Part shown: one piece after another, positions 1 to 64,000 of the stretch
How the letters are laid out: each line of letters starts with the position of its first letter
How positions within the stretch are numbered: the first letter of the stretch is position 1
DNA from: Nodosilinea nodulosa PCC 7104
Lineage (GTDB): Bacteria > Cyanobacteriota > Cyanobacteriia > Phormidesmidales > Phormidesmidaceae
DNA: 64,000 bases
Direction: 5' to 3'
Assembly: GCF_000309385.1 (NCBI RefSeq)
Contig: NZ_JH976537.1
Span: forward strand, 647,426-711,425
Notes under the pieces: model-generated
The model's input: only the letters and a program-made list of their open reading frames with translations
Databases searched by the model: none
What the model was told of the DNA's origin: nothing
Program-made: the position numbers and the translations under genes

Positions 1-795
1 GGGCCGATTACCTTTCGCTGGTACGGCCTGCTGATTGCCACGGCGCTGCTGCTGGGTATCGCCCTGGCCCAGCGGCTGGCCCAGCGGCGCGGCATTGACT
101 CAGAGCGCATCGATGAACTGGCGATTTGGCTGGTGCTGGGGGCGCTGCCGGGGGCGCGGCTGTACTACGTGCTGTTTGAGTGGCAGCGCTACGCCGATCG
201 CCCCCTCGACGCCCTGGCGATTTGGCAGGGGGGCATTGCCATCCACGGGGCCATTCTAGGGGGCGCGATCGCCACGCTGCTGTTCGCCCGTCGCCACCGG
301 CTCTCGTTTTGGCAGCTGGCAGACGTGGTTGCCCCGCCGCTGGTGCTGGGCCAGGCCATAGGCCGCTGGGGCAATTTTTTTAACTCCGAAGCCTTTGGTC
401 GCCCCACGGCGCTGCCCTGGCGGCTGTACATTCCCCCGGCCCAGCGCCCGCCGGGGCTGGGCGATGTGGCCTACTACCATCCCACCTTTCTCTACGAGTC
501 GCTGTGGAACCTGGGGGTGCTGGGCCTGGTGCTGGGCCTATTTTTCTGGGGCCTGCACCACCCCCAACGGCTGAAGCCTGGCACTATCTTTCTGGCCTAC
601 TTTGCCGCCTACAGCCTGGGCCGCTTCTGGATCGAAGGTCTGCGCCTCGACAGCCTCATGCTAGGGCCGCTCAAAATGGCCCAGGTGGTCAGTTTGGGGG
701 GCATTGTCCTGGCGGGGGCGGGGTGTCTGTGGCTGTATCAGCTCAAGCGCCCCCTACCTGACGTGGTGGCCACTGAATCCACGGCCAGCGGCTAA
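1..795 (+). CDS. lgt: Prolipoprotein diacylglyceryl transferase (5' end cut by window edge)
   Basis: Lgt moves the diacylglyceryl group from phosphatidylglycerol to the lipobox cysteine of prelipoproteins in the plasma membrane. The frame is open from base 1, so the N-terminus lies outside the window. Visible family features are the conserved [12 protein letters not shown] segment with its His, the signature [17 protein letters not shown], the HPTFLYES motif and the C-terminal GRFWIEGLR carrying the essential Arg. Multiple hydrophobic segments fit the seven-helix fold. It ends convergently with fraE, overlapping by 4 bp. A second, divergent Lgt-like gene lies at 7326-8066. The lipoprotein precursor at 21337-22008 would be a substrate. 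The identification is firm. Confidence 0.95.
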
Positions 796-1598
796 AACTG
801 GCGGCGCGAAAAAATTAGGCTGGCTATAGCCAGCAGCAGCCCGGTATAGAGAACGCCGTAGAGGGCGTGGCCCAGCAGGACGGTGACGGAGGGCAGCAGT
901 TCCATACCGTAGGCCGCTGTGTTGCGCAGGTTGAGGCGCTCCAGATCGGGCAGCACCAGGTAGAGCGTGTTGGTCAGGCGCTGTACTGCTGGGCTGTCGC
1001 TGAGCTGGCCAAAGGCCACCATATCTTTGCTGAGGTGCCCCATCAGGTAGACCGCAAAGGTCAGCAGGGTGGCGAGCAGTGAGCTGGTAAACACCCCAAA
1101 TAAAATGGCCACCGCCACCAGCAGGGCTGCCTCTAGGGTCATAAACCCCAGGGCAATCAGAATGCTACCCAGGGAAAGGGATACCCCGCTAGCCCCCAGC
1201 ACCAGCAGAAAGACCAGGCCCAGGGCGGCAATTAAGACCGCCAGCACGGCGGTGAGGCCCAGGTGCTTGCCCACAATAAACTCGGCCCGGCTGACGGGCT
1301 TGGCAATGAGCACAAGCACCGTGCGCTTTTCGATTTCTTTGTTGATCAGCCCGGTGCCCACAAACACGGCCACAACTACGCTCAGCAGGTGAATGGCCGC
1401 CAGCCCCAGGTCGATCAACATTTTGTTTTCGGCCCCGGCGGCGATGCCGGGCAGCAGCAGCCTGGCCATTACCATCAGCAGCGCAAACAGGGCCACCAGG
1501 TAGAGAATGCGATCGCGGATCACCTCCAAAAAAACCGTATGGGCAATTACTCCCACTCGAGATAGAACCATGGATTTCAAGCCCTTTTTTAACCTCAT
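792..1598 (-). CDS. fraE: Filament integrity protein FraE, ABC-2 type permease
   Basis: 268-residue ABC-2 family membrane protein with about six hydrophobic segments. The N-terminal cytoplasmic part is followed by [19 protein letters not shown], and [20 protein letters not shown] is the typical cytoplasmic loop of this permease family. It lies directly downstream of fraC and fraD, the order known from Anabaena fraC-fraD-fraE, where FraE is needed for filament integrity and heterocyst function. The start at 1598 has a GAGG five bases upstream; an internal Met at 1571 is the alternative. No cognate ATPase gene adjoins it, as in Anabaena. Its transport substrate is not known. The name rests on family plus synteny. 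Confidence 0.85.
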
Positions 1599-1634
1599 AG
1601 TGGCCTCGTAATGGCCTTATAACTGGCCCCTCAG

Positions 1635-2645
1635 CTAGCCGCTGGCCTGGGTTTCCCTAGGGTGCCCAGCCTGGCGCGGCGTTTCCAGATCGCAGGTAAG
1701 GTTAGACCACTGGGTCGTACTGTAGCCCGGCGAGGCATTTTCTGGAGCCAGGCCCGCTCGGCTGATGGGCATAAGCTGGCAGGTTTTTTCCAGGTAATAG
1801 CCATTGGGGCTGGCGGCTGGCCCCGACCAGACCGCCCACAGCTTGAGGGTGTAGCCATCGCCATTGGTGGAGGGCTGAAAGTCGAGCTGCCAGAGCGGAT
1901 CTTCGAGCGGAGAGGTTTCGCTCATTTGGCTGTGCAGCTGCTGGCGCAGCAGCTGCCGCTGGCCCTCAAGGTTGAGCAGCCACCGCTCCACCGAGGGCCA
2001 GGGCTTGTTGTCGACCTCCTCGCGCAGCAGATCTTCGGCAACAGTCAAATGGGTTACCCCGGCGGACAGGGCCGTGGTTTGGCCCGGGATGCGATAGACA
2101 AAGGCGCTGTGCTCAACGCTGTCGGCGGCCAGACTGGGGTAGTCGTGCACCCAGGCTTGAATGCGGAAGTAAAACTGAAACCAGCTGCTAAACAGCAGGC
2201 TGAGGCAAAACAGCAGAGCCAGTTGCTGGCGCACAAAGGGCTGAGGCTTTTTGAGGCTAAAATCCCAGCTCACCAGGCTCGGCACGGCCACCACCGCAAA
2301 GGACACCAGGGGCCAGACCACCAGGGCAGGCTGGAGCCACCGGCCTCCCCAGGAGCCAAACAAAAAGATGCAGACAATCCCCCCCGACACCCAGGGCGCG
2401 ATCGGAATACCAAAGGGGCGAACTTTGTTGGCCTCAAGGGCCCAGCCCACCCCCAGGGCCAGACAAATCCAGCTCAGGGTAGCCAACAGCCCCACCGTAA
2501 ATTCCGTGGCGCTCACCGCCCGCGCCAGCAGCGACATCAGCCATGAAAACAGGCTGATGTAAATGACGGTCTGCCAGGCGAAGTAGCGCGGCGGCTTCAG
2601 AAGCTTGCCCAGGTCCTCTAGGGTTTGACGGAGAAAGCCTACCAT
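1635..2645 (-). CDS. fraD: Filament integrity / septal junction protein FraD
   Basis: FraD is a component of septal junctions, the gated cell-cell channels of filamentous cyanobacteria; in Anabaena it contributes to the cytoplasmic plug/cap structure. The 336-residue protein shows five hydrophobic segments in the first half (for example TVIYISLFSWLMSLLARAV), then a periplasmic region with a Gln/Leu-rich stretch likely to form a coiled coil (LLNLEGQRQLLRQQLHSQM). The C-terminal domain contains LKLWAVWSGPAASPNGYYL, which resembles the FraD C-terminus as I remember it. Length matches the roughly 340 residues of the Anabaena protein. The ATG overlaps the fraC stop by 7 bp, implying translational coupling. 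Confidence 0.88.
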   Translation of the reverse strand: MVGFLRQTLEDLGKLLKPPRYFAWQTVIYISLFSWLMSLLARAVSATEFTVGLLATLSWICLALGVGWALEANKVRPFGIPIAPWVSGGIVCIFLFGSWGGRWLQPALVVWPLVSFAVVAVPSLVSWDFSLKKPQPFVRQQLALLFCLSLLFSSWFQFYFRIQAWVHDYPSLAADSVEHSAFVYRIPGQTTALSAGVTHLTVAEDLLREEVDNKPWPSVERWLLNLEGQRQLLRQQLHSQMSETSPLEDPLWQLDFQPSTNGDGYTLKLWAVWSGPAASPNGYYLEKTCQLMPISRAGLAPENASPGYSTTQWSNLTCDLETPRQAGHPRETQASG

Positions 2646-3229
2646 CCCATGACCCCTGGCTGGTTGACCAGCAGCAACAGCAGCAAAATGGCCGTAAAGC
2701 TAATGGCATTAGCCTGTAGCACCGCTAACGCTCGCGGCGAATGGCCCCGCTGCCCTTCAATCTGGGCGCGTCGGGCGCGATCGTAGCGCTGGCGGCGGTT
2801 ATCTTCGATCGCCTCGGGGGTTGTGTCTATGGGCTTTTGCCCCAGCAGCTGTAGCAGCCAAATCAGGCCCTGGAGCTTAATCCAGTAGGTGATAAAGAAG
2901 GCGGCGATCGCCGTTACCACCACCACCACCGGCAGCACATCGCGCCAGCTGTTCTCGTAGAAGCGGTTGAACAGCACATAGCTAATAATCTGGTTGCGCA
3001 GGTCCGGGGGCAGTACCGCCTCGATCGCCAAGAAGGCCACCCACCCCAGGCTGGTGGCCAGCAGGTTGACGGTGGCGGCGTACTGCATGCTGATGCGGTA
3101 GCCCAGGCGCAGCCGCTGGCGCAGCACCATGGCCTCTAGCACAATCGCCACCATCAGCAGCAGACTTTGAAAGGCGACCGCCCGCAGCGGCATAATGCCA
3201 GGTTCTGAGAGTACATCGTTCAGTGGCAT
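2639..3229 (-). CDS. fraC: Filament integrity protein FraC
   Basis: First gene of the fraCDE operon. FraC is an integral membrane protein at the intercellular septa, needed with FraD for molecular exchange and for keeping filaments intact. The 196-residue product has three hydrophobic regions (around residues 15-35, 45-70 and 95-120), then a basic soluble segment rich in Arg (RQRYDRARRAQIEG) and a C-terminal hydrophobic helix before the MGW end. Anabaena FraC has about 180 residues. Met13 is a possible alternative start. The 127-bp gap to the divergent gene at 3357 should hold both promoters. Confidence 0.85.
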   Translation of the reverse strand: MPLNDVLSEPGIMPLRAVAFQSLLLMVAIVLEAMVLRQRLRLGYRISMQYAATVNLLATSLGWVAFLAIEAVLPPDLRNQIISYVLFNRFYENSWRDVLPVVVVVTAIAAFFITYWIKLQGLIWLLQLLGQKPIDTTPEAIEDNRRQRYDRARRAQIEGQRGHSPRALAVLQANAISFTAILLLLLLVNQPGVMGW

Positions 3230-3356
3230 GGGGCGAGTGGCAAAGGCTAGTTCCTAACCGGGGCGTCCTGGTGCACTATCAAGGGTATAACCTCAGCTGG
3301 GCTTTAGCTAAGATTTTAAAGCGGCCCTATTCACAACTACGCAATACGCAACACCC

Positions 3357-4487
3357 ATGGTTAGAACCGGCATTGGTATTCGCACCGCTCAGCAGGGCAA
3401 CGAGCGGCTTACGGGGCAAATCCACGTCTACGACGGCGAAGGTAAAGGCAAGTCTCAGGTGGCCCTGGGGGTGGTGCTGCGCTCGATCGGGCTGGGCATT
3501 CAGAATTTTTTAGAAAGCCGGGTGCTGCTGCTGCGGTTTCTCAAGGGGCCGGGCCGCACCTACGACGAAGACGCTGCCATTGAGGCTCTACAGCGGGGCT
3601 TTCCCCACCTGATCGACCAGGTGCGCACCGGCCGGGCCGAGTTTTTTGGCCCCGACGACATCACCAAGTTCGACCGGCAGGAGGCCCAGCGGGGCTGGGA
3701 TGTGGCCAAGGGGGCGATCGCCTCGGGCCTCTACTCGGTGGTCGTACTCGATGAAATTAACCCGGTGCTCGACCTGGGCCTGCTCGATGCCGACGAGGTG
3801 GCCAAAACCCTGGCCAACAAGCCCGACCACCTGGAGATTATCGCCACCGGGCGCGGTGCCCCCCAGCCCCTGCTGGATGTGGCCAACCTGCACTCGGAGA
3901 TGCAGCCCCAGCCTCAGGCCGAGGGCATTGAGGGCATTGAGGGCATCGAGATCTACACCGGCGCGGGCAAAGGCAAGTCGACCAGCGCCCTGGGCAAGGC
4001 GCTCCAGGCGATCGGCCGGGGCATTAGCCAAGACCTGTCCCACCGGGTGCTGATCATCCAGTGGCTGAAGGGGGGCAATGGGTATACCGAAGACGCGGCG
4101 ATCGCGGCCCTGCGCAAAATCTACCCCAACCTGGTCGACCACCAGCGCTGCGGTCGCGACGCCATTGTCTGGCGCGGGCAGCAGCAGGAAATCGACTACG
4201 TCGAGGCCGAGCGGGGCTGGGAAATGGCCCGCACCGCGATCGCCTCAGGCCTTTACAAAACCATCATTCTCGACGAGCTAAACCCCACCGTAGATCTGGA
4301 GCTTTTGCCCGAAGAGCCGATTGTGCAGGCGCTGCTGCGCAAACCTCGCGACACCGAAATCATTATTACCGGACGCTGCAAAAATCGACCGGCCTACTTT
4401 GAACTCGCCAGCACCCACTCCGAAGTGTTTAACCACAAACACTACGCCGAAAAAGGCATCGACCTAAAACGCGGCGTTGACTTCTAA
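3357..4487 (+). CDS. Tandem-fused cob(I)yrinic acid a,c-diamide adenosyltransferase (BtuR/CobO family)
   Basis: CobO/BtuR enzymes transfer the 5'-deoxyadenosyl group of ATP to cob(I)alamin precursors. This 376-residue protein is two family units in one chain. Unit 1 (about residues 20-185) has a P-loop GEGKGKSQ and the acidic motif VVLDEINP. Unit 2 (about 195-370) has GAGKGKSTSALGKALQAIG and IILDELNP. The repeated blocks RVLLLRFLKG/RVLIIQWLKG, EAQRGWDVAKGAIASGLY/EAERGWEMARTAIASGLY and IIATGR/IIITGR show internal duplication. The usual family length is about 200 residues. Both P-loops look intact, though unit 1 has Gln where Thr/Ser is usual after GKS. No cobalamin riboswitch was recognised upstream. 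Function is inferred from family; a cyanobacterial specialisation is possible. Confidence 0.8.
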   Translation: MVRTGIGIRTAQQGNERLTGQIHVYDGEGKGKSQVALGVVLRSIGLGIQNFLESRVLLLRFLKGPGRTYDEDAAIEALQRGFPHLIDQVRTGRAEFFGPDDITKFDRQEAQRGWDVAKGAIASGLYSVVVLDEINPVLDLGLLDADEVAKTLANKPDHLEIIATGRGAPQPLLDVANLHSEMQPQPQAEGIEGIEGIEIYTGAGKGKSTSALGKALQAIGRGISQDLSHRVLIIQWLKGGNGYTEDAAIAALRKIYPNLVDHQRCGRDAIVWRGQQQEIDYVEAERGWEMARTAIASGLYKTIILDELNPTVDLELLPEEPIVQALLRKPRDTEIIITGRCKNRPAYFELASTHSEVFNHKHYAEKGIDLKRGVDF

Positions 4488-4622
4488 ACAACTTGACAGC
4501 AGAGCATTTTAGGCCCTCGGCATTGATGATCACGACTGTCCTAAGCGTCTTGGTCGCAGCTATAAATTGGGGGCGGTATTCTAGATATTGGCCATGGCTA
4601 CAAAGCAGGGTCGCACTGAGGG

Positions 4623-4727
4623 TTATAGCCACCGAGGGGTAGGTTAGGAATTTCTCAGAGCCAGCGTTCGAGCGTTTGAACGTTCTCAAAGGCTCTCAGT
4701 GGCCTAACTAACGAGACGAAGGCTATG
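4623..4727. repeat. Palindromic dispersed repeat, copy 1
   Basis: Imperfect inverted repeat in the 437-bp gap between the adenosyltransferase and the DUF4278 gene. The left arm runs ATAGCC..GTTAGGA..TTCTCAGAGCC and the right arm mirrors it as GGCTCTCAG..GGCCTAAC..GACGAAGGCTAT. The core carries GTTCGAGCGTTTGAACG. Related copies lie at 5168-5299 and 9985-10288. The remainder of the gap (4488-4622 and 4728-4924) shows nothing I can name apart from the promoter region expected for the next gene. Confidence 0.7.
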
Positions 4728-4924
4728 TACCACCCAGGTTGGACTAGCCCATAGGTTGAGCCAGGGTGCGGTGTGATCTCCGTCAGCGCCAAGGCCCTGC
4801 TGGCTCACAATCTGGCTCCAGAACTATCACCAGTTAACCAGTACCGGCGTCACCCACCAACCTGGGCCTTCAGGCGAATATAGAGTCATCGAGACATCCC
4901 CCCGTCACCCAGGAGCCCCCAACG

Positions 4925-5101
4925 ATGCAACTCACCTATCGCGGCCAGTCCTACGAAGCTTCTACCTCTAGCGTTGAGGCTACCCCCACTGGCGAAACGG
5001 CAACTTTCATGGGCCGTCCCTACGCCCGCAAGCAGTTTAGCGTCACGCAACGTCAGCAGCCCGCAGAACTCACCTATCGCGGTGTTCACTACGCCCGATA
5101 G
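4925..5101 (+). CDS. DUF4278 family small protein
   Basis: 58-residue protein beginning MQLTYRGQSYEA, the hallmark of the cyanobacterial DUF4278 family, whose function is unknown. The C-terminal end repeats the motif (ELTYRGVHYAR), so the short protein is bracketed by two LTYRG elements. AGGAG lies about 11 bases upstream of the ATG. A strong intrinsic terminator follows 37 bases after the stop, so the gene appears to be monocistronic. No signal peptide or membrane segment is seen. Confidence 0.8.
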   Translation: MQLTYRGQSYEASTSSVEATPTGETATFMGRPYARKQFSVTQRQQPAELTYRGVHYAR

Positions 5102-5138
5102 ACCACCGATTTCCTCCAAAACAACAACGACCCTCCTA

Positions 5139-5163
5139 CCCCACTGGCAACAGCGGGGTTTTT
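5139..5163 (+). terminator. Rho-independent terminator of the DUF4278 gene
   Basis: Stem CCCCaCTG / CAGcGGGG (one mismatch) closed by the tetraloop GCAA and followed directly by five T residues. Confidence 0.85.
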
Positions 5164-5167
5164 CTTA

Positions 5168-5299
5168 GTTATAGCCATAGTCACGTTGGTTAGGACATCC
5201 AAAAACCCTATGAGCGTTCAGACATTTGAACGCTCGAACGCTCAAACGCTCAAACGTTCATAGGAGACATGTCTTAACCAGACTGGCCGCAGCTATAAC
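5168..5299. repeat. Palindromic dispersed repeat, copy 2
   Basis: Long hairpin. The outer arms are GTTATAGC..GGTTAGGACAT at the left and ATGTCTTAACC..GCTATAAC at the right. The inner arms are CCTATGAGCG and GTTCATAGGAG, around a tandem core of roughly 10-base units of the type GAACGCTC/CAAACGCT. It is in the same family as copies 1 and 3. It lies between the DUF4278 terminator and the GST gene. Confidence 0.75.
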
Positions 5300-5419
5300 G
5301 CCGCGCTAAACAACTGAAAAACCGAGGTTTCCCCGAAGATTGAGCCCGTAGATAGACGAATATGGGCGTCAATGCACGGATACTGGCCCTGCCCAGGGAT
5401 AAATTATGAGTACGCCTTT

Positions 5420-6091
5420 ATGATTACGGTTCATCACTTAAATAACTCGCGCTCCCAGCGGGTGCTCTGGCTGCTAGAGGAGCTTGAACTGCCCTACGAG
5501 GTCAAGCGCTACGAGCGTGACCCAGAAACGATGCTGGCCCCTGCCTCGCTGAAAAAGGTGCATCCCCTCGGCAAATCTCCGGTAATTACCGATGGCGACC
5601 TGACGCTGGCTGAGTCGGGGGCCATTGTTGAGTACCTGGTCGATCGCTACGGTCAGGGTCGGCTGGCACCTGCGCCCGGCACCCCCGAACGCCTGCGCTA
5701 CACCTACTGGCTGCACTACGCCGAGGGCTCTGCAATGCCCCCGCTGTTGCTAAAGCTAATTTTCGACAAAATTGAGGAAAACCCCATGCCGTTTTTTGCC
5801 CGCCCGATCGCCCACTCGATCGTCAGCCGGGTCAACAGCTCGTTTATCGAACCGCAGATTACCCAGCACCTGGACTACATGGAAACCGAGCTAACCAAAC
5901 ATAAGTGGTTTGCCGGGGACGAATTTACCGCCGCCGATATTCAAATCAGCTTTCCCCTGGAGGCGGCCGCCGCTCGGGCCGGGCTGGATGCGAGTCGGCC
6001 AAACCTGCTGGCCTTTTTGAACCGAATTCACGATCGCCTGGCCTATCAGCAGGCCCTGGAGCGGGGAGGCGAGTACGAGCTTTTGAGTTGA
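5420..6091 (+). CDS. Glutathione S-transferase family protein
   Basis: 223-residue cytosolic GST. The N-terminal thioredoxin-like domain (about 1-80) carries NNSRSQRVLWLLEELELPYE, the cis-Pro segment HPLGKSPVI and the glutathione-binding motif LAESGAIVEYL. The C-terminal all-helical domain (about 90-220) includes the conserved FAGDEFTAADIQISFPL N-capping motif. The family conjugates glutathione to electrophiles or reduces peroxides; the substrate here cannot be told. An in-frame Met 16 codons upstream (5372) exists, but the family N-terminus (MITVHHLNN) fits 5420. No convincing Shine-Dalgarno precedes either start. Confidence 0.9.
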   Translation: MITVHHLNNSRSQRVLWLLEELELPYEVKRYERDPETMLAPASLKKVHPLGKSPVITDGDLTLAESGAIVEYLVDRYGQGRLAPAPGTPERLRYTYWLHYAEGSAMPPLLLKLIFDKIEENPMPFFARPIAHSIVSRVNSSFIEPQITQHLDYMETELTKHKWFAGDEFTAADIQISFPLEAAAARAGLDASRPNLLAFLNRIHDRLAYQQALERGGEYELLS

Positions 6092-6326
6092 GTAGAGGCC
6101 TGGGCTGCGGGGCAGGCCATAGCGCTGAACAGCCGTTTTGGGCGGGCTTCCCAACTTTTTCAGACATCGCGAGAGCCCGCACGCTTAATCGCCCCTCTCG
6201 ACAGCGTGATTTGTGCTGCCAGAGCGCAACCCCTGGGCCGAGCGCAGATGGTTGTTTGGGCTTATCTGTTCTGCACCTGTGGCGGGGGTAGGCGATAATA
6301 CCCTCGGTTTCTCTGCCCGCCCACCC

Positions 6327-7280
6327 ATGCTGCAATACGTGCGATCGCGCCTGCTGCCCTACCTGCGCACCCAGGTTCTCCCCTCCAAGCCCGCCCAGCT
6401 GCTGATTCAAACCTGGCTCAAGTGGGATCGCGACAACGTCCCCGGCATGGCGGCGGCGCTGTCGTACTACGCCCTGTTCTCGCTGTTTCCGCTGCTGCTG
6501 GTCATACTCAGCGTCATTGGGGCGCTGGTGGGGCCAAATACCGAGGTGTTTGAAGCCATTCAAGACGTGATTGGGCGCTATCTGCCCCCGGAAGTGCACC
6601 ACCTGATTAAAGACACCATCATTGCCCTCAACGAAAACAGCGTCGGGGCGGGGCTAATTGGGTTTGGCCTGCTGCTGTTCGCCGCCAGCACCATCTTTGC
6701 CATCCTCAAGCGATCGGTAAACAAAATTTGGGAGTCGCCCAGCCGCGTCAGCGAAGCCGGATCGCCCGTCAAGATGGTGACTTTTTTCATTCTCAACAAG
6801 CTGTCGGCGTTTTTGCTGGTGCTGGCTACGGCCCTGCTGCTGCTGGCCTCCCTGGTGTCGAATATCGTCATCAAGGTAGTTCTCGCCCTGGTCAACACTT
6901 TTCAGGAGACCTTTGCCCTGATCGAAATCGACGAGGCGATCCTCAGCCGCAGCCTGGAGGCGAGCTGGTCGTTTTTGGCGCTGGGCTTTGCGATCGCCGG
7001 ACTGTTCAGAATTTTGCCCTCCATTAGGCTCTCCTGGCGCGACATCTGGCCGGGGGCACTGCTCACGACCCTGCTGCTGGCGGGGTTGCAGTGGCTGGTT
7101 AGCAACAGCGTGATTAGCCTGGGCAGCCGCTTTGTCTCCTACGGCGTGATCGGCAGCGTGATGATTCTCATGCTGTGGATTTTTCTGGCCTGCCAGATTT
7201 TCTTTGCGGGCTGCGAGTTTTCGTTTGTCTACGCCCATATGTTTGGCACCAGGCGGCGGGAGGCGAGGTTGGGAGAGTAG
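6327..7280 (+). CDS. YihY/BrkB family inner-membrane protein (first of two in the window)
   Basis: 317-residue polytopic membrane protein with about six hydrophobic segments. Family features are DRDNVPGMAAALSYYALFSL near the N-terminus, the NKIW segment and RDIWPGALLTTLLLAGLQWL followed by GVIGSVMILMLWIFLACQIF. The family was once called ribonuclease BN, but it is a membrane protein of uncertain function, perhaps transport or envelope. The start at 6327 is chosen because the family begins there; 38 upstream in-frame codons look non-coding. A close paralogue lies at 45076-46101. The last codons run into a G-rich minisatellite at 7281. Confidence 0.88.
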   Translation: MLQYVRSRLLPYLRTQVLPSKPAQLLIQTWLKWDRDNVPGMAAALSYYALFSLFPLLLVILSVIGALVGPNTEVFEAIQDVIGRYLPPEVHHLIKDTIIALNENSVGAGLIGFGLLLFAASTIFAILKRSVNKIWESPSRVSEAGSPVKMVTFFILNKLSAFLLVLATALLLLASLVSNIVIKVVLALVNTFQETFALIEIDEAILSRSLEASWSFLALGFAIAGLFRILPSIRLSWRDIWPGALLTTLLLAGLQWLVSNSVISLGSRFVSYGVIGSVMILMLWIFLACQIFFAGCEFSFVYAHMFGTRRREARLGE

Positions 7281-7316
7281 AGGGGATGGGGGGGATGGGG
7301 GGGATGGGATTGGGAT
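7276..7316. repeat. G-rich minisatellite (GGGGATGG type)
   Basis: Short tandem array of GGGGGATGG-like units directly after the yihY stop, 10 bp before the next ATG. It belongs to the same compositional family as the arrays at 23393, 24806, 27985, 48808 and 53525. Confidence 0.7.
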
Positions 7317-7325
7317 GCTAGGGCC

Positions 7326-8066
7326 ATGACGTTTCCGGTGTATTTGGGGGTGGGGGTTTTTAAGCTGCATCCCCATCTTGTGTTTGAGGTGGTGGCCTAC
7401 GGGGTGGCGATGGCGCTGCTGCGCCGCAATGTGAAAAGCGACTCTATTCCTTTGAGCCAGCGCAGTTCTGTGGTGGTGGGTGGGCTGGTGGGGGCGCTGC
7501 TGGGGGCGAAGATTCTGGTGTTGCTCCAGCATATCGACCTGCTGGCGGCGGATTGGCGATCGTGGCTGCTGCTGGGGATGCAGGGCAAAACCGTGGTGGG
7601 GGCGCTGCTGGGCGGCTTAGTTGGGGTGGAGGTGACGAAAAAAAGGCTGGGTCTGAGGCAGTCTACCGGCGATGCCTTTGTGTTTCCGCTGCTGGTGGGC
7701 ACGGCGATCGGGCGGGTGGGGTGCTTTTTGACCGGGCTGAGCGATCGCACCTACGGCACCGTTACCGCCCTGCCCTGGGGGGTGGATTTTGGCGATGGCT
7801 TGTCCCGCCACCCCACCCAGCTCTACGAAGTTGGCTTTTTGGTTTTGCTAGGAATTCTGCTGGTCTGGCACAGCCGCATGGATCGCCCTTCGGGAGAGCG
7901 CTTCCAGCTGTATCTAGTCGGCTATCTGGGGTTTCGATTTGTTGTGGACTTTCTCAAACCCGACTTTCACCCGCTGATGGGGCTAAGCTTTATTCAACTC
8001 GCCTGCCTGCTGGGGGTAGCCTACGGCCTGCGTCAGCTGACTCGACAGACGGTATCCGTTTCCTAG
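7326..8066 (+). CDS. Divergent Lgt-like (prolipoprotein diacylglyceryl transferase family) membrane protein
   Basis: 246-residue polytopic membrane protein of the Lgt fold, clearly different from the genuine lgt at the window start. Shared elements are the AIGR turn (AIGRVGCFLTGLSDRTYG against [15 protein letters not shown]), ALPWGVDFGDG, HPTQLYEVGFL, and FRFVVDFLKPD near the C-terminus with its Arg. Lgt residues that look replaced are the IHG histidine (here TVVGALLGG) and the WGN asparagine (here VGC). Normal diacylglyceryl transfer to lipoproteins is therefore doubtful. It sits 10 bp upstream of a radical SAM gene, and the third gene overlaps that one, so all three probably form an operon. 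I infer a lipid- or acyl-chain-modifying role. Confidence 0.8.
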   Translation: MTFPVYLGVGVFKLHPHLVFEVVAYGVAMALLRRNVKSDSIPLSQRSSVVVGGLVGALLGAKILVLLQHIDLLAADWRSWLLLGMQGKTVVGALLGGLVGVEVTKKRLGLRQSTGDAFVFPLLVGTAIGRVGCFLTGLSDRTYGTVTALPWGVDFGDGLSRHPTQLYEVGFLVLLGILLVWHSRMDRPSGERFQLYLVGYLGFRFVVDFLKPDFHPLMGLSFIQLACLLGVAYGLRQLTRQTVSVS

Positions 8067-8076
8067 TGCTTTCCCC

Positions 8077-9513
8077 ATGCCCACCCGCCCCTACCTGTTC
8101 TACGCCCTCACCAACAGCCTTTGCTCCCGCTGCCTGGGTAAGGTGGAGGCCAAAATTGTCTTCCAGGACGGGGGCGTGTACCTGCTCAAGCACTGCCCCA
8201 GCCACGGGCGCGAGGAGGTGCTGATCGCCGACGATGAGGATTATTACCGGCAGACCCAGGCGTTTATCAAGCCGGGGGATATGCCCCTGCGGTTTAACAC
8301 CCCCATTCGCTACGGCTGCCCCTACGACTGCGGCCTCTGCCCCGACCACGAGCAGCACAGCTGCCTTACCCTGATTGAGCTGACCGATCGCTGCAACCTG
8401 AGCTGCCCGATTTGTTATGCCGACTCGGGAACCGGAGACACTAACGCTGCCCACCAGCCCCGCCTGCACCGCTCCCTGGCCGAAATCGAGCGCATGCTGG
8501 ATGCGGTGGTGGCTAACGAGGGCAGCCCCCAGGTGGTGCAGCTCAGCGGCGGCGAACCCACCCTGCATCCCGAGTTCTTCGAAGTGCTGGATCTGGTCAA
8601 GGCCCGGCCTATTCAGCATTTGATGATCAACACCAACGGGCTGCGGATTGCTCAAGATACAGGCTTCTGCGATCGCCTCGCCCAGTACAAACCCGGCCTC
8701 GAAGTCTATCTCCAGTTCGACAGCTTTGAGGAGCATGCCCTGCGGGAGCTGCGGGGAGCCGATCTGCGCGCGACTCGCCAGCAGGCGATCGATCGCCTCA
8801 ACGACCTCAACCTCTCCACCACCCTGGTGGTCACCGTCAAGAAGGGCCTCAATGACCACGAAATTGGTAAAATCATCGACTACGCCCTGGCCCAGCGGTG
8901 CGTGCGCGGCGTCACCTTTCAGCCGATTCAGGCGGCGGGACGGCTGGAGGGGTTTGAGGCAGGGCGCGATCGCTACACCCTGACCGAAGTGCGCCGCGCC
9001 ATTTTAGAGCAAAGCCCTCACTTCAAGCCCCAGGATATTTTGCCGGTGCCCTGCCACCCCGACTCGCTGGCGATGGCCTACGCCATCAAGGTCAAGGGCC
9101 AGGTAGTGCCGCTAACGGGGATGTTCTCCACGCCGACCTTTGTGGAGATGATGCCCAACTCGGTGCTCTACGAGCAAGACCCAGCGCTCAGGCAAAAAAT
9201 TTTCGAGCTGTTCTCCACCAGCCACTCGCCGCAGTCTTCGGCCAACGCGCTGAAGCAGCTGCTCTGCTGCCTGCCCCAGGTGCCCGTGCCCGGCGGCATC
9301 ACCTACGAAAATATTTTTCGGATTATGATTGTGCAGTTTCTCGACGCCTACAACTTCGATGTCCGGTCGGTGAAGCGATCCTGCATTCACATCGTCCACC
9401 CTGACGGCCGCCTGATTCCCTTCGACACCTACAACCTGTTTTACCGGGAGGGTAGCATTGGAGCGGCTAAACTGGCCGAAATTCAGTCTGCCACTCCGGA
9501 ACCGGTGCTATGA
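8077..9513 (+). CDS. Radical SAM protein resembling tetraether lipid synthase (Tes/MJ0619-like)
   Basis: 478-residue radical SAM enzyme. The N-terminal module has a CSRC...KHCPSHG metal-site pattern (about residues 17-47). Next is GCPYDCGLCPDHEQHSC (residues 82-98), then the radical SAM cluster motif CNLSCPICYA (about 107-116) and the SAM-binding VQLSGGEPTLHPE. Later cysteines (CHPDS, LLCCLP, SCIHIV) could ligate auxiliary clusters. This order, especially the CPYDCGxCPxHxQH block before the core motif, matches the archaeal Tes/MJ0619 type, which forms carbon-carbon bonds between lipid chains. It lies in an operon with an Lgt-like membrane protein. A role in lipid modification is inference; the reaction here is unknown. 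Confidence 0.8.
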   Translation: MPTRPYLFYALTNSLCSRCLGKVEAKIVFQDGGVYLLKHCPSHGREEVLIADDEDYYRQTQAFIKPGDMPLRFNTPIRYGCPYDCGLCPDHEQHSCLTLIELTDRCNLSCPICYADSGTGDTNAAHQPRLHRSLAEIERMLDAVVANEGSPQVVQLSGGEPTLHPEFFEVLDLVKARPIQHLMINTNGLRIAQDTGFCDRLAQYKPGLEVYLQFDSFEEHALRELRGADLRATRQQAIDRLNDLNLSTTLVVTVKKGLNDHEIGKIIDYALAQRCVRGVTFQPIQAAGRLEGFEAGRDRYTLTEVRRAILEQSPHFKPQDILPVPCHPDSLAMAYAIKVKGQVVPLTGMFSTPTFVEMMPNSVLYEQDPALRQKIFELFSTSHSPQSSANALKQLLCCLPQVPVPGGITYENIFRIMIVQFLDAYNFDVRSVKRSCIHIVHPDGRLIPFDTYNLFYREGSIGAAKLAEIQSATPEPVL

Positions 9514-9839
9514 CCCCCTCTGAACCCGACAACGAGATTCTAGAGATCGTTAAGGGCATGCTGCTGCTGCTGGGCTGCCATGCGATCGCCGCGGCAGTCA
9601 TTTTTGGTCTGGGCTTTTTGGTAGCGTTGGTAGGGCAGGGCGGCTACGGCTTTGTGATGGTTTGGCTGGTCGGGGGCGTAGGCTTTTTGTTTTGGCAGCT
9701 GCTCTACGCCATTCCGCTCATCCTTAGACTCCGGCGGCGGGGGCATATGGCCATGGCTAAGGGCGTCATCATCGCTGCCGTGCTGACTGCCCTGGTCAAC
9801 GGCACCTGCTTTGCTGCATTTTTTATGGGCGGGCTCTAA
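9510..9839 (+). CDS. Small three-helix membrane protein, third gene of the Lgt-like/radical SAM operon
   Basis: 109-residue protein of unknown family. It has a short acidic N-terminus (SEPDNEILEIV) and three hydrophobic helices at about 15-42, 45-70 and 82-107, with a basic loop LRLRRRGHMAMAKG between helices 2 and 3. The ATG overlaps the stop of the radical SAM gene by 4 bp (ATGA), which argues for translational coupling and a shared role. I do not recognise a domain; a membrane anchor or accessory subunit is only a guess from context. Confidence 0.7.
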   Translation: MTPSEPDNEILEIVKGMLLLLGCHAIAAAVIFGLGFLVALVGQGGYGFVMVWLVGGVGFLFWQLLYAIPLILRLRRRGHMAMAKGVIIAAVLTALVNGTCFAAFFMGGL

Positions 9840-9984
9840 GCCAGGCAGGGCAAAGGACACTTTGCCGTGAAAAGTTCAGGCCCACGGCCGCGATCGCACC
9901 GCGACACTATGCCCGCCCTGGATCACCATTCTGCGCCTGCCGCTGGCGAAGCAAGCCTAAATCCTGCCGACTCACCCGCCCCTC

Positions 9985-10288
9985 ATAGCAGCAGCCGAGT
10001 AGGGTAACCTCAGTTTGGGATAACGCTGTCCCCTCCTTGGAGGGGTGCCCGAAGGGCGGGGTGGGTTAAACCTACGGCAAAATACAAGCTTCTAGATAGG
10101 GTGAGTTGCCATGCTGGCATAGACAACCCACCCCTACCCCTCCCAAGGAGGGGACAGTGGGCCTGCTTTGCCAAGGTCTTTTCTTATCCCGAACTCAGGT
10201 TAGGGTAGGACATTTCTCAGAGCCAACGTTTAAACGTTCTCAACATCTCTCAGTGTCCTAACTTCCTAACTAGCGGGACGAAGGCTAT
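9985..10288. repeat. Palindromic dispersed repeat, copy 3, interrupted by a MITE
   Basis: The left stub ATAGCAGCAGCCGAGTAGGGT (9985-10005) and the right part from 10202 (AGGGTAGGACATTTCTCAGAGCC ... GACGAAGGCTAT) join into a copy of the repeat at 4623-4727 once the 196-bp element between them is removed. The duplicated AGGGT marks the insertion. The host copy keeps the core AACGTTTAAACGTT. This accounts for most of the 451-bp gap between 9840 and 10290. Confidence 0.72.
10006..10201. mobile_element. 196-bp MITE-like element with terminal inverted repeats
   Basis: The left end AACCTCAGTTTGGGATAA and the right end read in reverse, AACCTGAGTTCGGGATAA, match at 16 of 18 bases. A second pair of inverted arms lies inside (GTCCCCTCCTTGGAGGGG and its counterpart before 10156), so the whole element can fold into a hairpin. 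It is flanked by the 5-bp direct repeat AGGGT (10001-10005 and 10202-10206), a likely target-site duplication. There is no coding capacity, so mobilisation would need a transposase in trans. Confidence 0.8.
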
Positions 10289-10290
10289 AT

Positions 10291-10680
10291 CTATTCCCCA
10301 CAGTAGGCAATCAGGTCAATCTCCACGTCGCCATAGCCCGCCAGGGCCGTGACCCCTACCGTGGTGCGGCTGGGCTGCGGGGCGCTGCCAAAGTACGATT
10401 GGTAAATGGCATTGACCGTTTCGTAGTGGCGGAAATCGGTGACGAAAATACGCGCCATCACGACTCGGCCAAAGCCGCTGCCCGCGTGGTTGAGTACCAT
10501 GGTCAGGTTCTCCATCACGCGGCGGGTCTGCTCCTCAATAGAGCCTTTGACAACCTTACCCGTATCCGGGTCTTCCGCCAGCTGCCCGGTGACAAACAAA
10601 AAATCTCCCGCCCGCACCGCGTGGGAGTAGGGGGCCACGGGAGGCAGTACGTTATCGGGCAGGGTGATGAACTCTAGCAT
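10291..10680 (-). CDS. RidA family (YjgF/YER057c/UK114) enamine/imine deaminase
   Basis: 129-residue cytosolic protein. RidA hydrolyses reactive 2-aminoacrylate and related enamines that arise from PLP enzymes. The family landmarks are APYSHAVRAGDFLFVTGQ, the middle NLTMVLNHAGSGFGRVV, and the C-terminal SRTTVGVTALAGYGDVEID with the Arg that binds the substrate carboxylate and the downstream Glu. Length is typical. It lies 70 bp downstream of the kinase gene on the same strand and may be read through from it. The MITE-bearing repeat begins just 3' of its stop. Confidence 0.93.
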   Translation of the reverse strand: MLEFITLPDNVLPPVAPYSHAVRAGDFLFVTGQLAEDPDTGKVVKGSIEEQTRRVMENLTMVLNHAGSGFGRVVMARIFVTDFRHYETVNAIYQSYFGSAPQPSRTTVGVTALAGYGDVEIDLIAYCGE

Positions 10681-10750
10681 GGGAGTTAATGGTAGAAACA
10701 GCCGCCCTATAGTGTCCCCTATATTGCCTAAGAGAGAGCCAACATCGAGG

Positions 10751-12574
10751 TTAAAACAAAATATCGGGGGCTAAATCGCTCAGATTGACGGTGTAGATAC
10801 GACTGCGATCGCCGTCGTTGCTGCTCCAGAGGTACTGTGTGGGCGATCGCCCCTGGGCATCACGGGCAGAGCCTCGCGGCACCACCGCTGTGGGGCGCGG
10901 TAGGCCGGTCATGCGGTTGATCACCCGACCCTCGTCATTAATCAGCAAAAACTCTCCGTCCTGGCTGAGTAGGCCGTAGCCCACCGCGGTTTCAAACAGC
11001 CAGCGGGGCGCTATCTCAACCCGGTAGCGCAAAATTCTAAAGGGCATTAAATCTACAACCAGCACCGCGTTGGGGCAGTTTTCTTCTAAGGCTAGATAGC
11101 GGTAGGGCTGGCTGGTCGGCACCAAGTTATAAATGGGGACCGAGGCCGAAATAGCGCCCATATAGGTGCCTCGGCGAGTGACTCCATGGAACAGGGTGCG
11201 ACTGCCCCGGCGCATCACCAGGGCTGCATGGCGGTTGTCCAGCCCAATCAGGGTAATCAACGCATCCCCCGGCTGGATGGAAAAAGCCGCCGTCACCGGG
11301 ACCGATATTTTGACCACCTGGTCCGGCGGCATGGTCAGCTGGCGCATTGACACCTTCATCCAGTCGCCGTCCGCCGCCGCCGTGGCAAACCAGCGACCGT
11401 TGGGGGCAATGGCTACCCCGTTGGGGTCGATGCCCTGGGCAATACAACCCAGGCCGTGGGTCATCGACAGCAGGTGTAGGGACTCGGTAGTGACCAGGAT
11501 GCCGCCCTGGGGAGTGGGTAAAAAAGCTTTTACCGGGGCCGATAGCGTAAACCCCTGGCTCTCTTGGGGTGCCGCCATGCCCTGCTTGGGCCAGTGGTAA
11601 AACCACACCTGCTGCTGACTACAGGTGACCACCAGGTGGCCCTGGTGGGGGAGGGCCACTAGACCCATGACCGTCGTCGGGTGGGGGAGGGCCACAAAGG
11701 GCAGATCTGAAGCCAGGTCAATCTCAGGTAGTGCCTTAGGAAAGGCTGGCTGAGCCAGCAGCTCCTGGGTCTGGTAGGTGTCGTATATTGCCATCAGATC
11801 GGCGCGCATTGCTCGGGCTGTGGCGTAGCGCTTTGGCAAGAGCTTTTGCAGGGCCTTGCGCAGCACCTGGCTGAGGGGCTCTGGCAGGTGCGCAGGTACG
11901 ATTGGATGGCGGTTCAGGTGGGCGACCATCAGCTCCATGGGAGTGCCCGAGAAGGGGCGCTGACCCAGCCATAGCTCGTACAAAATGATGCCCACCGCAT
12001 AGAGGTCGGCAGCGGGGGGGTGCTGATTGTAAAATCGTTCTGGAGCCATGTAGGCGGGCGACCCTGTATGGCCCACATCGGCTTCAGTCGCCTCCTGGCT
12101 AAGCCGGGCGATGCCCAGGTCGGACACTCGTGCCGCCCAGCCGCCCGGAGTTAGCTCCATGAGAATGTTTTCGGGCTTGATGTCGCAGTGCACAATGCCC
12201 TGGCGGTGGGCGCACTCCAGGGCGGCGAGTATGTCGAGGGCAAAGCCCAACACCTCTTGCACCGTGAGAATGGTATCGCTTTCGAGCAGCGATCGCAGGG
12301 TACCCGCCTCGCAGTAGTCGAGCACCAGCTGCCGTCCGCTGGTGGAGTGCTCAAGGGCGTGGCAGGTGACAATGCTGGGGTGCTCAAGGCTAATTAAAAA
12401 CCGCAGCTCCCGCAAAAATTTGTGGGTGGATAAGCGGTCTTTGTGGAGGTCTTTAATGGCCACCAGCTCCCCGGTTTTGCGGTGGATGGCGCAGTAGACC
12501 CGGCCAAATTGCCCATGGCCGACTAGGCCTAGAATGCGATACTGCGATCGCCTGATCTGCCGGGTTAGGGCCAC
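10751..12574 (-). CDS. Serine/threonine protein kinase with C-terminal propeller-like region (SpkG-like)
   Basis: 607 residues. The N-terminal Hanks-type kinase domain (about 13-270) has GHGQFGRV, VAIK (Lys41), HCDIKPEN (catalytic Asp131), DLGIARL (Asp152 in a DLG variant of DFG) and SPAYMAPE. The residue before the catalytic Asp is Cys rather than Arg, so this is a non-RD kinase. The C-terminal part (about 285-607) has repeated beta-rich segments resembling a WD-type propeller, with no membrane helix. It starts 7 bp after the V4R gene and closes a cluster that parallels Synechocystis slr0144-slr0147 plus slr0152 (spkG). A function in photosystem II assembly or envelope signalling is inferred from that synteny. 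Confidence 0.85.
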   Translation of the reverse strand: MALTRQIRRSQYRILGLVGHGQFGRVYCAIHRKTGELVAIKDLHKDRLSTHKFLRELRFLISLEHPSIVTCHALEHSTSGRQLVLDYCEAGTLRSLLESDTILTVQEVLGFALDILAALECAHRQGIVHCDIKPENILMELTPGGWAARVSDLGIARLSQEATEADVGHTGSPAYMAPERFYNQHPPAADLYAVGIILYELWLGQRPFSGTPMELMVAHLNRHPIVPAHLPEPLSQVLRKALQKLLPKRYATARAMRADLMAIYDTYQTQELLAQPAFPKALPEIDLASDLPFVALPHPTTVMGLVALPHQGHLVVTCSQQQVWFYHWPKQGMAAPQESQGFTLSAPVKAFLPTPQGGILVTTESLHLLSMTHGLGCIAQGIDPNGVAIAPNGRWFATAAADGDWMKVSMRQLTMPPDQVVKISVPVTAAFSIQPGDALITLIGLDNRHAALVMRRGSRTLFHGVTRRGTYMGAISASVPIYNLVPTSQPYRYLALEENCPNAVLVVDLMPFRILRYRVEIAPRWLFETAVGYGLLSQDGEFLLINDEGRVINRMTGLPRPTAVVPRGSARDAQGRSPTQYLWSSNDGDRSRIYTVNLSDLAPDILF

Positions 12575-12581
12575 CGCTCGC

Positions 12582-13244
12582 TCACCCCTGCTGCATGAGG
12601 GTTTGCATAATCGCCTGGTGGGCCTGACCGTTGGCCACCATACCCTCTACGGGAGCAAGCCGCTTTTCTAGACCCAAAATAAAGCGATTGCAGTCATCGC
12701 CTTTGGCGGTGCAGCTGGTTTGTACGCAGCGCAGCTCGCGCCCGGTGAGCTGGGTAAAGAAAATTTCTAAAATGCCGCGCTCGAGGTCTCCCGAGGGCTT
12801 TTGGCCCTGGGGTGCGGCGGCGGTAAAGGGCGAATGCCAGATCTCTACGCCCAGAAAGCCGCGATCGCGGTAGGCAATATCCAAATGAATTTGGCCCCAG
12901 CCGTGGGTTTTCCAGCACTGCTGTAGCGACTGCAAAAATTCAGCCATCGACAGGTTGGCCAGGGGCTGCTTGTAGTAGTCAGCCAGCTCCTCGCAGAAGC
13001 GAGCGTAGAAGTTTTTGCCCCACCAGCGACCGCAGTTGTAGAGCACCAGTCCCGAAGCCTGGCCCGTTTCTTTTTCAAGCCCGGCATAAATAGCCTGTAG
13101 CAGCGGTTCGGGAATGGCCAGGAGGCGATCGCCGCGGCGATTTTCGAGCAGCCCCAACTCGGTCGAACCCCGCACGTAGAGATCCTGGGCAAAGTAGTTG
13201 CCGGGCAGCCGGCCATCAACGAGTAAATCGGCAACAGAAACCAT
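12582..13244 (-). CDS. V4R-domain protein (Slr0147-like)
   Basis: 220-residue soluble protein with a C-terminal V4R (4-vinyl reductase-like) domain at about 130-195. It includes LERGILEIFFTQLTGRELRC, CTAKGDDCNRFILG and several cysteines that could bind a small ligand or metal. V4R domains are regarded as small-molecule-binding modules, also found in bacteriochlorophyll biosynthesis proteins. The N-terminal half (LYNCGRWWGKNFYARF) resembles the other V4R protein at 14200-14883. It sits between a phycobilisome-like gene and the kinase, as in the Synechocystis PAP cluster. The ligand is unknown. Confidence 0.8.
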   Translation of the reverse strand: MVSVADLLVDGRLPGNYFAQDLYVRGSTELGLLENRRGDRLLAIPEPLLQAIYAGLEKETGQASGLVLYNCGRWWGKNFYARFCEELADYYKQPLANLSMAEFLQSLQQCWKTHGWGQIHLDIAYRDRGFLGVEIWHSPFTAAAPQGQKPSGDLERGILEIFFTQLTGRELRCVQTSCTAKGDDCNRFILGLEKRLAPVEGMVANGQAHQAIMQTLMQQG

Positions 13245-13333
13245 AGGTAACGTCCTTTACAGGATAGAAGAGGTGGTGGTTAGACCCGACCAACGGGCAG
13301 CCCCAGGCGACGGCTCTGAATGGCTGAGCAGAC

Positions 13334-13822
13334 TTAGAGCAACCCGGCGAGGGTAACGGTCTCGCGAGTGTTGAGCATTAGGTTTTGAGCTTTTTCAAGG
13401 CTGGGTTTGAGCAAGTTGAGCTGGGCTGGCGAAAACACCTTGCCCAGCTGCTGGTACAGCAGCTGAAACAGCTGCTGGTCGACGACCTGAGTCTCGTAGG
13501 CCTTAACCATTTCTGGCAGCCAGCCCTGGAGGCGATCTGCCACAAAACCATCGTCGTCGAGCAGCATGGCCATGGCAGCGTAGCGCAGCACCATCAGCCC
13601 GTTGCGCACGCTTCGCTCGACCAGAGGCTCGGCATGGCCAGCCTGCTGCTGCAGGGCATCGGCAATTGGCTGCATAATGGCAACTTCCTGGTCGCGCAGG
13701 GTGCGGTAGACCGCCATGCGCTCCGGAATCGAACTCACGTACTGGCTCAGGGTGCTGAGGTCGCTGGCATCGAGGTACTGCTTATCGGGCGAGTTAAATA
13801 GGGCGTCGAGCTTAAAGGTCAT
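13334..13822 (-). CDS. Phycobilisome-like (allophycocyanin-fold) protein without bilin cysteine (Slr0146-like)
   Basis: 162-residue, mostly helical protein. The stretch VRNGLMVLRYAAMAMLLDDD corresponds to the chromophore-binding region of phycobiliprotein subunits. Genuine bilin carriers have a Cys there; none is present, and the whole protein lacks cysteine. It is therefore probably a globin-fold scaffold or regulatory relative, not a pigment protein. It shares this region with the protein at 15295-15771. Position in the cluster (V4R, small protein, this gene, V4R, kinase) parallels Synechocystis slr0144-slr0147. A role in photosystem assembly is inferred from synteny. Confidence 0.75.
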   Translation of the reverse strand: MTFKLDALFNSPDKQYLDASDLSTLSQYVSSIPERMAVYRTLRDQEVAIMQPIADALQQQAGHAEPLVERSVRNGLMVLRYAAMAMLLDDDGFVADRLQGWLPEMVKAYETQVVDQQLFQLLYQQLGKVFSPAQLNLLKPSLEKAQNLMLNTRETVTLAGLL

Positions 13823-13897
13823 GGCAAAATCCTCTGGGAGGGGTGCAGGGTGGGTAGGGCTGTCTGCCTACGGGGCGTGGGTCGCCCATCACTGGGG

Positions 13898-14203
13898 TTA
13901 ACCAAACAGGTCAGAGAACCCGTCTAGGGTCAAGTCGAGGTCGGAGGTTGCAGTAGCCGGAGCGGCCTCTAGGGGGGCGATGGGTACCCCAATGGTGGGC
14001 TGCCCGTCCCAGGCGATGTGCTCAAAGAAATCGCCAACGGTCATGGTCATCGTCGATTCTGACCGGGCCGCAGCCCCTAGCTTTGGCGCAGTGAGTACCG
14101 TCCTGCCGTCCCAGGGCACCGCCTGAAAGAAGGCTCGTACCGTTTCCTTCAGCCAGGGTTGAGCAGCCTCGGAGCTGTTCGTGGCGTGGGAGAAAGTGCT
14201 CAT
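13898..14203 (-). CDS. Small protein with two FFxxxxWDG motifs (Slr0145-like position)
   Basis: 101-residue soluble protein of unknown function. It contains two similar short elements, FFQAVPWDGRTVLTAP (about residues 25-40) and FFEHIAWDGQPTIGVP (about 59-74), separated by a Ser/Thr/Met-rich linker. The C-terminus is acidic (DLDLTLDGFSDLFG). It overlaps the upstream V4R gene by 4 bp (ATGA), so the two are translationally coupled. The repeated aromatic-Trp-Asp-Gly motif could be a docking element for a partner in the cluster; that is inference. Confidence 0.7.
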   Translation of the reverse strand: MSTFSHATNSSEAAQPWLKETVRAFFQAVPWDGRTVLTAPKLGAAARSESTMTMTVGDFFEHIAWDGQPTIGVPIAPLEAAPATATSDLDLTLDGFSDLFG

Positions 14204-14883
14204 TGGCCGCCCTCCCCAGACCGCAGCCGCTTCTCAATGTCGCGGGCGTTGGCTCCTTCGTTCATCCAGAAGGCGGCGGCATCAATGCGCTCGCGGCCCC
14301 CCAGCAAAAACTTGCAGTAGGTCTCGCCCATGGAGTAGCACTGAATTTCAATGCAGCTCAGCTGCTTGCGGACCATTTCGGTAAAGAATCCGGCAAATAA
14401 CCCGGCATACAGGTGGCAGACGGGCTTGCCGACATCGCCTAGAGTGCGGGCCACGGCGGAGTCAAACAGATTGATGAACATAAAGCCCTGTTTGCGATCG
14501 CTCATGTCCACTTCCCAGCGGCCCCAGCCCTGGGAAATATAGGGCCACCACCAGGTTTCCAGCAAAAACATCAGGTTGGCTCGGCGGGGGCTCATGGCAA
14601 ACTCGCGCTCAAACCAGGCCTCAAACTGAAGCGAGTCAATTTTGCCCCACTCCAGCCCAACGGTGTACATAATGGCCGCCGACGCATCGCCGACTTCTTC
14701 TTGCAGCCCTTCTAGCAGGCCAATGATAAAGTCTTCGCTGGTGAGTACGTTGCGGGTATCATTCCAGTCGGTAATAGTGCCGTATTCACCATTAAATTGA
14801 AAGAAATCCCGCAGGGCATAATGGTTATGCTTTTGGGGAAGTTTTTGGCGCAGACGGTGGGCGGTCTCGGTGGTCATAACCAT
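14200..14883 (-). CDS. V4R-domain protein (Slr0144-like)
   Basis: 227-residue soluble protein. The N-terminal half includes NHYALRDFFQFNGEYGTI and IMYTVGLEWGKIDS. The C-terminal V4R domain (about 145-205) has HLYAGLFAGFFTEMVRKQLS, CIEIQCYSMGETYCKFLLGG and a Cys near the end of the motif. First gene of the compact cluster, overlapping the next gene by 4 bp. In Synechocystis the homologous position is slr0144, part of the PAP operon implicated in photosystem II assembly. Start at 14883 or two codons later (Met3). Confidence 0.8.
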   Translation of the reverse strand: MVMTTETAHRLRQKLPQKHNHYALRDFFQFNGEYGTITDWNDTRNVLTSEDFIIGLLEGLQEEVGDASAAIMYTVGLEWGKIDSLQFEAWFEREFAMSPRRANLMFLLETWWWPYISQGWGRWEVDMSDRKQGFMFINLFDSAVARTLGDVGKPVCHLYAGLFAGFFTEMVRKQLSCIEIQCYSMGETYCKFLLGGRERIDAAAFWMNEGANARDIEKRLRSGEGGQ

Positions 14884-15294
14884 GATTGAACAGGCCTTGT
14901 AAGACTGTTTTCAGTGATAGGTGTAATGTGCCCAGGCCCACGCAGGATTAACAGTCCTGCGGTGCGATCGCGGCCCCAGTCAGTCTTACACCCACGCTTA
15001 TAACTATTGCAGCTAGGTACTTTTGGCCTACCGACCCCACCGCCGAGCGATACAAAACGTAGTAATAATGCCGCCGTTGAAGATACAAGCCGAGCCAGTT
15101 TCAGCTGCTCCGGCGCGCGGCAAATTTTGGCTCTATTACAGTCGGCAATCAGCCGGCTCGGGCGCGATAGGGTAATTACAGATGCAGCCAGGCCCCGCTT
15201 TCACCGCCCCACAGGAATTGCCCAGACAGCCCCAAGGGATATCTGGGCAACAATATAGCGATGCCCTTCAGGTTCTAAAAACCGCGTTTCAGCC
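14884..15294. other. Intergenic region upstream of the V4R operon, with a short hairpin
   Basis: 411 bp without a convincing gene. A perfect 7-bp stem CGCAGGA/TCCTGCG with a 7-base loop lies at 14941-14961 in the probable leader of the V4R operon. It has no T-run and could be an mRNA structure or a weak terminator. An 83-codon open frame on the plus strand (15007-15258) has Ser/Arg-rich, unstructured composition and is not accepted as a gene. Confidence 0.5.
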
Positions 15295-15771
15295 CTAGGC
15301 AGACTCGCCCAAAATGACTCGGCTAAGCTCCAGGATGGGCAAAAATAGCTTTAGCTCTTCGCTGTTGAGATACTGACCCATCACCTCTTGCATGGCGGTA
15401 TAGGTAAGCTTGCAGCTCTCCTGGGCGCCAAACGCCCGCATGATGGTCTGAAACCACATCAGCAGGTTGTCTTTGAACCGTTCAGGGTCATCTAGCAGCA
15501 GGGCAATAGCGCTGTAGCGGAGCACCCGCACAGTATCTCGCTGCCATTTTGCGGCCAAATCAGGTCCACCTACCCCAAAAATATCTGGCTTTTGAGCCTT
15601 AATCCGAGCCATGACCTGGGCAATTATCTGCTGCTCAGCCTTTTGAATTTTTTGGTAGGCCCGCAGTCGGGTGCTCACCGATGACAGATATTGCTGAAAA
15701 AACATCAGCTCTTGGTCGGAGGCGTAGCGGCCATCCGTAGCTTGTACCAGGGCTTGAACTTGGGTGAGCAT
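15295..15771 (-). CDS. Phycobilisome-like helical protein without bilin cysteine at the usual site
   Basis: 158-residue helical protein. WQRDTVRVLRYSAIALLLDD aligns by eye with the chromophore region of phycobiliproteins and with VRNGLMVLRYAAMAMLLDDD of the protein at 13334-13822, again with no Cys at the bilin position. A single Cys (in ESCKLTYTAMQEV) lies further downstream. The N-terminal YASDQELMFFQQYLSSVSTR matches the family opening helix. It is separated from the V4R operon by 411 bp, so it may have its own promoter while being functionally linked. The role is unknown. Confidence 0.72.
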   Translation of the reverse strand: MLTQVQALVQATDGRYASDQELMFFQQYLSSVSTRLRAYQKIQKAEQQIIAQVMARIKAQKPDIFGVGGPDLAAKWQRDTVRVLRYSAIALLLDDPERFKDNLLMWFQTIMRAFGAQESCKLTYTAMQEVMGQYLNSEELKLFLPILELSRVILGESA

Positions 15772-16142
15772 CGGTAAAGTCTCCTCGGGGCAGGGCTAGG
15801 TTTAATGTGCCCATTTGTTGCGAAATATAAACAAATCTTTCTCGGCAAAATATAGAGCCGAGATCTCAACTGCTCTAGGCCTGCTGGACGCCCAGGGAAT
15901 TGGGCCAGGGCACCGCACTACTGCGCATTTTATAGCTCTCCCGGAAAGCGCGGATCCATCTATCGGGCCTGCAATAAAACTTAAACCCTCTGCCGCCGCG
16001 AGACCCAAAGACTCGTAGTACTCTGGTGAACATGGAATAACCCCCTATCCAAGTCTGGCCATGGGCTTTCTGCGATTTGCCTTGGCTGGGGTTTGGCCTG
16101 GGCAAGCTGCCATTAATATTGATTTTCAAGAGGGCATTGTTC
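15772..16142. promoter_or_regulatory. Divergent intergenic region containing the psaE promoter
   Basis: 371 bp between the divergent phycobilisome-like gene and psaE. It must contain both promoters. It is AT-richer near 15815-15865 (AAATATAAACAAATC). I could not fix a -10/-35 pair or a named operator with confidence. Confidence 0.4.
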
Positions 16143-16361
16143 ATGGTTCAACGTGGTTCTAAAGTTCGCATTATGCGCAAAGAGTCGTACTGGTATCGGG
16201 AAGTTGGTACCGTTGCCACCATTGACCAAAGCGGCATCAAATACCCCGCGGTAGTGCGCTTTGACAAAGTAAATTATGCCGGTATCAACACCAATAACTT
16301 TGCGCTGTCTGAGTTGCAGGAAGTTGAAGCTCCCAAAGCGGCCAAAAAGGCTGCCTCCTAG
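16143..16361 (+). CDS. psaE: Photosystem I reaction centre subunit IV
   Basis: 72-residue stromal subunit of photosystem I that helps dock ferredoxin and supports cyclic electron flow. [20 protein letters not shown] is the classic PsaE start, followed by the small SH3-like barrel with [28 protein letters not shown] and ALSEL, and an Ala/Lys-rich tail. The length is that of cyanobacterial PsaE. The ATG at 16143 gives the known N-terminus; 22 upstream in-frame codons are not part of the gene. A strong terminator follows. Diagnostic for an oxygenic phototroph. Confidence 0.98.
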
Positions 16362-16390
16362 GCCTTTGGCCCTCGACTTGAGCAATTCAT

Positions 16391-16439
16391 CCGTCAACCT
16401 AACGCCTTGGGTTTCTAGCTCTATTCGCTAGGTTGACGG
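16391..16439. repeat. Inverted repeat 3' of psaE
   Basis: Perfect 11-bp arms CCGTCAACCTA and TAGGTTGACGG with a 27-base loop, just upstream of the psaE terminator. It may stabilise the psaE mRNA 3' end or be a relic of a small mobile repeat. Confidence 0.55.
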
Positions 16440-16455
16440 TGATCCATACGGTTTC

Positions 16456-16486
16456 AAGGCCTGTGCTTTAGCATGGGCCTTTGTTT
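16456..16486 (+). terminator. Rho-independent terminator of psaE
   Basis: Stem AAGGCC..TGC / GCA..GGCCTT with loop TTTA, followed by TTGTTTT. Confidence 0.75.
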
Positions 16487-16567
16487 TGCCGTGGTGGGCC
16501 GTTACCCTGCGGGCGGTTGTTATAGTTCAGAGACAAACCTTGATGGGCTGTGACCCAGAGCTAGACT

Positions 16568-17416
16568 GTGCCAGAACTACCTGAAGTTGAAACCGTGCGG
16601 CGCGGGCTGGCGCGAGTGACACCGGGCCATTGGCTGGAGGGTGGCCAGGTTTTGCTGGCCCGAGCGATCGCCCATCCTGCCAATGAGGCCGCCTTTTTAG
16701 CGGGTATTACCGGGGCTGCCCTGAGCGCCTGGCATCGCCGCGGTAAGTATCTGCTGGGGCAGCTGACCCAGCCTGACGGTAGCCCTGGTGGCTACCTGGG
16801 AGCTCACCTGCGCATGACGGGGCAGCTTCTGTGGCTCGACCCCAAAACCCCGGTGCAGCCCCACTGTCGGGTGCGGCTGTGGCTCAGCGATAACCACGAG
16901 CTGCGCTATGTCGATCAGCGCACCTTTGGTCGGCTCTGGTGGGTGCCCCCCGGGGTCGGCCCCGAAACAATCATGACGGGGCTGCGCCTCCTGGGGCCAG
17001 AACCCTTTGACGACAGTTTTTCGGTGGCCTACCTGCGTCAGCGCCTGGCCCACAGCCGCCGTCCGATTAAAAACGCCCTGCTGGATCAGGCGCTGGTGGC
17101 GGGCATTGGCAATATCTACGCCGACGAGGCGCTATTTTTGAGCGGCTTGCGACCGCTTACCGCCAGCGATCGCATTGGTTCCCAGCGCCTAGAGCGCCTG
17201 CACAGCGCCATCCGCACTGTGCTGACCACCAGCATTGAGTCGGGGGGCACAACCTTTAGCGACTACCGCGACATCTACGGCATCAACGGCAACTACGGCG
17301 GCGTTGCCTGGGTCTATAACCGCGATGGCGAACCCTGCCGGGTTTGCGCCACCCCCATCCGCCGTCTCAAGCTGGCGGGGCGATCGGCCCACTACTGTCC
17401 CCGGTGTCAGCGATAG
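16568..17416 (+). CDS. mutM: Formamidopyrimidine-DNA glycosylase (Fpg/MutM)
   Basis: Bifunctional base-excision repair enzyme that removes 8-oxoguanine and formamidopyrimidines and nicks the abasic site. The start is GTG; after Met removal the protein begins [13 protein letters not shown], with the catalytic N-terminal Pro and Glu. Further landmarks are HRRGKYLL (DNA-binding Lys), HLRMTGQL, the helix-two-turn-helix region around [22 protein letters not shown], and the C-terminal zinc finger [10 protein letters not shown]...YCPRCQR. Length 282 is normal. It is followed after 61 bp by ndhO on the same strand. Confidence 0.97.
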
Positions 17417-17477
17417 GCAGGGCCGCGATCGGGCGATTTCGTGTAAAGTAAGGCTGAGGTTGATAGCAAGTAGATCT

Positions 17478-17696
17478 ATGGCAGCAACGTTGAAGCGGGG
17501 CGACCTGGTGCGGGCCGTACGCGAAAAGCTAGAAAAAAGTCTGGAGGCCACCGCCAGCGACAATCGGTTTCCGCCCTACCTGTTTGAAACTAAGGGCGAA
17601 ATCTTAGACACCAATGATGACTACGCTCTAGTTAAGTTTGGAGAAGTGCCTACCCCAAATATTTGGCTCCGCCTCGACCAGCTAGAGAAGGCTTAG
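17478..17696 (+). CDS. ndhO: NAD(P)H-quinone oxidoreductase subunit O
   Basis: 72-residue peripheral subunit specific to the cyanobacterial/plastid NDH-1 complex, which drives cyclic electron flow and respiration from the thylakoid membrane. It starts [19 protein letters not shown], then has [36 protein letters not shown], the recognisable NdhO sequence. The frame is open 81 codons upstream, but the conserved N-terminus sets the ATG at 17478. It is close behind mutM, possibly co-transcribed. Confidence 0.95.
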
Positions 17697-17783
17697 GCGG
17701 CAGGAGCTAGCGCTTCACGTGGCCCAGGGGCAATCTTTGCCAGCAGGCCAAGTGCCTTTAAAAACAGAATTGCGTAGCACAGC

Positions 17784-17816
17784 ATGCCTGGCTATCGATT
17801 CTAGATAGTCAGGCAT
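17784..17816. terminator. Hairpin between convergent ndhO and the anti-sigma gene
   Basis: Inverted repeat ATGCCTGgCTATC / GATAGtCAGGCAT with a 7-base loop (one mismatch pair). It sits between the convergent ends and may serve both directions. No long T-run follows. Confidence 0.55.
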
Positions 17817-17853
17817 ATTGCTAAGGATGCTCAACTGCAAGAGCTTATGCGTC

Positions 17854-18423
17854 CTAAAGTTCAGAGTCGACGGGCAGACCGCCGGCCTCGCTTGGGGTTT
17901 TAATGTCGGTGGACATTACGGCTGAAGCCTCGGGGATGGGAAAGGCCGGCCGATCGAGGGCAATTTGCAGGGTCTCCGGTTCGGCAAGGGCGGCCACCCG
18001 CCAAGACGGACTTCCCATGCCCGTCCCCGACAATAGGTTGATAACGCCAATGGCGGCCACCCCAGCCGTAGCCATAGCGGCCAGCCTAAGGCGGTGGTTG
18101 AGGCAGTGGAACACACCGACCAGGGTCGCTTCTGCGTTGCAGTCTGGAGACATGCTTTGACTGCGCATTCCCTGGCGTAGGGCAAGTAAACGATTGTAGA
18201 GCCTGCGTGTCCCATCGTCGTTTTGGATCCAGCACAAGACCTGCTGGCGCTCCTCGGGGGTGACTTCGCCATCTAGGTAAGCGCTGAGCAACTCGAAGCG
18301 ATCGCGCTTAGTGGCATCTAAGTCGTGGCAACAGGGTACCACTGGAGCCGAAGACTCATCTACATTGGTGCCCCGGCGGGATGAAGGCTGAACGTGGCTA
18401 GGCGTGTAAGGAAAGGTAGTCAT
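17854..18423 (-). CDS. Probable anti-sigma factor (membrane-anchored, RseA/SapG-like)
   Basis: 189-residue protein. The N-terminal cytoplasmic part contains RFELLSAYLDGEVTPEERQ (about 40-60), the pattern of RseA-type anti-sigma domains. One hydrophobic segment follows (AAMATAGVAAIGVINLLSG, about 115-135), and then an extracytoplasmic tail with no recognised fold. It lies 309 bp downstream of an ECF sigma gene on the same strand, the usual sigma/anti-sigma arrangement. The start at 18423 (MTTFPYTPSH) is preferred to Met at 18450. The signal that releases it is unknown. Confidence 0.72.
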   Translation of the reverse strand: MTTFPYTPSHVQPSSRRGTNVDESSAPVVPCCHDLDATKRDRFELLSAYLDGEVTPEERQQVLCWIQNDDGTRRLYNRLLALRQGMRSQSMSPDCNAEATLVGVFHCLNHRLRLAAMATAGVAAIGVINLLSGTGMGSPSWRVAALAEPETLQIALDRPAFPIPEASAVMSTDIKTPSEAGGLPVDSEL

Positions 18424-18732
18424 ACCAAAAACAACACCTGGAATAAGCAACTAAACAACGACCAAGGCAAAGACAGAACCCGCTCGGCCAAAACGCTGAG
18501 TCAGGTATTTCTACTGCCGGTATTGATCATAATGCCAACACTCTAAAATCGGTAACCTCTAAGGATTATTTCTAGCTAGTAAAACACATATCCTTAGGCA
18601 TAGGGTCTATGGCTTGACCTCAAGACAGATTCCTGAAACAGATATCTTTCGAGGAAAGTTCTTAAACACCCTGTAATTTTTCCCTGATGGGAGTTGGCAA
18701 AGCACCCTGTGAATGCGGCTTTGGCAACTGAA

Positions 18733-19383
18733 CTAGCCTAGATAGGGTTGGAGATCGGCCTGCAAGCGCTGACGGGCACGGGCAATGCGAGACTTTACAG
18801 TTCCCAAGGATACCCCGGTCATCTCGGCAATCTCTTCGTAGGACAGCCCTTGAATCTCCCGCAGCACAATGGTGGTACGGAACACTTCGGGCAAATCGGC
18901 AATGGCGCGATGCAGCTGATCGTAAAACTCCCGCGTCATCATGGTGTCTACGGGGCCGGGAGCGTTGGCGGGGACATCCCAGTCAATGGTGCCATCTTCT
19001 AAAGTGAGCGGGGCATCAAGGGAAAGGGTGGCGCGGGTGCGCTTGCGTCGCCGCAATTCGTCGTAGAACAGGTTTGTGGTAATACGGCCTAGCCAGCCCT
19101 TGAACTTAGCCGGATCGTTTAAGCGGCGCATATTGCGATAGACCCGAATCCAGACCTCCTGGGCCAAGTCAGCGCGATCGGGCCAGTCGGGGGCCAGGTG
19201 GTAGAGCAGCTTGTCTACGTGACTTTGGTAGCGGCGCAGAAGTTCGGCGAACATGGTTCGCTCGGGCCGGAGTCGCTGCTGGCAAAGGGCTACCAGTTCT
19301 GTGCTGGTCAACTGTTCAGGCTTGACAGCAGACTTAGGGGCACTAAGGGAAACAGGCCAGGTCGAGAACATGGATTGACTCAT
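18733..19383 (-). CDS. ECF-type RNA polymerase sigma factor (SigG/RpoE-like)
   Basis: 216-residue group 3/4 sigma factor. The region-2 helices cover FAELLRRYQSHVDKLLYHLA and DLAQEVWIRVYRNM, followed by KFKGWLGRITTNLFYDELRR. A linker with an acidic loop leads to region 4: LPEVFRTTIVLREIQGLSYE and the helix-turn-helix EIAEMTGVSLGTVKSRIARA. There is no region 1.1 or 3. The length and linker resemble cyanobacterial SigG, which handles envelope stress; that assignment is inference. The putative anti-sigma gene lies downstream. Confidence 0.92.
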   Translation of the reverse strand: MSQSMFSTWPVSLSAPKSAVKPEQLTSTELVALCQQRLRPERTMFAELLRRYQSHVDKLLYHLAPDWPDRADLAQEVWIRVYRNMRRLNDPAKFKGWLGRITTNLFYDELRRRKRTRATLSLDAPLTLEDGTIDWDVPANAPGPVDTMMTREFYDQLHRAIADLPEVFRTTIVLREIQGLSYEEIAEMTGVSLGTVKSRIARARQRLQADLQPYLG

Positions 19384-19658
19384 ATCTTTTAGTAGTAGGC
19401 CGACATTGCATGGCCATTGGCGAGCCGCGGAGGGCTAATGCCAGATGGCGCTGTGGCTCCAAAGACAGGCGTGGTTAATGTGAAACATTGTGACGAAGAG
19501 CGTTCTGTTCTATGGTCCCCCTTGTGCCTGTGAATTGTCTGTCACACCGTCGGCGGGCAGGAAGTGGGTTTACGGGCAGCCAGATTGACCTTCGAGTCCA
19601 GTCGCGGGAGTGATATAACAGATTAGAAGCGCTGCCTAGACGGCAGTCATCCTCCTTT

Positions 19659-19741
19659 GGAGAGGTGGCAGAGTGGTCGAATGCGCCCGACTTGAAATCG
19701 GGTGTGCGCAAGCACCGTGGGTTCGAATCCCACCCTCTCCG
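19659..19741 (+). tRNA. tRNA-Ser (anticodon UGA)
   Basis: Cloverleaf seen by eye: acceptor GGAGAGG/CCTCTCC with discriminator G, anticodon stem CCCGA/TCGGG around loop CTTGAAA (anticodon TGA), a long variable arm typical of Ser, and T-arm GTGGG-TTCGAAT-CCCAC. The 3' CCA is not encoded. Confidence 0.96.
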
Positions 19742-19854
19742 TACTGTTGATTAGATTGTTCAAAACTGGGCCAGGCGATTTTGTTGAGCCAGGATTGCCC
19801 GATCGCACTCGATCGCACTCGATCGCAACAGTCGCCCCCCGGCGATCGCCCGGT

Positions 19855-21117
19855 TCAGCCGCTGGCTACAGTTGGGTTGGGGGCATGGGCAAGGCTGGGG
19901 CGCGATCGGGGAACAGCAAATACGCGCTGCACGGCCTGGGTGCGATCGCCCTCGGATTCTCCCTCAGCCAGCGTCCACAGGGTGTCGTAGAAGAAAAACG
20001 ACACTCCGGCAAAGCCCATGCCTCTGGCAACCTGCACCTGCTGCTGGATCAGCGCCATGGGTACAGGTCGATCTTTCAATCCAGTGAGAATGCCAATGCC
20101 CGTGGGAATGTGGCGGCGGGCCTGCTGAAGGTCGCGATCGCGGAGGGCGCTGCGAAAGCCAGCAACGTTATCCCGGTAAACCTGAACGATTAACTCTTCG
20201 ATGTACCCCATCTCTCGCCAGCGGGGCCAGTCTTGCAGGTGTTGGGTGTAGGCCACGGCGGCTGGGTTGGGCGAGACCGACAGCACCGCGTTCGGTCGCC
20301 TGGCTTTTACCGTCCAAAACACCCGATCGACCAGGGCGGTAATTTTTGCGGCTCGCCAGCGCGTCCATTCGGCATCGTAGGGGTTGGAGGGTGGAGGTTG
20401 GCCCCTGTGCTCTTGCCGATACAGGTCAATCGTGTAGGGGTCGTAGCCAAACGCCACCGGCAGGCTGAAGTGATCATCCAGCTGTAGCCCATCCAGGTCA
20501 TAGTTATCCACCAGCTCGGCCACCAGGTCGAGGATAAACTGCTGCACCTCTGGGTGAAATGGGTTGAGCCACACCCGCGAATGCCTGCCTTCCAGATCCA
20601 GGCGGGCGGTGGGTAAAGCCCCCTGCTTTTGGGTCAGCCAGTCGGGATGGCGCTGGGCCAGAGGAGAGTTGGCCGGGGCCATAAAGCCGAACTCAAACCA
20701 GGGGATAACGCTGAGATTGAGGTCTTTGGCCGTTTGGATTAGCTCCAGCAGCAAGTCGCGATCGCCCTGGGCAGATTCCAGGGCCTCGTTGCGCCCCTGG
20801 TCTTCTAAATCGGGATAGAGGCCCTGCTTGTAGCCCGTGGCCCATTCCCCCACCTGGCTGGGATAGAGGGTATAGCCCCAGCTCCACACGGCTGGGTAAA
20901 GGGTGTTGAAACGGTGGCTGGCGAGCTGCCGCAGCGTTTCGTTTACCGCTTGCGCTGAAAAGAGTACCTGGCTGTCCACATTCGTCAGCCATACCCCTCG
21001 AATTTCGCTGGGTGCACTGGCAATGGCCTGGGCAGGCGGCAGGGCAACTAAACTTTGAGCCATCCCAATTAGCAGGGCCGTCAGCACAGCAAGGCCCACA
21101 TAGCAGAACCGTCCCAT
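19855..21117 (-). CDS. Secreted glycoside hydrolase-like protein (GHL10/DUF187)
   Basis: 420 residues. A Sec signal peptide (hydrophobic stretch VGLAVLTALLIGMAQSLVAL, likely cleavage after AQA) precedes a TIM-barrel domain of the glycosyl-hydrolase-like 10 family. Motifs are EIRGVWLTNVDSQVL, FNTLYPAVWSWGYTLYPS, VIPWFEFGF, VWLNPFHPEVQQFILDLV, YDLDGLQLDDHFS and AVLSVSPNP. Family members are thought to act on cell-wall or extracellular polysaccharide, but no activity can be told here. The ATG at 21117 is preferred over an in-frame TTG four codons upstream because it starts the signal peptide. It faces tRNA-Ser at its 3' end. Confidence 0.87.
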   Translation of the reverse strand: MGRFCYVGLAVLTALLIGMAQSLVALPPAQAIASAPSEIRGVWLTNVDSQVLFSAQAVNETLRQLASHRFNTLYPAVWSWGYTLYPSQVGEWATGYKQGLYPDLEDQGRNEALESAQGDRDLLLELIQTAKDLNLSVIPWFEFGFMAPANSPLAQRHPDWLTQKQGALPTARLDLEGRHSRVWLNPFHPEVQQFILDLVAELVDNYDLDGLQLDDHFSLPVAFGYDPYTIDLYRQEHRGQPPPSNPYDAEWTRWRAAKITALVDRVFWTVKARRPNAVLSVSPNPAAVAYTQHLQDWPRWREMGYIEELIVQVYRDNVAGFRSALRDRDLQQARRHIPTGIGILTGLKDRPVPMALIQQQVQVARGMGFAGVSFFFYDTLWTLAEGESEGDRTQAVQRVFAVPRSRPSLAHAPNPTVASG

Positions 21118-21336
21118 GGCGTTTCCCAATCATCACTCTCGGGGTTTCTCTACTCAGTTACCAATTAAGACCAATAGCAGCTGGGGTTTTCGCGGCTCTT
21201 AAGCCTGATAGTCAACTGGTACAGCTTGAGAAACAGTCGGGCTTGGAAAAACGACTCAGTTTTGAGCGCAGCGGGTGAAGCCGAGCACCATGGATAGCTG
21301 GTCTTAGAGTGGCGTTTGGAATGGGATTGGAGGGGA

Positions 21337-22008
21337 TTAGGGATAAATCTGAGGATAGTCGCTGGGCTCTACAAATTCCGCTGGCGAATCACTGCATTCC
21401 TGATATCGAAAGGTCGCCAGCTTCAGTTCACTCCCCGTCCACTGGTACTCGGCTAACGAACCACAGTCGCCCACGCCCCGCGCTTTGCTAAACACCGTCA
21501 GCAATCCCTGTTTGGGGTCAAACTCTACCAGCCCTGCCACGGTGGCCTCGCTGGTGCGATCGAACTGCCCCGCCTGATTGGGGTAAAACACATCCAGCTT
21601 GAGCGGCTGTAGGGTGCCATCGGGCTGGTACACCACGTAGGCATAGACCGCCTGATAGGCCGCCAGGGTGCATTCCAGCTCGACCAGAGCGCGATCGCCC
21701 AGGGGGTAGACCTGAGACCCCGCCCGGGCCGCCTCGGGCTGAAAGAAGCCATCGCAGAGGTTGAGGCTGGCCTCCTGGTCGTACACCGTCTGCAAGATCG
21801 TATCGGCGGCTGGCAGATCGCTCTGGGCAGCGGGAGCGGTTTCAGGTTCCTCCGGGGCAGCCTCGGTGGCCGGTGGCGTATTGCATCCTGCGATCGCGAT
21901 CGCGACCAGCGCGACCACCAAGCTGAGAGGACGGGTCAGTGCCTGGGGCAGAGCGGTGGCAATGGCCGTTGCGCTGTCCATTGCGCTGCGGATTGTGGAT
22001 TCTCTCAC
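21337..22008 (-). CDS. Putative lipoprotein of unknown function
   Basis: 223-residue protein with a GTG start preceded by AGGAG at 6-base spacing. The hydrophobic segment SLVVALVAIAIAGC ends in a lipobox with Cys42, followed by a Pro/Glu/Ala-rich linker (EAAPEEPETAPAAQ). The mature domain has about four cysteines (NLCDGF, LECTLA, GDCGSL, YQECSD) that could pair as two disulfides in the periplasm, and a DUF1176-like look (YQPDGTLQPLKLDVFYPN) that I cannot confirm. It would be processed by the Lgt at the start of the window. Confidence 0.75.
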   Translation of the reverse strand: MRESTIRSAMDSATAIATALPQALTRPLSLVVALVAIAIAGCNTPPATEAAPEEPETAPAAQSDLPAADTILQTVYDQEASLNLCDGFFQPEAARAGSQVYPLGDRALVELECTLAAYQAVYAYVVYQPDGTLQPLKLDVFYPNQAGQFDRTSEATVAGLVEFDPKQGLLTVFSKARGVGDCGSLAEYQWTGSELKLATFRYQECSDSPAEFVEPSDYPQIYP

Positions 22009-22099
22009 GCTGGTCTCCTGGGTGCGATCGCAAGCTGTGTCCTATGCCCCAGCCCTAGCTGAGGGGGTCTGGGCTGGGTTAAAGAGATATGGCGCTGCT

Positions 22100-23376
22100 C
22101 TAGCGGTCTGCCTCAGGATCCGAGCTGCTTCCCAGGGCCGCCGGGGGCGAGGCGCCATGGCCCAGGTTTTGCAGCGTTTGGGTGAGGTCTAGGCCGGTGG
22201 TTTGCTTCAGCTGCTCCATAAAGGCGGCCAACTTGGTGGCGCTGCCGCCGCGCCCCGGATCGACTACGGTAATGCTGTCTACCTGCACGTCGGGCACGGT
22301 GGCGACCAGGTTGGCCAGCAGCGACTCCAGCTTTTGAAACAGAAAGATTTCGCGGGCGTGGTCGCCTGCGGCTTTCCAGGTGGTGGCCAGCTCGCGGATG
22401 CCCTCGGCGCGGGCGCGACCGTCTTCGACGATGCTGGCGGCGTCGCCCTTGGCGCGGGCCTGGGCCTGCTGACAGGCGGCGATCGCCGGGGCAATCACGT
22501 CGGCCTGGAGCTGCTGCTCGACCTGGTTGCGGCGCTCGCGCTGAACGGCAAAGGCGGCCTCGGTGCGGGCCACTTCGGCGGCAATTTCGGCCTCGGCTTC
22601 GGAGATGGCGGCCTGGCGCTGGCTGAGGGCATTTTGCAGGCGGCGATCGGCATCGGCGCGGGTGGTTTCAATTTTGGCCTCGATCTGGCGCAGGGAGGTG
22701 CGCTTGAGGTTTTCGGCCGCCTGGAGGGCCGACTGGGCCTTGGCTTCGGCTTCGGCAATGCGGGCGTCGCGCTGGAGGTCGGCCTGCTGCTTCCGGCCAA
22801 TCGAGTTGAGGTAGCCGACATCGTCGGAGATGTTTTGAATTTGCAGGTTGTCGAGAATCAGGCCGAGCTGGGCCAGGTCGTCGTCGGCTTCATCCAGCAG
22901 GTTGCGCACAAAGGCCATCTTGTCTTCGTTCACCTCCTCCGGGGTGAGGGTGGCGAGCACGCCGCGCAGGTTGCCTTCCAGGGTTTCGCGGGCAATTTTT
23001 TCGATCTCTTCGCGGCTTTTGCCCAGCAGCCGCTCGATCGCATTGTGGATCGCCGGTTCTTCACCGGCAATTTTGATATTCGCCACGCCGTCGACATTGA
23101 GGGGAATGCCGCCCTTGGAGTAGGCGTTGGCCACCTTCAGCTCGATGATCATGTTGGTGAGTTCCATGCGGAACGTCTTTTCGAGCAGGGGTTTGCGAAT
23201 GCTGCTGCCCCCCTTCACCAATCGGTAGCCCACCCGGCGACCATCGCTGACCGTGCGGCGATCGCCCGAAAAAATCAGCACCTCGCTGGGCTGGCAGATG
23301 TAGTAGAGGTTTTTAATAATCAGCAGCAGGCTGCCGGTGGCCCCAAACATCACCACCAGCAGGGTAAAGATCAGGC

Positions 23377-23380
<4 letters not shown>
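22100..23380 (-). CDS. Flotillin-like SPFH protein (distal)
   Basis: 426-residue membrane scaffold protein. One N-terminal transmembrane segment (IFTLLVVMFGATGSLLLIIK) is followed by an SPFH domain (about 35-200, with NAYSKGGIPLNVDGVANIKI and ETLEGNLRGVLATLTPEEVN), then a long Ala/Glu/Arg-rich coiled coil (about 205-330) and a C-terminal region. Flotillins form large ring or cage assemblies in ordered membrane domains. It overlaps the upstream flotillin by 4 bp (ATGA); together with the NfeD-like gene this is a typical nfeD-floA type operon. The two flotillins share the same blocks, so they arose by duplication. Confidence 0.9.
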
Positions 23381-24768
<1,388 letters not shown>

Positions 24769-24805
24769 ACATACCTCTTCCTTAGTTCTCAAGCTCTAGC
24801 GCTAG

Positions 24806-24897
24806 CCCCATCACCCCATCACCCCATCACCCCATCACCCCATCACCCCATCACCCCTCTACCCCTCTACCCCATCACTCCATCACTCCATCACCCC
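24806..24897. repeat. Minisatellite (CACCCCAT units) between nfeD and flotillin
   Basis: About ten near-perfect 8-base CCCCATCA units with CCCCTCTA and CACTCCAT variants. The array fills the gap between the two genes and contains the stop codon and last residues of the NfeD-like gene. It is not a CRISPR array: the units are contiguous, with no spacers. Confidence 0.9.
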
Positions 24898-25509
24898 CTC
24901 CGCCGCCGCCACCCACAGCTTGTCGCGCTCCAGCCCCACCACCAGCACCGAGTCGCCGCGCTGAAACTCCCGCTCCTCCTGGGTCATGGCCAAGAAGCTT
25001 ACCCTGGAGCCGCTGAGGCTGAGGTACACCTTGCCTCGGCTGTGGGCATCGAAGGGAATTTCCACCGTGCCAATCTGGCCCGTCAGATCCTCGGGGCGAA
25101 TCAGGCTGCTAACCGACTGCCGCCCCAGGGCGCGCAGCACCAGCGCCGCTACCAGCCCGCAGAAAAAGCCCATCAGTACGGCAATTAGCGCCCCTAGCCA
25201 GCCCGGCGGACGGGGCTGCACCAGCTGAAGCAGCAGCCCCGTGAGGCCAAAAAAGCAGAGGGCAAAGGTCCAAAACCGCAGGCTGAGGAAGGGCAGCCAC
25301 CAGCGCGATCGCAGAGCCGTCAGCGTCTGGTCAATTTGGGTGCCCGCGTCAATGTCGTCTACGTGGTCGGGGAAATGGATATCGATATGATCGGGGAGAT
25401 GGGCATCGACATCAAAATCACCGGCAATATGGGCGCCGTCTAGACCGCCGACGGCGGCAAGCAGCACAAAAATGCCTCCGACAATAAAGCAAAGACCATA
25501 GATCACCAT
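24883..25509 (-). CDS. NfeD-like membrane protein with OB-fold tail
   Basis: 208 residues. An N-terminal TM segment (VIYGLCFIVGGIFVLLAAVGG) is followed by a His/Asp-rich loop (DGAHIAGDFDVDAHLPDHID and further HxD pairs, about 25-60), two more TM helices (about 78-125) and a C-terminal OB-fold domain (about 140-205, LTGQIGTVEIPF...GKVYLSL). NfeD proteins partner with flotillins in membrane quality control. The His/Asp-rich loop is unusual and could bind metal (inference). The last residues are encoded by the minisatellite. First gene of the operon. Confidence 0.85.
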   Translation of the reverse strand: MVIYGLCFIVGGIFVLLAAVGGLDGAHIAGDFDVDAHLPDHIDIHFPDHVDDIDAGTQIDQTLTALRSRWWLPFLSLRFWTFALCFFGLTGLLLQLVQPRPPGWLGALIAVLMGFFCGLVAALVLRALGRQSVSSLIRPEDLTGQIGTVEIPFDAHSRGKVYLSLSGSRVSFLAMTQEEREFQRGDSVLVVGLERDKLWVAAAEGVME

Positions 25510-25639
25510 GGGTTAGCGGCACCTCAAGGGTTGGCCGATATGTTAGTCTCCGTTGCCAGGGTACTCTCGCTGCCCTGACCTACGCCCGTGTTCTTCACTC
25601 TCCTTAATTAGGAAAGCCCAAAATTAGGAATAGAAAGCC

Positions 25640-25750
25640 CTAGTACTCGGAGGCTGAAATATGTCGACTGTTCCAGCTCGCTTGGCTCCCTAGCGCCCCT
25701 GCTCCCTCGTGATTGACAATAGTCGTCACACTTGTGCCGCAATCTACTAG
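25640..25750. repeat. 111-bp dispersed repeat, copy 1
   Basis: CTAGTACTC at the left end and TACTAG at the right end bracket 111 bp. It aligns without gaps to 40450-40560, about 96 of 111 bases identical by eye. The shared core includes TTCCAGCTCGCTTGGCTCCC. Non-coding, and probably a MITE or small repetitive element. Confidence 0.8.
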
Positions 25751-26158
25751 CCAGACTCAAGCTGGTGCCCAAAGCATGGGGTAATTGGTTTGGGTTGTTC
25801 GGGTGGTTTTGTCAAAGGTATGCAGGCAGATTGGGCCTGGTCAGGCCTCTAGGGCAGCCTTGAACGCTGGCTTTTATCTCTCTTCGGGTAGATTGATATT
25901 TTTGTAACGAGCATGAAAACTGGCTGGTATTGATGGGCGCTATGATTGCTTATCTATAGGTCAACGGGTTGAAAAGGTGCTTTGGGCATCTGGCAGGACT
26001 TAGACAGCCCAGAATTGGGTATCTCGTTTCGTTGTGGACAGGCCGAAGCAGCTGCAATTCGCCCGACGGTTTTCCACTTCTAAGGCCCAGATTGATTAGA
26101 TGCTGACGATCCTTAAGCTCATGGCTCACGGGTGGGTTACAGGAGGGGAAAACTATCG
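25751..26158. other. Long leader upstream of the hybrid kinase
   Basis: 408 bp upstream of the kinase ATG with no gene I accept. It is AT-richer than its neighbours around 25880-25960 and should hold the kinase promoter. I see no named regulatory motif. Confidence 0.4.
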
Positions 26159-28126
26159 ATGACGCAGCATCCACAATCGGCTGGCCAAGGGTTTGGGGGC
26201 GGGGGCGAAATGGGCGCCCTGATGCGTTCCTACGATTGGTCAAAAACGTCGTTTGGGGCTGTGGAACAATGGCCGCAGAGTTTGCGATCGGCCCTCAGTA
26301 TTTGCCTCAACTCCCGCTTTCCGATCGCCATCTACTGGGGGCCAGACTGCCTGCTGCTCTACAACGACGCCTGGCGTCCCATTGTTGGCGACAAGCACCC
26401 CTGGTCGCTGGGCCGCCCCGCCCAGGACGTCTGGCCCGAAATTTGGCAGAACATTGGCCCAGAATTTGCCAAGGTGTTTGCTACGGGGGAGGGCATTTTT
26501 TACAGCGACGAGCTGCTGGCGATGCATCGGTTTGGCTACACCGAGGAATGCTTCTTTGACTACACATTCAACCCCATTCAGGGGGAAAGCGGCAGGATTG
26601 AAGGCATTTTTAACGTGGTCAGCGAGACCACCTACCGGGTTTTAAACGATCGCCGCGCCCGACTGCTGCGGGAGCTGGCCTCTAAAACGGCAGCGGCCAA
26701 GACCGTTGAGGAAACCTGCACCCTGATGGCGGCAGCGCTTGACTCTGACCCGGCTGACATTCCGCTGGCGCTGCTCTACCTCGTCAACGATGAGGGGAGT
26801 GCCCTCTGCTTCTGCGGCGGCACCGAGTCGGCCCTGGGGTTGGCCGCCGCGCCCCGGCGGGTGCCCCTACAGCCAGCAAAAGCAGAGGGCACGACGCTGA
26901 CGGGCTGGCCGATCGCGCAGGTGGCGCAAACGGGACGACCCCAGACCGTTGACGACCTGGTAACGCGCTTTGGCGTGCTGCCGGGCAGCCCCTGGCCGGA
27001 GCCGCCCCAGGAAGCCAGGATTTTGCCCGTTGTGGTGCCTGGGCAGGCCAGCGTAGCGGCGGTATTGGTAGCGGTGGCCAGCCCCCGCCGTCGGCTGGAT
27101 GACAACTACCGCGACTTTTTTGAGCAGCTGGCCGGGCAGCTGGCCACGGCGATCGCCAACGCCCGCTCCCACGAGGAGGCGCAGCGGCGGGCGGAGCAGC
27201 TGGCCGAACTCGATCGGGCCAAGACGGTCTTTTTTTCAAACGTCAGCCACGAGTTTCGCACCCCCCTGACCCTGATGCTGGGGCCGGTGCAGGAGGCCCT
27301 TCAGCACGCCCAGGATGACCAGCAGCGCGATCGCCTGGAGCTGGTGCAGCGCAACGCCCTGCGCCTGCAAAAGCTGGTCAACACCCTGCTCGATTTCTCC
27401 CGCATTGAGGCAGGCCGGATTGAGGCCGTCTACGAACCCACAGACCTGGCGCGGCTGACGACGGACCTGGCCGGGGTGTTTCGCTCTGCCATTGAGCAGG
27501 CCGGTCTACAGCTCTTTGTGGACTGCGCTCCCCTGCCCGAACCCGCCTACGTGGACCGGGAGATGTGGGAGAAAATTGTGCTGAACCTGCTCTCCAACGC
27601 CTTTAAGTTCACCTTTGAAGGGGCGATCGCCGTTACCCTACGCCCCGGACCAGACCACATTCGGCTGGAGGTGAGCGACACCGGCACGGGCATTCCCGCC
27701 CCAGAATTGCCCCACATTTTTGAGCGATTTCACCGGGTGCAGGGGGCCAGAGGACGCACCCACGAAGGCTCGGGCATTGGGCTAGCGCTGGTGCAGGAGC
27801 TGGTAGAGCTGCACGGCGGCACCATTGGCGTCACCAGCCAGGTTGGCCAGGGCACCCAATTTACCGTCACCCTGCCCACAGGCTACGCCCATCTGCCCGG
27901 CGATCGCCTCAATGCCCCCCGCACCCAGCCCTCCACCGCCACCGGAGCCACCCCCTACCTAGAAGAAACCCTCGCCTGGCCCCTCTCCCCCACCTCCCCA
28001 ATCTCCCCTACCCCCCCAACTCCTCCCCCCTCACCCCCACTCCCCTACTCCCCACTCCCCCACTCCCCCACATCCTCCTGGCCGACGACAACGCCGACAT
28101 GCTGGACTACGTCAAACGGCTGCTGA
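26159..28126 (+). CDS. Sensor histidine kinase, N-terminal part of a frameshifted hybrid kinase
   Basis: AGGAGG upstream fixes the ATG at 26159 (MTQHPQSAGQG). Domains: a PAS-like sensor (about 15-165, with FPIAIYWGPDCLLLYNDAW), a GAF-like domain (about 170-330), HisKA with phospho-acceptor His near residue 364 (FFSNVSHEFRTPLTLMLGP), and a complete HATPase_c (DTGTG, GSGIGLALVQ, GTQFTVTLP). After about residue 600 it enters a Pro/Ser/Thr run encoded by C-rich repeats, then about 18 out-of-frame residues up to the stop. The reading frame +1 relative to it continues as a receiver domain whose ADDNADM segment lies at 28081-28101. This gene and the next are very probably one broken gene of about 1,940 residues. 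Confidence 0.85.
   Translation: MTQHPQSAGQGFGGGGEMGALMRSYDWSKTSFGAVEQWPQSLRSALSICLNSRFPIAIYWGPDCLLLYNDAWRPIVGDKHPWSLGRPAQDVWPEIWQNIGPEFAKVFATGEGIFYSDELLAMHRFGYTEECFFDYTFNPIQGESGRIEGIFNVVSETTYRVLNDRRARLLRELASKTAAAKTVEETCTLMAAALDSDPADIPLALLYLVNDEGSALCFCGGTESALGLAAAPRRVPLQPAKAEGTTLTGWPIAQVAQTGRPQTVDDLVTRFGVLPGSPWPEPPQEARILPVVVPGQASVAAVLVAVASPRRRLDDNYRDFFEQLAGQLATAIANARSHEEAQRRAEQLAELDRAKTVFFSNVSHEFRTPLTLMLGPVQEALQHAQDDQQRDRLELVQRNALRLQKLVNTLLDFSRIEAGRIEAVYEPTDLARLTTDLAGVFRSAIEQAGLQLFVDCAPLPEPAYVDREMWEKIVLNLLSNAFKFTFEGAIAVTLRPGPDHIRLEVSDTGTGIPAPELPHIFERFHRVQGARGRTHEGSGIGLALVQELVELHGGTIGVTSQVGQGTQFTVTLPTGYAHLPGDRLNAPRTQPSTATGATPYLEETLAWPLSPTSPISPTPPTPPPSPPLPYSPLPHSPTSSWPTTTPTCWTTSNGC
27985..28072. 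repeat. C-rich minisatellite at the kinase frameshift
   Basis: Imperfect CTCCCCCA/ACTCCCC units with no stop codon in either relevant frame. Insertion or loss of bases here would join or separate the two kinase reading frames. Confidence 0.8.
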
Positions 28127-31100
28127 GCCAGCGGTACCAGGTGCAGACCGTGAGGGATGGCCGGGCGGCCCTGGCGGCCATTCAGCAGCAGCCTCCCGAT
28201 CTGGTGCTGACCGATGTGATGATGCCGGTGCTAGACGGCTTTGAGCTGCTGCGGCAGCTGCGGGCAGACCCCCAAACTAGGGATCTGCCGATCATTCTGC
28301 TGTCGGCGCGGGCAGGGGATGAGTCCCGCCTTGAGGGGCTGACCGCCGGGGCCGACGACTATCTCATCAAGCCGTTTTCGGCCCAGGAGCTGCTGGCGCG
28401 GGTGGAGGCCAGCCTGAAGCTGGCGCAGCTGCGCCAGGAGTCTCGGGCCATGCTCCAGCGCAGCGAGGAGCGATCGCGGCTGGCCGTTCAGGTCGCCCAT
28501 CTGGGCACCTGGCACTACGACCCCGCCACCAATCTGGTCGAGCTAGACGCGCGCATGCGCGACATTTGGGGCGAGCCCGCCGATGGGCCGCCGCTGCCCC
28601 TGCACCAGGTGGTCGCGCGGATTCACCCGGAGGATTTGGAGCGCATTGCCGGGGCCGTGCGCACGGCCCTCGATCCAGCCTCGCCGGGCACCTACGAGAT
28701 GGACTACCGAATTGTGTGGAACGACGGCACCGAGCGCTGGATCGCCGCCAACGGGCAGGCCCTGTTTGCGGGGGAGGGAGAGGGGCGACGGGCGGCTGAG
28801 TTTTTAGGCACCGCCCTAGACATCACCGAGCGCAAGCAGACGGAGCTGCTGCTGGCAGAGCAGACCCGCCTGCTGGGCCAAGTCGCCGCAGGCTGCCCCC
28901 TAGACGACTGCCTGCTTGCCATATGCACCACCATCGCCCGGCTAAATTCGCGGGTGCGGGCCTGCTTTCTGCTCACCGATGGACAGCAGCAGTTTTCTCG
29001 CCCAATTACCCCTCACTTTCCGCCGTCGTTTAGGGACGAGCTGAGGGATACCCCGATCAATGAACTCTGTATCGGCACCTGTGGCGAGGCGGTGTGTTCT
29101 GGTCAGCCCATTACCTGTGCCGATATGGCCAACGACGATCGCTGGTCGCCAGGCTGGCGAGAGGTTTGCCTGGCCCACAACATTCTGGCCTGCCACTCGA
29201 CCCCGGTGCTGGGCGTAGATGGGCTGGCCTTCGGCTCGCTGATGATGTGTTTTGAGCAGGCCCGACTGCCGACGGCGTGGGAGTATCAGCTGGCCGACTT
29301 TGGCACCCAGGTCGCCAGCATTGCCTTCGAGCGCGATCGCGCCAGCCTGGCCCTGCGCGACAGCGAGCACCGCTATCGCACCCTGTTTGAGTCGATGGAC
29401 GAGGGCTTTTGCATTTGCGAAATGCTGTTCGACGCCGACGGCAAACCCGTCGACTATCGCTTTTTAGAGATCAACCCGACCTTTGAAACCCTGACCGGGC
29501 AGCAGCAGGTGGTCGGAAAAACGGCGCTAGAGCTGTCGCCCGACCTGGATCCCTTCTGGATTGAGACCTACGGCAGGATTGTGCTGACCGGAGAACCCCA
29601 GCAGTTTGAGCACGAGGCGCCGATTATGGACCGCTGGTTCGACGTCAGCGCCTTTGCGATTGGGGAACCCCAAAGCCATCGGTTTGCCATTCTGTTTACC
29701 GATATCAGCGATCGCAGAAAGGTAGAACGCGAGCGGGAACGGTTTCTGGCGGTAGGCTCAGACCTACAAGTAATCACCGGCAGCGACGGCTATTTTCAGT
29801 GGGCCAGCCCCACCTTTGAGCGGGTGCTCGGCTGGACGGCGGCGGAAATGGTTGGGCGCCCGTGGGTCGAGTTTGTCCACCCCGACGATAGGCCGAAGTC
29901 TGTGGGAGAAACGGACAGCCTATTTCGCGGCGACAAGACCCTGGCCTTTGAAAACCGTTATCGGCACAAAGACGGCTCCTACCGCTGGTTTCTCTGGAAT
30001 GCCCAGCCCTACCTCGCCGACCAGGTTGTCTACGGAGCCGCCATCGACATCACAGACCTGAAGCAAACCGAAGAAGCCCTGCGGCAGCGCGAAACCGAGC
30101 TGCGATTGGTGACCAACGCCGTGCCCGCCCTGATTACCTTTATCGACGCCGACCAGCGCTATCGCTTCAACAACCAGGGCTACGAAGACTGGTTTGGCCA
30201 GTCCACCGAAGATATCTACGGCAAGCACATCAAGGACGTGGCGGGGGAGGCCGCCTACGAGCAGGTGCGCCCCTATGTCGAACGGGTTTTGGCCGGGCAG
30301 CAGGTCACCTTCGAGCGGGCTGTTCAGTTCAAAGATGGCAGCAACCGCTACCTGAGCGTTACCTACGTGCCCCGCGTCAGCGACCAGGGCCAGGTAGAGG
30401 GGTTTGTGGCGCTGATCAACGACATCAGCGATCGCAAGCAGGCCGAAGCAGCCCTGCGCCAGAGCGAAGAGCGCTATCGCTATCTGGTCGAGTCAATTCC
30501 CCAGCTGGTGTGGACAGCCAATGCCGAGGGGGCCATTATCGACGTCAATCAGCGCTGGTCTGCCTTTACGGGGCTCACCCTCGACCAGATCAAAACCCAG
30601 GGTTGGCAGGCCGTGGTTCACCCCGAAGACGCGCCCATCCTGGGCCAAAACTGGGCCGCCGCCCAGCAGACCGGCACCAACTACCAGGCCGAAGGCCGCA
30701 TGCGCCGGGCCGACGGGGTCTACCGCTGGCATCTGCATCAAGCCGTACCGCTGAGAACCGCCCAGGGGCAGGTGAGCAAATGGTTTGGCACCGCCACCGA
30801 CATCGAAGACCAAAAACAGCTCGAGCACCAGCGCAGCCAGCTCCTGAAACAGGAACAGGCCGCCCGCGCCGCCGCCGAAGCCGCCAGCCGCACCAAAGAT
30901 GAGTTTTTAGCCGTGGTTTCCCACGAGCTCAGGTCGCCCCTCAACCCGATTTTAGGGTGGGCAACTCTGCTGCAGCGGGGCACCCTGGATGCCACCAAGA
31001 CCCAGCAGGCCCTCGCCGTAATTGAGCGCAACGCCAGACTGCAAACGGAGCTGATCGACGACCTGCTCGACGTGTCTCGCATGCTGCGCGGCAAGCTTGA

Positions 31101-31998
31101 GATCAACGCCAGCACGGTCCATTTAGCCGCTACCATTCGGGCTGCCATCGACACCGTGCGCCTGGCCGCCGAAGCCAAATCGATTCAGCTCGACACCTGC
31201 CTCGACGATGACATCGGCCTGGTGTCGGGAGACGCCACGCGCCTCCAGCAGGTGGTTTGGAATTTGCTGTCCAACGCGGTTAAGTTTACCCCCGCTGGCG
31301 GACGGGTGGAGGTGCGTCTGGCCAGGGGCGCCAACCACCAGGCCGAAATCATCGTGACCGACACCGGCAAAGGCATTGTGCCTGAGTTCCTGCCCCTCAT
31401 TTTCGACTACTTTCGCCAGGCCGATAGCGCTACGACCCGCCAGTTTGGCGGCCTGGGCCTGGGCCTGGCGATTGTGCGGCACCTGGTCGAGCTGCACGGC
31501 GGCACCATTGAGGCCAAGAGCCCTGGGGAAGGGCTGGGGGCCACCTTTACCGTGCGGCTGCCCACCCTGCCCACCCAGCCCGACTCCTCCAGCGAGGCCC
31601 AGCCCAAAGACCTCTCGCCAGGCTTGCAGGGAACCCGCGTTTTGGTGGTCGATGACGACACCGACACGCGCAATTTCGTCACGTTTTTGCTGGAACAGGC
31701 CGGGGCCAAGGTCGTCTCAGTCGCCACCGCCGTAGACGCGCTGGCCGCCCTGGGGCAGGCTCAACCCCAAATTTTAGTCAGCGACGTGGGGATGCCCGAG
31801 ATGGATGGCTACATGCTGATGCGCCAGATTAGAGCCCTGCCCGCCGAGGCCGGTGGCCAGGTTCCGGCGATCGCCCTGACCGCCTATGCCCGCGAGTCTG
31901 ACCAAAATCAGGCCCTAGCCGCTGGTTTTCAGCGGCATATTTCCAAGCCGGTGCAGCCCGCCGCCTTGATTCAGGCGATCGCAGAGTTGATTCAGTGA
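28099..31998 (+). CDS. Multi-PAS hybrid histidine kinase/response regulator, C-terminal part of a frameshifted gene
   Basis: 1,299 codons from the first ATG. It opens in the middle of a receiver domain: phospho-Asp in LVLTDVMMP and KPF are present, but the acidic pair in HILLADDNAD lies upstream of the ATG in the same frame, so this ATG is not the true protein start. Next come a PAS, a GAF (about 255-425), four more PAS domains, HisKA (SHELRSPLNPILGW, His near 942), HATPase_c (DTGKG, GLGLGLAIV) and a C-terminal receiver (VVDDDTDTRN, SDVGMPEMDGY). With the upstream gene it makes a cytosolic phosphorelay protein with two kinase cores and two receivers. Either a pseudogene, a phase-variable gene or a sequencing error. 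Confidence 0.85.
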   Translation: MLDYVKRLLSQRYQVQTVRDGRAALAAIQQQPPDLVLTDVMMPVLDGFELLRQLRADPQTRDLPIILLSARAGDESRLEGLTAGADDYLIKPFSAQELLARVEASLKLAQLRQESRAMLQRSEERSRLAVQVAHLGTWHYDPATNLVELDARMRDIWGEPADGPPLPLHQVVARIHPEDLERIAGAVRTALDPASPGTYEMDYRIVWNDGTERWIAANGQALFAGEGEGRRAAEFLGTALDITERKQTELLLAEQTRLLGQVAAGCPLDDCLLAICTTIARLNSRVRACFLLTDGQQQFSRPITPHFPPSFRDELRDTPINELCIGTCGEAVCSGQPITCADMANDDRWSPGWREVCLAHNILACHSTPVLGVDGLAFGSLMMCFEQARLPTAWEYQLADFGTQVASIAFERDRASLALRDSEHRYRTLFESMDEGFCICEMLFDADGKPVDYRFLEINPTFETLTGQQQVVGKTALELSPDLDPFWIETYGRIVLTGEPQQFEHEAPIMDRWFDVSAFAIGEPQSHRFAILFTDISDRRKVERERERFLAVGSDLQVITGSDGYFQWASPTFERVLGWTAAEMVGRPWVEFVHPDDRPKSVGETDSLFRGDKTLAFENRYRHKDGSYRWFLWNAQPYLADQVVYGAAIDITDLKQTEEALRQRETELRLVTNAVPALITFIDADQRYRFNNQGYEDWFGQSTEDIYGKHIKDVAGEAAYEQVRPYVERVLAGQQVTFERAVQFKDGSNRYLSVTYVPRVSDQGQVEGFVALINDISDRKQAEAALRQSEERYRYLVESIPQLVWTANAEGAIIDVNQRWSAFTGLTLDQIKTQGWQAVVHPEDAPILGQNWAAAQQTGTNYQAEGRMRRADGVYRWHLHQAVPLRTAQGQVSKWFGTATDIEDQKQLEHQRSQLLKQEQAARAAAEAASRTKDEFLAVVSHELRSPLNPILGWATLLQRGTLDATKTQQALAVIERNARLQTELIDDLLDVSRMLRGKLEINASTVHLAATIRAAIDTVRLAAEAKSIQLDTCLDDDIGLVSGDATRLQQVVWNLLSNAVKFTPAGGRVEVRLARGANHQAEIIVTDTGKGIVPEFLPLIFDYFRQADSATTRQFGGLGLGLAIVRHLVELHGGTIEAKSPGEGLGATFTVRLPTLPTQPDSSSEAQPKDLSPGLQGTRVLVVDDDTDTRNFVTFLLEQAGAKVVSVATAVDALAALGQAQPQILVSDVGMPEMDGYMLMRQIRALPAEAGGQVPAIALTAYARESDQNQALAAGFQRHISKPVQPAALIQAIAELIQ

Positions 31999-32025
31999 TT
32001 GCAGGCATGGGGCTACCATAGCTTT

Positions 32026-32352
32026 ATGACCCGTCTCTTTCCCTGCCCCTACCTCAGCACCACAGTTGAGCTTTCTGCCGAAAGAGAACAGCACATCGCC
32101 ACCAACCACCCGGGTACACTGCCAGACTACTTAGAGCAGCTCCATGAAACCCTTGCCAATCCAGACCAAATCCGCAGCAGTGAGCGAGATGAGTCAGCTC
32201 TCTTATTTTCCAAATGGTTTGCCTCAATTCGCACAGGGCGACACCTTGTAGCTGTGGTAGTTGGCGAAGCCAACAGTTCAAGGCGTTGGATCATCACCGC
32301 CTATACAGCCCGTAAATTAGCTGGAGGTCAAGTCCTATGGCAGAAAAACTAA
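32026..32352 (+). CDS. Small protein of a possible nuclease-fold/toxin-like family
   Basis: 108 residues from MTRLFPCPYLSTT; an in-frame Met nine codons upstream is less likely. The pattern EREQHIATNHPGTLPDYLEQ, ANPDQIRSSERDE, HLVAVVVGE and RRWIITAYTARKL resembles short BECR-fold (barnase/colicin E5/RelE-like) proteins often found on mobile or toxin-like modules; this is by eye only. It overlaps the next gene by 16 bp, so the two form a pair. Function unproven. Confidence 0.6.
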   Translation: MTRLFPCPYLSTTVELSAEREQHIATNHPGTLPDYLEQLHETLANPDQIRSSERDESALLFSKWFASIRTGRHLVAVVVGEANSSRRWIITAYTARKLAGGQVLWQKN

Positions 32353-32573
32353 CCTTTCGATACGACAAAATCGGCGACATTCTCTATATCGGCAACTGCA
32401 AGCCTTACCCCGAACAAGAATCAGAAGAAATTGGCGATGAAATTGTCGCTCGTCTAAATCCTGACTCTGGCGAGATCGAAAACCTGGAAATTTTATTCTT
32501 TTCTCAGCGGTTTCTCAACACCGACCTGCTAGAGCTACCGATCATCGCCAATCTGCGGCTGGCAGCATCTTAA
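32337..32573 (+). CDS. DUF2283 family small protein
   Basis: 78 residues. LTFRYDKIGDILYIGNCKPY followed by EIGDEIVARLNPDSGEIENLEI matches the DUF2283 pattern (YDxxxDxLYI ... R.N..sgeI.G.eIl). These small beta-rich proteins are often partners of short toxin-like genes. The start lies inside the preceding gene, so the pair is translationally coupled. The specific activity is unknown. Confidence 0.72.
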   Translation: MAEKLTFRYDKIGDILYIGNCKPYPEQESEEIGDEIVARLNPDSGEIENLEILFFSQRFLNTDLLELPIIANLRLAAS

Positions 32574-32645
32574 CGGCTTACCTCCTATAGCGATGACTAC
32601 GTATACCTGGCGCTAGACATTCAATGAATCGGTTGGGGAATTAGG

Positions 32646-33767
32646 CTAGTTGAGCTGGGCGCGAAAGCGGTTGACGCTGATTCCCAATAGCAGCACCGCA
32701 AACGCCACCAGGGTAAAGACCTCGGGCAGCAGCGCCCCGATGCCCACGCCCTTGAGAATGAGGCTGCGGGCGATGGTGACGTAGTGGCGCAGGGGATCGA
32801 AAAACGACAGGGTGCGAAAGAAGGCGGGCATGCTCTCGATCGGGGCGATCGCCCCCGAGAGCTGAATCAGCGGCACATTAAAAAAGAACGAGGTCAGCAC
32901 CACCTGCTGCTGGGTGCGCGAAATCGTCGCCAGCAAAATTCCGATGCTGATGCAGACAAACACGTAGACCCCCGACAGGGCCAAAAACAAAAAATAGTTG
33001 CCGCGAAAGGGCAGGCCGAAGACTAGGCGAGCGATCGCAGAGGCCAGCAGCACATCCCCCATCAGCACCACAAACAGGGGCGCGATCTTGGCCCCCAAAA
33101 TTTCCCAGCCCTGGGCCGGGGTCATCAACAGCTGCTCCAGGGTGCCAGTGTCTTTTTCGCGAATGACGGTGGTGGATGACACCAGCGAGCCGGTCAGGGT
33201 CAGCACCACGCCAATCACCCCCGGCACAAAGAACCAGCTGCTGAGCAGGCCGGGGTTGTACAAAAACTGCGCCGACACCTCAACCGGCACCTCCGGCCGC
33301 ATTCCTGAACCGCGCGCCAGGTTTTGCCCGTAGCTGTTGATGATTTGCTGCATGTAGCCGCCCGCTATCCCCGCCGTGTTGGCGTCAACGCCGTCGATTA
33401 GCACCTGCACATCCACCGATTTGCCCGCCGCCAGGCGATCGCCAAAGTCGGGCGGAATCACCAGCCCGGTGGAAACCTGCCCCCTGCGCACCTGCTGCCC
33501 CAGCGCCCCCACGCTGGGCTGAAACGACTGCACCTCGAACACATCGTTGGCCACCAGGGCCGCCACAAACTCGCGGCTGCTGGGGCTATTGCCGTAGTCC
33601 ACTATCCCCAGGCTGAGGTGATCGACCGCCGGATTCAGGGCCAGGCCAAAAATCAGCAGCTGCACCGTGGGCGGGAACAGCAGCAGGAAGATGATCTGGC
33701 GGTTTTTGAGGATCTGCCGGATTTCTTTCAGCGTTAGCGACCAGAAGCGGGAAGTGGGGAGGGGCAT
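32646..33767 (-). CDS. ABC-2 type exporter permease (YbhS/YbhR-like), distal
   Basis: 373-residue permease: an N-terminal TM helix (IIFLLLFPPTVQLLIFGLAL), a large extracytoplasmic domain (about 55-180) and five C-terminal helices, with the conserved IREKDTGTLEQLLMTPAQGWEILGAKIAPL loop. It resembles E. coli YbhS/YbhR and pairs with the permease at 34435-35544, the dual-NBD ATPase and the HlyD protein. The DUF29 gene on the opposite strand separates it from the rest, so it may be transcribed from its own promoter. The exported substrate is unknown; the family includes multidrug and cation exporters. Confidence 0.87.
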   Translation of the reverse strand: MPLPTSRFWSLTLKEIRQILKNRQIIFLLLFPPTVQLLIFGLALNPAVDHLSLGIVDYGNSPSSREFVAALVANDVFEVQSFQPSVGALGQQVRRGQVSTGLVIPPDFGDRLAAGKSVDVQVLIDGVDANTAGIAGGYMQQIINSYGQNLARGSGMRPEVPVEVSAQFLYNPGLLSSWFFVPGVIGVVLTLTGSLVSSTTVIREKDTGTLEQLLMTPAQGWEILGAKIAPLFVVLMGDVLLASAIARLVFGLPFRGNYFLFLALSGVYVFVCISIGILLATISRTQQQVVLTSFFFNVPLIQLSGAIAPIESMPAFFRTLSFFDPLRHYVTIARSLILKGVGIGALLPEVFTLVAFAVLLLGISVNRFRAQLN

Positions 33768-33916
33768 AGATGGATAAGTAAATGGGTGAATGGGAGAGGA
33801 ACCGAGTACCTTTTGCTTGGCGGTTGCTATACCGGTTCAACTTGGTTGGGCTATAACCTGTGTGTAAGACAGAAAAGCCAGTTCCAATGAAAAAGCGGCA
33901 GGTAGGGCGGTACGCT

Positions 33917-34357
33917 ATGCAAACCACAACACTTTATAACCAGGATTTCTACGCTTGGACGCAGCGCCAGATAGAGCTATTGCAGGCCGGACAGTGGAAC
34001 CAGGTGGATATTGAAAACTTGATTGAGGAGTTAGATTCGTTGGGCAAGCAACAGCGTCAGGAGTTGCGCAACCGTATGGGGGTGCTGCTGGGGCATCTGC
34101 TCAAGTGGCACTATCAACCGGTCGGGCGATCGCGCTCCTGGACTGGGACAATCCGAGAGCAACGGCGGCGCATTAAAGAACATTTGGCCGATAACCCCAG
34201 CCTAAAACCCTATTTCTCCGAAGCGATCGAGCGAGGCTATCAGGATGGTTTAGATCTAATCGAGAGAGAGACCTCCCTTGACCCTAAGCAACTGCCTCAA
34301 TCATGCCCCTTCTCCGAAGCTGAGATCTTCGATGAACCGGTGGAAATGGAGGAATAA
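33917..34357 (+). CDS. DUF29 family protein
   Basis: 146-residue soluble helical protein starting MQTTTLYNQDFYAWTQRQIE, the typical DUF29 opening. NLIEELDSLGKQQRQELRNR, HLLKWHYQPVGRSRSW and an acidic tail follow. DUF29 is common and multicopy in cyanobacteria, and its function is unknown. It sits on the plus strand between two minus-strand permease genes of one exporter, so it looks inserted. 19 further upstream in-frame codons to 33860 are not expected in the family. Confidence 0.85.
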   Translation: MQTTTLYNQDFYAWTQRQIELLQAGQWNQVDIENLIEELDSLGKQQRQELRNRMGVLLGHLLKWHYQPVGRSRSWTGTIREQRRRIKEHLADNPSLKPYFSEAIERGYQDGLDLIERETSLDPKQLPQSCPFSEAEIFDEPVEMEE

Positions 34358-34434
34358 CCAACTTTTACAGGATCCGCCCTGGCTACCCCTGGGTGGGCTG
34401 GGCAAGACGGATTTAGTATTAGCTCTAACATGTC

Positions 34435-35544
34435 CTAATCCTTAAACTGCATGCGGTGAAGAACTCGGGTGGCGACGCGGAAGAAGAAGCCGCCGATCAG
34501 GGCGATCGCCAGCGGGGCGTACCACACCCCAATCCAGCCGGTGCCGCGCACGAAGGCGTCGCGGGTGATATCGATGAAGTAGCGGGCGGGGATGATGTTG
34601 GAGACCAGCGACAGCGGGAAGGGAATATTCTCAATTCGGTAGATGAAGCCGGAGAGCAGCAGGGCGGTGAGAAAGCCCGCGATCGCGGTGCCCTGTACCG
34701 CCCCGGTCTGGTTTCCGGCCCTGGCTCCGACCAGTAGACCGAAGGCGACCGCTGCGCCCAGGTAAATTACGGTACCGACGATCAGGGTGGTGGGGTCGCC
34801 GCGAAAGCGCAGGTTAAACAGCAGCGTGGCCACCAGCATCACCACTAGGGCTTCGCCGAGGCCCACGATCACGTAGGCCAGTTCTTTACCCAGCAGCCAC
34901 TCCACCGCGCTGAGGTCAGAGGCGTAGACCTGCACGATGGTGCCCTGCTCCTTTTCGCGCACCAGGGCGATCGAGGCCAGCATCGACGGAAACACCCAGA
35001 GAATGACGCCGAAAATGCCGGGCACAATGTAGAGCGCCTCGCGGCGGCCAGGGTTGAACCAAATCCGCAGGTGGGGCTGAATGGGCGAGGCCGCCTGCGC
35101 GGGCACCAGGCCGCTGCTGCGCAGAAAAAACTGGGTGGTGGCCCGCAGGCTGTTTTGAATCACGCGGGCGTTGTTGACATCGGTGCCGTCGATTAGCGCC
35201 TGCACGGTAACGGGCTTGTGCGACTTAATCCGGCGCTCAAAATCGGGGGGAATGACGACGGTGGCTTTGGCATCGCCGCGATCGAGGGCGGCGGTGGGGG
35301 TGGTGCCCTCCAGGGGGGTGGGCACAAACTGCTGGGTGGCAAACAGCCGCTCGACGTAGGTGCGGCTGAGGAAGCTGTTGTCAAAGTCCTGCACAGCCAG
35401 GGGAATATTTTTGGCCTCCAGGCGAATGGCAAAGCCGTAGATCAGCAGCACCGCCAGGGGCAGCACAAAAGCCAGGGCCACGGTGAGGCGATCGCGGCGA
35501 AACTGGTTGAGTTCCTTCAGGCACTGGGAAAAAACGCGCTTCAT
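34435..35544 (-). CDS. ABC-2 type exporter permease (YbhR/YbhS-like), proximal
   Basis: 369-residue membrane permease with the same architecture as its partner: an N-terminal helix (LTVALAFVLPLAVLLIYGFA), an extracytoplasmic domain including PPDFERRIKSHKPVTVQALI, and C-terminal helices with LVREKEQGTIVQVYASDLSAVEWLLGKELAY. It starts 4 bp inside the ATPase gene. With the ATPase and HlyD genes it forms a four-gene exporter like E. coli ybhGFSR. The substrate is unknown. Confidence 0.87.
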   Translation of the reverse strand: MKRVFSQCLKELNQFRRDRLTVALAFVLPLAVLLIYGFAIRLEAKNIPLAVQDFDNSFLSRTYVERLFATQQFVPTPLEGTTPTAALDRGDAKATVVIPPDFERRIKSHKPVTVQALIDGTDVNNARVIQNSLRATTQFFLRSSGLVPAQAASPIQPHLRIWFNPGRREALYIVPGIFGVILWVFPSMLASIALVREKEQGTIVQVYASDLSAVEWLLGKELAYVIVGLGEALVVMLVATLLFNLRFRGDPTTLIVGTVIYLGAAVAFGLLVGARAGNQTGAVQGTAIAGFLTALLLSGFIYRIENIPFPLSLVSNIIPARYFIDITRDAFVRGTGWIGVWYAPLAIALIGGFFFRVATRVLHRMQFKD

Positions 35545-37634
35545 GCCCCCTCCGCCCGCTGCACAATACCGATGAAGGCGTCTTCCAGCGAGAAGGGGAT
35601 GGGTCGGGCCGACTGCACCTCAATATCGGCCTCAGCCAGCCAGCGGTGGATCTCGTCGAGTTCGCGCTCGGGATGGTCGAGCACCAGGTGGAGGCGATCG
35701 CCAAAAATGGCCACCCGCCAGGGCTCCAGCCGCTCTTTGAGAAAGTCTGAGGCGGCCTGGGTCTGGCCCGACACCAGCTCGATCAGCTGCCCGGGCTGGC
35801 TGGTCTTGATGCCGCTGGGGGAACCCTGGGCGACGATCACCCCCGCCACCATGAAGGCCATGGTGTTGCAGTTTTCCGCTTCTTCTAGGTAGTGGGTGGT
35901 GACCAGAATGGCGGTGCCGCGCCGGGCAAAGTCGCGAATTAGCCGCCAGAACTGCCGCCGCGCCAGGGGGTCTACGCCGGAAGTGGGTTCGTCTAAAAAC
36001 AAAATATCCGGCTCGTGCATCACCGAGGCCCCAAAGGAGACCCGCTGCTTCCAGCCCCCCGGCAGGCTGCCGGTGGTCAAGTTTTCGCGCCCCGCCAGGC
36101 CGCAGGTTTCGAGCACCCAGTCGATTTTTTCGCGCCGCAGCTTTTTGGGCACGCCGTAGACGCCGCAGTAAAACTCCAGGTTTTGCAGAATGGTGAGGTC
36201 GTCGTAGAGGGTAAATTTTTGGCTCATGTAGCCAATCCGCGATCGCACCTCCGAGCGGTTGAGATCGCTGGTTTGCCCGGCCAGCTCGATCTCGCCGCCG
36301 CTGGCGGGCAGCAGGCCGCAGAGCATTTTAATCGTCGTGGTTTTGCCCGCCCCGTTGGCCCCCAGCAGGCCGTAGATTTCGCCGTAGCGCACGGTAATGT
36401 CAACACCTTTCACCGCCTGAAAACTGCCGAAGGTTTTTTGCAGCCGGTGGGTATCGATCGCTCGTCCGCCCTTCTCCTTGCCCGAGCGGTAGGCCGGAAA
36501 CTCCAGGTAGGCCGGATCCAGGCCCTGCTGGCGCAGCTGGTTGACAAACACATTCTCCAGGGTGGGTTCATCCTGGCGCAGGTCTTTGAGGGCGATGTCG
36601 TGCTGGGCCAGCACCGCGCGAATCTGCTGGTCGCCCCGCTCGGCATCGGTGACCATGACGTCGAGGCGATCGCCAAAGGTCTGAATATCGACGATCGCAG
36701 AGGCATCCCCCGCTGTCGCCGCTCCCTTAGAAAGGGGTCTCTCGGTACCCCGGTTCAAGCCACCCCCCTTCCCAGGGGGGGCAGGGGGGATCGCTTCTGA
36801 GGCAATGCTGTCCGAGGGATCCCCCGCTGTCGCCGCCCCCTTAAAAAGGGGGCTCTCAGTACCCTGGACTTGACTCAAAGCCCTTTCTGCTTCATCCAGC
36901 GACTCCGCTCGCACCTCCATCCGCCGCAGCCCCAGATTGTCCCGCAGCTCCTGCACCGTGCCGATCTGCTGAATTTCTCCGGCGTAGATCAGGGCGATGC
37001 GGTGGCAGCGCTCGGCCTCATCCAGGTAGGGGGTGGCGGCCACCACGGTGACGCCCTCCGCCGCCACTGCCGCCAGCAGGTCCCAAAACTCCCGCCGCGA
37101 CACCGGGTCAACTCCGGTGGTGGGCTCATCCAGCAGCAGCACCTGGGGCCGGGCCACCAGGGCGCAGCAGAGGGCCAGCTTTTGCTTCATGCCGCCGGAG
37201 AGCTGCCCGGCCAGGCGATCGCGAAACCGATCGAGGTCTACCCGCTGGAGTAGAGATCTGGCGCGGGACTCAAACTCGGCCCCTTCCACCTGGCGCAGCC
37301 CCGCCGAGTAGCGCATGTTTTCTTCAATGCTGAGGTCGGCGTAGAGGGAAAATTTTTGGGTGACGTAGCCGAGATCCAGCCGGGCGTTGCGGGGCGCGGT
37401 GCCCAGCACGTTGACCTCCCCGCTGGTGGACTCCATCACCCCGGCGAGAATTTGAAAGGTGGTGGTTTTGCCCGCCCCATCGGGGCCAATCAGGCCAAAA
37501 ATTTCCCCTGGCTGCACCGCAAAGTCGATGCCCTTGAGGGCTTCGACGGCTCCGTAGCGCTTGCGGAGCGACCGGACAGCGATCGCGCTTGTCTGGGCTG
37601 CGATCGCGGCGGGCGGTTGAGACAGCACCATCAC
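35541..37634 (-). CDS. Dual-NBD ABC exporter ATPase (YbhF-like)
   Basis: 697 residues with two nucleotide-binding domains. NBD1 (about 17-245) has GPDGAGKTT, LSGGMKQKL, LLLDEPTTGVD, and TPYLDEAERC in which the switch His is replaced by Pro. NBD2 (about 395-620) has GANGAGKTT, LPGGWKQRV, FLDEPTSGVD and TTHYLEEAENC with an intact His. NBD1 therefore looks catalytically weakened. The inter-domain linker (about residues 255-310) is enlarged by an in-frame non-coding-type repeat (36705-36864). It overlaps the HlyD gene and the permease by 4 bp each, forming a tight operon. Confidence 0.92.
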   Translation of the reverse strand: MMVLSQPPAAIAAQTSAIAVRSLRKRYGAVEALKGIDFAVQPGEIFGLIGPDGAGKTTTFQILAGVMESTSGEVNVLGTAPRNARLDLGYVTQKFSLYADLSIEENMRYSAGLRQVEGAEFESRARSLLQRVDLDRFRDRLAGQLSGGMKQKLALCCALVARPQVLLLDEPTTGVDPVSRREFWDLLAAVAAEGVTVVAATPYLDEAERCHRIALIYAGEIQQIGTVQELRDNLGLRRMEVRAESLDEAERALSQVQGTESPLFKGAATAGDPSDSIASEAIPPAPPGKGGGLNRGTERPLSKGAATAGDASAIVDIQTFGDRLDVMVTDAERGDQQIRAVLAQHDIALKDLRQDEPTLENVFVNQLRQQGLDPAYLEFPAYRSGKEKGGRAIDTHRLQKTFGSFQAVKGVDITVRYGEIYGLLGANGAGKTTTIKMLCGLLPASGGEIELAGQTSDLNRSEVRSRIGYMSQKFTLYDDLTILQNLEFYCGVYGVPKKLRREKIDWVLETCGLAGRENLTTGSLPGGWKQRVSFGASVMHEPDILFLDEPTSGVDPLARRQFWRLIRDFARRGTAILVTTHYLEEAENCNTMAFMVAGVIVAQGSPSGIKTSQPGQLIELVSGQTQAASDFLKERLEPWRVAIFGDRLHLVLDHPERELDEIHRWLAEADIEVQSARPIPFSLEDAFIGIVQRAEGA
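36705..36864. repeat. In-frame repeat insertion in the ABC ATPase linker
   Basis: Two 46-bp direct repeats (36705-36750 and 36819-36864; 4 mismatches), each with the hairpin-like CCCTTA-aaa-GGGG, lie 114 bp apart (38 codons). Between them is the palindrome CCCCCCTTCCCAGGGGGG. This is the kind of repeat usually seen between genes, but here it is translated. Confidence 0.75.
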
Positions 37635-38917
37635 TTTTCCTCCGCCTCGTCCAGCAAAATCTCGCCGTCGGCGGGCATGCCCGGCTTGGCAAACCCGCTG
37701 GGGTTCTCAATCGCCAGCTTGAGGCCAAACACCTGGGTGACGCGATCGTCCTTAAAGTAAATGTTTTCGGGCGTAAACGAGGCCTCGGTGTCCACCGCTG
37801 TCACCGTGGCATCGAGCGGCTGATCGGGGGCGGAATCCAAAAACACCCGGGCCGCCTGCCCCACACTCACCTGCCCCAACTCGCCTTCGGGAATGTAGCC
37901 GCGCAGGTACAGGTCACTCAAATTCACCACGGTCAGCACCGTAGTGCCGGTGGAAATCACCTCCCCTGGCTCCACGGTGCGGTTGAGCACCACCCCGGCA
38001 ATCGGGCTGGTAATGTCCAAATCGTTGAGTCGGGCCGCAATTTCGGCCTGGGCCGCCTGGGCCTGCTTGAGGTCGGCCTGGGCGGCGGCAAGCTGGGCGC
38101 TGGCCTGCGATCGCTGGGTTTGCAGCCGGTTGATCTGGGCCGTGCGAATGTCGGGGTTTAGCCCGCTGGTCTGGGCCTGGGTCAGGGCACCCTGGGCCGC
38201 GCTCACCTGCTGCTGGGCCGCCGCCACCGAGGCCTGCCGCGCCGCCAGGGTTTCCTGGGCGGTCTCAAACTGGGTTTGGGCCTGGTCATACTGCTGCTGG
38301 GCGATCGCCCCTTGAGCCACCAGGGCGGCAAAGCGATCGCGATCGCTGCGGGCCAGCTCTAAGGATGACTTCGCCTGCTGAACCTGGGCCTGGGCCTCGG
38401 CCAGCTGAGCCCGCGCCGTGGCCACCGAGGCCTCTGACTGGTTGATGCGCCCGGTGGAATCGCCCTGGGACTGCTGGAGGGTGAGCTGGGCCTCTTTAAT
38501 CTGGCTGTCGACCACCGCCATCTGGAGCTGGGCCTGGTTGACCTGCTGCTGAGCCGCCGCCACCTTAGCCTTGGCCGCCTCCAGCTGGGCCTTTAGCTCG
38601 GCATCGTCAAGGCGCGCAATCACCTGCCCCGCCTGCACAGTGTCTCCCTCGCGCACCGTTACCTCGGCAATGCGTCCGCCTACCTTGGCGCCCAGATCGG
38701 TGTCGTAACCTTCAATGCGCCCGCTCAGCTGAATGGCGCTGTCGTCGGGGCGGGTGAGCCAGTAGCGAAGCCCAACCCCTGCCGCAACCAGCAGCAGCGC
38801 CAGGGGAATCAAAAATTTCAGCTTTGATTTCAGCCCTTTTTGGGAAGATTTTTCTGGGGTAGATGGGGCCGGCGGTTGCGGCTCGGCACCAGATTGAGGC
38901 GGGGCCAGCTGAGTCAT
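37631..38917 (-). CDS. HlyD/YbhG-like membrane fusion protein
   Basis: 428-residue periplasmic adaptor. The start at MTQLAPPQSG (38917) precedes a Pro-rich cytoplasmic stub and one TM helix (FLIPLALLLVAAGVGLRYWL). The biotinyl-lipoyl half (GRIEGYDTDLGAKVGGRIAE, VQAGQVIARLDDAELKAQLE) opens a very long Ala/Gln coiled-coil hairpin (about 95-280), and SPIAGVVLNRTVEPGEVIST follows as the second lipoyl half. It links an inner-membrane ABC exporter to the outer envelope. First gene of the operon, divergent from a TetR gene across a dyad at 38949-38966. Confidence 0.93.
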   Translation of the reverse strand: MTQLAPPQSGAEPQPPAPSTPEKSSQKGLKSKLKFLIPLALLLVAAGVGLRYWLTRPDDSAIQLSGRIEGYDTDLGAKVGGRIAEVTVREGDTVQAGQVIARLDDAELKAQLEAAKAKVAAAQQQVNQAQLQMAVVDSQIKEAQLTLQQSQGDSTGRINQSEASVATARAQLAEAQAQVQQAKSSLELARSDRDRFAALVAQGAIAQQQYDQAQTQFETAQETLAARQASVAAAQQQVSAAQGALTQAQTSGLNPDIRTAQINRLQTQRSQASAQLAAAQADLKQAQAAQAEIAARLNDLDITSPIAGVVLNRTVEPGEVISTGTTVLTVVNLSDLYLRGYIPEGELGQVSVGQAARVFLDSAPDQPLDATVTAVDTEASFTPENIYFKDDRVTQVFGLKLAIENPSGFAKPGMPADGEILLDEAEEK

Positions 38918-38948
38918 GGCGAACGTCCCTGAACAGCAGATATTCAAA

Positions 38949-38966
38949 CTATACGGTGTAGTATAG
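38949..38966. promoter_or_regulatory. Candidate TetR-type operator
   Basis: Dyad CTATAC-GGTGTA-GTATAG (perfect 6-bp arms, 6-base spacer) in the 115-bp divergent space between the exporter operon and the tetR gene. The position is right for a repressor acting on both promoters. Confidence 0.55.
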
Positions 38967-39032
38967 ATCGAAAAGGCCCTGTGTCTAGTGCAGTGACTTG
39001 CCTGCCAGCATCAATCCTTGGAGATCGCGGTT

Positions 39033-39653
39033 ATGGATACCCTGTCAGCCTTAACTCCGGCGGCAAAACTGAAGCGAGAGCAAATTTTGCAGGGGGCGCT
39101 GCAAATGTTTTTGCAGGAAGGCTTTGAGGGCACCAGCATGGATCGGGTGGCGGCGGCGGCAGGGGTCTCCAAAATTACGATTTATAAACACTTCCAGGAT
39201 AAAGAAGGGGTGTTTAAAGCCCTGGTGGAGCGGGTGACGGCCCAGCGCTTTCAGACTGTATTCGGCAACCTTTCCTTTGCCGACGACCCCGAGGTGGTGC
39301 TGCGCCACCTGGCCCACAACCTGCTGGATATGATGGCCATCGACGAGGAATACATTGCCTTCCTACGGCTGATCATTGGCGAGTCGGGGCGGTTTCCTGA
39401 ACTGGCTCAGCTGTTTATTCGCGCTCTGCCCCAAAAGGTTTGGGCGCTGCTGGGCAACTATTTTGCGGCCCATCCTGAGCTTCATCTCAGCGATCCCGAG
39501 GCGACCGCGCGCATCTTCATGGGGGCGCTGATGAGCTACGTGCTGACCCAGAAAATTCTCCACGGCCAGGCGATCGCGCCCATGAGCCCAGACCTGATGA
39601 TCGACTGCCTGATCGACACTTTGATTCAGCCGCCATGCCAGGGCAGCGCTTGA
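39033..39653 (+). CDS. TetR/AcrR family transcriptional regulator
   Basis: 206 residues from MDTLSALTPAAKLKREQ. The N-terminal helix-turn-helix (about 15-60) reads QILQGALQMFLQEGFEGTSM then VAAAAGVSKITIYKHFQDKE, the standard TetR DNA-binding domain. The C-terminal helical ligand domain includes DEEYIAFLRLIIGESGRFPE. It is divergent from the HlyD/ABC exporter operon and most likely represses it until an exported compound binds, as CecR does for ybhGFSR in E. coli (by analogy). GGAG lies about 10 bases before the ATG. Confidence 0.92.
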   Translation: MDTLSALTPAAKLKREQILQGALQMFLQEGFEGTSMDRVAAAAGVSKITIYKHFQDKEGVFKALVERVTAQRFQTVFGNLSFADDPEVVLRHLAHNLLDMMAIDEEYIAFLRLIIGESGRFPELAQLFIRALPQKVWALLGNYFAAHPELHLSDPEATARIFMGALMSYVLTQKILHGQAIAPMSPDLMIDCLIDTLIQPPCQGSA

Positions 39654-39689
39654 AGGGTTTGCTGGGCCTCGCACCTCTAGGTCGGGGGG

Positions 39690-40439
39690 CTACAGCGCCT
39701 TTTCGACCCGTCTCAGGGCGGTAATCACGCTGAGCAACCACAGCAGGCCCACCACCATGCCGACTAGAACATCGCTGGGCCAGTGGGCGCCCAGCACCAG
39801 GCGCGAGCTGATGATCATAGCCATCCAGGTCACCATGGCCAGCACAATCAGCAGCCTTTCGGCGCCGCTGCGCGAGGCCCGGCACCACAGGTAGGTGAGC
39901 AGTCCGTAGACCGTAATTACCACCACCGTATGGCCCGACGGAAACGAGTGCAGGCCCGAAGCCGCCACCCCGCCCGCGATTGAATCCGGGCGATCGCGGT
40001 TCCAGTAGCCCCAGCCAATCCACACCAGGGTAAATTGCAGCCCGTAGGCCGCCGCCATGGTGGCGGCCAGCACAGGGCGCGATCGCGCCACCATAATGCC
40101 GATAAATACGCCCACCACCGGCAGCATGCCGAGCAAGTTTCCCGGCGATTCCCAGGTAATGGCCCGCGAAAAGCTCAGCGGTAGGCGATCGGCCAGCAGG
40201 GGCGACAGGCGATCGTCCCAGGCCTGTAGCCCCCGGTCAGCATAGGCTTCGGCCCCAACGGTAAGGGCCAGAGTGGCCAGGGCACACAGCCCAAACCCCA
40301 GGGCTAGCGTGCCTGCCCATCGGCGCCAGACCTTTGATGGCACCTGGCGGCTGTCTCGCCAAAACCGATACCAACCCCGTCTCAAAACGTGAACCGTTAC
40401 CCAGCGCGCCATAGGACGTTCAATTACCAAAGGTCGCAA
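39690..40439 (-). CDS. PAP2 family phosphatase, membrane-bound
   Basis: 249 residues with about five TM helices. The acid phosphatase/PAP2 signatures are the motif-1 end NRDRP, motif 2 HSFPSGHT and motif 3 SRLVLGAHWPSD, with catalytic His and Asp in place. Such enzymes dephosphorylate lipid phosphates (phosphatidate, undecaprenyl diphosphate) at the outer face of the plasma membrane; the substrate here is not clear. Met1 (40439) and Met10 (40412) are both possible. The 111-bp repeat lies 10 bp upstream of Met1, in the promoter zone. Confidence 0.9.
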   Translation of the reverse strand: MRPLVIERPMARWVTVHVLRRGWYRFWRDSRQVPSKVWRRWAGTLALGFGLCALATLALTVGAEAYADRGLQAWDDRLSPLLADRLPLSFSRAITWESPGNLLGMLPVVGVFIGIMVARSRPVLAATMAAAYGLQFTLVWIGWGYWNRDRPDSIAGGVAASGLHSFPSGHTVVVITVYGLLTYLWCRASRSGAERLLIVLAMVTWMAMIISSRLVLGAHWPSDVLVGMVVGLLWLLSVITALRRVEKAL

Positions 40440-40449
40440 TTAATATCGG

Positions 40450-40560
40450 CTAGTACTCAAAGGCGGAAATATATCGACTATTCCAGCTCGCTTGGCTCCC
40501 TCGCCCCCCTGCTCCCTGGCGATTGGCAATAGTCCCCATACTTGTGCCGCAGTATACTAG
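40450..40560. repeat. 111-bp dispersed repeat, copy 2
   Basis: Same length and ends (CTAGTACTC ... TACTAG) as 25640-25750, about 86% identical without gaps. It occupies the region immediately upstream of the PAP2 gene. Confidence 0.8.
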
Positions 40561-40643
40561 CTAGATCTGGCCAGAAAATGTGCGGTGGCCTCCCGCCGTA
40601 GCCCTAGGAAAGCCCGCCCAATTTCAGGGGATTTCTCGGCTGA

Positions 40644-41474
40644 TTAAGGAGAAATGCGGCGATAGCGGGCCTGAACTTCCAGGTGCAGACCGTAGGCGAC
40701 CAGGCCAAGGGCAACAACGCCCATGAGCCAGGCACCGTAGGGGCGCTGTTGAATAGCCTGGAGCGCCCCCTCGGTGGTCTTGGCCTGGCTGGGGTCAGAC
40801 CAGTGGGCCGCCTCAATGAAAAAGTAGCCGACGATAATAGCCACAACCCCTTTAGCTGTGAGGCCAAATCGTCCGATGCGGGTCACCCATCGTTCGGTAT
40901 TTGGACTCATTTGAGATAGCTTGAGCTTGCGGCGAAACTGGGTGGAATAGGCGCGATAAAAGCAGTAGAAACCGTAGGCCGCACTTGCCACTCCAACGGC
41001 GGCAACCAGCCACCGGCCAAAGGGTTGAGACAGCAGGGTAGCCGTTTGCTCCTGGCTGCCGGAGCCGCTGCTGCCTGAGGAATGGCCGAAGACTATCTTC
41101 AGCGCCGACAGGGCCAAACCACCGTAAATTAATCCACTCACCGCGTAGGAAAGGCGTCTGCCGATGGCCCCCGCGCCGCTGTCCTGGTTTTCGGGGTCTT
41201 TGATGGCCTGCACAAACCGCCAGAGCACGTACCCCAACAGCCCCAGGGCAACCAGAAAAAGCATCAGCTTGCCAAAGGGTTGCGATGCGATCGCCTGAAA
41301 CGCGCCCTCGGACCCCGTTACCCGGCCGCCCCAGTCGAACGCCGCCATCACGGCCAGCAGCCCAACGATGATGTAGACCAGTCCTTTGGCCGCATAGCCA
41401 AATCGCGCCAGCCGCTCAATCCATTTCTCTGGCTGCTGTCCATCGGGGGTCAATTCTTGAATGTCCATGGGCAT
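40644..41474 (-). CDS. DUF1206 family membrane protein
   Basis: 276 residues arranged as three tandem units of two helices. RFGYAAKGLVYIIVGLLAVM and RFGLTAKGVVAIIVGYFFIE repeat the DUF1206 signature, and the middle unit (AIGRRLSYAVSGLIYGGLAL) follows the same plan. FxKxxLFxxAxGLxGYxxWR (QPFGKLMLFLVALGLLGYVL) and related blocks recur. The function is unknown. It carries an AGGA upstream of the ATG. No operon partner. Confidence 0.88.
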   Translation of the reverse strand: MPMDIQELTPDGQQPEKWIERLARFGYAAKGLVYIIVGLLAVMAAFDWGGRVTGSEGAFQAIASQPFGKLMLFLVALGLLGYVLWRFVQAIKDPENQDSGAGAIGRRLSYAVSGLIYGGLALSALKIVFGHSSGSSGSGSQEQTATLLSQPFGRWLVAAVGVASAAYGFYCFYRAYSTQFRRKLKLSQMSPNTERWVTRIGRFGLTAKGVVAIIVGYFFIEAAHWSDPSQAKTTEGALQAIQQRPYGAWLMGVVALGLVAYGLHLEVQARYRRISP

Positions 41475-42005
41475 CGTCCTGGTAGCACCTAGTCCGCTCG
41501 ATTACTTCAGTGATTGGAACCCGCCAAAGGACATAGATCCGTCGGCAAATGTGCAGCAATCCTTTCGAAAACGTGAGCACAGTAGGCTGAAAGTAATAGA
41601 TTTATAGCCCTTAGAGAAACCTGAACCATCCTTCTGGCGCTAGAGCTTTTGCGGAGCCCGTCTCTATCTTTTGATGTTTTGTCAATCACAAAATACGAGT
41701 AGAAGGATGCCAAATAGGAGCAGCAGAGGGCTTTGGGGCGACGGCAGCAACCTAAAGATGACTCCATGGGTAGAAGCAAGGCAAGTTCCTTTTCCGTAGA
41801 CTCCTCATAGATAGGAAAAAACAAGAGCGCAGAAGCAGGCTATTGTCTTTGCTTTTACATGTTTATTTTGTCTGTGTCGTCCTAGGGCAGATTGTCCTGG
41901 GTGTTTAGCTCACCGAATCTAGCTGACTGGATTCTAAAGCGAAAATACCTGCGGAGCATACCCCTAAGCCGAGCTAACCGCTGTGATTAAAACTAGGAGT
42001 TTGCT
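41475..42005. other. Intergenic region without a recognised gene
   Basis: 531 bp, AT-richer than average. A minus-strand open frame at 41507-41824 has no family resemblance, unusual Cys/Ser-rich composition and no good ribosome site, so I do not call it. The divergent promoters of the DUF1206 and holin-like genes must lie here; an AGGAG lies 6 bases before the latter's ATG. Confidence 0.45.
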
Positions 42006-42458
42006 ATGTGGAGTATCTTTTTGTCTGGCCTAGCCACGGCCTTGAGTCTATTAGTCGCTGATTTAATAGTCCCCGGCATCACGATCGATACGATTACAGC
42101 AGCGGCGATCGCTGCCGCCGCCGTGGGCATTGTCAATGCCTTCGTAAAACCGTTCCTACAAACCCTGACGGTGCCGATCAACGTCGTCAGCTTTGGAGCC
42201 TTTTCCCTAGTCGTCAACGGCCTATGTCTGTGGATCGCGTCCTTAGCCGTGCCGGGATTCTATGTGCGAGGCATTCTAGGATTTTTGCTGGGGCCGGTCG
42301 TAATTTCCGCAGTCAGCACGTTTTTGGACAGCTACCTCGACAAAAAAGCCCCTGCGTTTATGAAGGAGCGCTCTGAGCTAAATCCCGGCGGCAGCCCATC
42401 TCAGCTATCTGTGAAAGAAAGAGCTGAACTCAGTGCCGACGGGAATTCTCAGGGTTAG
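42006..42458 (+). CDS. Phage holin family IV-like membrane protein
   Basis: 150 residues with four TM helices (about 5-28, 30-50, 58-85, 90-112). It starts MWSIFLSGLATALSLLVADL and has AVGIVNAFVKPFLQTLTVPI, PINVVSFGAFSLVVNGLCLW and GFYVRGILGFLLGPVVIS, the pattern of the bacterial 4-TM 'holin IV' superfamily. These are usually housekeeping membrane proteins rather than phage lysis factors. The C-terminal 35 residues are hydrophilic and repeat KERSEL/KERAEL. AGGAG stands before the ATG. Confidence 0.85.
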   Translation: MWSIFLSGLATALSLLVADLIVPGITIDTITAAAIAAAAVGIVNAFVKPFLQTLTVPINVVSFGAFSLVVNGLCLWIASLAVPGFYVRGILGFLLGPVVISAVSTFLDSYLDKKAPAFMKERSELNPGGSPSQLSVKERAELSADGNSQG

Positions 42459-42522
42459 CAGTTAGGGCAAACCCCAATCCTTTTCCGCCGCTTGATACTC
42501 CAGAATTTTAAGGTCAAAGCTG

Positions 42523-42831
42523 ATGAGCCGATATTCTGTTTCTGCAAAACTGCTGGCACTGTTTTCTGGAGTGTCAATTCTCTCCTTTGGGGTGAGCTAT
42601 CAAGCTGCAAAGATTTGGATCAGAGGCGGTGCGCTGCCCCTAGCTGAACGTGCACAGGTGATGCAGACCCAGCGATCGCTGACGGGTCTTCCCATCAAAC
42701 AGGTTGAGCAATCTTTAGATCAGGCCAGTTTTCAGTTTCTGACCACGTCGGCTTACAGTTTAATTACCCCTGCTTCTGATCAACCTGCTACAGCCGAAGC
42801 CGCCAGCCTTGTCAGTATGGCAGGGGGATAG
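42523..42831 (+). CDS. Hypothetical protein with N-terminal signal anchor
   Basis: 102 residues, not recognised. The N-terminal hydrophobic stretch (LLALFSGVSILSFGVSYQAA) could be a signal peptide or anchor. The rest is hydrophilic with QTQRSLTGLPIKQVEQSLDQ. It follows the holin-like gene by 64 bp on the same strand and may be co-transcribed. No strong ribosome site seen. Confidence 0.5.
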   Translation: MSRYSVSAKLLALFSGVSILSFGVSYQAAKIWIRGGALPLAERAQVMQTQRSLTGLPIKQVEQSLDQASFQFLTTSAYSLITPASDQPATAEAASLVSMAGG

Positions 42832-42988
42832 TCCTGCAGCAGCCCGCAGCAAAATGATGCAGGCTGACCTCTAAACACTCGGTTCAAAAAGTCAGCCCGG
42901 TTAAAAGATGTTAAAGCTTGGCTAGCAGCACATCTTTGGGTTTTGACCACAATTAGGTGCCGCTAGCCTGCCTAAATCATTAGTTTCC

Positions 42989-43147
42989 CTAGCGTTTAAC
43001 AATAATCCAAACCGCGTGGATAATACCGGGGATATAGCCCAGAATTGTTAGCAAAACGTTGATCCAAAACTGGAGTCCAATTCCCTCCTGAAGAAACACC
43101 CCCAGCGGCGGTAGCAAAATGGCTACTAAAATCCTTACAAAATCCAT
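42989..43147 (-). CDS. YqaE/Pmp3 family small membrane protein
   Basis: 52 residues, found by reading the minus strand directly. It starts MDFVRILVAILLPPLGVFLQ and continues with FWINVLLTILGYIPGIIHAV before WIIVKR. This is the two-helix Pmp3/YqaE/stress-induced hydrophobic peptide signature (PPLGVF...N..L...GYIPG..HA). Homologues respond to salt, cold or membrane-potential stress. A small gene in a 500-bp space between larger ones. Confidence 0.92.
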   Translation of the reverse strand: MDFVRILVAILLPPLGVFLQEGIGLQFWINVLLTILGYIPGIIHAVWIIVKR

Positions 43148-43335
43148 GGGTTATCCTTTAAGACTTGATCATCTGCTTCTGATTAAATGCCAAGCCTGAC
43201 GGGGTTTCATCTTTCTACAGACAGAAATTTGCCGTCAGAGAAACTTTAGACATAGAAATAAATAGTTGATTCGATCCGCTTAGATCGCCTTGCAGCAGCG
43301 CTAAATGTAAAAAAACAATATCTAAAGGATTTTCG

Positions 43336-44355
43336 TTGAAATTTAACCAGTGGATAAGCTTACTAGTACTGGGGGTTTGCCTTTACATATCCTGGCAAAT
43401 TCGGAGCGTGCTGCTACTGGCTTTTGCGGCTGTTACGTTTGCCGTTGTGCTAAATCGCGCCGTCAGGCTGCTTCAGGAAAGGATTCCCGATCGCAGAGCA
43501 GCAGTGCTAATTTTGACGAGTTCTGTATTTTTAGTTGTAGCAGCCCTAGGGGTCATTATTGTGCCCCCATTTTTTAATCAGCTACAAGACCTGCTTGGCC
43601 TCACCAGTCAGATCGTTGATCGGGCGCAGGTCTGGATTGAAAAACTGGGCGGGATGATTCCAGGATTTGCTATTCAAGACCTCCAGGGCGTGGAAACCAT
43701 CCTTAACCAGCTGCGAACCGCCGATTTGGAGATGATGTTTAGCCGCTTCTTTACCTGGTTTTCAAACACCCTAACCATCGTACTCAACCTGCTTTTGGTC
43801 ACGGCACTGATCATTATGATGCTGCTAAACCCAAAGGCCTACCGGGGAATGTTTCTCAAGATCTTTCCTTCGTCCCGCCGAGGGCAGGTAGATCGAGTGC
43901 TAGACGACTGCGAGGGCGCGATCGCTGGCTGGTCTATTGGCATTCTGTTTAATATGACGGTCATCGCCACCATGAGCATGGTCGGCCTCTGGATTTTGGG
44001 CATTCCGCTGGCCTTTGCCAACGGCCTGCTGGCCGGGCTGCTCGCTTTTATACCTAACATTGGCCCGGTTTTGAGCGTAGTGCCCCCCGTGGCGATCGCC
44101 CTGCTGGAAGGCCCCTGGAAGGCGCTTGCAGTCGTAATTCTCTACGTTGTGATTCAGCAGGTTGAGAGCAATATTTTAACTCCGCTGGTGATGAAAAAGC
44201 AGGTTTCCCTGCTGCCGGCCATGACGCTGCTGTCTCAGGTCACATTTGCCGTGTTCTTCGGATTTTTGGGGCTACTTTTGGCCCTGCCGCTGACCCTGAT
44301 CATTCAGCAATGGCTGAATGAATTTTGGGTAAAAGACTTTCTAGATCAGCACTAA
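43336..44355 (+). CDS. AI-2E/PerM family membrane transporter
   Basis: 339 residues beginning at a TTG with AAAGGA about 7 bases upstream. About eight TM helices. RNRAVRLLQE-type cytoplasmic segments, VIIVPPFFNQLQDL, the GWSIGILFNMTVIATMSMVG region and FIPNIGPVLSVVPPVAIALL, then QQVESNILTPLVMKKQVSLL, are the family's conserved blocks. Members export signals such as AI-2 or exchange ions; the substrate here is unknown. Adjacent to the Pmp3-like gene, in divergent orientation. Confidence 0.92.
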   Translation: MKFNQWISLLVLGVCLYISWQIRSVLLLAFAAVTFAVVLNRAVRLLQERIPDRRAAVLILTSSVFLVVAALGVIIVPPFFNQLQDLLGLTSQIVDRAQVWIEKLGGMIPGFAIQDLQGVETILNQLRTADLEMMFSRFFTWFSNTLTIVLNLLLVTALIIMMLLNPKAYRGMFLKIFPSSRRGQVDRVLDDCEGAIAGWSIGILFNMTVIATMSMVGLWILGIPLAFANGLLAGLLAFIPNIGPVLSVVPPVAIALLEGPWKALAVVILYVVIQQVESNILTPLVMKKQVSLLPAMTLLSQVTFAVFFGFLGLLLALPLTLIIQQWLNEFWVKDFLDQH

Positions 44356-44493
44356 TGATCAGCACTAATACTGCCAGGCAGAAGTGAGAAGGCCCTGAAA
44401 CTTTTGATGAAAAGCGATCGCGCCCCCTTGGAGGCCTGCAAACAGATACGGTAGTATCGGCAGTGAACTTGAGCAACTGGGAGAACTGGGCCA

Positions 44494-44718
44494 ATGTTCC
44501 ATCTCTACTTCGGGGCGTTTGATATTGTTCTCTATCTGGGAGGCATGTATGGCGCGATCGCCCTTTCAAAGGCCCTGTGCGACCAGCTAGACGCTGCCGA
44601 CGTGAGCCAGAGCGCCACCACCGAAACCACCGTTGCCCCTATGCAGCCCATTGCGCCCCACCTGGTCGCCCCCGCCACCAAGCGCGAAGAGGTTGGCGTC
44701 AAAGTGTCGGTGAAATAG
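44494..44718 (+). CDS. Hypothetical small membrane-associated protein
   Basis: 74 residues. An N-terminal hydrophobic segment (LYFGAFDIVLYLGGMYGAIA) is followed by a short amphipathic part (SKALCDQLDAADV) and a Thr/Pro/Ala/Val-rich tail. No family recognised. It has the normal codon and base composition of its neighbours and contains a HIP1-like site. Confidence 0.5.
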   Translation: MFHLYFGAFDIVLYLGGMYGAIALSKALCDQLDAADVSQSATTETTVAPMQPIAPHLVAPATKREEVGVKVSVK

Positions 44719-45075
44719 GGCTGTCAACGCTCGGTTGAATATCCCCGCTGCCAGGAGTTACGGGGCCGCTGCTGGGGGACGTCTGCGCTAGTTCAATTTT
44801 TGCCAGCCGGGTATGGTGCCCCGGGCCTTTGGGCCGCCATCATTTGACTCACCCCATTGTGCAGCTTCTGCTAAATGTCTGCCAAAAACGCCCGGGCGCC
44901 AGACAAGATGATAATGATGGAGTTAGAGGGACGCAGTAAGCAAGCTACAGCCTTGATTTGGGGCCGCGATCGCCCGCCTGTGGGCCAAATTTGCCCTCTG
45001 GTGCGCTACTTTTTGGGTTTTGTGCCAATGTAGGTAGCTGGCACAGCACTCTAGCGAACAAGTAGGGTCGGTAGA
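44719..45075. other. Intergenic region without a recognised gene
   Basis: 357 bp between the small membrane protein and the second yihY gene. No conserved frame on either strand; it presumably carries the yihY promoter. Confidence 0.4.
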
Positions 45076-46101
45076 ATGAGGAAACAACTGGCGCGGTTTG
45101 GGCATTGGCGACGCGCATGGGCAATGGCACACCACTGGATCAACAGCGCGGCTATGCTCGATTTCTTTAAATATCGAGTGGGTCAGTCGGCCTGGACTCA
45201 GCTGATTGGCCGCACCCTGATGAAGTGGCAGCAGGACGACTGCCTCGAGATGGGAGCCGCCCTGGCCTATTACGCCTTGTTTTCAATGTTTCCGATGATT
45301 CTGGTCTCGCTGAGCATTGTCGGCTTTTTGATCGGCCCCAACACCGTCGCCTACAATGCCGTGCTCGGCTTTGCCCAGGAGACCCTGCCCCCCGACGCCT
45401 TCCCCATCGTGCAGACGACGCTGATCCAGTTTCACACTGGCAGCACCAGCGCCAGCATCGTCGGTTTCGGCATTTTGCTGTTCACCTCCAGCGGTTTTTT
45501 TGGGGCGCTGAGCCGCTCCTTCGACAAAATGTGGCACACCAAGCCCCGCCACCACCGCTTCGACGGCGTTGGGGAGGTGGCGTTTATCTTTTTGTGGCGG
45601 CGGTTTCTGGCCTTTTTGCTGGTGATGGGAGCCACCGGGCTGATCTTCGTGTCGCTGCTGAGCAACATCGCCATTGACACCGTGACCAAGGTTTTGGAGG
45701 GCGTCAACCAGTGGGTGATAGTGATTGGCATCGATCAGGTGCAGTTGCTGTCTTGGCTGCGGCTGGGCATCTCTTTTGTCACCCTCACCCTGGTGGTAAT
45801 GGTGCTCTACAAAACCCTGCCCAGCACCCGCGTGGCCTGGCGAGATGTGTGGCTGGGGGCGCTGCTGACCGCCATGCTGTGGCTGATTTTGCAGCAGCTG
45901 ATCAGCAATAGCGTCATCAGTCTGGGCAGTCAGTTTCGCTCCTACGGAGTCGTGGGCGGAGTAATGGTGCTGATGCTGTGGATTTATCTCACCAGCCAGA
46001 TTTTCTTTTTGGGGGGCGAGTTTACCTACGTGTACGCCCACCTGTTTGGCAGCCGTAAGGGCCAGAAGAAGAAGCTGACCGCCAAGGTTGGGGGCCAGTG
46101 A
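45076..46101 (+). CDS. YihY/BrkB family inner-membrane protein (second copy)
   Basis: 341-residue paralogue of the protein at 6327-7280. It shares LEMGAALAYYALFSMFPMIL, ISLGSQFRSYGVVGGVMVLM and WIYLTSQIFFLGGEFTYVYAH. About six TM helices, and a basic C-terminus (SRKGQKKKLTAK). The N-terminal about 40 residues before MLDFFKYRVGQ are less conserved, and an internal Met may be the true start. Function in the family is unresolved. Confidence 0.88.
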   Translation: MRKQLARFGHWRRAWAMAHHWINSAAMLDFFKYRVGQSAWTQLIGRTLMKWQQDDCLEMGAALAYYALFSMFPMILVSLSIVGFLIGPNTVAYNAVLGFAQETLPPDAFPIVQTTLIQFHTGSTSASIVGFGILLFTSSGFFGALSRSFDKMWHTKPRHHRFDGVGEVAFIFLWRRFLAFLLVMGATGLIFVSLLSNIAIDTVTKVLEGVNQWVIVIGIDQVQLLSWLRLGISFVTLTLVVMVLYKTLPSTRVAWRDVWLGALLTAMLWLILQQLISNSVISLGSQFRSYGVVGGVMVLMLWIYLTSQIFFLGGEFTYVYAHLFGSRKGQKKKLTAKVGGQ

Positions 46102-46155
46102 AAGGGGTAGCCCAGTAAGTGGTTTAATTTATAGAGCAGTTACGGAGTTGGTTGG

Positions 46156-46707
46156 ATGGCTACAGCGCAGCGTGGGGTAACGATTTGGTTTACGGGGTTA
46201 AGCGGGTCGGGCAAGTCGACCATTGCCCGCGCTCTGGAGGCCGAACTGCGTCAGCGGGGCTGCCAGCTGGAGGTGCTCGACGGCGACATTGTGCGCACCA
46301 ACCTGACCAAGGGCCTGGGCTTTAGCAAAGAAGACCGGGACGAAAATATTCGCCGCATCGGCTTTGTCTCTCACCTGCTCACCCGCAATGGCGTGGTGGT
46401 GCTGGTATCGGCCATTTCGCCCTACCGCGAGGCGCGCGATACGGTGCGCGATCGCATCGGGGATTTTGTCGAAGTCTTTGTCGATGCCCCCCTGGATGTC
46501 TGCGAAGATCGCGACGTCAAAGGCCTCTACAAAAAGGCTCGAGCGGGCGAAATCAAGCAGTTCACCGGCATTGACGACCCCTACGAAGCCCCCCTCAATC
46601 CCGAGGTGCACTGCCACACCGACCAGCAAAGCGTAGAAGAAAGCGTGGCCCAGGTGATTGGCACCCTGGAAGCGATGGGCTATCTGGCCGCCGCCGCCGT
46701 GGCCTAA
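46156..46707 (+). CDS. cysC: Adenylylsulfate kinase
   Basis: 183-residue APS kinase, forming PAPS from adenosine-5'-phosphosulfate and ATP in assimilatory sulfate activation. [20 protein letters not shown] carries the P-loop; [20 protein letters not shown] and [20 protein letters not shown] and the [20 protein letters not shown] lid with [16 protein letters not shown] are the family's blocks. Full length. 54 bp downstream of the yihY stop, possibly co-transcribed. Confidence 0.96.
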
Positions 46708-46711
46708 CCCT

Positions 46712-46740
46712 CCGGCTCCCCAGACCGGTTTTGGAGCCGG
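46712..46740 (+). terminator. Candidate hairpin terminator after cysC
   Basis: Stem CCGGCTCC / GGAGCCGG with a 13-base loop that ends in TTTT, 5 bases after the cysC stop. No T-run follows, so termination strength is uncertain. Confidence 0.45.
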
Positions 46741-46753
46741 GGGCAGGGGTTAA

Positions 46754-46899
46754 TTGACTGACAAACGTTCTGATGTAGGTTGGTGTTGAGCGAAGCGAAA
46801 CCCAACGCCAGATCCAACGCCAGTAACGGATTTGTTGGGTTCCGCTAAAGCTGACCCAACCTAAGGCAGCATAAGGGTTTCAAGGGTTTTGTCAGTCAA
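46754..46899. repeat. Palindromic element at the 3' end of the STAND gene
   Basis: Terminal arms TTGACTGACAAAC and TTTTGTCAGTCAA match as inverted repeats. Inside, TGTAGGTTGG..CCCAACG and GTTGGGTT..CCCAACCTA form a second inverted pair, of the common cyanobacterial CCCAAC/GTTGGG repeat type. The STAND gene's TGA stop lies in the right-hand arm. Confidence 0.75.
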
Positions 46900-49655
46900 C
46901 CAGGGGCGGAGGTTTCCCGGCGGGCGTAGCTGACCAGGTAGTCGTGCACCAGCTGGTAGCGATCGAGGGGAATGTCGGGCAGCAAAAACACCAGGCCCGA
47001 CCCCACCAGAATATCGAGCACCAGATCGAGTTGGTCAGACTGGTACTTGGCCCCGCGCAGGTTGAGTTCTTCCTCCAGGTCCTCGCGGCTCTTTTGGGGT
47101 CGGTAAGAGCGGCCTTCGCGATCGATGTCGGTGAGCAGGTACAGCACCCTGTGGGCCAGGCTGACGTTTTCTTCGCCGCAGTCATCGAAAACCGTGCCCA
47201 AAAAATTGTGCACCAGGGTTTCTTTAGGGTGGTTGCCCAGGGCCAGGTAGCCGGTCAGGGTGGTAATATCCTGGCGCTGGAGCTGCGCCCCCACCACCTG
47301 TAGCTCAATCGGGCGCACCTCGCCGATCGCCGTAGCCAGGTCGGCCACCAGGCGATCGATCAGGGCAATTTCGAGGTAAAAGTGGGCATCGTCGGTGAGG
47401 CGGCGAATTAGCGCCCTGGCGTCGTCGGCCCTGAGGTTGCCCAGGTAGTAGCGGTAGTCGCGGCTGAGAATATCGTTGTTGAGAATGTCGAGGTCGAAGC
47501 CGCGCTCGATTTCGAGCAGGTAGTGGAGGTAGTCCTCCCGCAGGGCCAGCACCACCTTCAGGTAGGGGGCGTTTAGACAGTCGATTAAAAACGCATAGAA
47601 ATCGCGCCGCTGAAACAGCTCTACCGCCTCGACAAAAAATTCCTCAAACTGGTCGAAAATTAGCACAATTTGCCGATAGCTCTGCTCGGTAAGGGTTTTG
47701 AGCCGGGCAATCAGATCGCTCTGGTCGATGGGGGCCGCCGGGGGAATGCCGTCGCTGGCGTTCTGCTGGTGGAGGGCGTGGGCCAGGGCCTGGTTGACCT
47801 CATCGGGCCAGTCGCGGTAGCCCTTGACCAGCACCGCCAGCGTCGATCGCCCTTCCGGAAACGACTTGCCCAGGGCGGGCACCAGCCCGGCGTAGAGAAT
47901 GGAGCTTTTGCCCACCCCCGACGGCCCGTGGATGATGATCAGCGGGTAGCGGGCCTGCTCTAGGCGATCGGTCAAGGCCTCCACATCCACCTGGCGACCC
48001 GAGGCCTGAATTTCGGTGGCCAGCAGCACCTGGTTCGCCCGATCGCTGGCGGTGGTGGGGTAGTCCTGGGGCTGAATTTCGCCTGCGCCGATGAAGGCCC
48101 GCAGCCGAAAGCGGGTGTCGACCTGGCGCTGCTTGAGCTTGACCCCAAAGGCCGCCCGGTAGCTTTTGCGCTGGTAGTACTGCTTTTGCAGGGTTTGCAA
48201 AATGCTGCGGTAGAGGGGTAGATCGGCTATGGGATCGGTGTTGAGATAGGCGTCTTCGAGCAGGGCAATGGCGGCGTTGGGCTGGTTCTGGGCAATGTGT
48301 ACCCGCCCCAGCAGGTAGAGGTACCAACCCCGCTGGTACTGGTTGGCCACCGTCAGGTCTGCCGCAGGCGCGGCGGCGCTGTCTGGGTCGGGTTCAGCGA
48401 TCGCCCCTGCCCTGGCCGCCCCCGCCCCGATCGCCCCCGCGATCGTCAGAATCTCTAGCGCCCGCTCGGCCTGGGTTTGGGCGGTGGCGGCATCGCCCTG
48501 GGCCAGAGCGACCTCCGCCAGGTAGCCGTGGTCGCGGGCCAGGCGCACGGGGTCCTGGCGGTGCAGCGTCAGGCCGGTTTCGGCGGTGCGGGCCAGGGCG
48601 GCCCAGGCCCTCAGCTTTTGCTGCACCTCCGCCAGGGCGTGGATGAACTTGCCCACCAGATCGGGCTGCTTCAGGTCGCGAAAGATGCGCAGACAGGCAG
48701 AAAAGTAGCCTTCGGCCTTGTGCAGCATGCGATCGTACACCACCCGCTGCAGTACCGCCTGGCTGCGGCAGGTGGCCCCCAGGTAGAAGAGCAAAACAGC
48801 CTGTTTTTGGCGGGGGGTGGGGGGTGAGGGGGTGAGGGGGTGGTGAGGGGATGGGATGGGGGGATGGGGGGATGGGGCGTGGGGGAATTTTTGCCAGTAG
48901 ATCAGGCTTTGCTCAAAGTGGTAGCGGGCGACATCGAGATCGCTGCGGCCCAGGGCGTCGCGGCCCTTGAGAAAATCGAGGCTGGCTTTGATTTCGTTGT
49001 CGAGGGGGGCCTGGCTTTGGGCGATGTCGGTCAGGGCAAACTCCAGCTCGGTGCGCAGGGCCGAACCCTGGCTGTAGGCCGAGGCTTCGGTGTGGTGGGG
49101 GCTGTCGTCGCCCAGGGTGAGCATGGTGGCAAACAGGTCGTTGGCGCTGGCGTGCAGGGAGTAAATCAGCTCGCCGGGGGGGTACTCAAAGGCAATGGGG
49201 GCGGCGGCAAAGCTCTTAAAGTCTGGGGCGTGGCGGTTGAGCAGGGCCAGGGTGCGATCGCTCACCCACAGCACCACCGGGAACGGCAGCGCCTTTGGAA
49301 ATGCGTTGCGCCCCAAGTTGGCGGCTTTAAACACCGCCGTCACATTCTGCACCTGCTCTAGCCCCGTCACCATCAGGGCGGCGGGCGGGTCCGCCAGGGG
49401 TTCGGCGGTGAGCGCCTGCAGCAGCGTGGCCATATGGACGGGCAGCGATCGCTCTAGCAGGGGGCGCTCGGCCAAAGCCGCCGTGGTTTGCAGGTGGTCC
49501 ACCACCAGGTGCTGCAAGCGCGAGTAGTTGCAGCGGGCCAGCACTAGCGAAAACCGATGGGGCCTGAGGGTAATCGCCCGCTGAAGCTCCGCCAGAGAGA
49601 GCTGATTGTGGGCCAATATTTCGGCTGGGCTAGCGCCGCCAGCGACACCGCTCAT
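46896..49655 (-). CDS. STAND-type NTPase (nSTAND1-like) with helical N-terminal region
   Basis: 919 residues from MSGVAGGASPAEIL, whose ATGA overlaps the stop of the upstream ATPase gene. The first part (about 10-200) resembles an AAA-associated or TIR-like sensor region that I cannot name, and a TPR-like helical section follows (about 290-500). The NTPase has P-loop HGPSGVGKSSILYAG (near 575) and Walker B IVLIFDQFEEFF (near 665). A Pro/His/Ser-rich insert (about 257-282) is encoded by a minisatellite. No WD40 or TPR sensor follows the NTPase, and the stop falls in a repeat arm, so the C-terminus may be truncated. STAND proteins act as signalling or defence switches. Confidence 0.8.
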   Translation of the reverse strand: MSGVAGGASPAEILAHNQLSLAELQRAITLRPHRFSLVLARCNYSRLQHLVVDHLQTTAALAERPLLERSLPVHMATLLQALTAEPLADPPAALMVTGLEQVQNVTAVFKAANLGRNAFPKALPFPVVLWVSDRTLALLNRHAPDFKSFAAAPIAFEYPPGELIYSLHASANDLFATMLTLGDDSPHHTEASAYSQGSALRTELEFALTDIAQSQAPLDNEIKASLDFLKGRDALGRSDLDVARYHFEQSLIYWQKFPHAPSPHPPIPSPHHPLTPSPPTPRQKQAVLLFYLGATCRSQAVLQRVVYDRMLHKAEGYFSACLRIFRDLKQPDLVGKFIHALAEVQQKLRAWAALARTAETGLTLHRQDPVRLARDHGYLAEVALAQGDAATAQTQAERALEILTIAGAIGAGAARAGAIAEPDPDSAAAPAADLTVANQYQRGWYLYLLGRVHIAQNQPNAAIALLEDAYLNTDPIADLPLYRSILQTLQKQYYQRKSYRAAFGVKLKQRQVDTRFRLRAFIGAGEIQPQDYPTTASDRANQVLLATEIQASGRQVDVEALTDRLEQARYPLIIIHGPSGVGKSSILYAGLVPALGKSFPEGRSTLAVLVKGYRDWPDEVNQALAHALHQQNASDGIPPAAPIDQSDLIARLKTLTEQSYRQIVLIFDQFEEFFVEAVELFQRRDFYAFLIDCLNAPYLKVVLALREDYLHYLLEIERGFDLDILNNDILSRDYRYYLGNLRADDARALIRRLTDDAHFYLEIALIDRLVADLATAIGEVRPIELQVVGAQLQRQDITTLTGYLALGNHPKETLVHNFLGTVFDDCGEENVSLAHRVLYLLTDIDREGRSYRPQKSREDLEEELNLRGAKYQSDQLDLVLDILVGSGLVFLLPDIPLDRYQLVHDYLVSYARRETSAPG
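48808..48886. repeat. G-rich minisatellite inside the STAND gene
   Basis: GGGGTGAGGGGGT and GGGGGATGG units, in frame with the gene, encoding a Pro/His/Ser linker. Confidence 0.75.
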
Positions 49656-50959
49656 GGCCGGGGCTGCTGGGCCAGCCAGCTGCGGTAGCGATCGGTTTCG
49701 GCCAGCAGCGGGTTGAGGCCAAACCAGCGCCCCTGGGCATCGCGGTACTCGTACAAAAACAGGCTGCGCACCAAAATGTTGTAGTCTTCGTCGCCCTGCA
49801 CATCCTGGCGCGAGACCGCCTGCAAGATCAAATCCCACTCCTGGTCGCTGATCAGGCCCATCAGGCTGTCGCGCTCGTTGCGAATTACCGCCTCCAGGGT
49901 GTCGCGCAAAAAGGGCGGGTCCTGCTTGCGCAGGCAGCCGTCCAGCAGCCGAATCAGGTTGCGCATGTGGCCGCCGCTGACCTGGCAGAGGCGATCGAGG
50001 GTGGCGATGTCGTCAAAGACTTCCCCCACCGCATCGATGCGCTGGTTTACGTTCAGCTCGGGAAAGGCGCGAATCAGCACCATCTGCCGCAGCAGGGCCA
50101 TGCCCGGCTGGTCGGGGTTACCCTTGCGATCGTGCACCGGCACCATGGGCAGCACCATGGGGTTGGTGCCAAACCGATTTGAGAGCCGCACCAGATCGTT
50201 CGAGAACATCAGCTCCAGCGGAATGGTGTAAACCAGGTGGCAGTCGAGCTGCTTGAGCTGTTCGCCGCGATCGACAAAGATATACTCCGACTGCAACCGG
50301 CCTTGGGAGCGCAGGGCGCTGTCGATGCGATCGAGGTTGTCCATGATCACCACCAGGCGGTTTTTGCCCTGCTGCTGGAGGCGATCGTTGGCCGGGGTCA
50401 GCAGCTCGTCATTGATGGCGGTGATAATGCTGCGGGTGCGCGGCTCCAGGTATTGGCGCAGCTGACTGCGCATGTCGGGGCTTTGCTTGGCCGAGGCGGT
50501 GATGCTGGCAATGCCCGCCGAAAAGCTCACGTCAGAGATTTCCATCGGGGTGCGCAGGGTATCGGCCAGGTTTTGAAACAGGCCTTGCAGGTAGGTGGGC
50601 CGGGTGGCAATGCCAATCTTGTCGAGGTGCTGGCTAATGTTGTGGGCAATGCTGAGCAAAATGTCAGAAATTTCCACATCGGCCATTTCCAGATCGCGGT
50701 CTGACTCAAAGTAGACCACCTCATAGCTGCGCCGCACCAGCGCATCTTGCAGGCGAAACAGCTCCGTCGATTTGCCGCAGCCAATGTGGCCCGTAAAAAG
50801 CTGCGTGGTGGGGCGATTGCGGGCCAGGCGGGCGATTTTGCGCTCTAGCTCCTGCACAATGTCGCCGCCGCGCACCGCCGAAAAGTCAATGTAGTAGCGC
50901 TTGCCCCGCAGCGGCTGGGTGGGGTCGCAGGCGTCGTAAAACTGCTGTAAATCCAGCAT
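49652..50959 (-). CDS. P-loop ATPase partnered with the STAND gene
   Basis: 435-residue AAA/STAND-like ATPase. It starts MLDLQQFYDACDPTQPLRGK. P-loop FTGHIGCGKSTELFRL (about 55-70), Walker B RLVVIMDNLDRID (about 203-215), and a C-terminal helical region with QVSGGHMRNLIRLLDGCLRK, the usual sensor-2/winged-helix transition. It lies upstream of the STAND gene with a 4-bp overlap, so the two proteins are made together. It probably acts as a regulatory ATPase in an inducible complex with the larger protein; signal and output are unknown. Confidence 0.82.
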   Translation of the reverse strand: MLDLQQFYDACDPTQPLRGKRYYIDFSAVRGGDIVQELERKIARLARNRPTTQLFTGHIGCGKSTELFRLQDALVRRSYEVVYFESDRDLEMADVEISDILLSIAHNISQHLDKIGIATRPTYLQGLFQNLADTLRTPMEISDVSFSAGIASITASAKQSPDMRSQLRQYLEPRTRSIITAINDELLTPANDRLQQQGKNRLVVIMDNLDRIDSALRSQGRLQSEYIFVDRGEQLKQLDCHLVYTIPLELMFSNDLVRLSNRFGTNPMVLPMVPVHDRKGNPDQPGMALLRQMVLIRAFPELNVNQRIDAVGEVFDDIATLDRLCQVSGGHMRNLIRLLDGCLRKQDPPFLRDTLEAVIRNERDSLMGLISDQEWDLILQAVSRQDVQGDEDYNILVRSLFLYEYRDAQGRWFGLNPLLAETDRYRSWLAQQPRP

Positions 50960-51040
50960 GGGTTATGGCCGTAGGGTTGCCTCCAGGGTATCGCACCGAC
51001 GGCACGCTTATCTATCCTTCAGACGGCCTTCAGACGACCT

Positions 51041-51721
51041 TCAGGCGGCCACCAAAAGATTGATCAAATCGGCTTTCTTCAGCTTTGAAAGCCCTTCTAT
51101 ATCGCGTTTTTTGGCCATGGCCTTGAGCTGCTGCGTATTCAACGACTCCAGCAGGGCGCGATCGGTAACCACCTCAGGCAGAGGTTCTGGGGTCAGGTAA
51201 AATACTTGCTCCAGCGCTTTGAGCTTTTTGCCAGCGGTAATGCGGCAGCCCAGCTTGGTGATCGGCTGCAAGTTTTTCCAATACTGGCGGGGGGCATCGT
51301 CTAGGCGGGCCACCAGAGAAGCCTGGTTAACCCCTTTAAGGGGGCTATCAGCCTGACTCATGAGGTAGTCGATCGCCGCTGCAATCTCCTCCCGGCTGGC
51401 GGCAGAGAGGTTAGTTTTAGGCAACGTTTCCTGGGCCAGGGCCTGGGCGATCGCAGCCGTTTCGGGCGCATCGTCGGCAATAATGCACCACACTTCCTCT
51501 AGTCCAGCCTCGGCGGCAACGGCATAGATAAACGCATTGCCAATCACCTGATACTGGTCGGGCGCAGTTTCTTTGACAATTAAAGGAACCCAGTTGCGTC
51601 CCTCGGGGCCGAGCTGGCTCGCCGCAAATTGAATTAGATATTCGTGGGCCTCAGTGGGTTCGCCAGGTTCAATTTCATCAAAGGGCAGACACATCAGGTT
51701 GCCAACATCTGAAAGGCTCAT
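51041..51721 (-). CDS. ParB-like protein with C-terminal SAP/Rho_N-like motif
   Basis: 226 residues. NWVPLIVKETAPDQYQVIGN followed by AFIYAVAAEAGLEEVWCIIA (about 43-82) has the look of the ParB/sulfiredoxin N-terminal fold, but I see no clear GERR motif or helix-turn-helix. The C-terminal LNTQQLKAMAKKRDIEGLSK then LKKADLINLLVA (about 193-226) is a SAP/Rho N-terminal-type nucleic-acid-binding element. It begins at the stop of the ParA gene (TAATG, 1-bp overlap). Unlike the ParA gene it has host-like GC and a HIP1 site. ParB identity is by eye; it might instead be an adaptor. Confidence 0.65.
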   Translation of the reverse strand: MSLSDVGNLMCLPFDEIEPGEPTEAHEYLIQFAASQLGPEGRNWVPLIVKETAPDQYQVIGNAFIYAVAAEAGLEEVWCIIADDAPETAAIAQALAQETLPKTNLSAASREEIAAAIDYLMSQADSPLKGVNQASLVARLDDAPRQYWKNLQPITKLGCRITAGKKLKALEQVFYLTPEPLPEVVTDRALLESLNTQQLKAMAKKRDIEGLSKLKKADLINLLVAA

Positions 51722-53097
51722 TAGAGAAAGTACTCCTTCACAAGATTTAAATATTGCTCACGAGCAGGCTTGAACGCAAAAGCCGCAGGCATATGCATAA
51801 AATCGGCCCTAGAAATGCAGGCCATATAGGGAATGGAAATCATCTTACAATTCTCATGCCCCTTGCTAGATTTGGGATAAAAATAGGGCTTTAGATCAAA
51901 ACCATTGTGATTTATTTTTGCGTCTTGGATGATTTTGGCAATTGCTTGACGCATAAGCAGAATGGCTGGACTAGTGGGCTTAAAAGTATTATTCATGAAA
52001 ATTGGCAGTGCAATAGGGCCAGATTCGCCAAATTGCTGCCGTTCTTTTTGCATCTCAGGAATAAACTGAGTGATAGCTGTTCCTGCATTTTGTAGAGAGT
52101 GTAAATTATCGTGCCGTGCTGGGATCAAAACAGCGTCAGCAGCAAAAATAGCTTTCTTTGCAAAAAGCCGCCAATTAGGAGGAGCATCAATAAGGATGTA
52201 GTCATAATCATCTTGAACTGATTTCAGCACTCGCCTTAAAGCATGCAGCTTAAGATGCTGACTAAGCTTAGCTTCGTCAAATAAATTTGCTAGCTGCTCA
52301 TCAGCGAGAATAATATCGAATGATGGAGGCTCTTTAACTCTTGGATGTTCTAATTTATGCTCTGTGATAACTTCTCGGATGTTAGGATCTTTGCTCTTAA
52401 GAATGTTAAGAAATTTACCCTGAAATGGTGCTAGGTTAAGTGCATCACCCAAATCACTTTGGTTGGGATCAAAATCTACAATAAGCACTCGCTTTTTCAG
52501 GAGGGTTAAAGTTGTAGCTAAATTTAGTGTTGTAGTGGTTTTTCCTACGCCACCTTTATTATTGTAAATCGCAACTATCAGTGCTCGACTTGGGCTTTCT
52601 ATACGCCGCCTCAAATCTTTGATGATACTTTTGACATCATTGTCTAGCGACAGGCAAGGTGTTACTGGATAGACTACCTTGCCATGCTTGTGGAATAACT
52701 GAACATGCAGCGAATTTGTTATAATTCCCCACTTCACAGATTTAGAGGCTGGTGCCAGAAGATATTCTTTAAGCTGTTGAGATGCTTCTCGATAATGAGT
52801 ATGATTTGAATCTTCTAAGTTTTTAGATCGTCCCTTAACCTCCACGTAGAGATAAGGATGCTTCAAGCTTTGCGAAAAAATGTCTTCACCAATATTTTTG
52901 CGGGCAGCATAGTCAACTTTAGGCTTTTTCCCGACTGGGAATTGGCTAAATCTTTCGGAATGCCCAAAACCTAAAGCTTCTAAAAATGGTGGAGCAAATG
53001 ACTCCATTACTTGAGCTTCGGCAGCATCTGGCTGAAGATGTTGTAGGGCTTGCTCTAAATTCATGTGTAGATCGCATGGCTTTAACCCCACGTACAT
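51721..53097 (-). CDS. ParA-family ATPase fused to a PD-(D/E)XK (HsdR_N-like) nuclease domain
   Basis: 458 residues. The N-terminal domain (about 20-130) has KPKVDYAAR (Asp62) and YLYVEVKGRS (Glu86-x-Lys88), then EASQQLKEYL (Gln108), the core of an HsdR N-terminal/PD-(D/E)XK nuclease. From about 170 a ParA/MinD ATPase follows: YNNKGGVGKTTTTLNLA (deviant Walker A, 181-188), VLIVDFDPNQSDLGDAL, and YILIDAPPN. GGAG precedes the ATG at 53097; Met12 is an alternative. Two 60-base samples counted by hand give about 40% GC, against 62% in the neighbouring ATPase gene, and no HIP1 octamer is present, so it looks horizontally acquired. It is coupled to the ParB-like gene. Function is unknown; defence or partition. 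Confidence 0.75.
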   Translation of the reverse strand: MYVGLKPCDLHMNLEQALQHLQPDAAEAQVMESFAPPFLEALGFGHSERFSQFPVGKKPKVDYAARKNIGEDIFSQSLKHPYLYVEVKGRSKNLEDSNHTHYREASQQLKEYLLAPASKSVKWGIITNSLHVQLFHKHGKVVYPVTPCLSLDNDVKSIIKDLRRRIESPSRALIVAIYNNKGGVGKTTTTLNLATTLTLLKKRVLIVDFDPNQSDLGDALNLAPFQGKFLNILKSKDPNIREVITEHKLEHPRVKEPPSFDIILADEQLANLFDEAKLSQHLKLHALRRVLKSVQDDYDYILIDAPPNWRLFAKKAIFAADAVLIPARHDNLHSLQNAGTAITQFIPEMQKERQQFGESGPIALPIFMNNTFKPTSPAILLMRQAIAKIIQDAKINHNGFDLKPYFYPKSSKGHENCKMISIPYMACISRADFMHMPAAFAFKPAREQYLNLVKEYFL

Positions 53098-53260
53098 GGG
53101 GGAATCTCCGGCACCAGAACATCCGGGGCAGAGTTTATGAAAGCTTTATGCAACTATTTTTAGCTAAGAGTCGTCTTGCGGGGCCGCGATCGCCCCATGC
53201 ACCCATACCAATCGACCCAGCGCGATAAGATAGGCCAGGTCAGTTACTCCATAGAACTTC

Positions 53261-53482
53261 ATGTCTATTTCCAAAGCCGAGACCAAGCAGCTCCTAGAGC
53301 GAATGATATTTGACGCCACCGATCCTCAAGACTGGGTGCAGGATGTGTGGGGCCTCAGTCCGCTAATGGGCGACAGCGCCGCCAAGCTGCTAGAGGCCTT
53401 CTACATCCTCATCGACTGCTGCCCCGACGAGCAGCTCGACAACATGGTCAAGGGGCTATATCGCGATCGGCTGGAATTCTAA
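53261..53482 (+). CDS. Small conserved-looking hypothetical protein
   Basis: 73 residues, soluble, Asp/Leu-rich, starting MSISKAETKQLLERMIFDAT. WVQDVWGLSPLMGDSAAKLL and CCPDEQLDNMVKGLYRDRLE suggest a small helical protein. No domain recognised. Base composition matches the host, unlike the adjacent ParA gene. Confidence 0.6.
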   Translation: MSISKAETKQLLERMIFDATDPQDWVQDVWGLSPLMGDSAAKLLEAFYILIDCCPDEQLDNMVKGLYRDRLEF

Positions 53483-53524
53483 GAATTTTGGATTGGGGAT
53501 TTTGGATTGGAGATTTTGAAGTTC

Positions 53525-53600
53525 AGCAGCGATTCTCTCCCCCATCGCCCCCATCTCCCCACCTCCTTATCCCCCTATCCCCCTATCCCCCATTTCCCCT
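53525..53600. repeat. C-rich minisatellite at the aminopeptidase 3' end
   Basis: CCCCCAT/CCCCTAT units between the small gene and the M17 aminopeptidase. The aminopeptidase stop codon (53575) lies inside the array. Confidence 0.75.
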
Positions 53601-54945
53601 CCACCGCCCGCTGCCGAATCAGCTCAAACACCGCCCGTATGCCCATCGCTTCGCCGCCCTCAGGGCGTCCAGGCAGGGTACGCACATTCCAGGCCATCAG
53701 GTCGAGGTGAATCCAGGGAATTTCGGGCCGGGTGAACTCCTGCAAAAACAGGGCGGCGGTAATTGACCCACCAAAGGAGCTGTTGGAGATGTTTGAGAGA
53801 TCGGCTACCGAGCTGTCGAGCATGGCGCGGTAGGGCTGGTGCAGGGGCAGTTGCCACAATGGGTCATCCACGGCCAGCCCGCAGGTCAGCAGGGCATTGG
53901 CCAGCTCGGGCCGGTTGCTAAAGCAGGCCGGTAGCTCCGTGCCCAGGGCAATGCGGGCGGCTCCGGTCAGGGTGGCAAAGTCGACGACGAGCTGGGGGGC
54001 GGGTTCTTCGCAGACGGCTTCCCAGAGGGCATCGGCTAAAATCAGGCGGCCTTCGGCATCGGTGTTGCCGACCTCCACTGTTAGCCCCCGGCGCGAGAGC
54101 ACCACATCCAGGGGATGAAGCGCGTTTCCGGCAATGCTGTTTTCGACGGCGGGGATCAGCACCCGCAGGCGCACGGGCAGCTGCAAGCCCATGACCATCT
54201 CGGCCAGGCCCAGGGCGTTGGCGGCGCCGCCCATGTCTTTTTTCATCAGCTTCATGCCAGCGGCGGGCTTGATGTCGAGGCCGCCCGTGTCAAAGCAGAC
54301 GCCCTTGCCCACCACCGTCACCCTGGGGTGATCGGGGTCGCCCCAGGTGATGTCAAGCAGCCGTGGAGCCTGGGTATAGGCGCGCCCCACGGCGTGGATG
54401 AGGGGGTAGTTTTGGGTCAGCAGGTCGTCGCCCGCGATCGCGCTCAGGTTGGCAAGGTGGCGATCGCACAACCGCTGGGCCGCCGCCTCTAGCTGTTCTG
54501 GCCCCATATCGCCCGCCGGAGTGGTGACCAGATCGCGCACCAGGGTGGTTGCCGCAACGGTGGTGTTGACATAGGCCGCGTCGGCGCTGGCGGGGGGCAG
54601 TAGCTCGGCCCCAGGGCTTGGGGGCTGGCGCTTGTACTGGCTGAAGCTGTAGCGGCCCAGGCACCAGCCCAGCCAGAGCTTGGTGGCAATCTCGGCGGGC
54701 CACTGATCGGCCAGAGCATAGGTTTGGGGCGGCAGGGTTTTAGCGAGATTGCCCAGGGTCCAGGTATCGACCGGATCGGGCCTGCCGACTAAAACTTTGG
54801 CCAGGCTGCCCTCGGCCCCTGGCACCAGGCAAAAGCTGTTGGGCTCGGCCTTAAACCCAGTCACCTGGGTCCAGGCCTGGCTGTCGAGGTGGTCTTTGGC
54901 AAGGTCGGTCTGGTCTACCAGGTAAATGGGAATCGGCGTTGACAA
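53575..54945 (-). CDS. Leucyl aminopeptidase family protein (M17)
   Basis: 456-residue cytosolic di-metal peptidase of the PepA/LAP superfamily. The C-terminal catalytic domain has GKGVCFDTGGLDIKPAAGMK with the metal-binding Lys and Asp, KDMGGAANALGLAEMVMGL, the NTDAEGRL signature and GTELPACFSN. The N-terminal domain (about 1-140) is divergent. It removes N-terminal residues from peptides. The last residues (GKWGIGG) come from the minisatellite. Normal length. Confidence 0.92.
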   Translation of the reverse strand: MSTPIPIYLVDQTDLAKDHLDSQAWTQVTGFKAEPNSFCLVPGAEGSLAKVLVGRPDPVDTWTLGNLAKTLPPQTYALADQWPAEIATKLWLGWCLGRYSFSQYKRQPPSPGAELLPPASADAAYVNTTVAATTLVRDLVTTPAGDMGPEQLEAAAQRLCDRHLANLSAIAGDDLLTQNYPLIHAVGRAYTQAPRLLDITWGDPDHPRVTVVGKGVCFDTGGLDIKPAAGMKLMKKDMGGAANALGLAEMVMGLQLPVRLRVLIPAVENSIAGNALHPLDVVLSRRGLTVEVGNTDAEGRLILADALWEAVCEEPAPQLVVDFATLTGAARIALGTELPACFSNRPELANALLTCGLAVDDPLWQLPLHQPYRAMLDSSVADLSNISNSSFGGSITAALFLQEFTRPEIPWIHLDLMAWNVRTLPGRPEGGEAMGIRAVFELIRQRAVEGKWGIGG

Positions 54946-55074
54946 CGGTTATCCTCCGGGAGTGGCACCCAAATCAATCAGTCTATCGAAGTTTTGGCTC
55001 CGGGGTAAGCCCAATGCTGAACAGGACCCGCCAGCCTAGGCAATTTAGTCAGCCCAGACCGGAGGCCTGAAGGC

Positions 55075-56265
55075 TCACGCTCTGGCGCCGGGCAGTTGCC
55101 AGTAGCGGTAGCTGCTGTAGGCCATGGTCAGCACTCCGGCGGCGATCGCCGATTCATCCACCTCAAATTTGGGGTGGTGCAGCGGGTAGTTGACGGCGCG
55201 ATCGGTAAAGCCCACCCCCAGGCGAAACATGGTGCCGGGGGCGTGCTCCAGGTACAGCGAAAAATCTTCCGCCCCCAGGGATGGCTCGTGAATAATTTGC
55301 AGGCGCTCGTTGCCTAAAGCCTCGCTGACGCAGCGGGCGGTCAGCTCCGTCAGGGTAGGGTCGTTGAGCACCGAGGGGACTCCCCGGCGGTAGTTGACCT
55401 CATACTTGGCTCCGTAGGGTTGGCAGACCCCGGCCACAATCGACTCGATCCACCGGGGCAGATGGTTGCGGGTGTCGGGATGGAGCGATCGCACCGTGCC
55501 CAGCAGCCTGACCGTATCGGCAATCACGTTGGGGGCGCGCCCTCCCTGAATTTGGCCAATGGTCAGCACAATCGGATGGAGTGGGTTTTGGGTGCGGCTA
55601 ATCGCCTGCTGCAAAGTGGTGATCACTTGGGCAGCAATCCAAATGGCGTCGATGGCCTCGTGGGGGCGCGCCCCGTGGCCCGACTCACCCACAATGATAA
55701 TTTCCAAGTCATCGGCGGCAGCGGTCAGCGCCCCGTAGCGAATTCCGATGGCGCGGGCGGGCACCGAGGGATAGGCGTGCAGCCCTAAAATTGCCGATAC
55801 CCCGGCCATTACCCCGTCTTCAATCATCCAGCGGGCGCCCTGGGCCGTTTCTTCCGCAGGCTGAAACAAAAACCGCGTCGTACCGGGCAGCGGCGCGGCC
55901 AGCTGGGCCAGCACCATCGCCGTCCCCAGCCCTACGGTGGTGTGTACATCGTGCCCGCAAGCGTGCATAATACCCGACTGGTTCGAGGCAAAGGGCAAAT
56001 CTACCCGTTCAGCCAGGGGTAAACCGTCCATATCTGCTCGAATAGCCAAAATCCGGGGGTCTTCACCGCCGGGCAGCTCGGCTACCACTCCGGTTTTCCC
56101 GACCAGCTCCTGCACTCGGAGCCCGCAGGAGGACAGCACTCCTGCCACATAGGCGGCGGTTTTATACTCCTGGCCACTGAGTTCGGGATGGCTATGAAGA
56201 TGACGGCGAATTTCAACTAGACGCGGTGAAATCGCGTCAACAATAGATTTAATCTGGCTCAGCAT
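55075..56265 (-). CDS. M20 family amidohydrolase (HipO/IAA-amino acid hydrolase-like)
   Basis: 396-residue cytosolic enzyme of the M20D group, which hydrolyses N-acyl or N-aryl amino acids. Key motifs: IRADMDGLPL (bridging Asp), HACGHDVHTTVGLG (metal His and Asp), FQPAEETAQGARWMI (catalytic Glu pair), ILGLHAYPS, the dimerisation segment SGHGARPHEAIDAIWIAAQV, and SLGAEDFSLYLEHAPGTMFR. Substrate unknown. Normal length; 129 bp upstream of the aminopeptidase gene on the same strand. Confidence 0.93.
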   Translation of the reverse strand: MLSQIKSIVDAISPRLVEIRRHLHSHPELSGQEYKTAAYVAGVLSSCGLRVQELVGKTGVVAELPGGEDPRILAIRADMDGLPLAERVDLPFASNQSGIMHACGHDVHTTVGLGTAMVLAQLAAPLPGTTRFLFQPAEETAQGARWMIEDGVMAGVSAILGLHAYPSVPARAIGIRYGALTAAADDLEIIIVGESGHGARPHEAIDAIWIAAQVITTLQQAISRTQNPLHPIVLTIGQIQGGRAPNVIADTVRLLGTVRSLHPDTRNHLPRWIESIVAGVCQPYGAKYEVNYRRGVPSVLNDPTLTELTARCVSEALGNERLQIIHEPSLGAEDFSLYLEHAPGTMFRLGVGFTDRAVNYPLHHPKFEVDESAIAAGVLTMAYSSYRYWQLPGARA

Positions 56266-56389
56266 GGGTTAACACGGTTGGTAATCGCCACGTTTAGCCT
56301 AATGCAGCCAGGCGGTGATGTATTGCACCACACCAATCCGCGCCGCGATAACCTTGAGTTCAAGCAAACTTCCCTGCAAAGCTCCTGGC

Positions 56390-57787
56390 CTACTTGTTCG
56401 GCGGGACAAAGGGATCGGTGGCACCGTTGCCATTTCCGTTGTTGCCGCCGGGGCCAACGCCATTGTTGTTGCCGGGGTCACCGCCCACTCCGACGCCCAC
56501 GCCGTTGTTGCCGCTACCAACCCCAACGCCAACACCGACGTCAACTCCGCCGCTGCCGACGCCAACACCAGCCCCAACATCGACCCCGCCGCTGCCTGCA
56601 CCAGCTCCGGCCCCGGCCCCAACATCGACCCCGCCGCTGCCAGCCCCAGCCCCAGCCCCGGCCCCAACATCGACCCCGCCGCTGCCAGCACCAGCGCCGC
56701 TACCTGCTCCACTATTCCCAGAGGAAATTGGCGATGGCCCAGGAATCCCTCCAGGGCTGCCGCCCTGGCTAGGAGGCATAGGCGTGGGAACACTGCCGCC
56801 AGAACCCCCAATGGATGTGGGCGGCTGCGCGGGCTGTGACCCGACTGTAGGCACCGAGGGAATTGTTGTAATGAGGCCATCCCCTGGGGTGAGTACCCCG
56901 CGCAGGATTGAAATAGGAGCCCCGCCAGAGCTGGCGGGAGACAGGCCCCAGGGCTGTTCAGAGGCAATATTGGCGTTGCTACCCATGCCAATCAGGTCTG
57001 GGTTGAGGGTAATGGCGTCTGTAAAGGGAGTTTGCTCCTCCAGCGCCTCTAGGGTCTCCTGGCGCACGCCTTCAAGAGCTGGCCCAAGGGGAGATTCTGC
57101 GTTGGGGTTATCTAGCTCAAGCCCCTCTACTAGCGGACTGGTTTGGTAGAACATGGGCAGGTCAAACTCAACCACCTGCACCTGATTATCTTGAATCAGG
57201 GCCATTTGCCCGCCGTAGAGGGAGTACTCAGTGGCTCCGCAGGTGTCAGAACCGCCGCAGCCGCTGGTGGTGATGGTCATCGGCCCGGCAGGATTGTTCG
57301 TGAGGGCCATGACGACGGTTAAATCGCTGTCTGGGATATATCGAACCACCACAGCAGAACCCTGAATGCCGGTTACCGCGCTGGGAGTTTGAACATTGGT
57401 GCGCCCCTGCCCTGGCGGAATGAGCAGCAGAACGGTGCCGTTGGTGAGGCGAAAATTGCGGGTGTTGGGCACAAACCGAAAGGTGGCCCGCTCACCAACT
57501 CGTGCCAGGGAGCCATCGTTAAAGCGCAGGTCGGCTTGGGAAGCGGCGGCGGTGCGCAGGGCATCGCCGATGGCGAGGACGTCGGAAATTCTGGCGGTTC
57601 GGGCCTGCCGTCCGCGGGGGATAAGCTCCACCCGGTTGCGCAATGCCTCGACATCGGCCCGAGTCAGGGAAACGCTGGCCTGGGCGGGTAAGCCAGCCAA
57701 CACCAGGGCAATTAGGGAGGCTAGCCCAGTAACTTTAGGGACAAAATGCTTAAGGCCCTGCTGGGCAAATTTGCTGGTGTTCAGCAT
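56390..57787 (-). CDS. FecR-domain protein with glycine-rich repeat tail
   Basis: 465 residues with an N-terminal signal peptide (TGLASLIALVLAGLPAQA). The FecR-like beta domain (about 40-160) covers ALRTAAASQADLRFNDGSLA and NFRLTNGTVLLLIPPGQG. A unique linker follows, then a tail from about 365 made of GAGSGGVDVGAGAGA-type repeats and Gly/Asn runs. FecR domains sense or bind extracytoplasmic signals; cyanobacterial members are often repeat-bearing exported proteins. The tail may be a flexible spacer or polymer-binding stretch (inference). Confidence 0.82.
   Translation of the reverse strand: MLNTSKFAQQGLKHFVPKVTGLASLIALVLAGLPAQASVSLTRADVEALRNRVELIPRGRQARTARISDVLAIGDALRTAAASQADLRFNDGSLARVGERATFRFVPNTRNFRLTNGTVLLLIPPGQGRTNVQTPSAVTGIQGSAVVVRYIPDSDLTVVMALTNNPAGPMTITTSGCGGSDTCGATEYSLYGGQMALIQDNQVQVVEFDLPMFYQTSPLVEGLELDNPNAESPLGPALEGVRQETLEALEEQTPFTDAITLNPDLIGMGSNANIASEQPWGLSPASSGGAPISILRGVLTPGDGLITTIPSVPTVGSQPAQPPTSIGGSGGSVPTPMPPSQGGSPGGIPGPSPISSGNSGAGSGAGAGSGGVDVGAGAGAGAGSGGVDVGAGAGAGAGSGGVDVGAGVGVGSGGVDVGVGVGVGSGNNGVGVGVGGDPGNNNGVGPGGNNGNGNGATDPFVPPNK
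56440..56700. repeat. Tandem coding repeat in the FecR tail
   Basis: Imperfect 42-48 bp units (CCAACATCGACCCCGCCGCT...) encoding Gly/Val/Asp/Ala repeats. It is a protein-level repeat, GC-rich, and gives long open frames on the other strand that are artefacts. Confidence 0.7.
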
Positions 57788-58032
57788 GGCATAACCGCAA
57801 TAACAGCTTCTCAGTTTCTAAGCGCTTCCTGCCAGAGGCAATCGCCCTGGGAAAAACCACTGTCAGCAACACAGGAACACAACCCATTCAGCAGGTAATA
57901 GGTACCTTACCTAGTATCTTCTAACGCTTTAATAACAGATCCGTAAGAAAGTTATAAAGTTCCTCGATAACATCTTACTTCATCTTTATATAGGGAATAT
58001 ACGGATGACTCCGTAGCTATGGGCAGATTGTT

Positions 58033-61000
58033 TCACAGCGTGAACGGTGCCAGGGGCGCAATGTCGGGGTTCTGCCCGCCAATCTGATTGGTGCGCAAGA
58101 CCCACAGCGCGGCACCGTGACTGAGACAGAGTTGAGTTATGGTGTCGCTGGCTTTGCGGGGCAGCATGGTGCGCCAGCTCAGCAGGCCCCGTCCCAGGGT
58201 TTTCAGCGGAAAGTCTGACAGGTTAGTGCCCAGGGACTCGCGCTCGTCGGCCCAGTCGGCTCGGGCGCTGCCGAAGGGAAGGAGCCTTTGCTGAATGGCG
58301 TGACGCAGGTTGAGGAGCTGCTGGAACTGCTTGGCCTGGTCAGGGTTTTGGGCCTCCCAGGCGTTGAGAGTGGCCCGGTGGGCGATGATGGCGGCCTCTA
58401 GGTGGATGGCGCTGGCGTACATGGCCTGGTTGGAGTCCTGGGCGCAGTTGTTGGCGGGGCCAACGTAGGTGACCCCAGTGCCGTCGCCCGTGCGGTAGCG
58501 GGCGGTCATGAGTTCTAGCTCCAGGCGCAGGTCATCGAGGGCTGACCAGGGGTGGCCTTTGAAGTCGAAGGGCTGGGTGTAGGCGGGCAGCTTGATCAGA
58601 ATATCTGATACGGGCCGGGTGCCCATAAACCCCCACTGGCGATCGCCTATGTACAGCGACCAGTCTAAGGTCCCTGCTACCAGGCCGCGGCGGTTGTGGG
58701 TGTAGACCTGGTGGTAGTGGATGTCGAACTGAAGCTCGTCGGTCAGGGGCTCGCGCACCACCGTGGCAATGCCGTAGGCAAAGTGACCAAAGTAGATGGG
58801 GCCTTTGGCGGCGGGTTCGCGCTGCTCGCCCCCGATACCGCCGTAGATATGGACCACCAGGGCCTGGTCGTGCTCGCGCCACTGGGCGATCGCGGCCTGC
58901 TCAGAAGGGGTTTTGGGGTCAATCAATACCGCCTCGGCGGTGCCCTTTTTCTGCTCCAGGTTTTGCCACGAGTCGTGGCGCAGGTATTGCCGCCCCTGGC
59001 GACTGCTGGTAATGACGCGATCGGGCTGGAGCTGAAACAGACAGCGGGGCCGCAGGGCTTGCACCACAAACTCGCCGCTGTGGGCCTGGGCGCCGTAGAT
59101 ATACCAGCCGGCGCTGTTTTGGGGCGCTCGCTCGATGCCTGCATTCGTAAAGGCTGCCACCCCGTTGTCGTCGAGGACTACGGCGGGCAGGCGCACGGTT
59201 TCTGCCAGCCCGTCAAAGGCCTGGGTGTCTGGGTTGTAGTGCACCACACGGTAGTGCTCCAGAGCGCCATCGACCGGACCTAGAAACTGCACCAGAGCCT
59301 TGTAGAGGCCAGAGATTTGAATCGGCTCGTGGGCGATCGTGAGGGCAATGGCCGCCTGGGCTGCCGCATTCGCCCCCGCTGTGCTCTCGACAATCACGGG
59401 GTCGGGCAGCTTGACCACAATGTCGTCCACCGGGTGGGCACCGGCCAGGGATTCGAGCGGGGTGACCAGCCGCCAGTGGTTGAGCCGGGTGGGCAAAATC
59501 AGCCCCTGGCGATGGGAGTCTTCGGCCTCGGCGCTGAAGTGAATGTCGCGGGTAACGGCCTGGAATCGTTTTTTGAGGCTCGATTCGCCCCGCCAGCGCA
59601 GGGGCACGCGCTGGCCCAGCCAGGCGCAATAGGCTGGGGGAGTATGGAGCAGTTCCAGCCATACGCCGTCGATGTCGGGGCGCTGCTCCAGCTCGGGCAG
59701 CACCAGCCGCCCCACCCAATTGCCCACGGGGCAATACCAGGGCAAAGGCGGGGTTTGCTGCACCGGATAGTAGCTGGCATGGTTGAAGGGGGCGCTCTGA
59801 AAGCGGTAGTAGTTGCCCAGCTGAACCACCTGAATTTTTTGAATATCCAGGTGCTGGCGCAGGTCGCCGACCAAAATGTCGAGGGTCAGGTCCAGGGTTT
59901 GCTGTAGGTGGCTGCGCCCGTCGGGCAACATCGCCTGGTCGTCGAGCACCCCCCCAGGGGTCTGGTGGCTGACCGGCCCCAGGCTGATAAAGGTGATTTT
60001 GCCCTTGCGCTTGGCTCGGTTCCAGTAGGAGAGGGGGGCGATCGCCCAGCGCCGGGGAAACATGATGGGTCCCAGTCGTTCCACCGGGTCTTTGGTGCCC
60101 ACCAGATGGTAGAGCTGCTCGGCCTCGGTGGCCCGACTGTTGCCGCTGATCACCCCGGCCAGGGAAATCACCTCAATGGGTGCCCCCAGGGCCTGCTTTA
60201 GAAAGGGCAAAATGCCCAGGGCAATCTGGCCGCCGCCGCTGTAGCCAATCAGCGTGAGGGGAACGCCTCCGGCCAGGGGATAGCCGTGCTGCACCAGGCT
60301 TTCGTAGACCCGCTGGGCCACCCCCTGGTTGTAGATGGGACCAAAGCGCTGGTCGGCAGACACCGCCACAATCAGAATATTGCGCACGTTGATAATCATT
60401 CCCACCCAGGGGCCGAGGCGCTGGGTCAGAGACTCGATGCCGCGCCAAAAGAAGGCCAGGGGGCGATCTTGGGTGAGCGATCGGTTTAGCACCGAGTAGG
60501 GAATTAGCCCCTTCACCAGGGCGATATCGGCGGGGAGGTGTTGGCCCAGGTCGTCGAGGTAGCGGGCGACGGTGGGCTGGTAGTCGGCAGTGGCCTGGTT
60601 GATGCCGTCGAGGTAGACAATGAACCGCCGTGGCTCGGCCCGTGAATTGGCGGGGGCAGCCTCGGGATCGTCCACGGTCTGGGGAGTTAGGGTATCGACC
60701 CCATCGCCGTACCAGCCCGCCCACCAGCCCAGGGCCTCCAGGGGGGCCAGCATGGCGGCCACCAGCAGGGCGATCGCGCCAATCCAGATCAAGTCGGCCA
60801 GCCAGCGGGCCGGACGGCTCTGGCCGTGCCAGATCGTAACCACCGCCCGCAGGGGTTCCAGGCTGAGGGCCACTAGCAGCGCTAAGATCCCCAAACCCAG
60901 GTAAACCCACAGCAAGTCCAGCCGTCGCGATCGCCGCTGGGACAGCTCCGCCAGGGCCGGTGGCGATGAATTTGGCTGGGGGGTGGCATGGGGCTGGGGC

Positions 61001-61701
61001 GGCGGCGCGATCGCCCTGGCGGCAGAGGCTTTGGGCAAAGCTTCGGAAGCCTCTGGCCCCAGGGGATGGGCCGCGATCAGAGTTTTGAGCTGGCCTCGAT
61101 TGACGACCAGCTTTACCCCAGCGGTGCGGTTGGTGAGCCAGCGGCCCAGGTTGACTATCGGCTGCCCCACGGTCTGCTGCAGCACCAGCAGCACGATCCA
61201 GCCCAGCACCACGTGGCCCACCGCCTGAACGGCGGTGAGGTGGGCCAGCACCGCAAAGCCCACCACTACCGCCAGCAGGTTCCACACCAGGAGCAGCCGC
61301 AGCACCGGCACCCCCAGGTAGGGCATCGCCCCAAAAAAGCTAAACACCAGGGGCAGATAGCTAAAGGCCAAACTGTCGGTCACCGCCTGCCAGGGAATTG
61401 ACTGGTCTAAAAACCAGCGGCTAGCCAGCCAGATGCTCAGCGCCCAAAACAGGTAGCCCGCCACAAACAGCAGCGCCGCCAGCACCAGACTCAGCACAAA
61501 CCGCAGGGGTTTGACCTGGTTGACAAACAGAATGATGCTCTGGGCCACCGCTTGCGATAGTCCGGCCAAAAACACCACCGCCAGGGCCAGACTGTCTACG
61601 GTGTCGGCGGGAAACTGGCGCAGGGCCAGAAAGGCCTCGGGATTGAGGCTTAAAATTCCCCCCAGCACCTGGCTGAGGGTGTCAAAATTCAGATCATTCA
61701 T
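58033..61701 (-). CDS. Large membrane-anchored alpha/beta-hydrolase-like protein
   Basis: 1,222 residues from MNDLNFDTLSQVLGG; the open frame continues 36 codons upstream into the PHP gene, but this ATG overlaps its stop by 8 bp. The N-terminal third (about 40-380) has about seven TM helices resembling a Yip1-type membrane domain with a soluble loop. A hydrolase-like part follows with RRFIVYLDGINQA and nucleophile-elbow motif LTLIGYSGGGQIALGIL (near 485). The C-terminal 650 residues are mostly beta-rich (HIYGG, FVVQALRPRCLF) and not recognised. A serine hydrolase acting on membrane or envelope material is inference. Confidence 0.72.
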   Translation of the reverse strand: MNDLNFDTLSQVLGGILSLNPEAFLALRQFPADTVDSLALAVVFLAGLSQAVAQSIILFVNQVKPLRFVLSLVLAALLFVAGYLFWALSIWLASRWFLDQSIPWQAVTDSLAFSYLPLVFSFFGAMPYLGVPVLRLLLVWNLLAVVVGFAVLAHLTAVQAVGHVVLGWIVLLVLQQTVGQPIVNLGRWLTNRTAGVKLVVNRGQLKTLIAAHPLGPEASEALPKASAARAIAPPPQPHATPQPNSSPPALAELSQRRSRRLDLLWVYLGLGILALLVALSLEPLRAVVTIWHGQSRPARWLADLIWIGAIALLVAAMLAPLEALGWWAGWYGDGVDTLTPQTVDDPEAAPANSRAEPRRFIVYLDGINQATADYQPTVARYLDDLGQHLPADIALVKGLIPYSVLNRSLTQDRPLAFFWRGIESLTQRLGPWVGMIINVRNILIVAVSADQRFGPIYNQGVAQRVYESLVQHGYPLAGGVPLTLIGYSGGGQIALGILPFLKQALGAPIEVISLAGVISGNSRATEAEQLYHLVGTKDPVERLGPIMFPRRWAIAPLSYWNRAKRKGKITFISLGPVSHQTPGGVLDDQAMLPDGRSHLQQTLDLTLDILVGDLRQHLDIQKIQVVQLGNYYRFQSAPFNHASYYPVQQTPPLPWYCPVGNWVGRLVLPELEQRPDIDGVWLELLHTPPAYCAWLGQRVPLRWRGESSLKKRFQAVTRDIHFSAEAEDSHRQGLILPTRLNHWRLVTPLESLAGAHPVDDIVVKLPDPVIVESTAGANAAAQAAIALTIAHEPIQISGLYKALVQFLGPVDGALEHYRVVHYNPDTQAFDGLAETVRLPAVVLDDNGVAAFTNAGIERAPQNSAGWYIYGAQAHSGEFVVQALRPRCLFQLQPDRVITSSRQGRQYLRHDSWQNLEQKKGTAEAVLIDPKTPSEQAAIAQWREHDQALVVHIYGGIGGEQREPAAKGPIYFGHFAYGIATVVREPLTDELQFDIHYHQVYTHNRRGLVAGTLDWSLYIGDRQWGFMGTRPVSDILIKLPAYTQPFDFKGHPWSALDDLRLELELMTARYRTGDGTGVTYVGPANNCAQDSNQAMYASAIHLEAAIIAHRATLNAWEAQNPDQAKQFQQLLNLRHAIQQRLLPFGSARADWADERESLGTNLSDFPLKTLGRGLLSWRTMLPRKASDTITQLCLSHGAALWVLRTNQIGGQNPDIAPLAPFTL

Positions 61702-62584
61702 GGCTGATTGAGGTGGCTGCCACAGCGGCGGCGAGGCTGGCTGCCGCCTGTTTGAGAGGCCCCAGCAGCGCCAGGGGAATGCGCAGATGGTTGAGCCCCA
61801 CCGGAGCATCGGACTGTTTTTTGGGGCGATGCCCTACCTGGCTGGCAGGTTTTGGCTCCGGGGGGCCGTGGTAGTCGCTGCCGCCGGTCATCAGCAGCCC
61901 GTAGTGGTGGCAGTACTCCTCTAGCCGCCGTACGTCGCTGGGGCTGTGGTGAGGATGATACACCTCAACCCCCATCAGCCCCAATTCGACCAGCTGAGGC
62001 ATCAGGGCATCGACGGTGGACCCCTTAAACAGGCAGGGGTGGGCCCACACCGGCACCGCCCCACAGTCTCGCAGCAGCTGAATGCCCTCGGCGGCAGAAA
62101 ATTTTTCGTAGGGCACAAAGGCCGGGCCGTGGTCGCCCAGCCAGCGGTCAAAAGCCTCTCGCCTGCTGGCCACGTGGCCAGCCTTGACCAGGGCAGCGGC
62201 CAGGTGGGGGCGACCAGGGGCCATGGTGCCCGACAGCTCGGGCAGCTCGATGGGAAAGCCCAGTTCGGCCAGCTTGTCGGCCATCAGCCTGGCCCGGCGG
62301 CGACGGCCTGCAATGCGATCGCCCAGGGGCGGCTCCAGGACCGCCCGATCGGGGTAAAAGCCCAGAATGTGGAGCGATCGCCCATTCTCCACCGTGCTCA
62401 GCTCCACCCCTGGCACCACCTCCAGATCGTCCCCGGCGGCGGCGATCGCCTCATCCCACCCGGCCAGGGTGTCGTGGTCGGTAATGGCCAGCGCCTTTAC
62501 TCCGGCGGCGATCGCCGCCACCACCAGCGCTGCTGGAGTCAGGGTGCCGTCTGAATAGGTCGTGTGGTTGTGCAGGTCGAGCAT
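61694..62584 (-). CDS. PHP-domain phosphoesterase (YciV/TrpH-like)
   Basis: 296 residues from MLDLHNHTTYSDGTL. The PHP metal-binding motifs are LHNHTTYSDG, ITDHDTLAGW, VPGVELST, VWAHPCLF, VYHPHHSP and GGSDYHGP. Family members are 3',5'-nucleoside bisphosphate phosphatases or RNase AM. The upstream Met at 62668 lies within 47 bp of the next gene's end and adds an unconserved extension, so 62584 is preferred. It overlaps the hydrolase-like gene by 8 bp. In cyanobacteria the substrate is unproven. Confidence 0.92.
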   Translation of the reverse strand: MLDLHNHTTYSDGTLTPAALVVAAIAAGVKALAITDHDTLAGWDEAIAAAGDDLEVVPGVELSTVENGRSLHILGFYPDRAVLEPPLGDRIAGRRRRARLMADKLAELGFPIELPELSGTMAPGRPHLAAALVKAGHVASRREAFDRWLGDHGPAFVPYEKFSAAEGIQLLRDCGAVPVWAHPCLFKGSTVDALMPQLVELGLMGVEVYHPHHSPSDVRRLEEYCHHYGLLMTGGSDYHGPPEPKPASQVGHRPKKQSDAPVGLNHLRIPLALLGPLKQAAASLAAAVAATSISHE

Positions 62585-62630
62585 TGCGGTGGGGGTGACT
62601 ATTTTTCTCCCATTGTGCCGTACAGCCTGC

Positions 62631-63164
62631 CTACGCCATCCCAGAATTCTGTCCCATAGCCCGCTCAATGGCCTGATCGATGGCTTGCTCTACCAGGGTT
62701 TTGGCTTTTTCATCGAGGGTCAGCCAGTTGACCTCGCCGTCGTCGTAGAGCAGCGTAGCGTCTACGGTGGCTGGGCGCAGGGGCCGATAGTCGCTAAAAC
62801 ATACGGCAAAGCAAAGCTCCCACACGTCCAGGGTGGCGCTGCGGGGTTGCGCGCCGGGGGCATTGCCTGTGTTTTGGGTGAGCCGCAGCTCGTAAGCCGG
62901 GGAGGGGGCGGGCAACTGGCTGAGCTGCTGGCGAATATCCTCGGCCTGCGGGGGGGAGGCCTCCTGGAGCTGAGCGGCCAGATCGCGCACCTGCTGCCGC
63001 TGCTCGGGGGTAGTATCGCCCGGCCAGCGCACCTGCTCCAGGTAGTCGCTGCGCCAGTTAATGGTTTCGGTATGCTTACGGATGTTGTCGACGACGCGAA
63101 TCAGGCAGGGCTGCATCAGCTGGGCGGCTTGGGTTTCGTCGGTGGGGGTGGCAAAGGTCAGCAT
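62631..63164 (-). CDS. Hypothetical protein, soluble
   Basis: 177 residues, helical, without signal peptide. LIRVVDNIRKHTETINWRSD, VDATLLYDDGEVNWLTLDEK and CFAVCFSDYRPL are the clearest blocks. No domain recognised. It is 46 bp upstream of the PHP gene on the same strand, so it may belong to the same unit. Normal base composition. Confidence 0.65.
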   Translation of the reverse strand: MLTFATPTDETQAAQLMQPCLIRVVDNIRKHTETINWRSDYLEQVRWPGDTTPEQRQQVRDLAAQLQEASPPQAEDIRQQLSQLPAPSPAYELRLTQNTGNAPGAQPRSATLDVWELCFAVCFSDYRPLRPATVDATLLYDDGEVNWLTLDEKAKTLVEQAIDQAIERAMGQNSGMA

Positions 63165-63365
63165 GGAACCGGCTGTGGCAGCATAGGGAAAACATCACGG
63201 TGCGCTGCTCTGGCCCGATCGGGCAAAATTAGGAGACAAAACCAGTGCGGCGACGCGTGACAGCATTTTAGCTGACCCCTGGCCGCCCCGATGGCCAGCG
63301 CCCGGTGCCAAACTACGCTAGATTCCCCCGCCCCGTAATCTGACCTGTAACCTCCTGAGGACGGT

Positions 63366-63962
63366 ATGCCCCTGCGGCCTTTCCACAATCCCGGCGCTGG
63401 GTTTGAGTATCGCCTGCTGATGGCTCTGGTTCTGGCTGGGGCTGCGATCGCCACGGTGCTGTTGATCCAGCTCCTGCTGCCCTGGCTGGTGGTCGCTGGG
63501 CTGGTGGGCGGCGCAGCCTGGTTCTGGCGGCGGCGCAAGGCGCGGGAAATGGCCCTGCACCAGGTGTTTTATGCCCAGCTTGCCGCCCATCAGGGCCGCC
63601 TCAGCGTGCTCGACTTTGCGATCGCCGCTCAGATTACCGGCAGCGAAGCCCGCCAGTTTCTCGACCAGCGGGCCGAGGAGTTTTGGGGTGATTTTGAGCC
63701 TACCTCCACCGGGGATGTGCTCTACACCTTTCGCTCGCCGAACACTGTAAAACCACCCGTTCCGGTGTCGCCCAGCGCGACTAGGCCCCTCACCATCTCC
63801 CTCACCGCCGCCGACCTGACCCAGCGACTGGGCTGCTCCAACGGCGATTTAGTGCGCCACCACGGCCTGGCCGATTTTGAGCATTGGAGCCGCGATCGCG
63901 ACCCCGACGGCTGCGGCTGGCGCTACGATGCAGAGCGCGATCGCTACTGGCCCGTGCGCTAA
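63366..63962 (+). CDS. Hypothetical membrane protein
   Basis: 198 residues. Two N-terminal TM helices (about 15-37 and 38-52), then a basic short loop (RRRKAREMALH) and a cytosolic C-terminal domain that contains two similar winged-helix-like parts: AQITGSEARQFLDQRAEEFW and AADLTQRLGCSNGDLVRHH. This suggests a membrane-bound nucleic-acid- or protein-binding protein. An AGGACGGT lies before the ATG. Function unknown. Confidence 0.65.
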   Translation: MPLRPFHNPGAGFEYRLLMALVLAGAAIATVLLIQLLLPWLVVAGLVGGAAWFWRRRKAREMALHQVFYAQLAAHQGRLSVLDFAIAAQITGSEARQFLDQRAEEFWGDFEPTSTGDVLYTFRSPNTVKPPVPVSPSATRPLTISLTAADLTQRLGCSNGDLVRHHGLADFEHWSRDRDPDGCGWRYDAERDRYWPVR

Positions 63963-64000
63963 GCCCTGGCCCAAACCACAAATCTTTGGCATAAATCTTT

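Follow-up and report, generated by a model that had tools for sequence, protein, structure and literature searches.

A mobile cyanobacterial gene pair that joins a ParA ATPase carrying a predicted nuclease domain to a ParB-like partner with a Rho_N motif

The Gene Pair and Its Layout

The window, a stretch of 64,000 nucleotides from Nodosilinea nodulosa PCC 7104, contains two ORFs on the minus strand, which were located where a sequence-only reading of this DNA had placed them: a gene for a ParA-type ATPase, whose longest ORF spans 51721..53097 and encodes 458 aa, and, directly downstream, a gene for a ParB-like partner of 226 aa at 51041..51721. The two genes overlap in the sequence TAATG, with one base common to both ORFs. 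The ParA start probably lies at 53064, because the eleven closest homologues are 446–448 aa long and most of them align from residue 12 of the 458-aa ORF. The resulting ORF (51721..53064, minus strand) encodes 447 aa, matches Pfam AAA_31 with an E value of 2.9e-32, and was modelled by AlphaFold with a pLDDT of 93.2; Asp62, Glu86, Lys88, and Gln108 of the 458-aa ORF correspond to residues 51, 75, 77, and 97 in the 447-aa numbering that is used here.

The ParA protein is composed of an N-terminal predicted nuclease domain (residues 1–140, encoded by 52645..53064), a hypervariable linker (residues 141–160, 52585..52644), and a ParA/Soj-type ATPase domain with the deviant Walker A motif KGGVGKT (residues 161–447, 51724..52584), all on the minus strand. 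The partner, encoded on the same strand, consists of an N-terminal domain with a ParB/Srx fold that lacks the GERR box (residues 8–99, 51425..51700), and a Rho_N motif at the C-terminus (residues 186–226, 51044..51166). Upstream of ParA lies a divergent intergenic region (53065..53260), and the alignment of 13 such upstream regions reveals short sequence islands common to loci from different settings. The scanned neighbours of the pair, four in number, comprise two STAND-type ATPases, one M17 peptidase, and an unassigned protein of 73 aa. The downstream STAND ATPases (49652–50959 and 46896–49838) were considered as members of the system and rejected, as the first of them adjoins the pair in only two (L048 and L049) of 20 fetched loci.

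The Predicted Nuclease Domain and the ATPase of ParA

The sequence-only reading had proposed a fusion of ParA with an HsdR_N-like nuclease, and this proposal is supported, as a prediction, by residues of catalytic type and by HSDR_N_2 matches in the relatives of the protein. The residues named in that reading, Asp51, Glu75-x-Lys77, and Gln97, are present and are invariant in 113/113 aligned relatives (those of 430–480 aa among 120 matches listed of 4402), and Glu16 and Tyr101 are kept in 112/113. Another sample, of 83 rows, was made up of 77 alleles from loci, five copies from plasmids, and one reference that repeats the window sequence; in it, the aspartate is found in 82/83, the glutamate and lysine in 83/83, and the glutamine in 80/83 rows. 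A second subfamily, assembled from 113 relatives together with their query, a Pseudanabaena plasmid copy that is 24% identical to the window ParA, retains the aspartate in 114/114, the glutamate in 113/114, and the lysine in 114/114 rows. The aspartate and E-x-K are thus still present in plasmid copies of 24–26% identity, and they stay strictly conserved in an otherwise variable domain.

The HSDR_N_2 profile matches 15 of the 29 scanned ParA relatives at E ≤ 0.1, with a best E of 1.6e-8. The window ParA by itself reaches an HSDR_N E of 0.06, which is under the curated cut-off, so the HsdR_N-type assignment of this protein rests on its relatives. In the AlphaFold model, the N-terminal domain contains a helix (residues 16–30), strands at 38–42 and 50–54, a short helix (63–66), a strand at 72–76, a helix at 89–102, and a strand at 112–116. 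This predicted order is compatible with a PD-(D/E)XK core in which the aspartate would lie on strand 2, E-x-K on strand 3, and the glutamine in the next long helix. A structure search with full-length ParA returned rows filled by the ATPase part of the protein. Taken at the level of sequence, the conserved residues and the profile matches speak for a predicted nuclease domain. The resemblance to the N-terminal nuclease of HsdR (HSDR_N/HSDR_N_2) thus lies in the D...E-x-K arrangement, in the Q/Y of the following helix, and in the profile matches of the relatives. In contrast to Type I restriction HsdR, the window ORF lacks an SF2 translocase domain or any other HsdR-type motor domain, and the nuclease-like domain is fused to a ParA ATPase instead; neither HsdM nor HsdS was found among the four scanned neighbours.

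The complete ParA P-loop that had been read from the sequence (KGGVGKT) is present in 113/113 aligned relatives, as is the ParA signature lysine, Lys170. In structural comparison, the ATPase domain closely resembles Soj, and McdA is also found among its matches. The carboxysome-positioning system McdAB has in common with the window pair a cyanobacterial ParA fold, whereas the window ParA differs in its signature lysine, which McdA is not known to have, in its fused predicted nuclease domain, and in its ParB-fold partner. Among 13 alleles of the genus, the linker at residues 141–160 has a mean entropy of 1.42 bits, compared with 0.81 bits for the N-terminal domain and 0.65 bits for the ATPase domain.

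The ParB-like Partner and the Comparison with Partition Systems

Structural matches assign a ParB fold to the N-terminal domain of the partner, and the SAP/Rho_N-like C-terminus claimed for this protein is confirmed by a Rho_N match with an E of 1.5e-6. Residues 100–185 are largely helical, and the structural rows do not resolve a helix-turn-helix in this segment. A GERR or GERK box was found in 0/108 partners. The window partner scores under the Pfam ParB_N cut-off that a published survey (PMC12704722) states as its own, so that the survey probably missed this protein.

The pair resembles ParABS systems of the Soj/Spo0J type in that a Soj-fold ParA with a deviant Walker A motif lies upstream of a ParB-fold partner, but it differs from them in the predicted nuclease domain of ParA, and in a partner that has Rho_N at its C-terminus and no GERR box. 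Further differences are that no parS was found at the window pair, that ParA is exchanged without the partner, and that another ParAB is present in the genome: a ParA–ParB pair lies at C1:3.66 Mb, its ParB (L064) carries the GERR box, and the second replicon of the genome also has a ParB. A position beside a replication origin with parS sites would have indicated ordinary partition; a dnaN-type beta-clamp gene is found at C1:2.92 Mb, however, 2.2 Mb away from the pair at 0.70 Mb. No inverted repeats were detected across 50950–53260 at a minimum of 12 bases, and no perfect inverted repeats with 7-base arms occur within 300 bp upstream of ParA in the window. The Spo0J-type parS consensus, other forms of parS being possible, gave one site with three mismatches in the window, at 19472 and 32 kb off, where 7/100 shuffles had at least one; in the whole genome it gave one site with two mismatches (C1:620771, 78 kb off), which is not above the reversed-pattern control.

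Distribution and Linkage of the Two Genes

In a set of 143 genomes that includes the source genome, 51 have ParA (E ≤ 1e-30), 50 have the partner (E ≤ 1e-6), and 47 have both. Four genomes (G091, G104, G117, and G127) have ParA and no detectable partner, and three have the partner only, each with a partial or weak match. The distribution is patchy: a ParA match at E ≤ 1e-30 is missing in 92/143 genomes and in 9/26 members of the genus, some of these genomes being incomplete.

The coupling of ParA to the ParB/SAP-like partner that the sequence-only reading had suggested extends well beyond the window. Among 81 partner loci, of which 80 were the best of 143 on genome contigs and one came from IMG/VR, ParA lies directly upstream in 75, and in these the partner match begins 0–27 bases past the end of the ParA match. 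Two of the others have no ParA match (L134, and L113, in which the partner begins 87 bases from the locus edge), one has only an unrelated ParA (L121), and in three (L103, L109, and L132) the best match to ParA stops early. Conversely, 30/30 best ParA loci (L001 and L007–L035) have the partner. The pair is spread over many cyanobacterial families, and among the matches listed, the named ones that span most of ParA or of the partner come from cyanobacteria, with the exception of two labels: a MAG labelled Tatlockia (L145), and a protein (P0293) that carries a Verrucomicrobia label beside a Leptolyngbya label.

In the window and 20 fetched loci, ParA is present in 21/21 and the partner in 20/21, while no other neighbour cluster occurs in more than six. 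By the author's grouping, the pair occupies about five settings inside one genus. The two genes that enclose the pair in G008 and G010 have only about 85 bases between them in G004, an empty site, and G015 is likewise empty there (about 124 bases) and carries the pair elsewhere; loss of the pair may also have produced these empty sites. Neither a transposase nor terminal repeats could be identified for the cassette. Several copies are probably chromosomal, because they lie on megabase contigs (6.1, 3.8, 5.5, 8.2, and 5.5 Mb in G000, G025, G011, G027, and G086, respectively). The predicted nuclease–ParA and the ParB-like/Rho_N partner form a real, conserved, and mobile unit.

The low GC content reported for ParA was confirmed, at 40.5% (GC3 34%) compared with 61.2% in the neighbouring ATPase gene, but the hint of a recent foreign origin that had been drawn from it fails, since the GC of ParA is 0.39–0.47 at each of the 30 loci examined and falls under that of the flanks at 27. 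The AT-richness of the gene is thus long-standing, and would be consistent with circulation among DNA that is richer in AT. The HIP1 octamer is indeed absent from ParA, although this carries little weight because only 2.1 copies are expected at the density of the window.

Exchange of ParA without Its Partner

At the same locus in G008 and G010, the flanks are 93.7 and 96.4% identical in nucleotide sequence and the partner is 94.6% identical, whereas the aligned part of ParA is only 71.2% identical; ParA identity ranges from 59 to 79% in windows of 120–150 bases, with sharp edges at the start and near the end of the gene. In two further pairs of loci, L107/L114 and L046/L052, flanks of 88–97% and partners of 93 and 89% enclose ParA genes of 69 and 68% identity, and the replaced stretch also takes in the upstream intergenic region. 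These are three clean cases of replacement of ParA only (ParA of 68–71% within flanks of 88–97%), two of which are supported by AU tests. Ordinary fast evolution of ParA is ruled out for the three pairs, as other syntenic pairs (L143/L144, L101/L106, and L128/L130) keep ParA at 93–96%, so that the divergence reflects replacement and not a uniformly fast clock. Conflicting trees also counter fast evolution for two of the three pairs, L107/L114 being outside the trees.

Trees of 14 genomes were built for ParA and its partner, and for M17 and M20, which neighbour the pair at the window locus and served as markers. The ParA tree joins G000 with G008, G010 with G011, and G015 with G016, whereas the partner tree and the marker trees join G008 with G010 and G016 with G007. 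In AU tests, the ParA data reject the groupings G008+G010 (1.3e-4) and G016+G007 (7.7e-6). The partner data, for their part, reject G000+G008 (3.1e-64), G010+G011 (2.4e-4), and G015+G016 (0.0076), and the marker data reject the same three groupings (9e-41, 4.6e-4, and 0.016, respectively); by the SH test, G015+G016 is not rejected for the partner (0.068) or for the markers (0.23). The partner tree itself departs from the marker tree in places, and therefore the pair moves too. The partner evolves more slowly than ParA in the genomes of the genus: mean amino-acid identity among 13 of them is 70% for ParA, 83% for the partner, and 88% for M17, and that of M20 is 94% among 12. The excess divergence of ParA over the markers is partly due to replacement.

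Plasmids, Viral Contigs, and Defence Context

Defence islands and plasmids were the neighbourhoods in which the sequence-only reading had proposed to look for the fused architecture; plasmid copies were found, and a clear excess of defence genes near the pair was not. The pair is carried by two mobilizable Nostoc plasmids, each time near a short integrase-like gene; both plasmids also carry ParM, and one of them, p4, has canonical ParB genes adjoining ATPases. Divergent pairs with the same aspartate and E-x-K occur on three further plasmids (ABRG53g, pPg_01, and pLBA), and the pair on the 12.6-kb ABRG53g, which also bears a replication gene, includes the only annotated AAA/ParA-type gene of that plasmid. 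A 58-kb IMG/VR contig, from either a phage or a plasmid, holds the pair near genes for a Rad52-like protein and an IrrE/HTH regulator.

The ParB-like domain of the partner recurs in three other IMG/VR records, in large phage proteins that contain one or two copies of it with 35–40% identity to the partner domain; two of the three genes have genes for head, portal, or terminase proteins close by. In the L149 ORF, such a domain spans residues 385–483. A search of these three records, possibly incomplete themselves, revealed no AAA_31 ParA. A scan of viral contigs with one of the phage domains matched its own contig only; no cyanophage record matched ParA or the partner, nor did any phage of the annotated collection match the partner. 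Injected polyvalent proteins that carry ParB domains have been described by Iyer et al. 2017 (PMC5512222), and through its identity with these three phage proteins the partner resembles the ParB/Srx-fold domains of polyvalent and orphan ParB-like proteins; according to that study, polyvalent proteins lack an association with ParA, whereas here the domain belongs to a separate protein tied to ParA. In two other reports, injected phage proteins are shown to block restriction enzymes, which provides a precedent (PMC12373910), and a Rho_N protein and ParABS are mentioned for cyanophage Mic1 (PMC11237433). The phage domains resembling the partner could be injected or could act as decoys, but they may be ordinary ParB-type modules and no decoys.

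In a search with PADLOC families (E ≤ 1e-5), 81 families matched 149 ORFs near the pair in 30 loci, compared with 67 families and 142 ORFs in 20 control regions, the control genomes matching the test genomes only in part. Among the families listed, 25 for each set, models of restriction type or of candidate defence systems, such as RmrA and mREase_IV, match some neighbours of the pair, and others, such as SspB, match control ORFs. The best PADLOC match of ParA itself is the candidate PDC-M28B (E 4.4e-7), which likewise has a ParA-like component, but the match covers only the P-loop region (residues 163–210 of the 458-aa ORF); in PADLOC (2023), the partner is unmatched at E ≤ 1, and so is the N-terminal domain of ParA. 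In the open-licence literature, as judged by titles and the openings of abstracts, no description of a ParA fused to an HsdR-type nuclease was found, and the nuclease of PMC13190303 is a membrane nuclease unrelated to the pair. What is new here is the exchange of ParA alone between loci, and the recurrence of the ParB-like domain of the partner in three phage proteins.

Interpretation

The reading that is tentatively preferred, at somewhat less than even confidence, is that the predicted nuclease–ParA and its ParB-like/Rho_N partner make up a mobile cassette that would use its nuclease to defend the cell against incoming DNA of phages or plasmids. Defence is likely, and not the segregation of the cell's own DNA, because replacement by distant versions has affected only the ParA gene in loci that otherwise resemble each other closely; together with the partner-like domains of phages, this exchange makes a conflict with mobile DNA the best reading. 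The presence of a further, GERR-type ParAB in the genome agrees with it. Points against it are the lack of a clear excess of defence families near the pair, matches to known defence families that go no further than the ATPase region, the 4/51 genomes in which ParA has no detectable partner, the occurrences on plasmids and on the IMG/VR contig, which suit a maintenance role as well, the places where the partner tree departs from the marker tree, and the chance that the phage domains are ordinary ParB-type modules. The anti-plasmid or anti-phage module of the sequence-only reading is partly supported: the predicted nuclease and the tightly linked partner stand, and the mobile cassette, the ParA-only exchange, and the partner-like domains in phage proteins fit a conflict module, but the base-composition hint of a recent foreign origin is lost.

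The main rival, possible though rather unlikely, is plasmid or phage-plasmid maintenance, in which the pair would be a partition module of cyanobacterial plasmids and phage-plasmids that has been captured by chromosomes, and whose nuclease removes competing replicons or processes the DNA of the element. The occurrence on the two Nostoc plasmids agrees with such a role, as do the pair on ABRG53g, a plasmid that also has a replication gene, the related pairs on pPg_01 and pLBA, and the company of Rad52-like and regulator genes on the 58-kb contig; several copies, however, lie on probable chromosomes, the Nostoc plasmids have ParM as well, with canonical ParB genes next to ATPases on p4, and no parS-like inverted repeats were found at the window pair. 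A partition system is moreover expected to keep ParA and ParB matched, and this expectation conflicts with the exchange of ParA without its partner.

A housekeeping function in DNA handling, such as the processing of transformed DNA or the resolution of tangled chromosomes in polyploid cyanobacteria by a nuclease under ParA control, would explain the breadth of the pair over many families and the slower evolution of the partner, but it is improbable given the patchiness among all genomes and within the genus (some of them incomplete), the mobility with empty sites, and a mean ParA identity of 70% against 88 and 94% for the markers, a gap that stems partly from replacement. Least probable of all, and very unlikely, is that ParA and the partner position DNA as an ordinary ParAB-type pair and that the N-terminal domain is merely a relic that binds DNA and has no catalytic role. 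The close match of the ATPase domain to the Soj structure speaks for this reading; against it speak the strict retention of the aspartate and E-x-K among widely divergent copies of an otherwise variable domain, and the absence of the GERR box of ParB CTPases from 108/108 partners.

Under the preferred defence reading, dimers of ATP-bound ParA would coat the nucleoid, and the partner would mark incoming DNA through its ParB-like and Rho_N parts. Contact of the partner with ParA would stimulate the ParA ATPase, and the local gathering or release of ParA could then license the nuclease domain to cut the marked DNA. The exchange of ParA alleles might allow hosts to evade inhibitors or to switch targets, and the partner-like domains of phage proteins might be decoys that engage ParA. 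A bolder form of this model, which is speculative and doubtful, is an undescribed class of immunity in which a nucleoid ParA gradient would carry the nuclease, the partner on foreign DNA would trigger the ATPase cycle and so switch on the PD-(D/E)XK domain, phages would deploy ParB-domain decoys, and hosts would swap ParA alleles while keeping the partner.

The pair combines known parts, and licensing of the nuclease by ParA dynamics, if shown, would place it in a category of its own. In that case, DNA segregation and DNA restriction, which are usually separate, would be joined in one polypeptide that is conserved across many cyanobacteria, and self and non-self DNA would be told apart by the spatial dynamics of an ATPase instead of by methylation or guides. 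Even as a maintenance module, a ParA with a predicted nuclease would provide a testable cause of plasmid incompatibility. Barriers to transformation and to plasmids limit cyanobacterial genetics, and the pair is therefore a concrete target for deletion.

Genomic surroundings of the pair

The two STAND-type NTPase genes that lie directly downstream of the nuclease-ParA and its ParB-like partner (46896-50959), on the same strand as the pair, overlap each other in the gene calls. One of them gives an nSTAND1 match (E 9e-33) together with a weak TPR match, and the profile score of the nSTAND5-like ATPase in this stretch falls under the family cut-off. STAND-type genes adjoin the pair in the fetched loci L048 and L049, and different genes occupy this place in the remaining loci compared.

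One border of the insertion site, the spot that holds the pair in some genomes and is empty in others, is marked by a conserved 73-residue protein (53261-53482), encoded divergently from ParA, which has no significant Pfam match and retains 83-94% identity in those related loci that have a copy. The product of 56390-57787 has a repetitive C-terminus rich in glycine and serine, with repeated GAGAGSGGVDVGAG-like units.

Incomplete pairs and related domains elsewhere

A frame-broken or fragmentary ParA gene stands beside a partner match in several relatives (loci L257, at 10638-11974; L103; L109; and L132), which could reflect decay or sequencing error; in genome G017, the break in ParA is close to the E-x-K motif, the putative catalytic motif of the predicted nuclease domain. 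Four genomes (G091, G104, G117, and G127) have nuclease-ParA but no partner that could be detected, and the ParA at 7376-8767 of locus L063 belongs to this group; in G117, we read the gene that follows as similar to ribosomal protein S2.

The ParB-like domain of the partner is present in one or two copies in phage proteins of three IMG/VR records (L147, 5599-6669; L148, 4120-9021; L149, 4840-6291), whose genes are close to head, portal, or terminase genes in L147 and L149. The partner motif SDVGNLM reads SDVGNMM in the L148 copy.

The second replicon of the genome itself (792,599 bases) encodes a beta-clamp domain of DNA polymerase III of its own, as well as a ParB_N gene (698053-698412 and 123009-123257), which suggests that this replicon is a chromid-like element.
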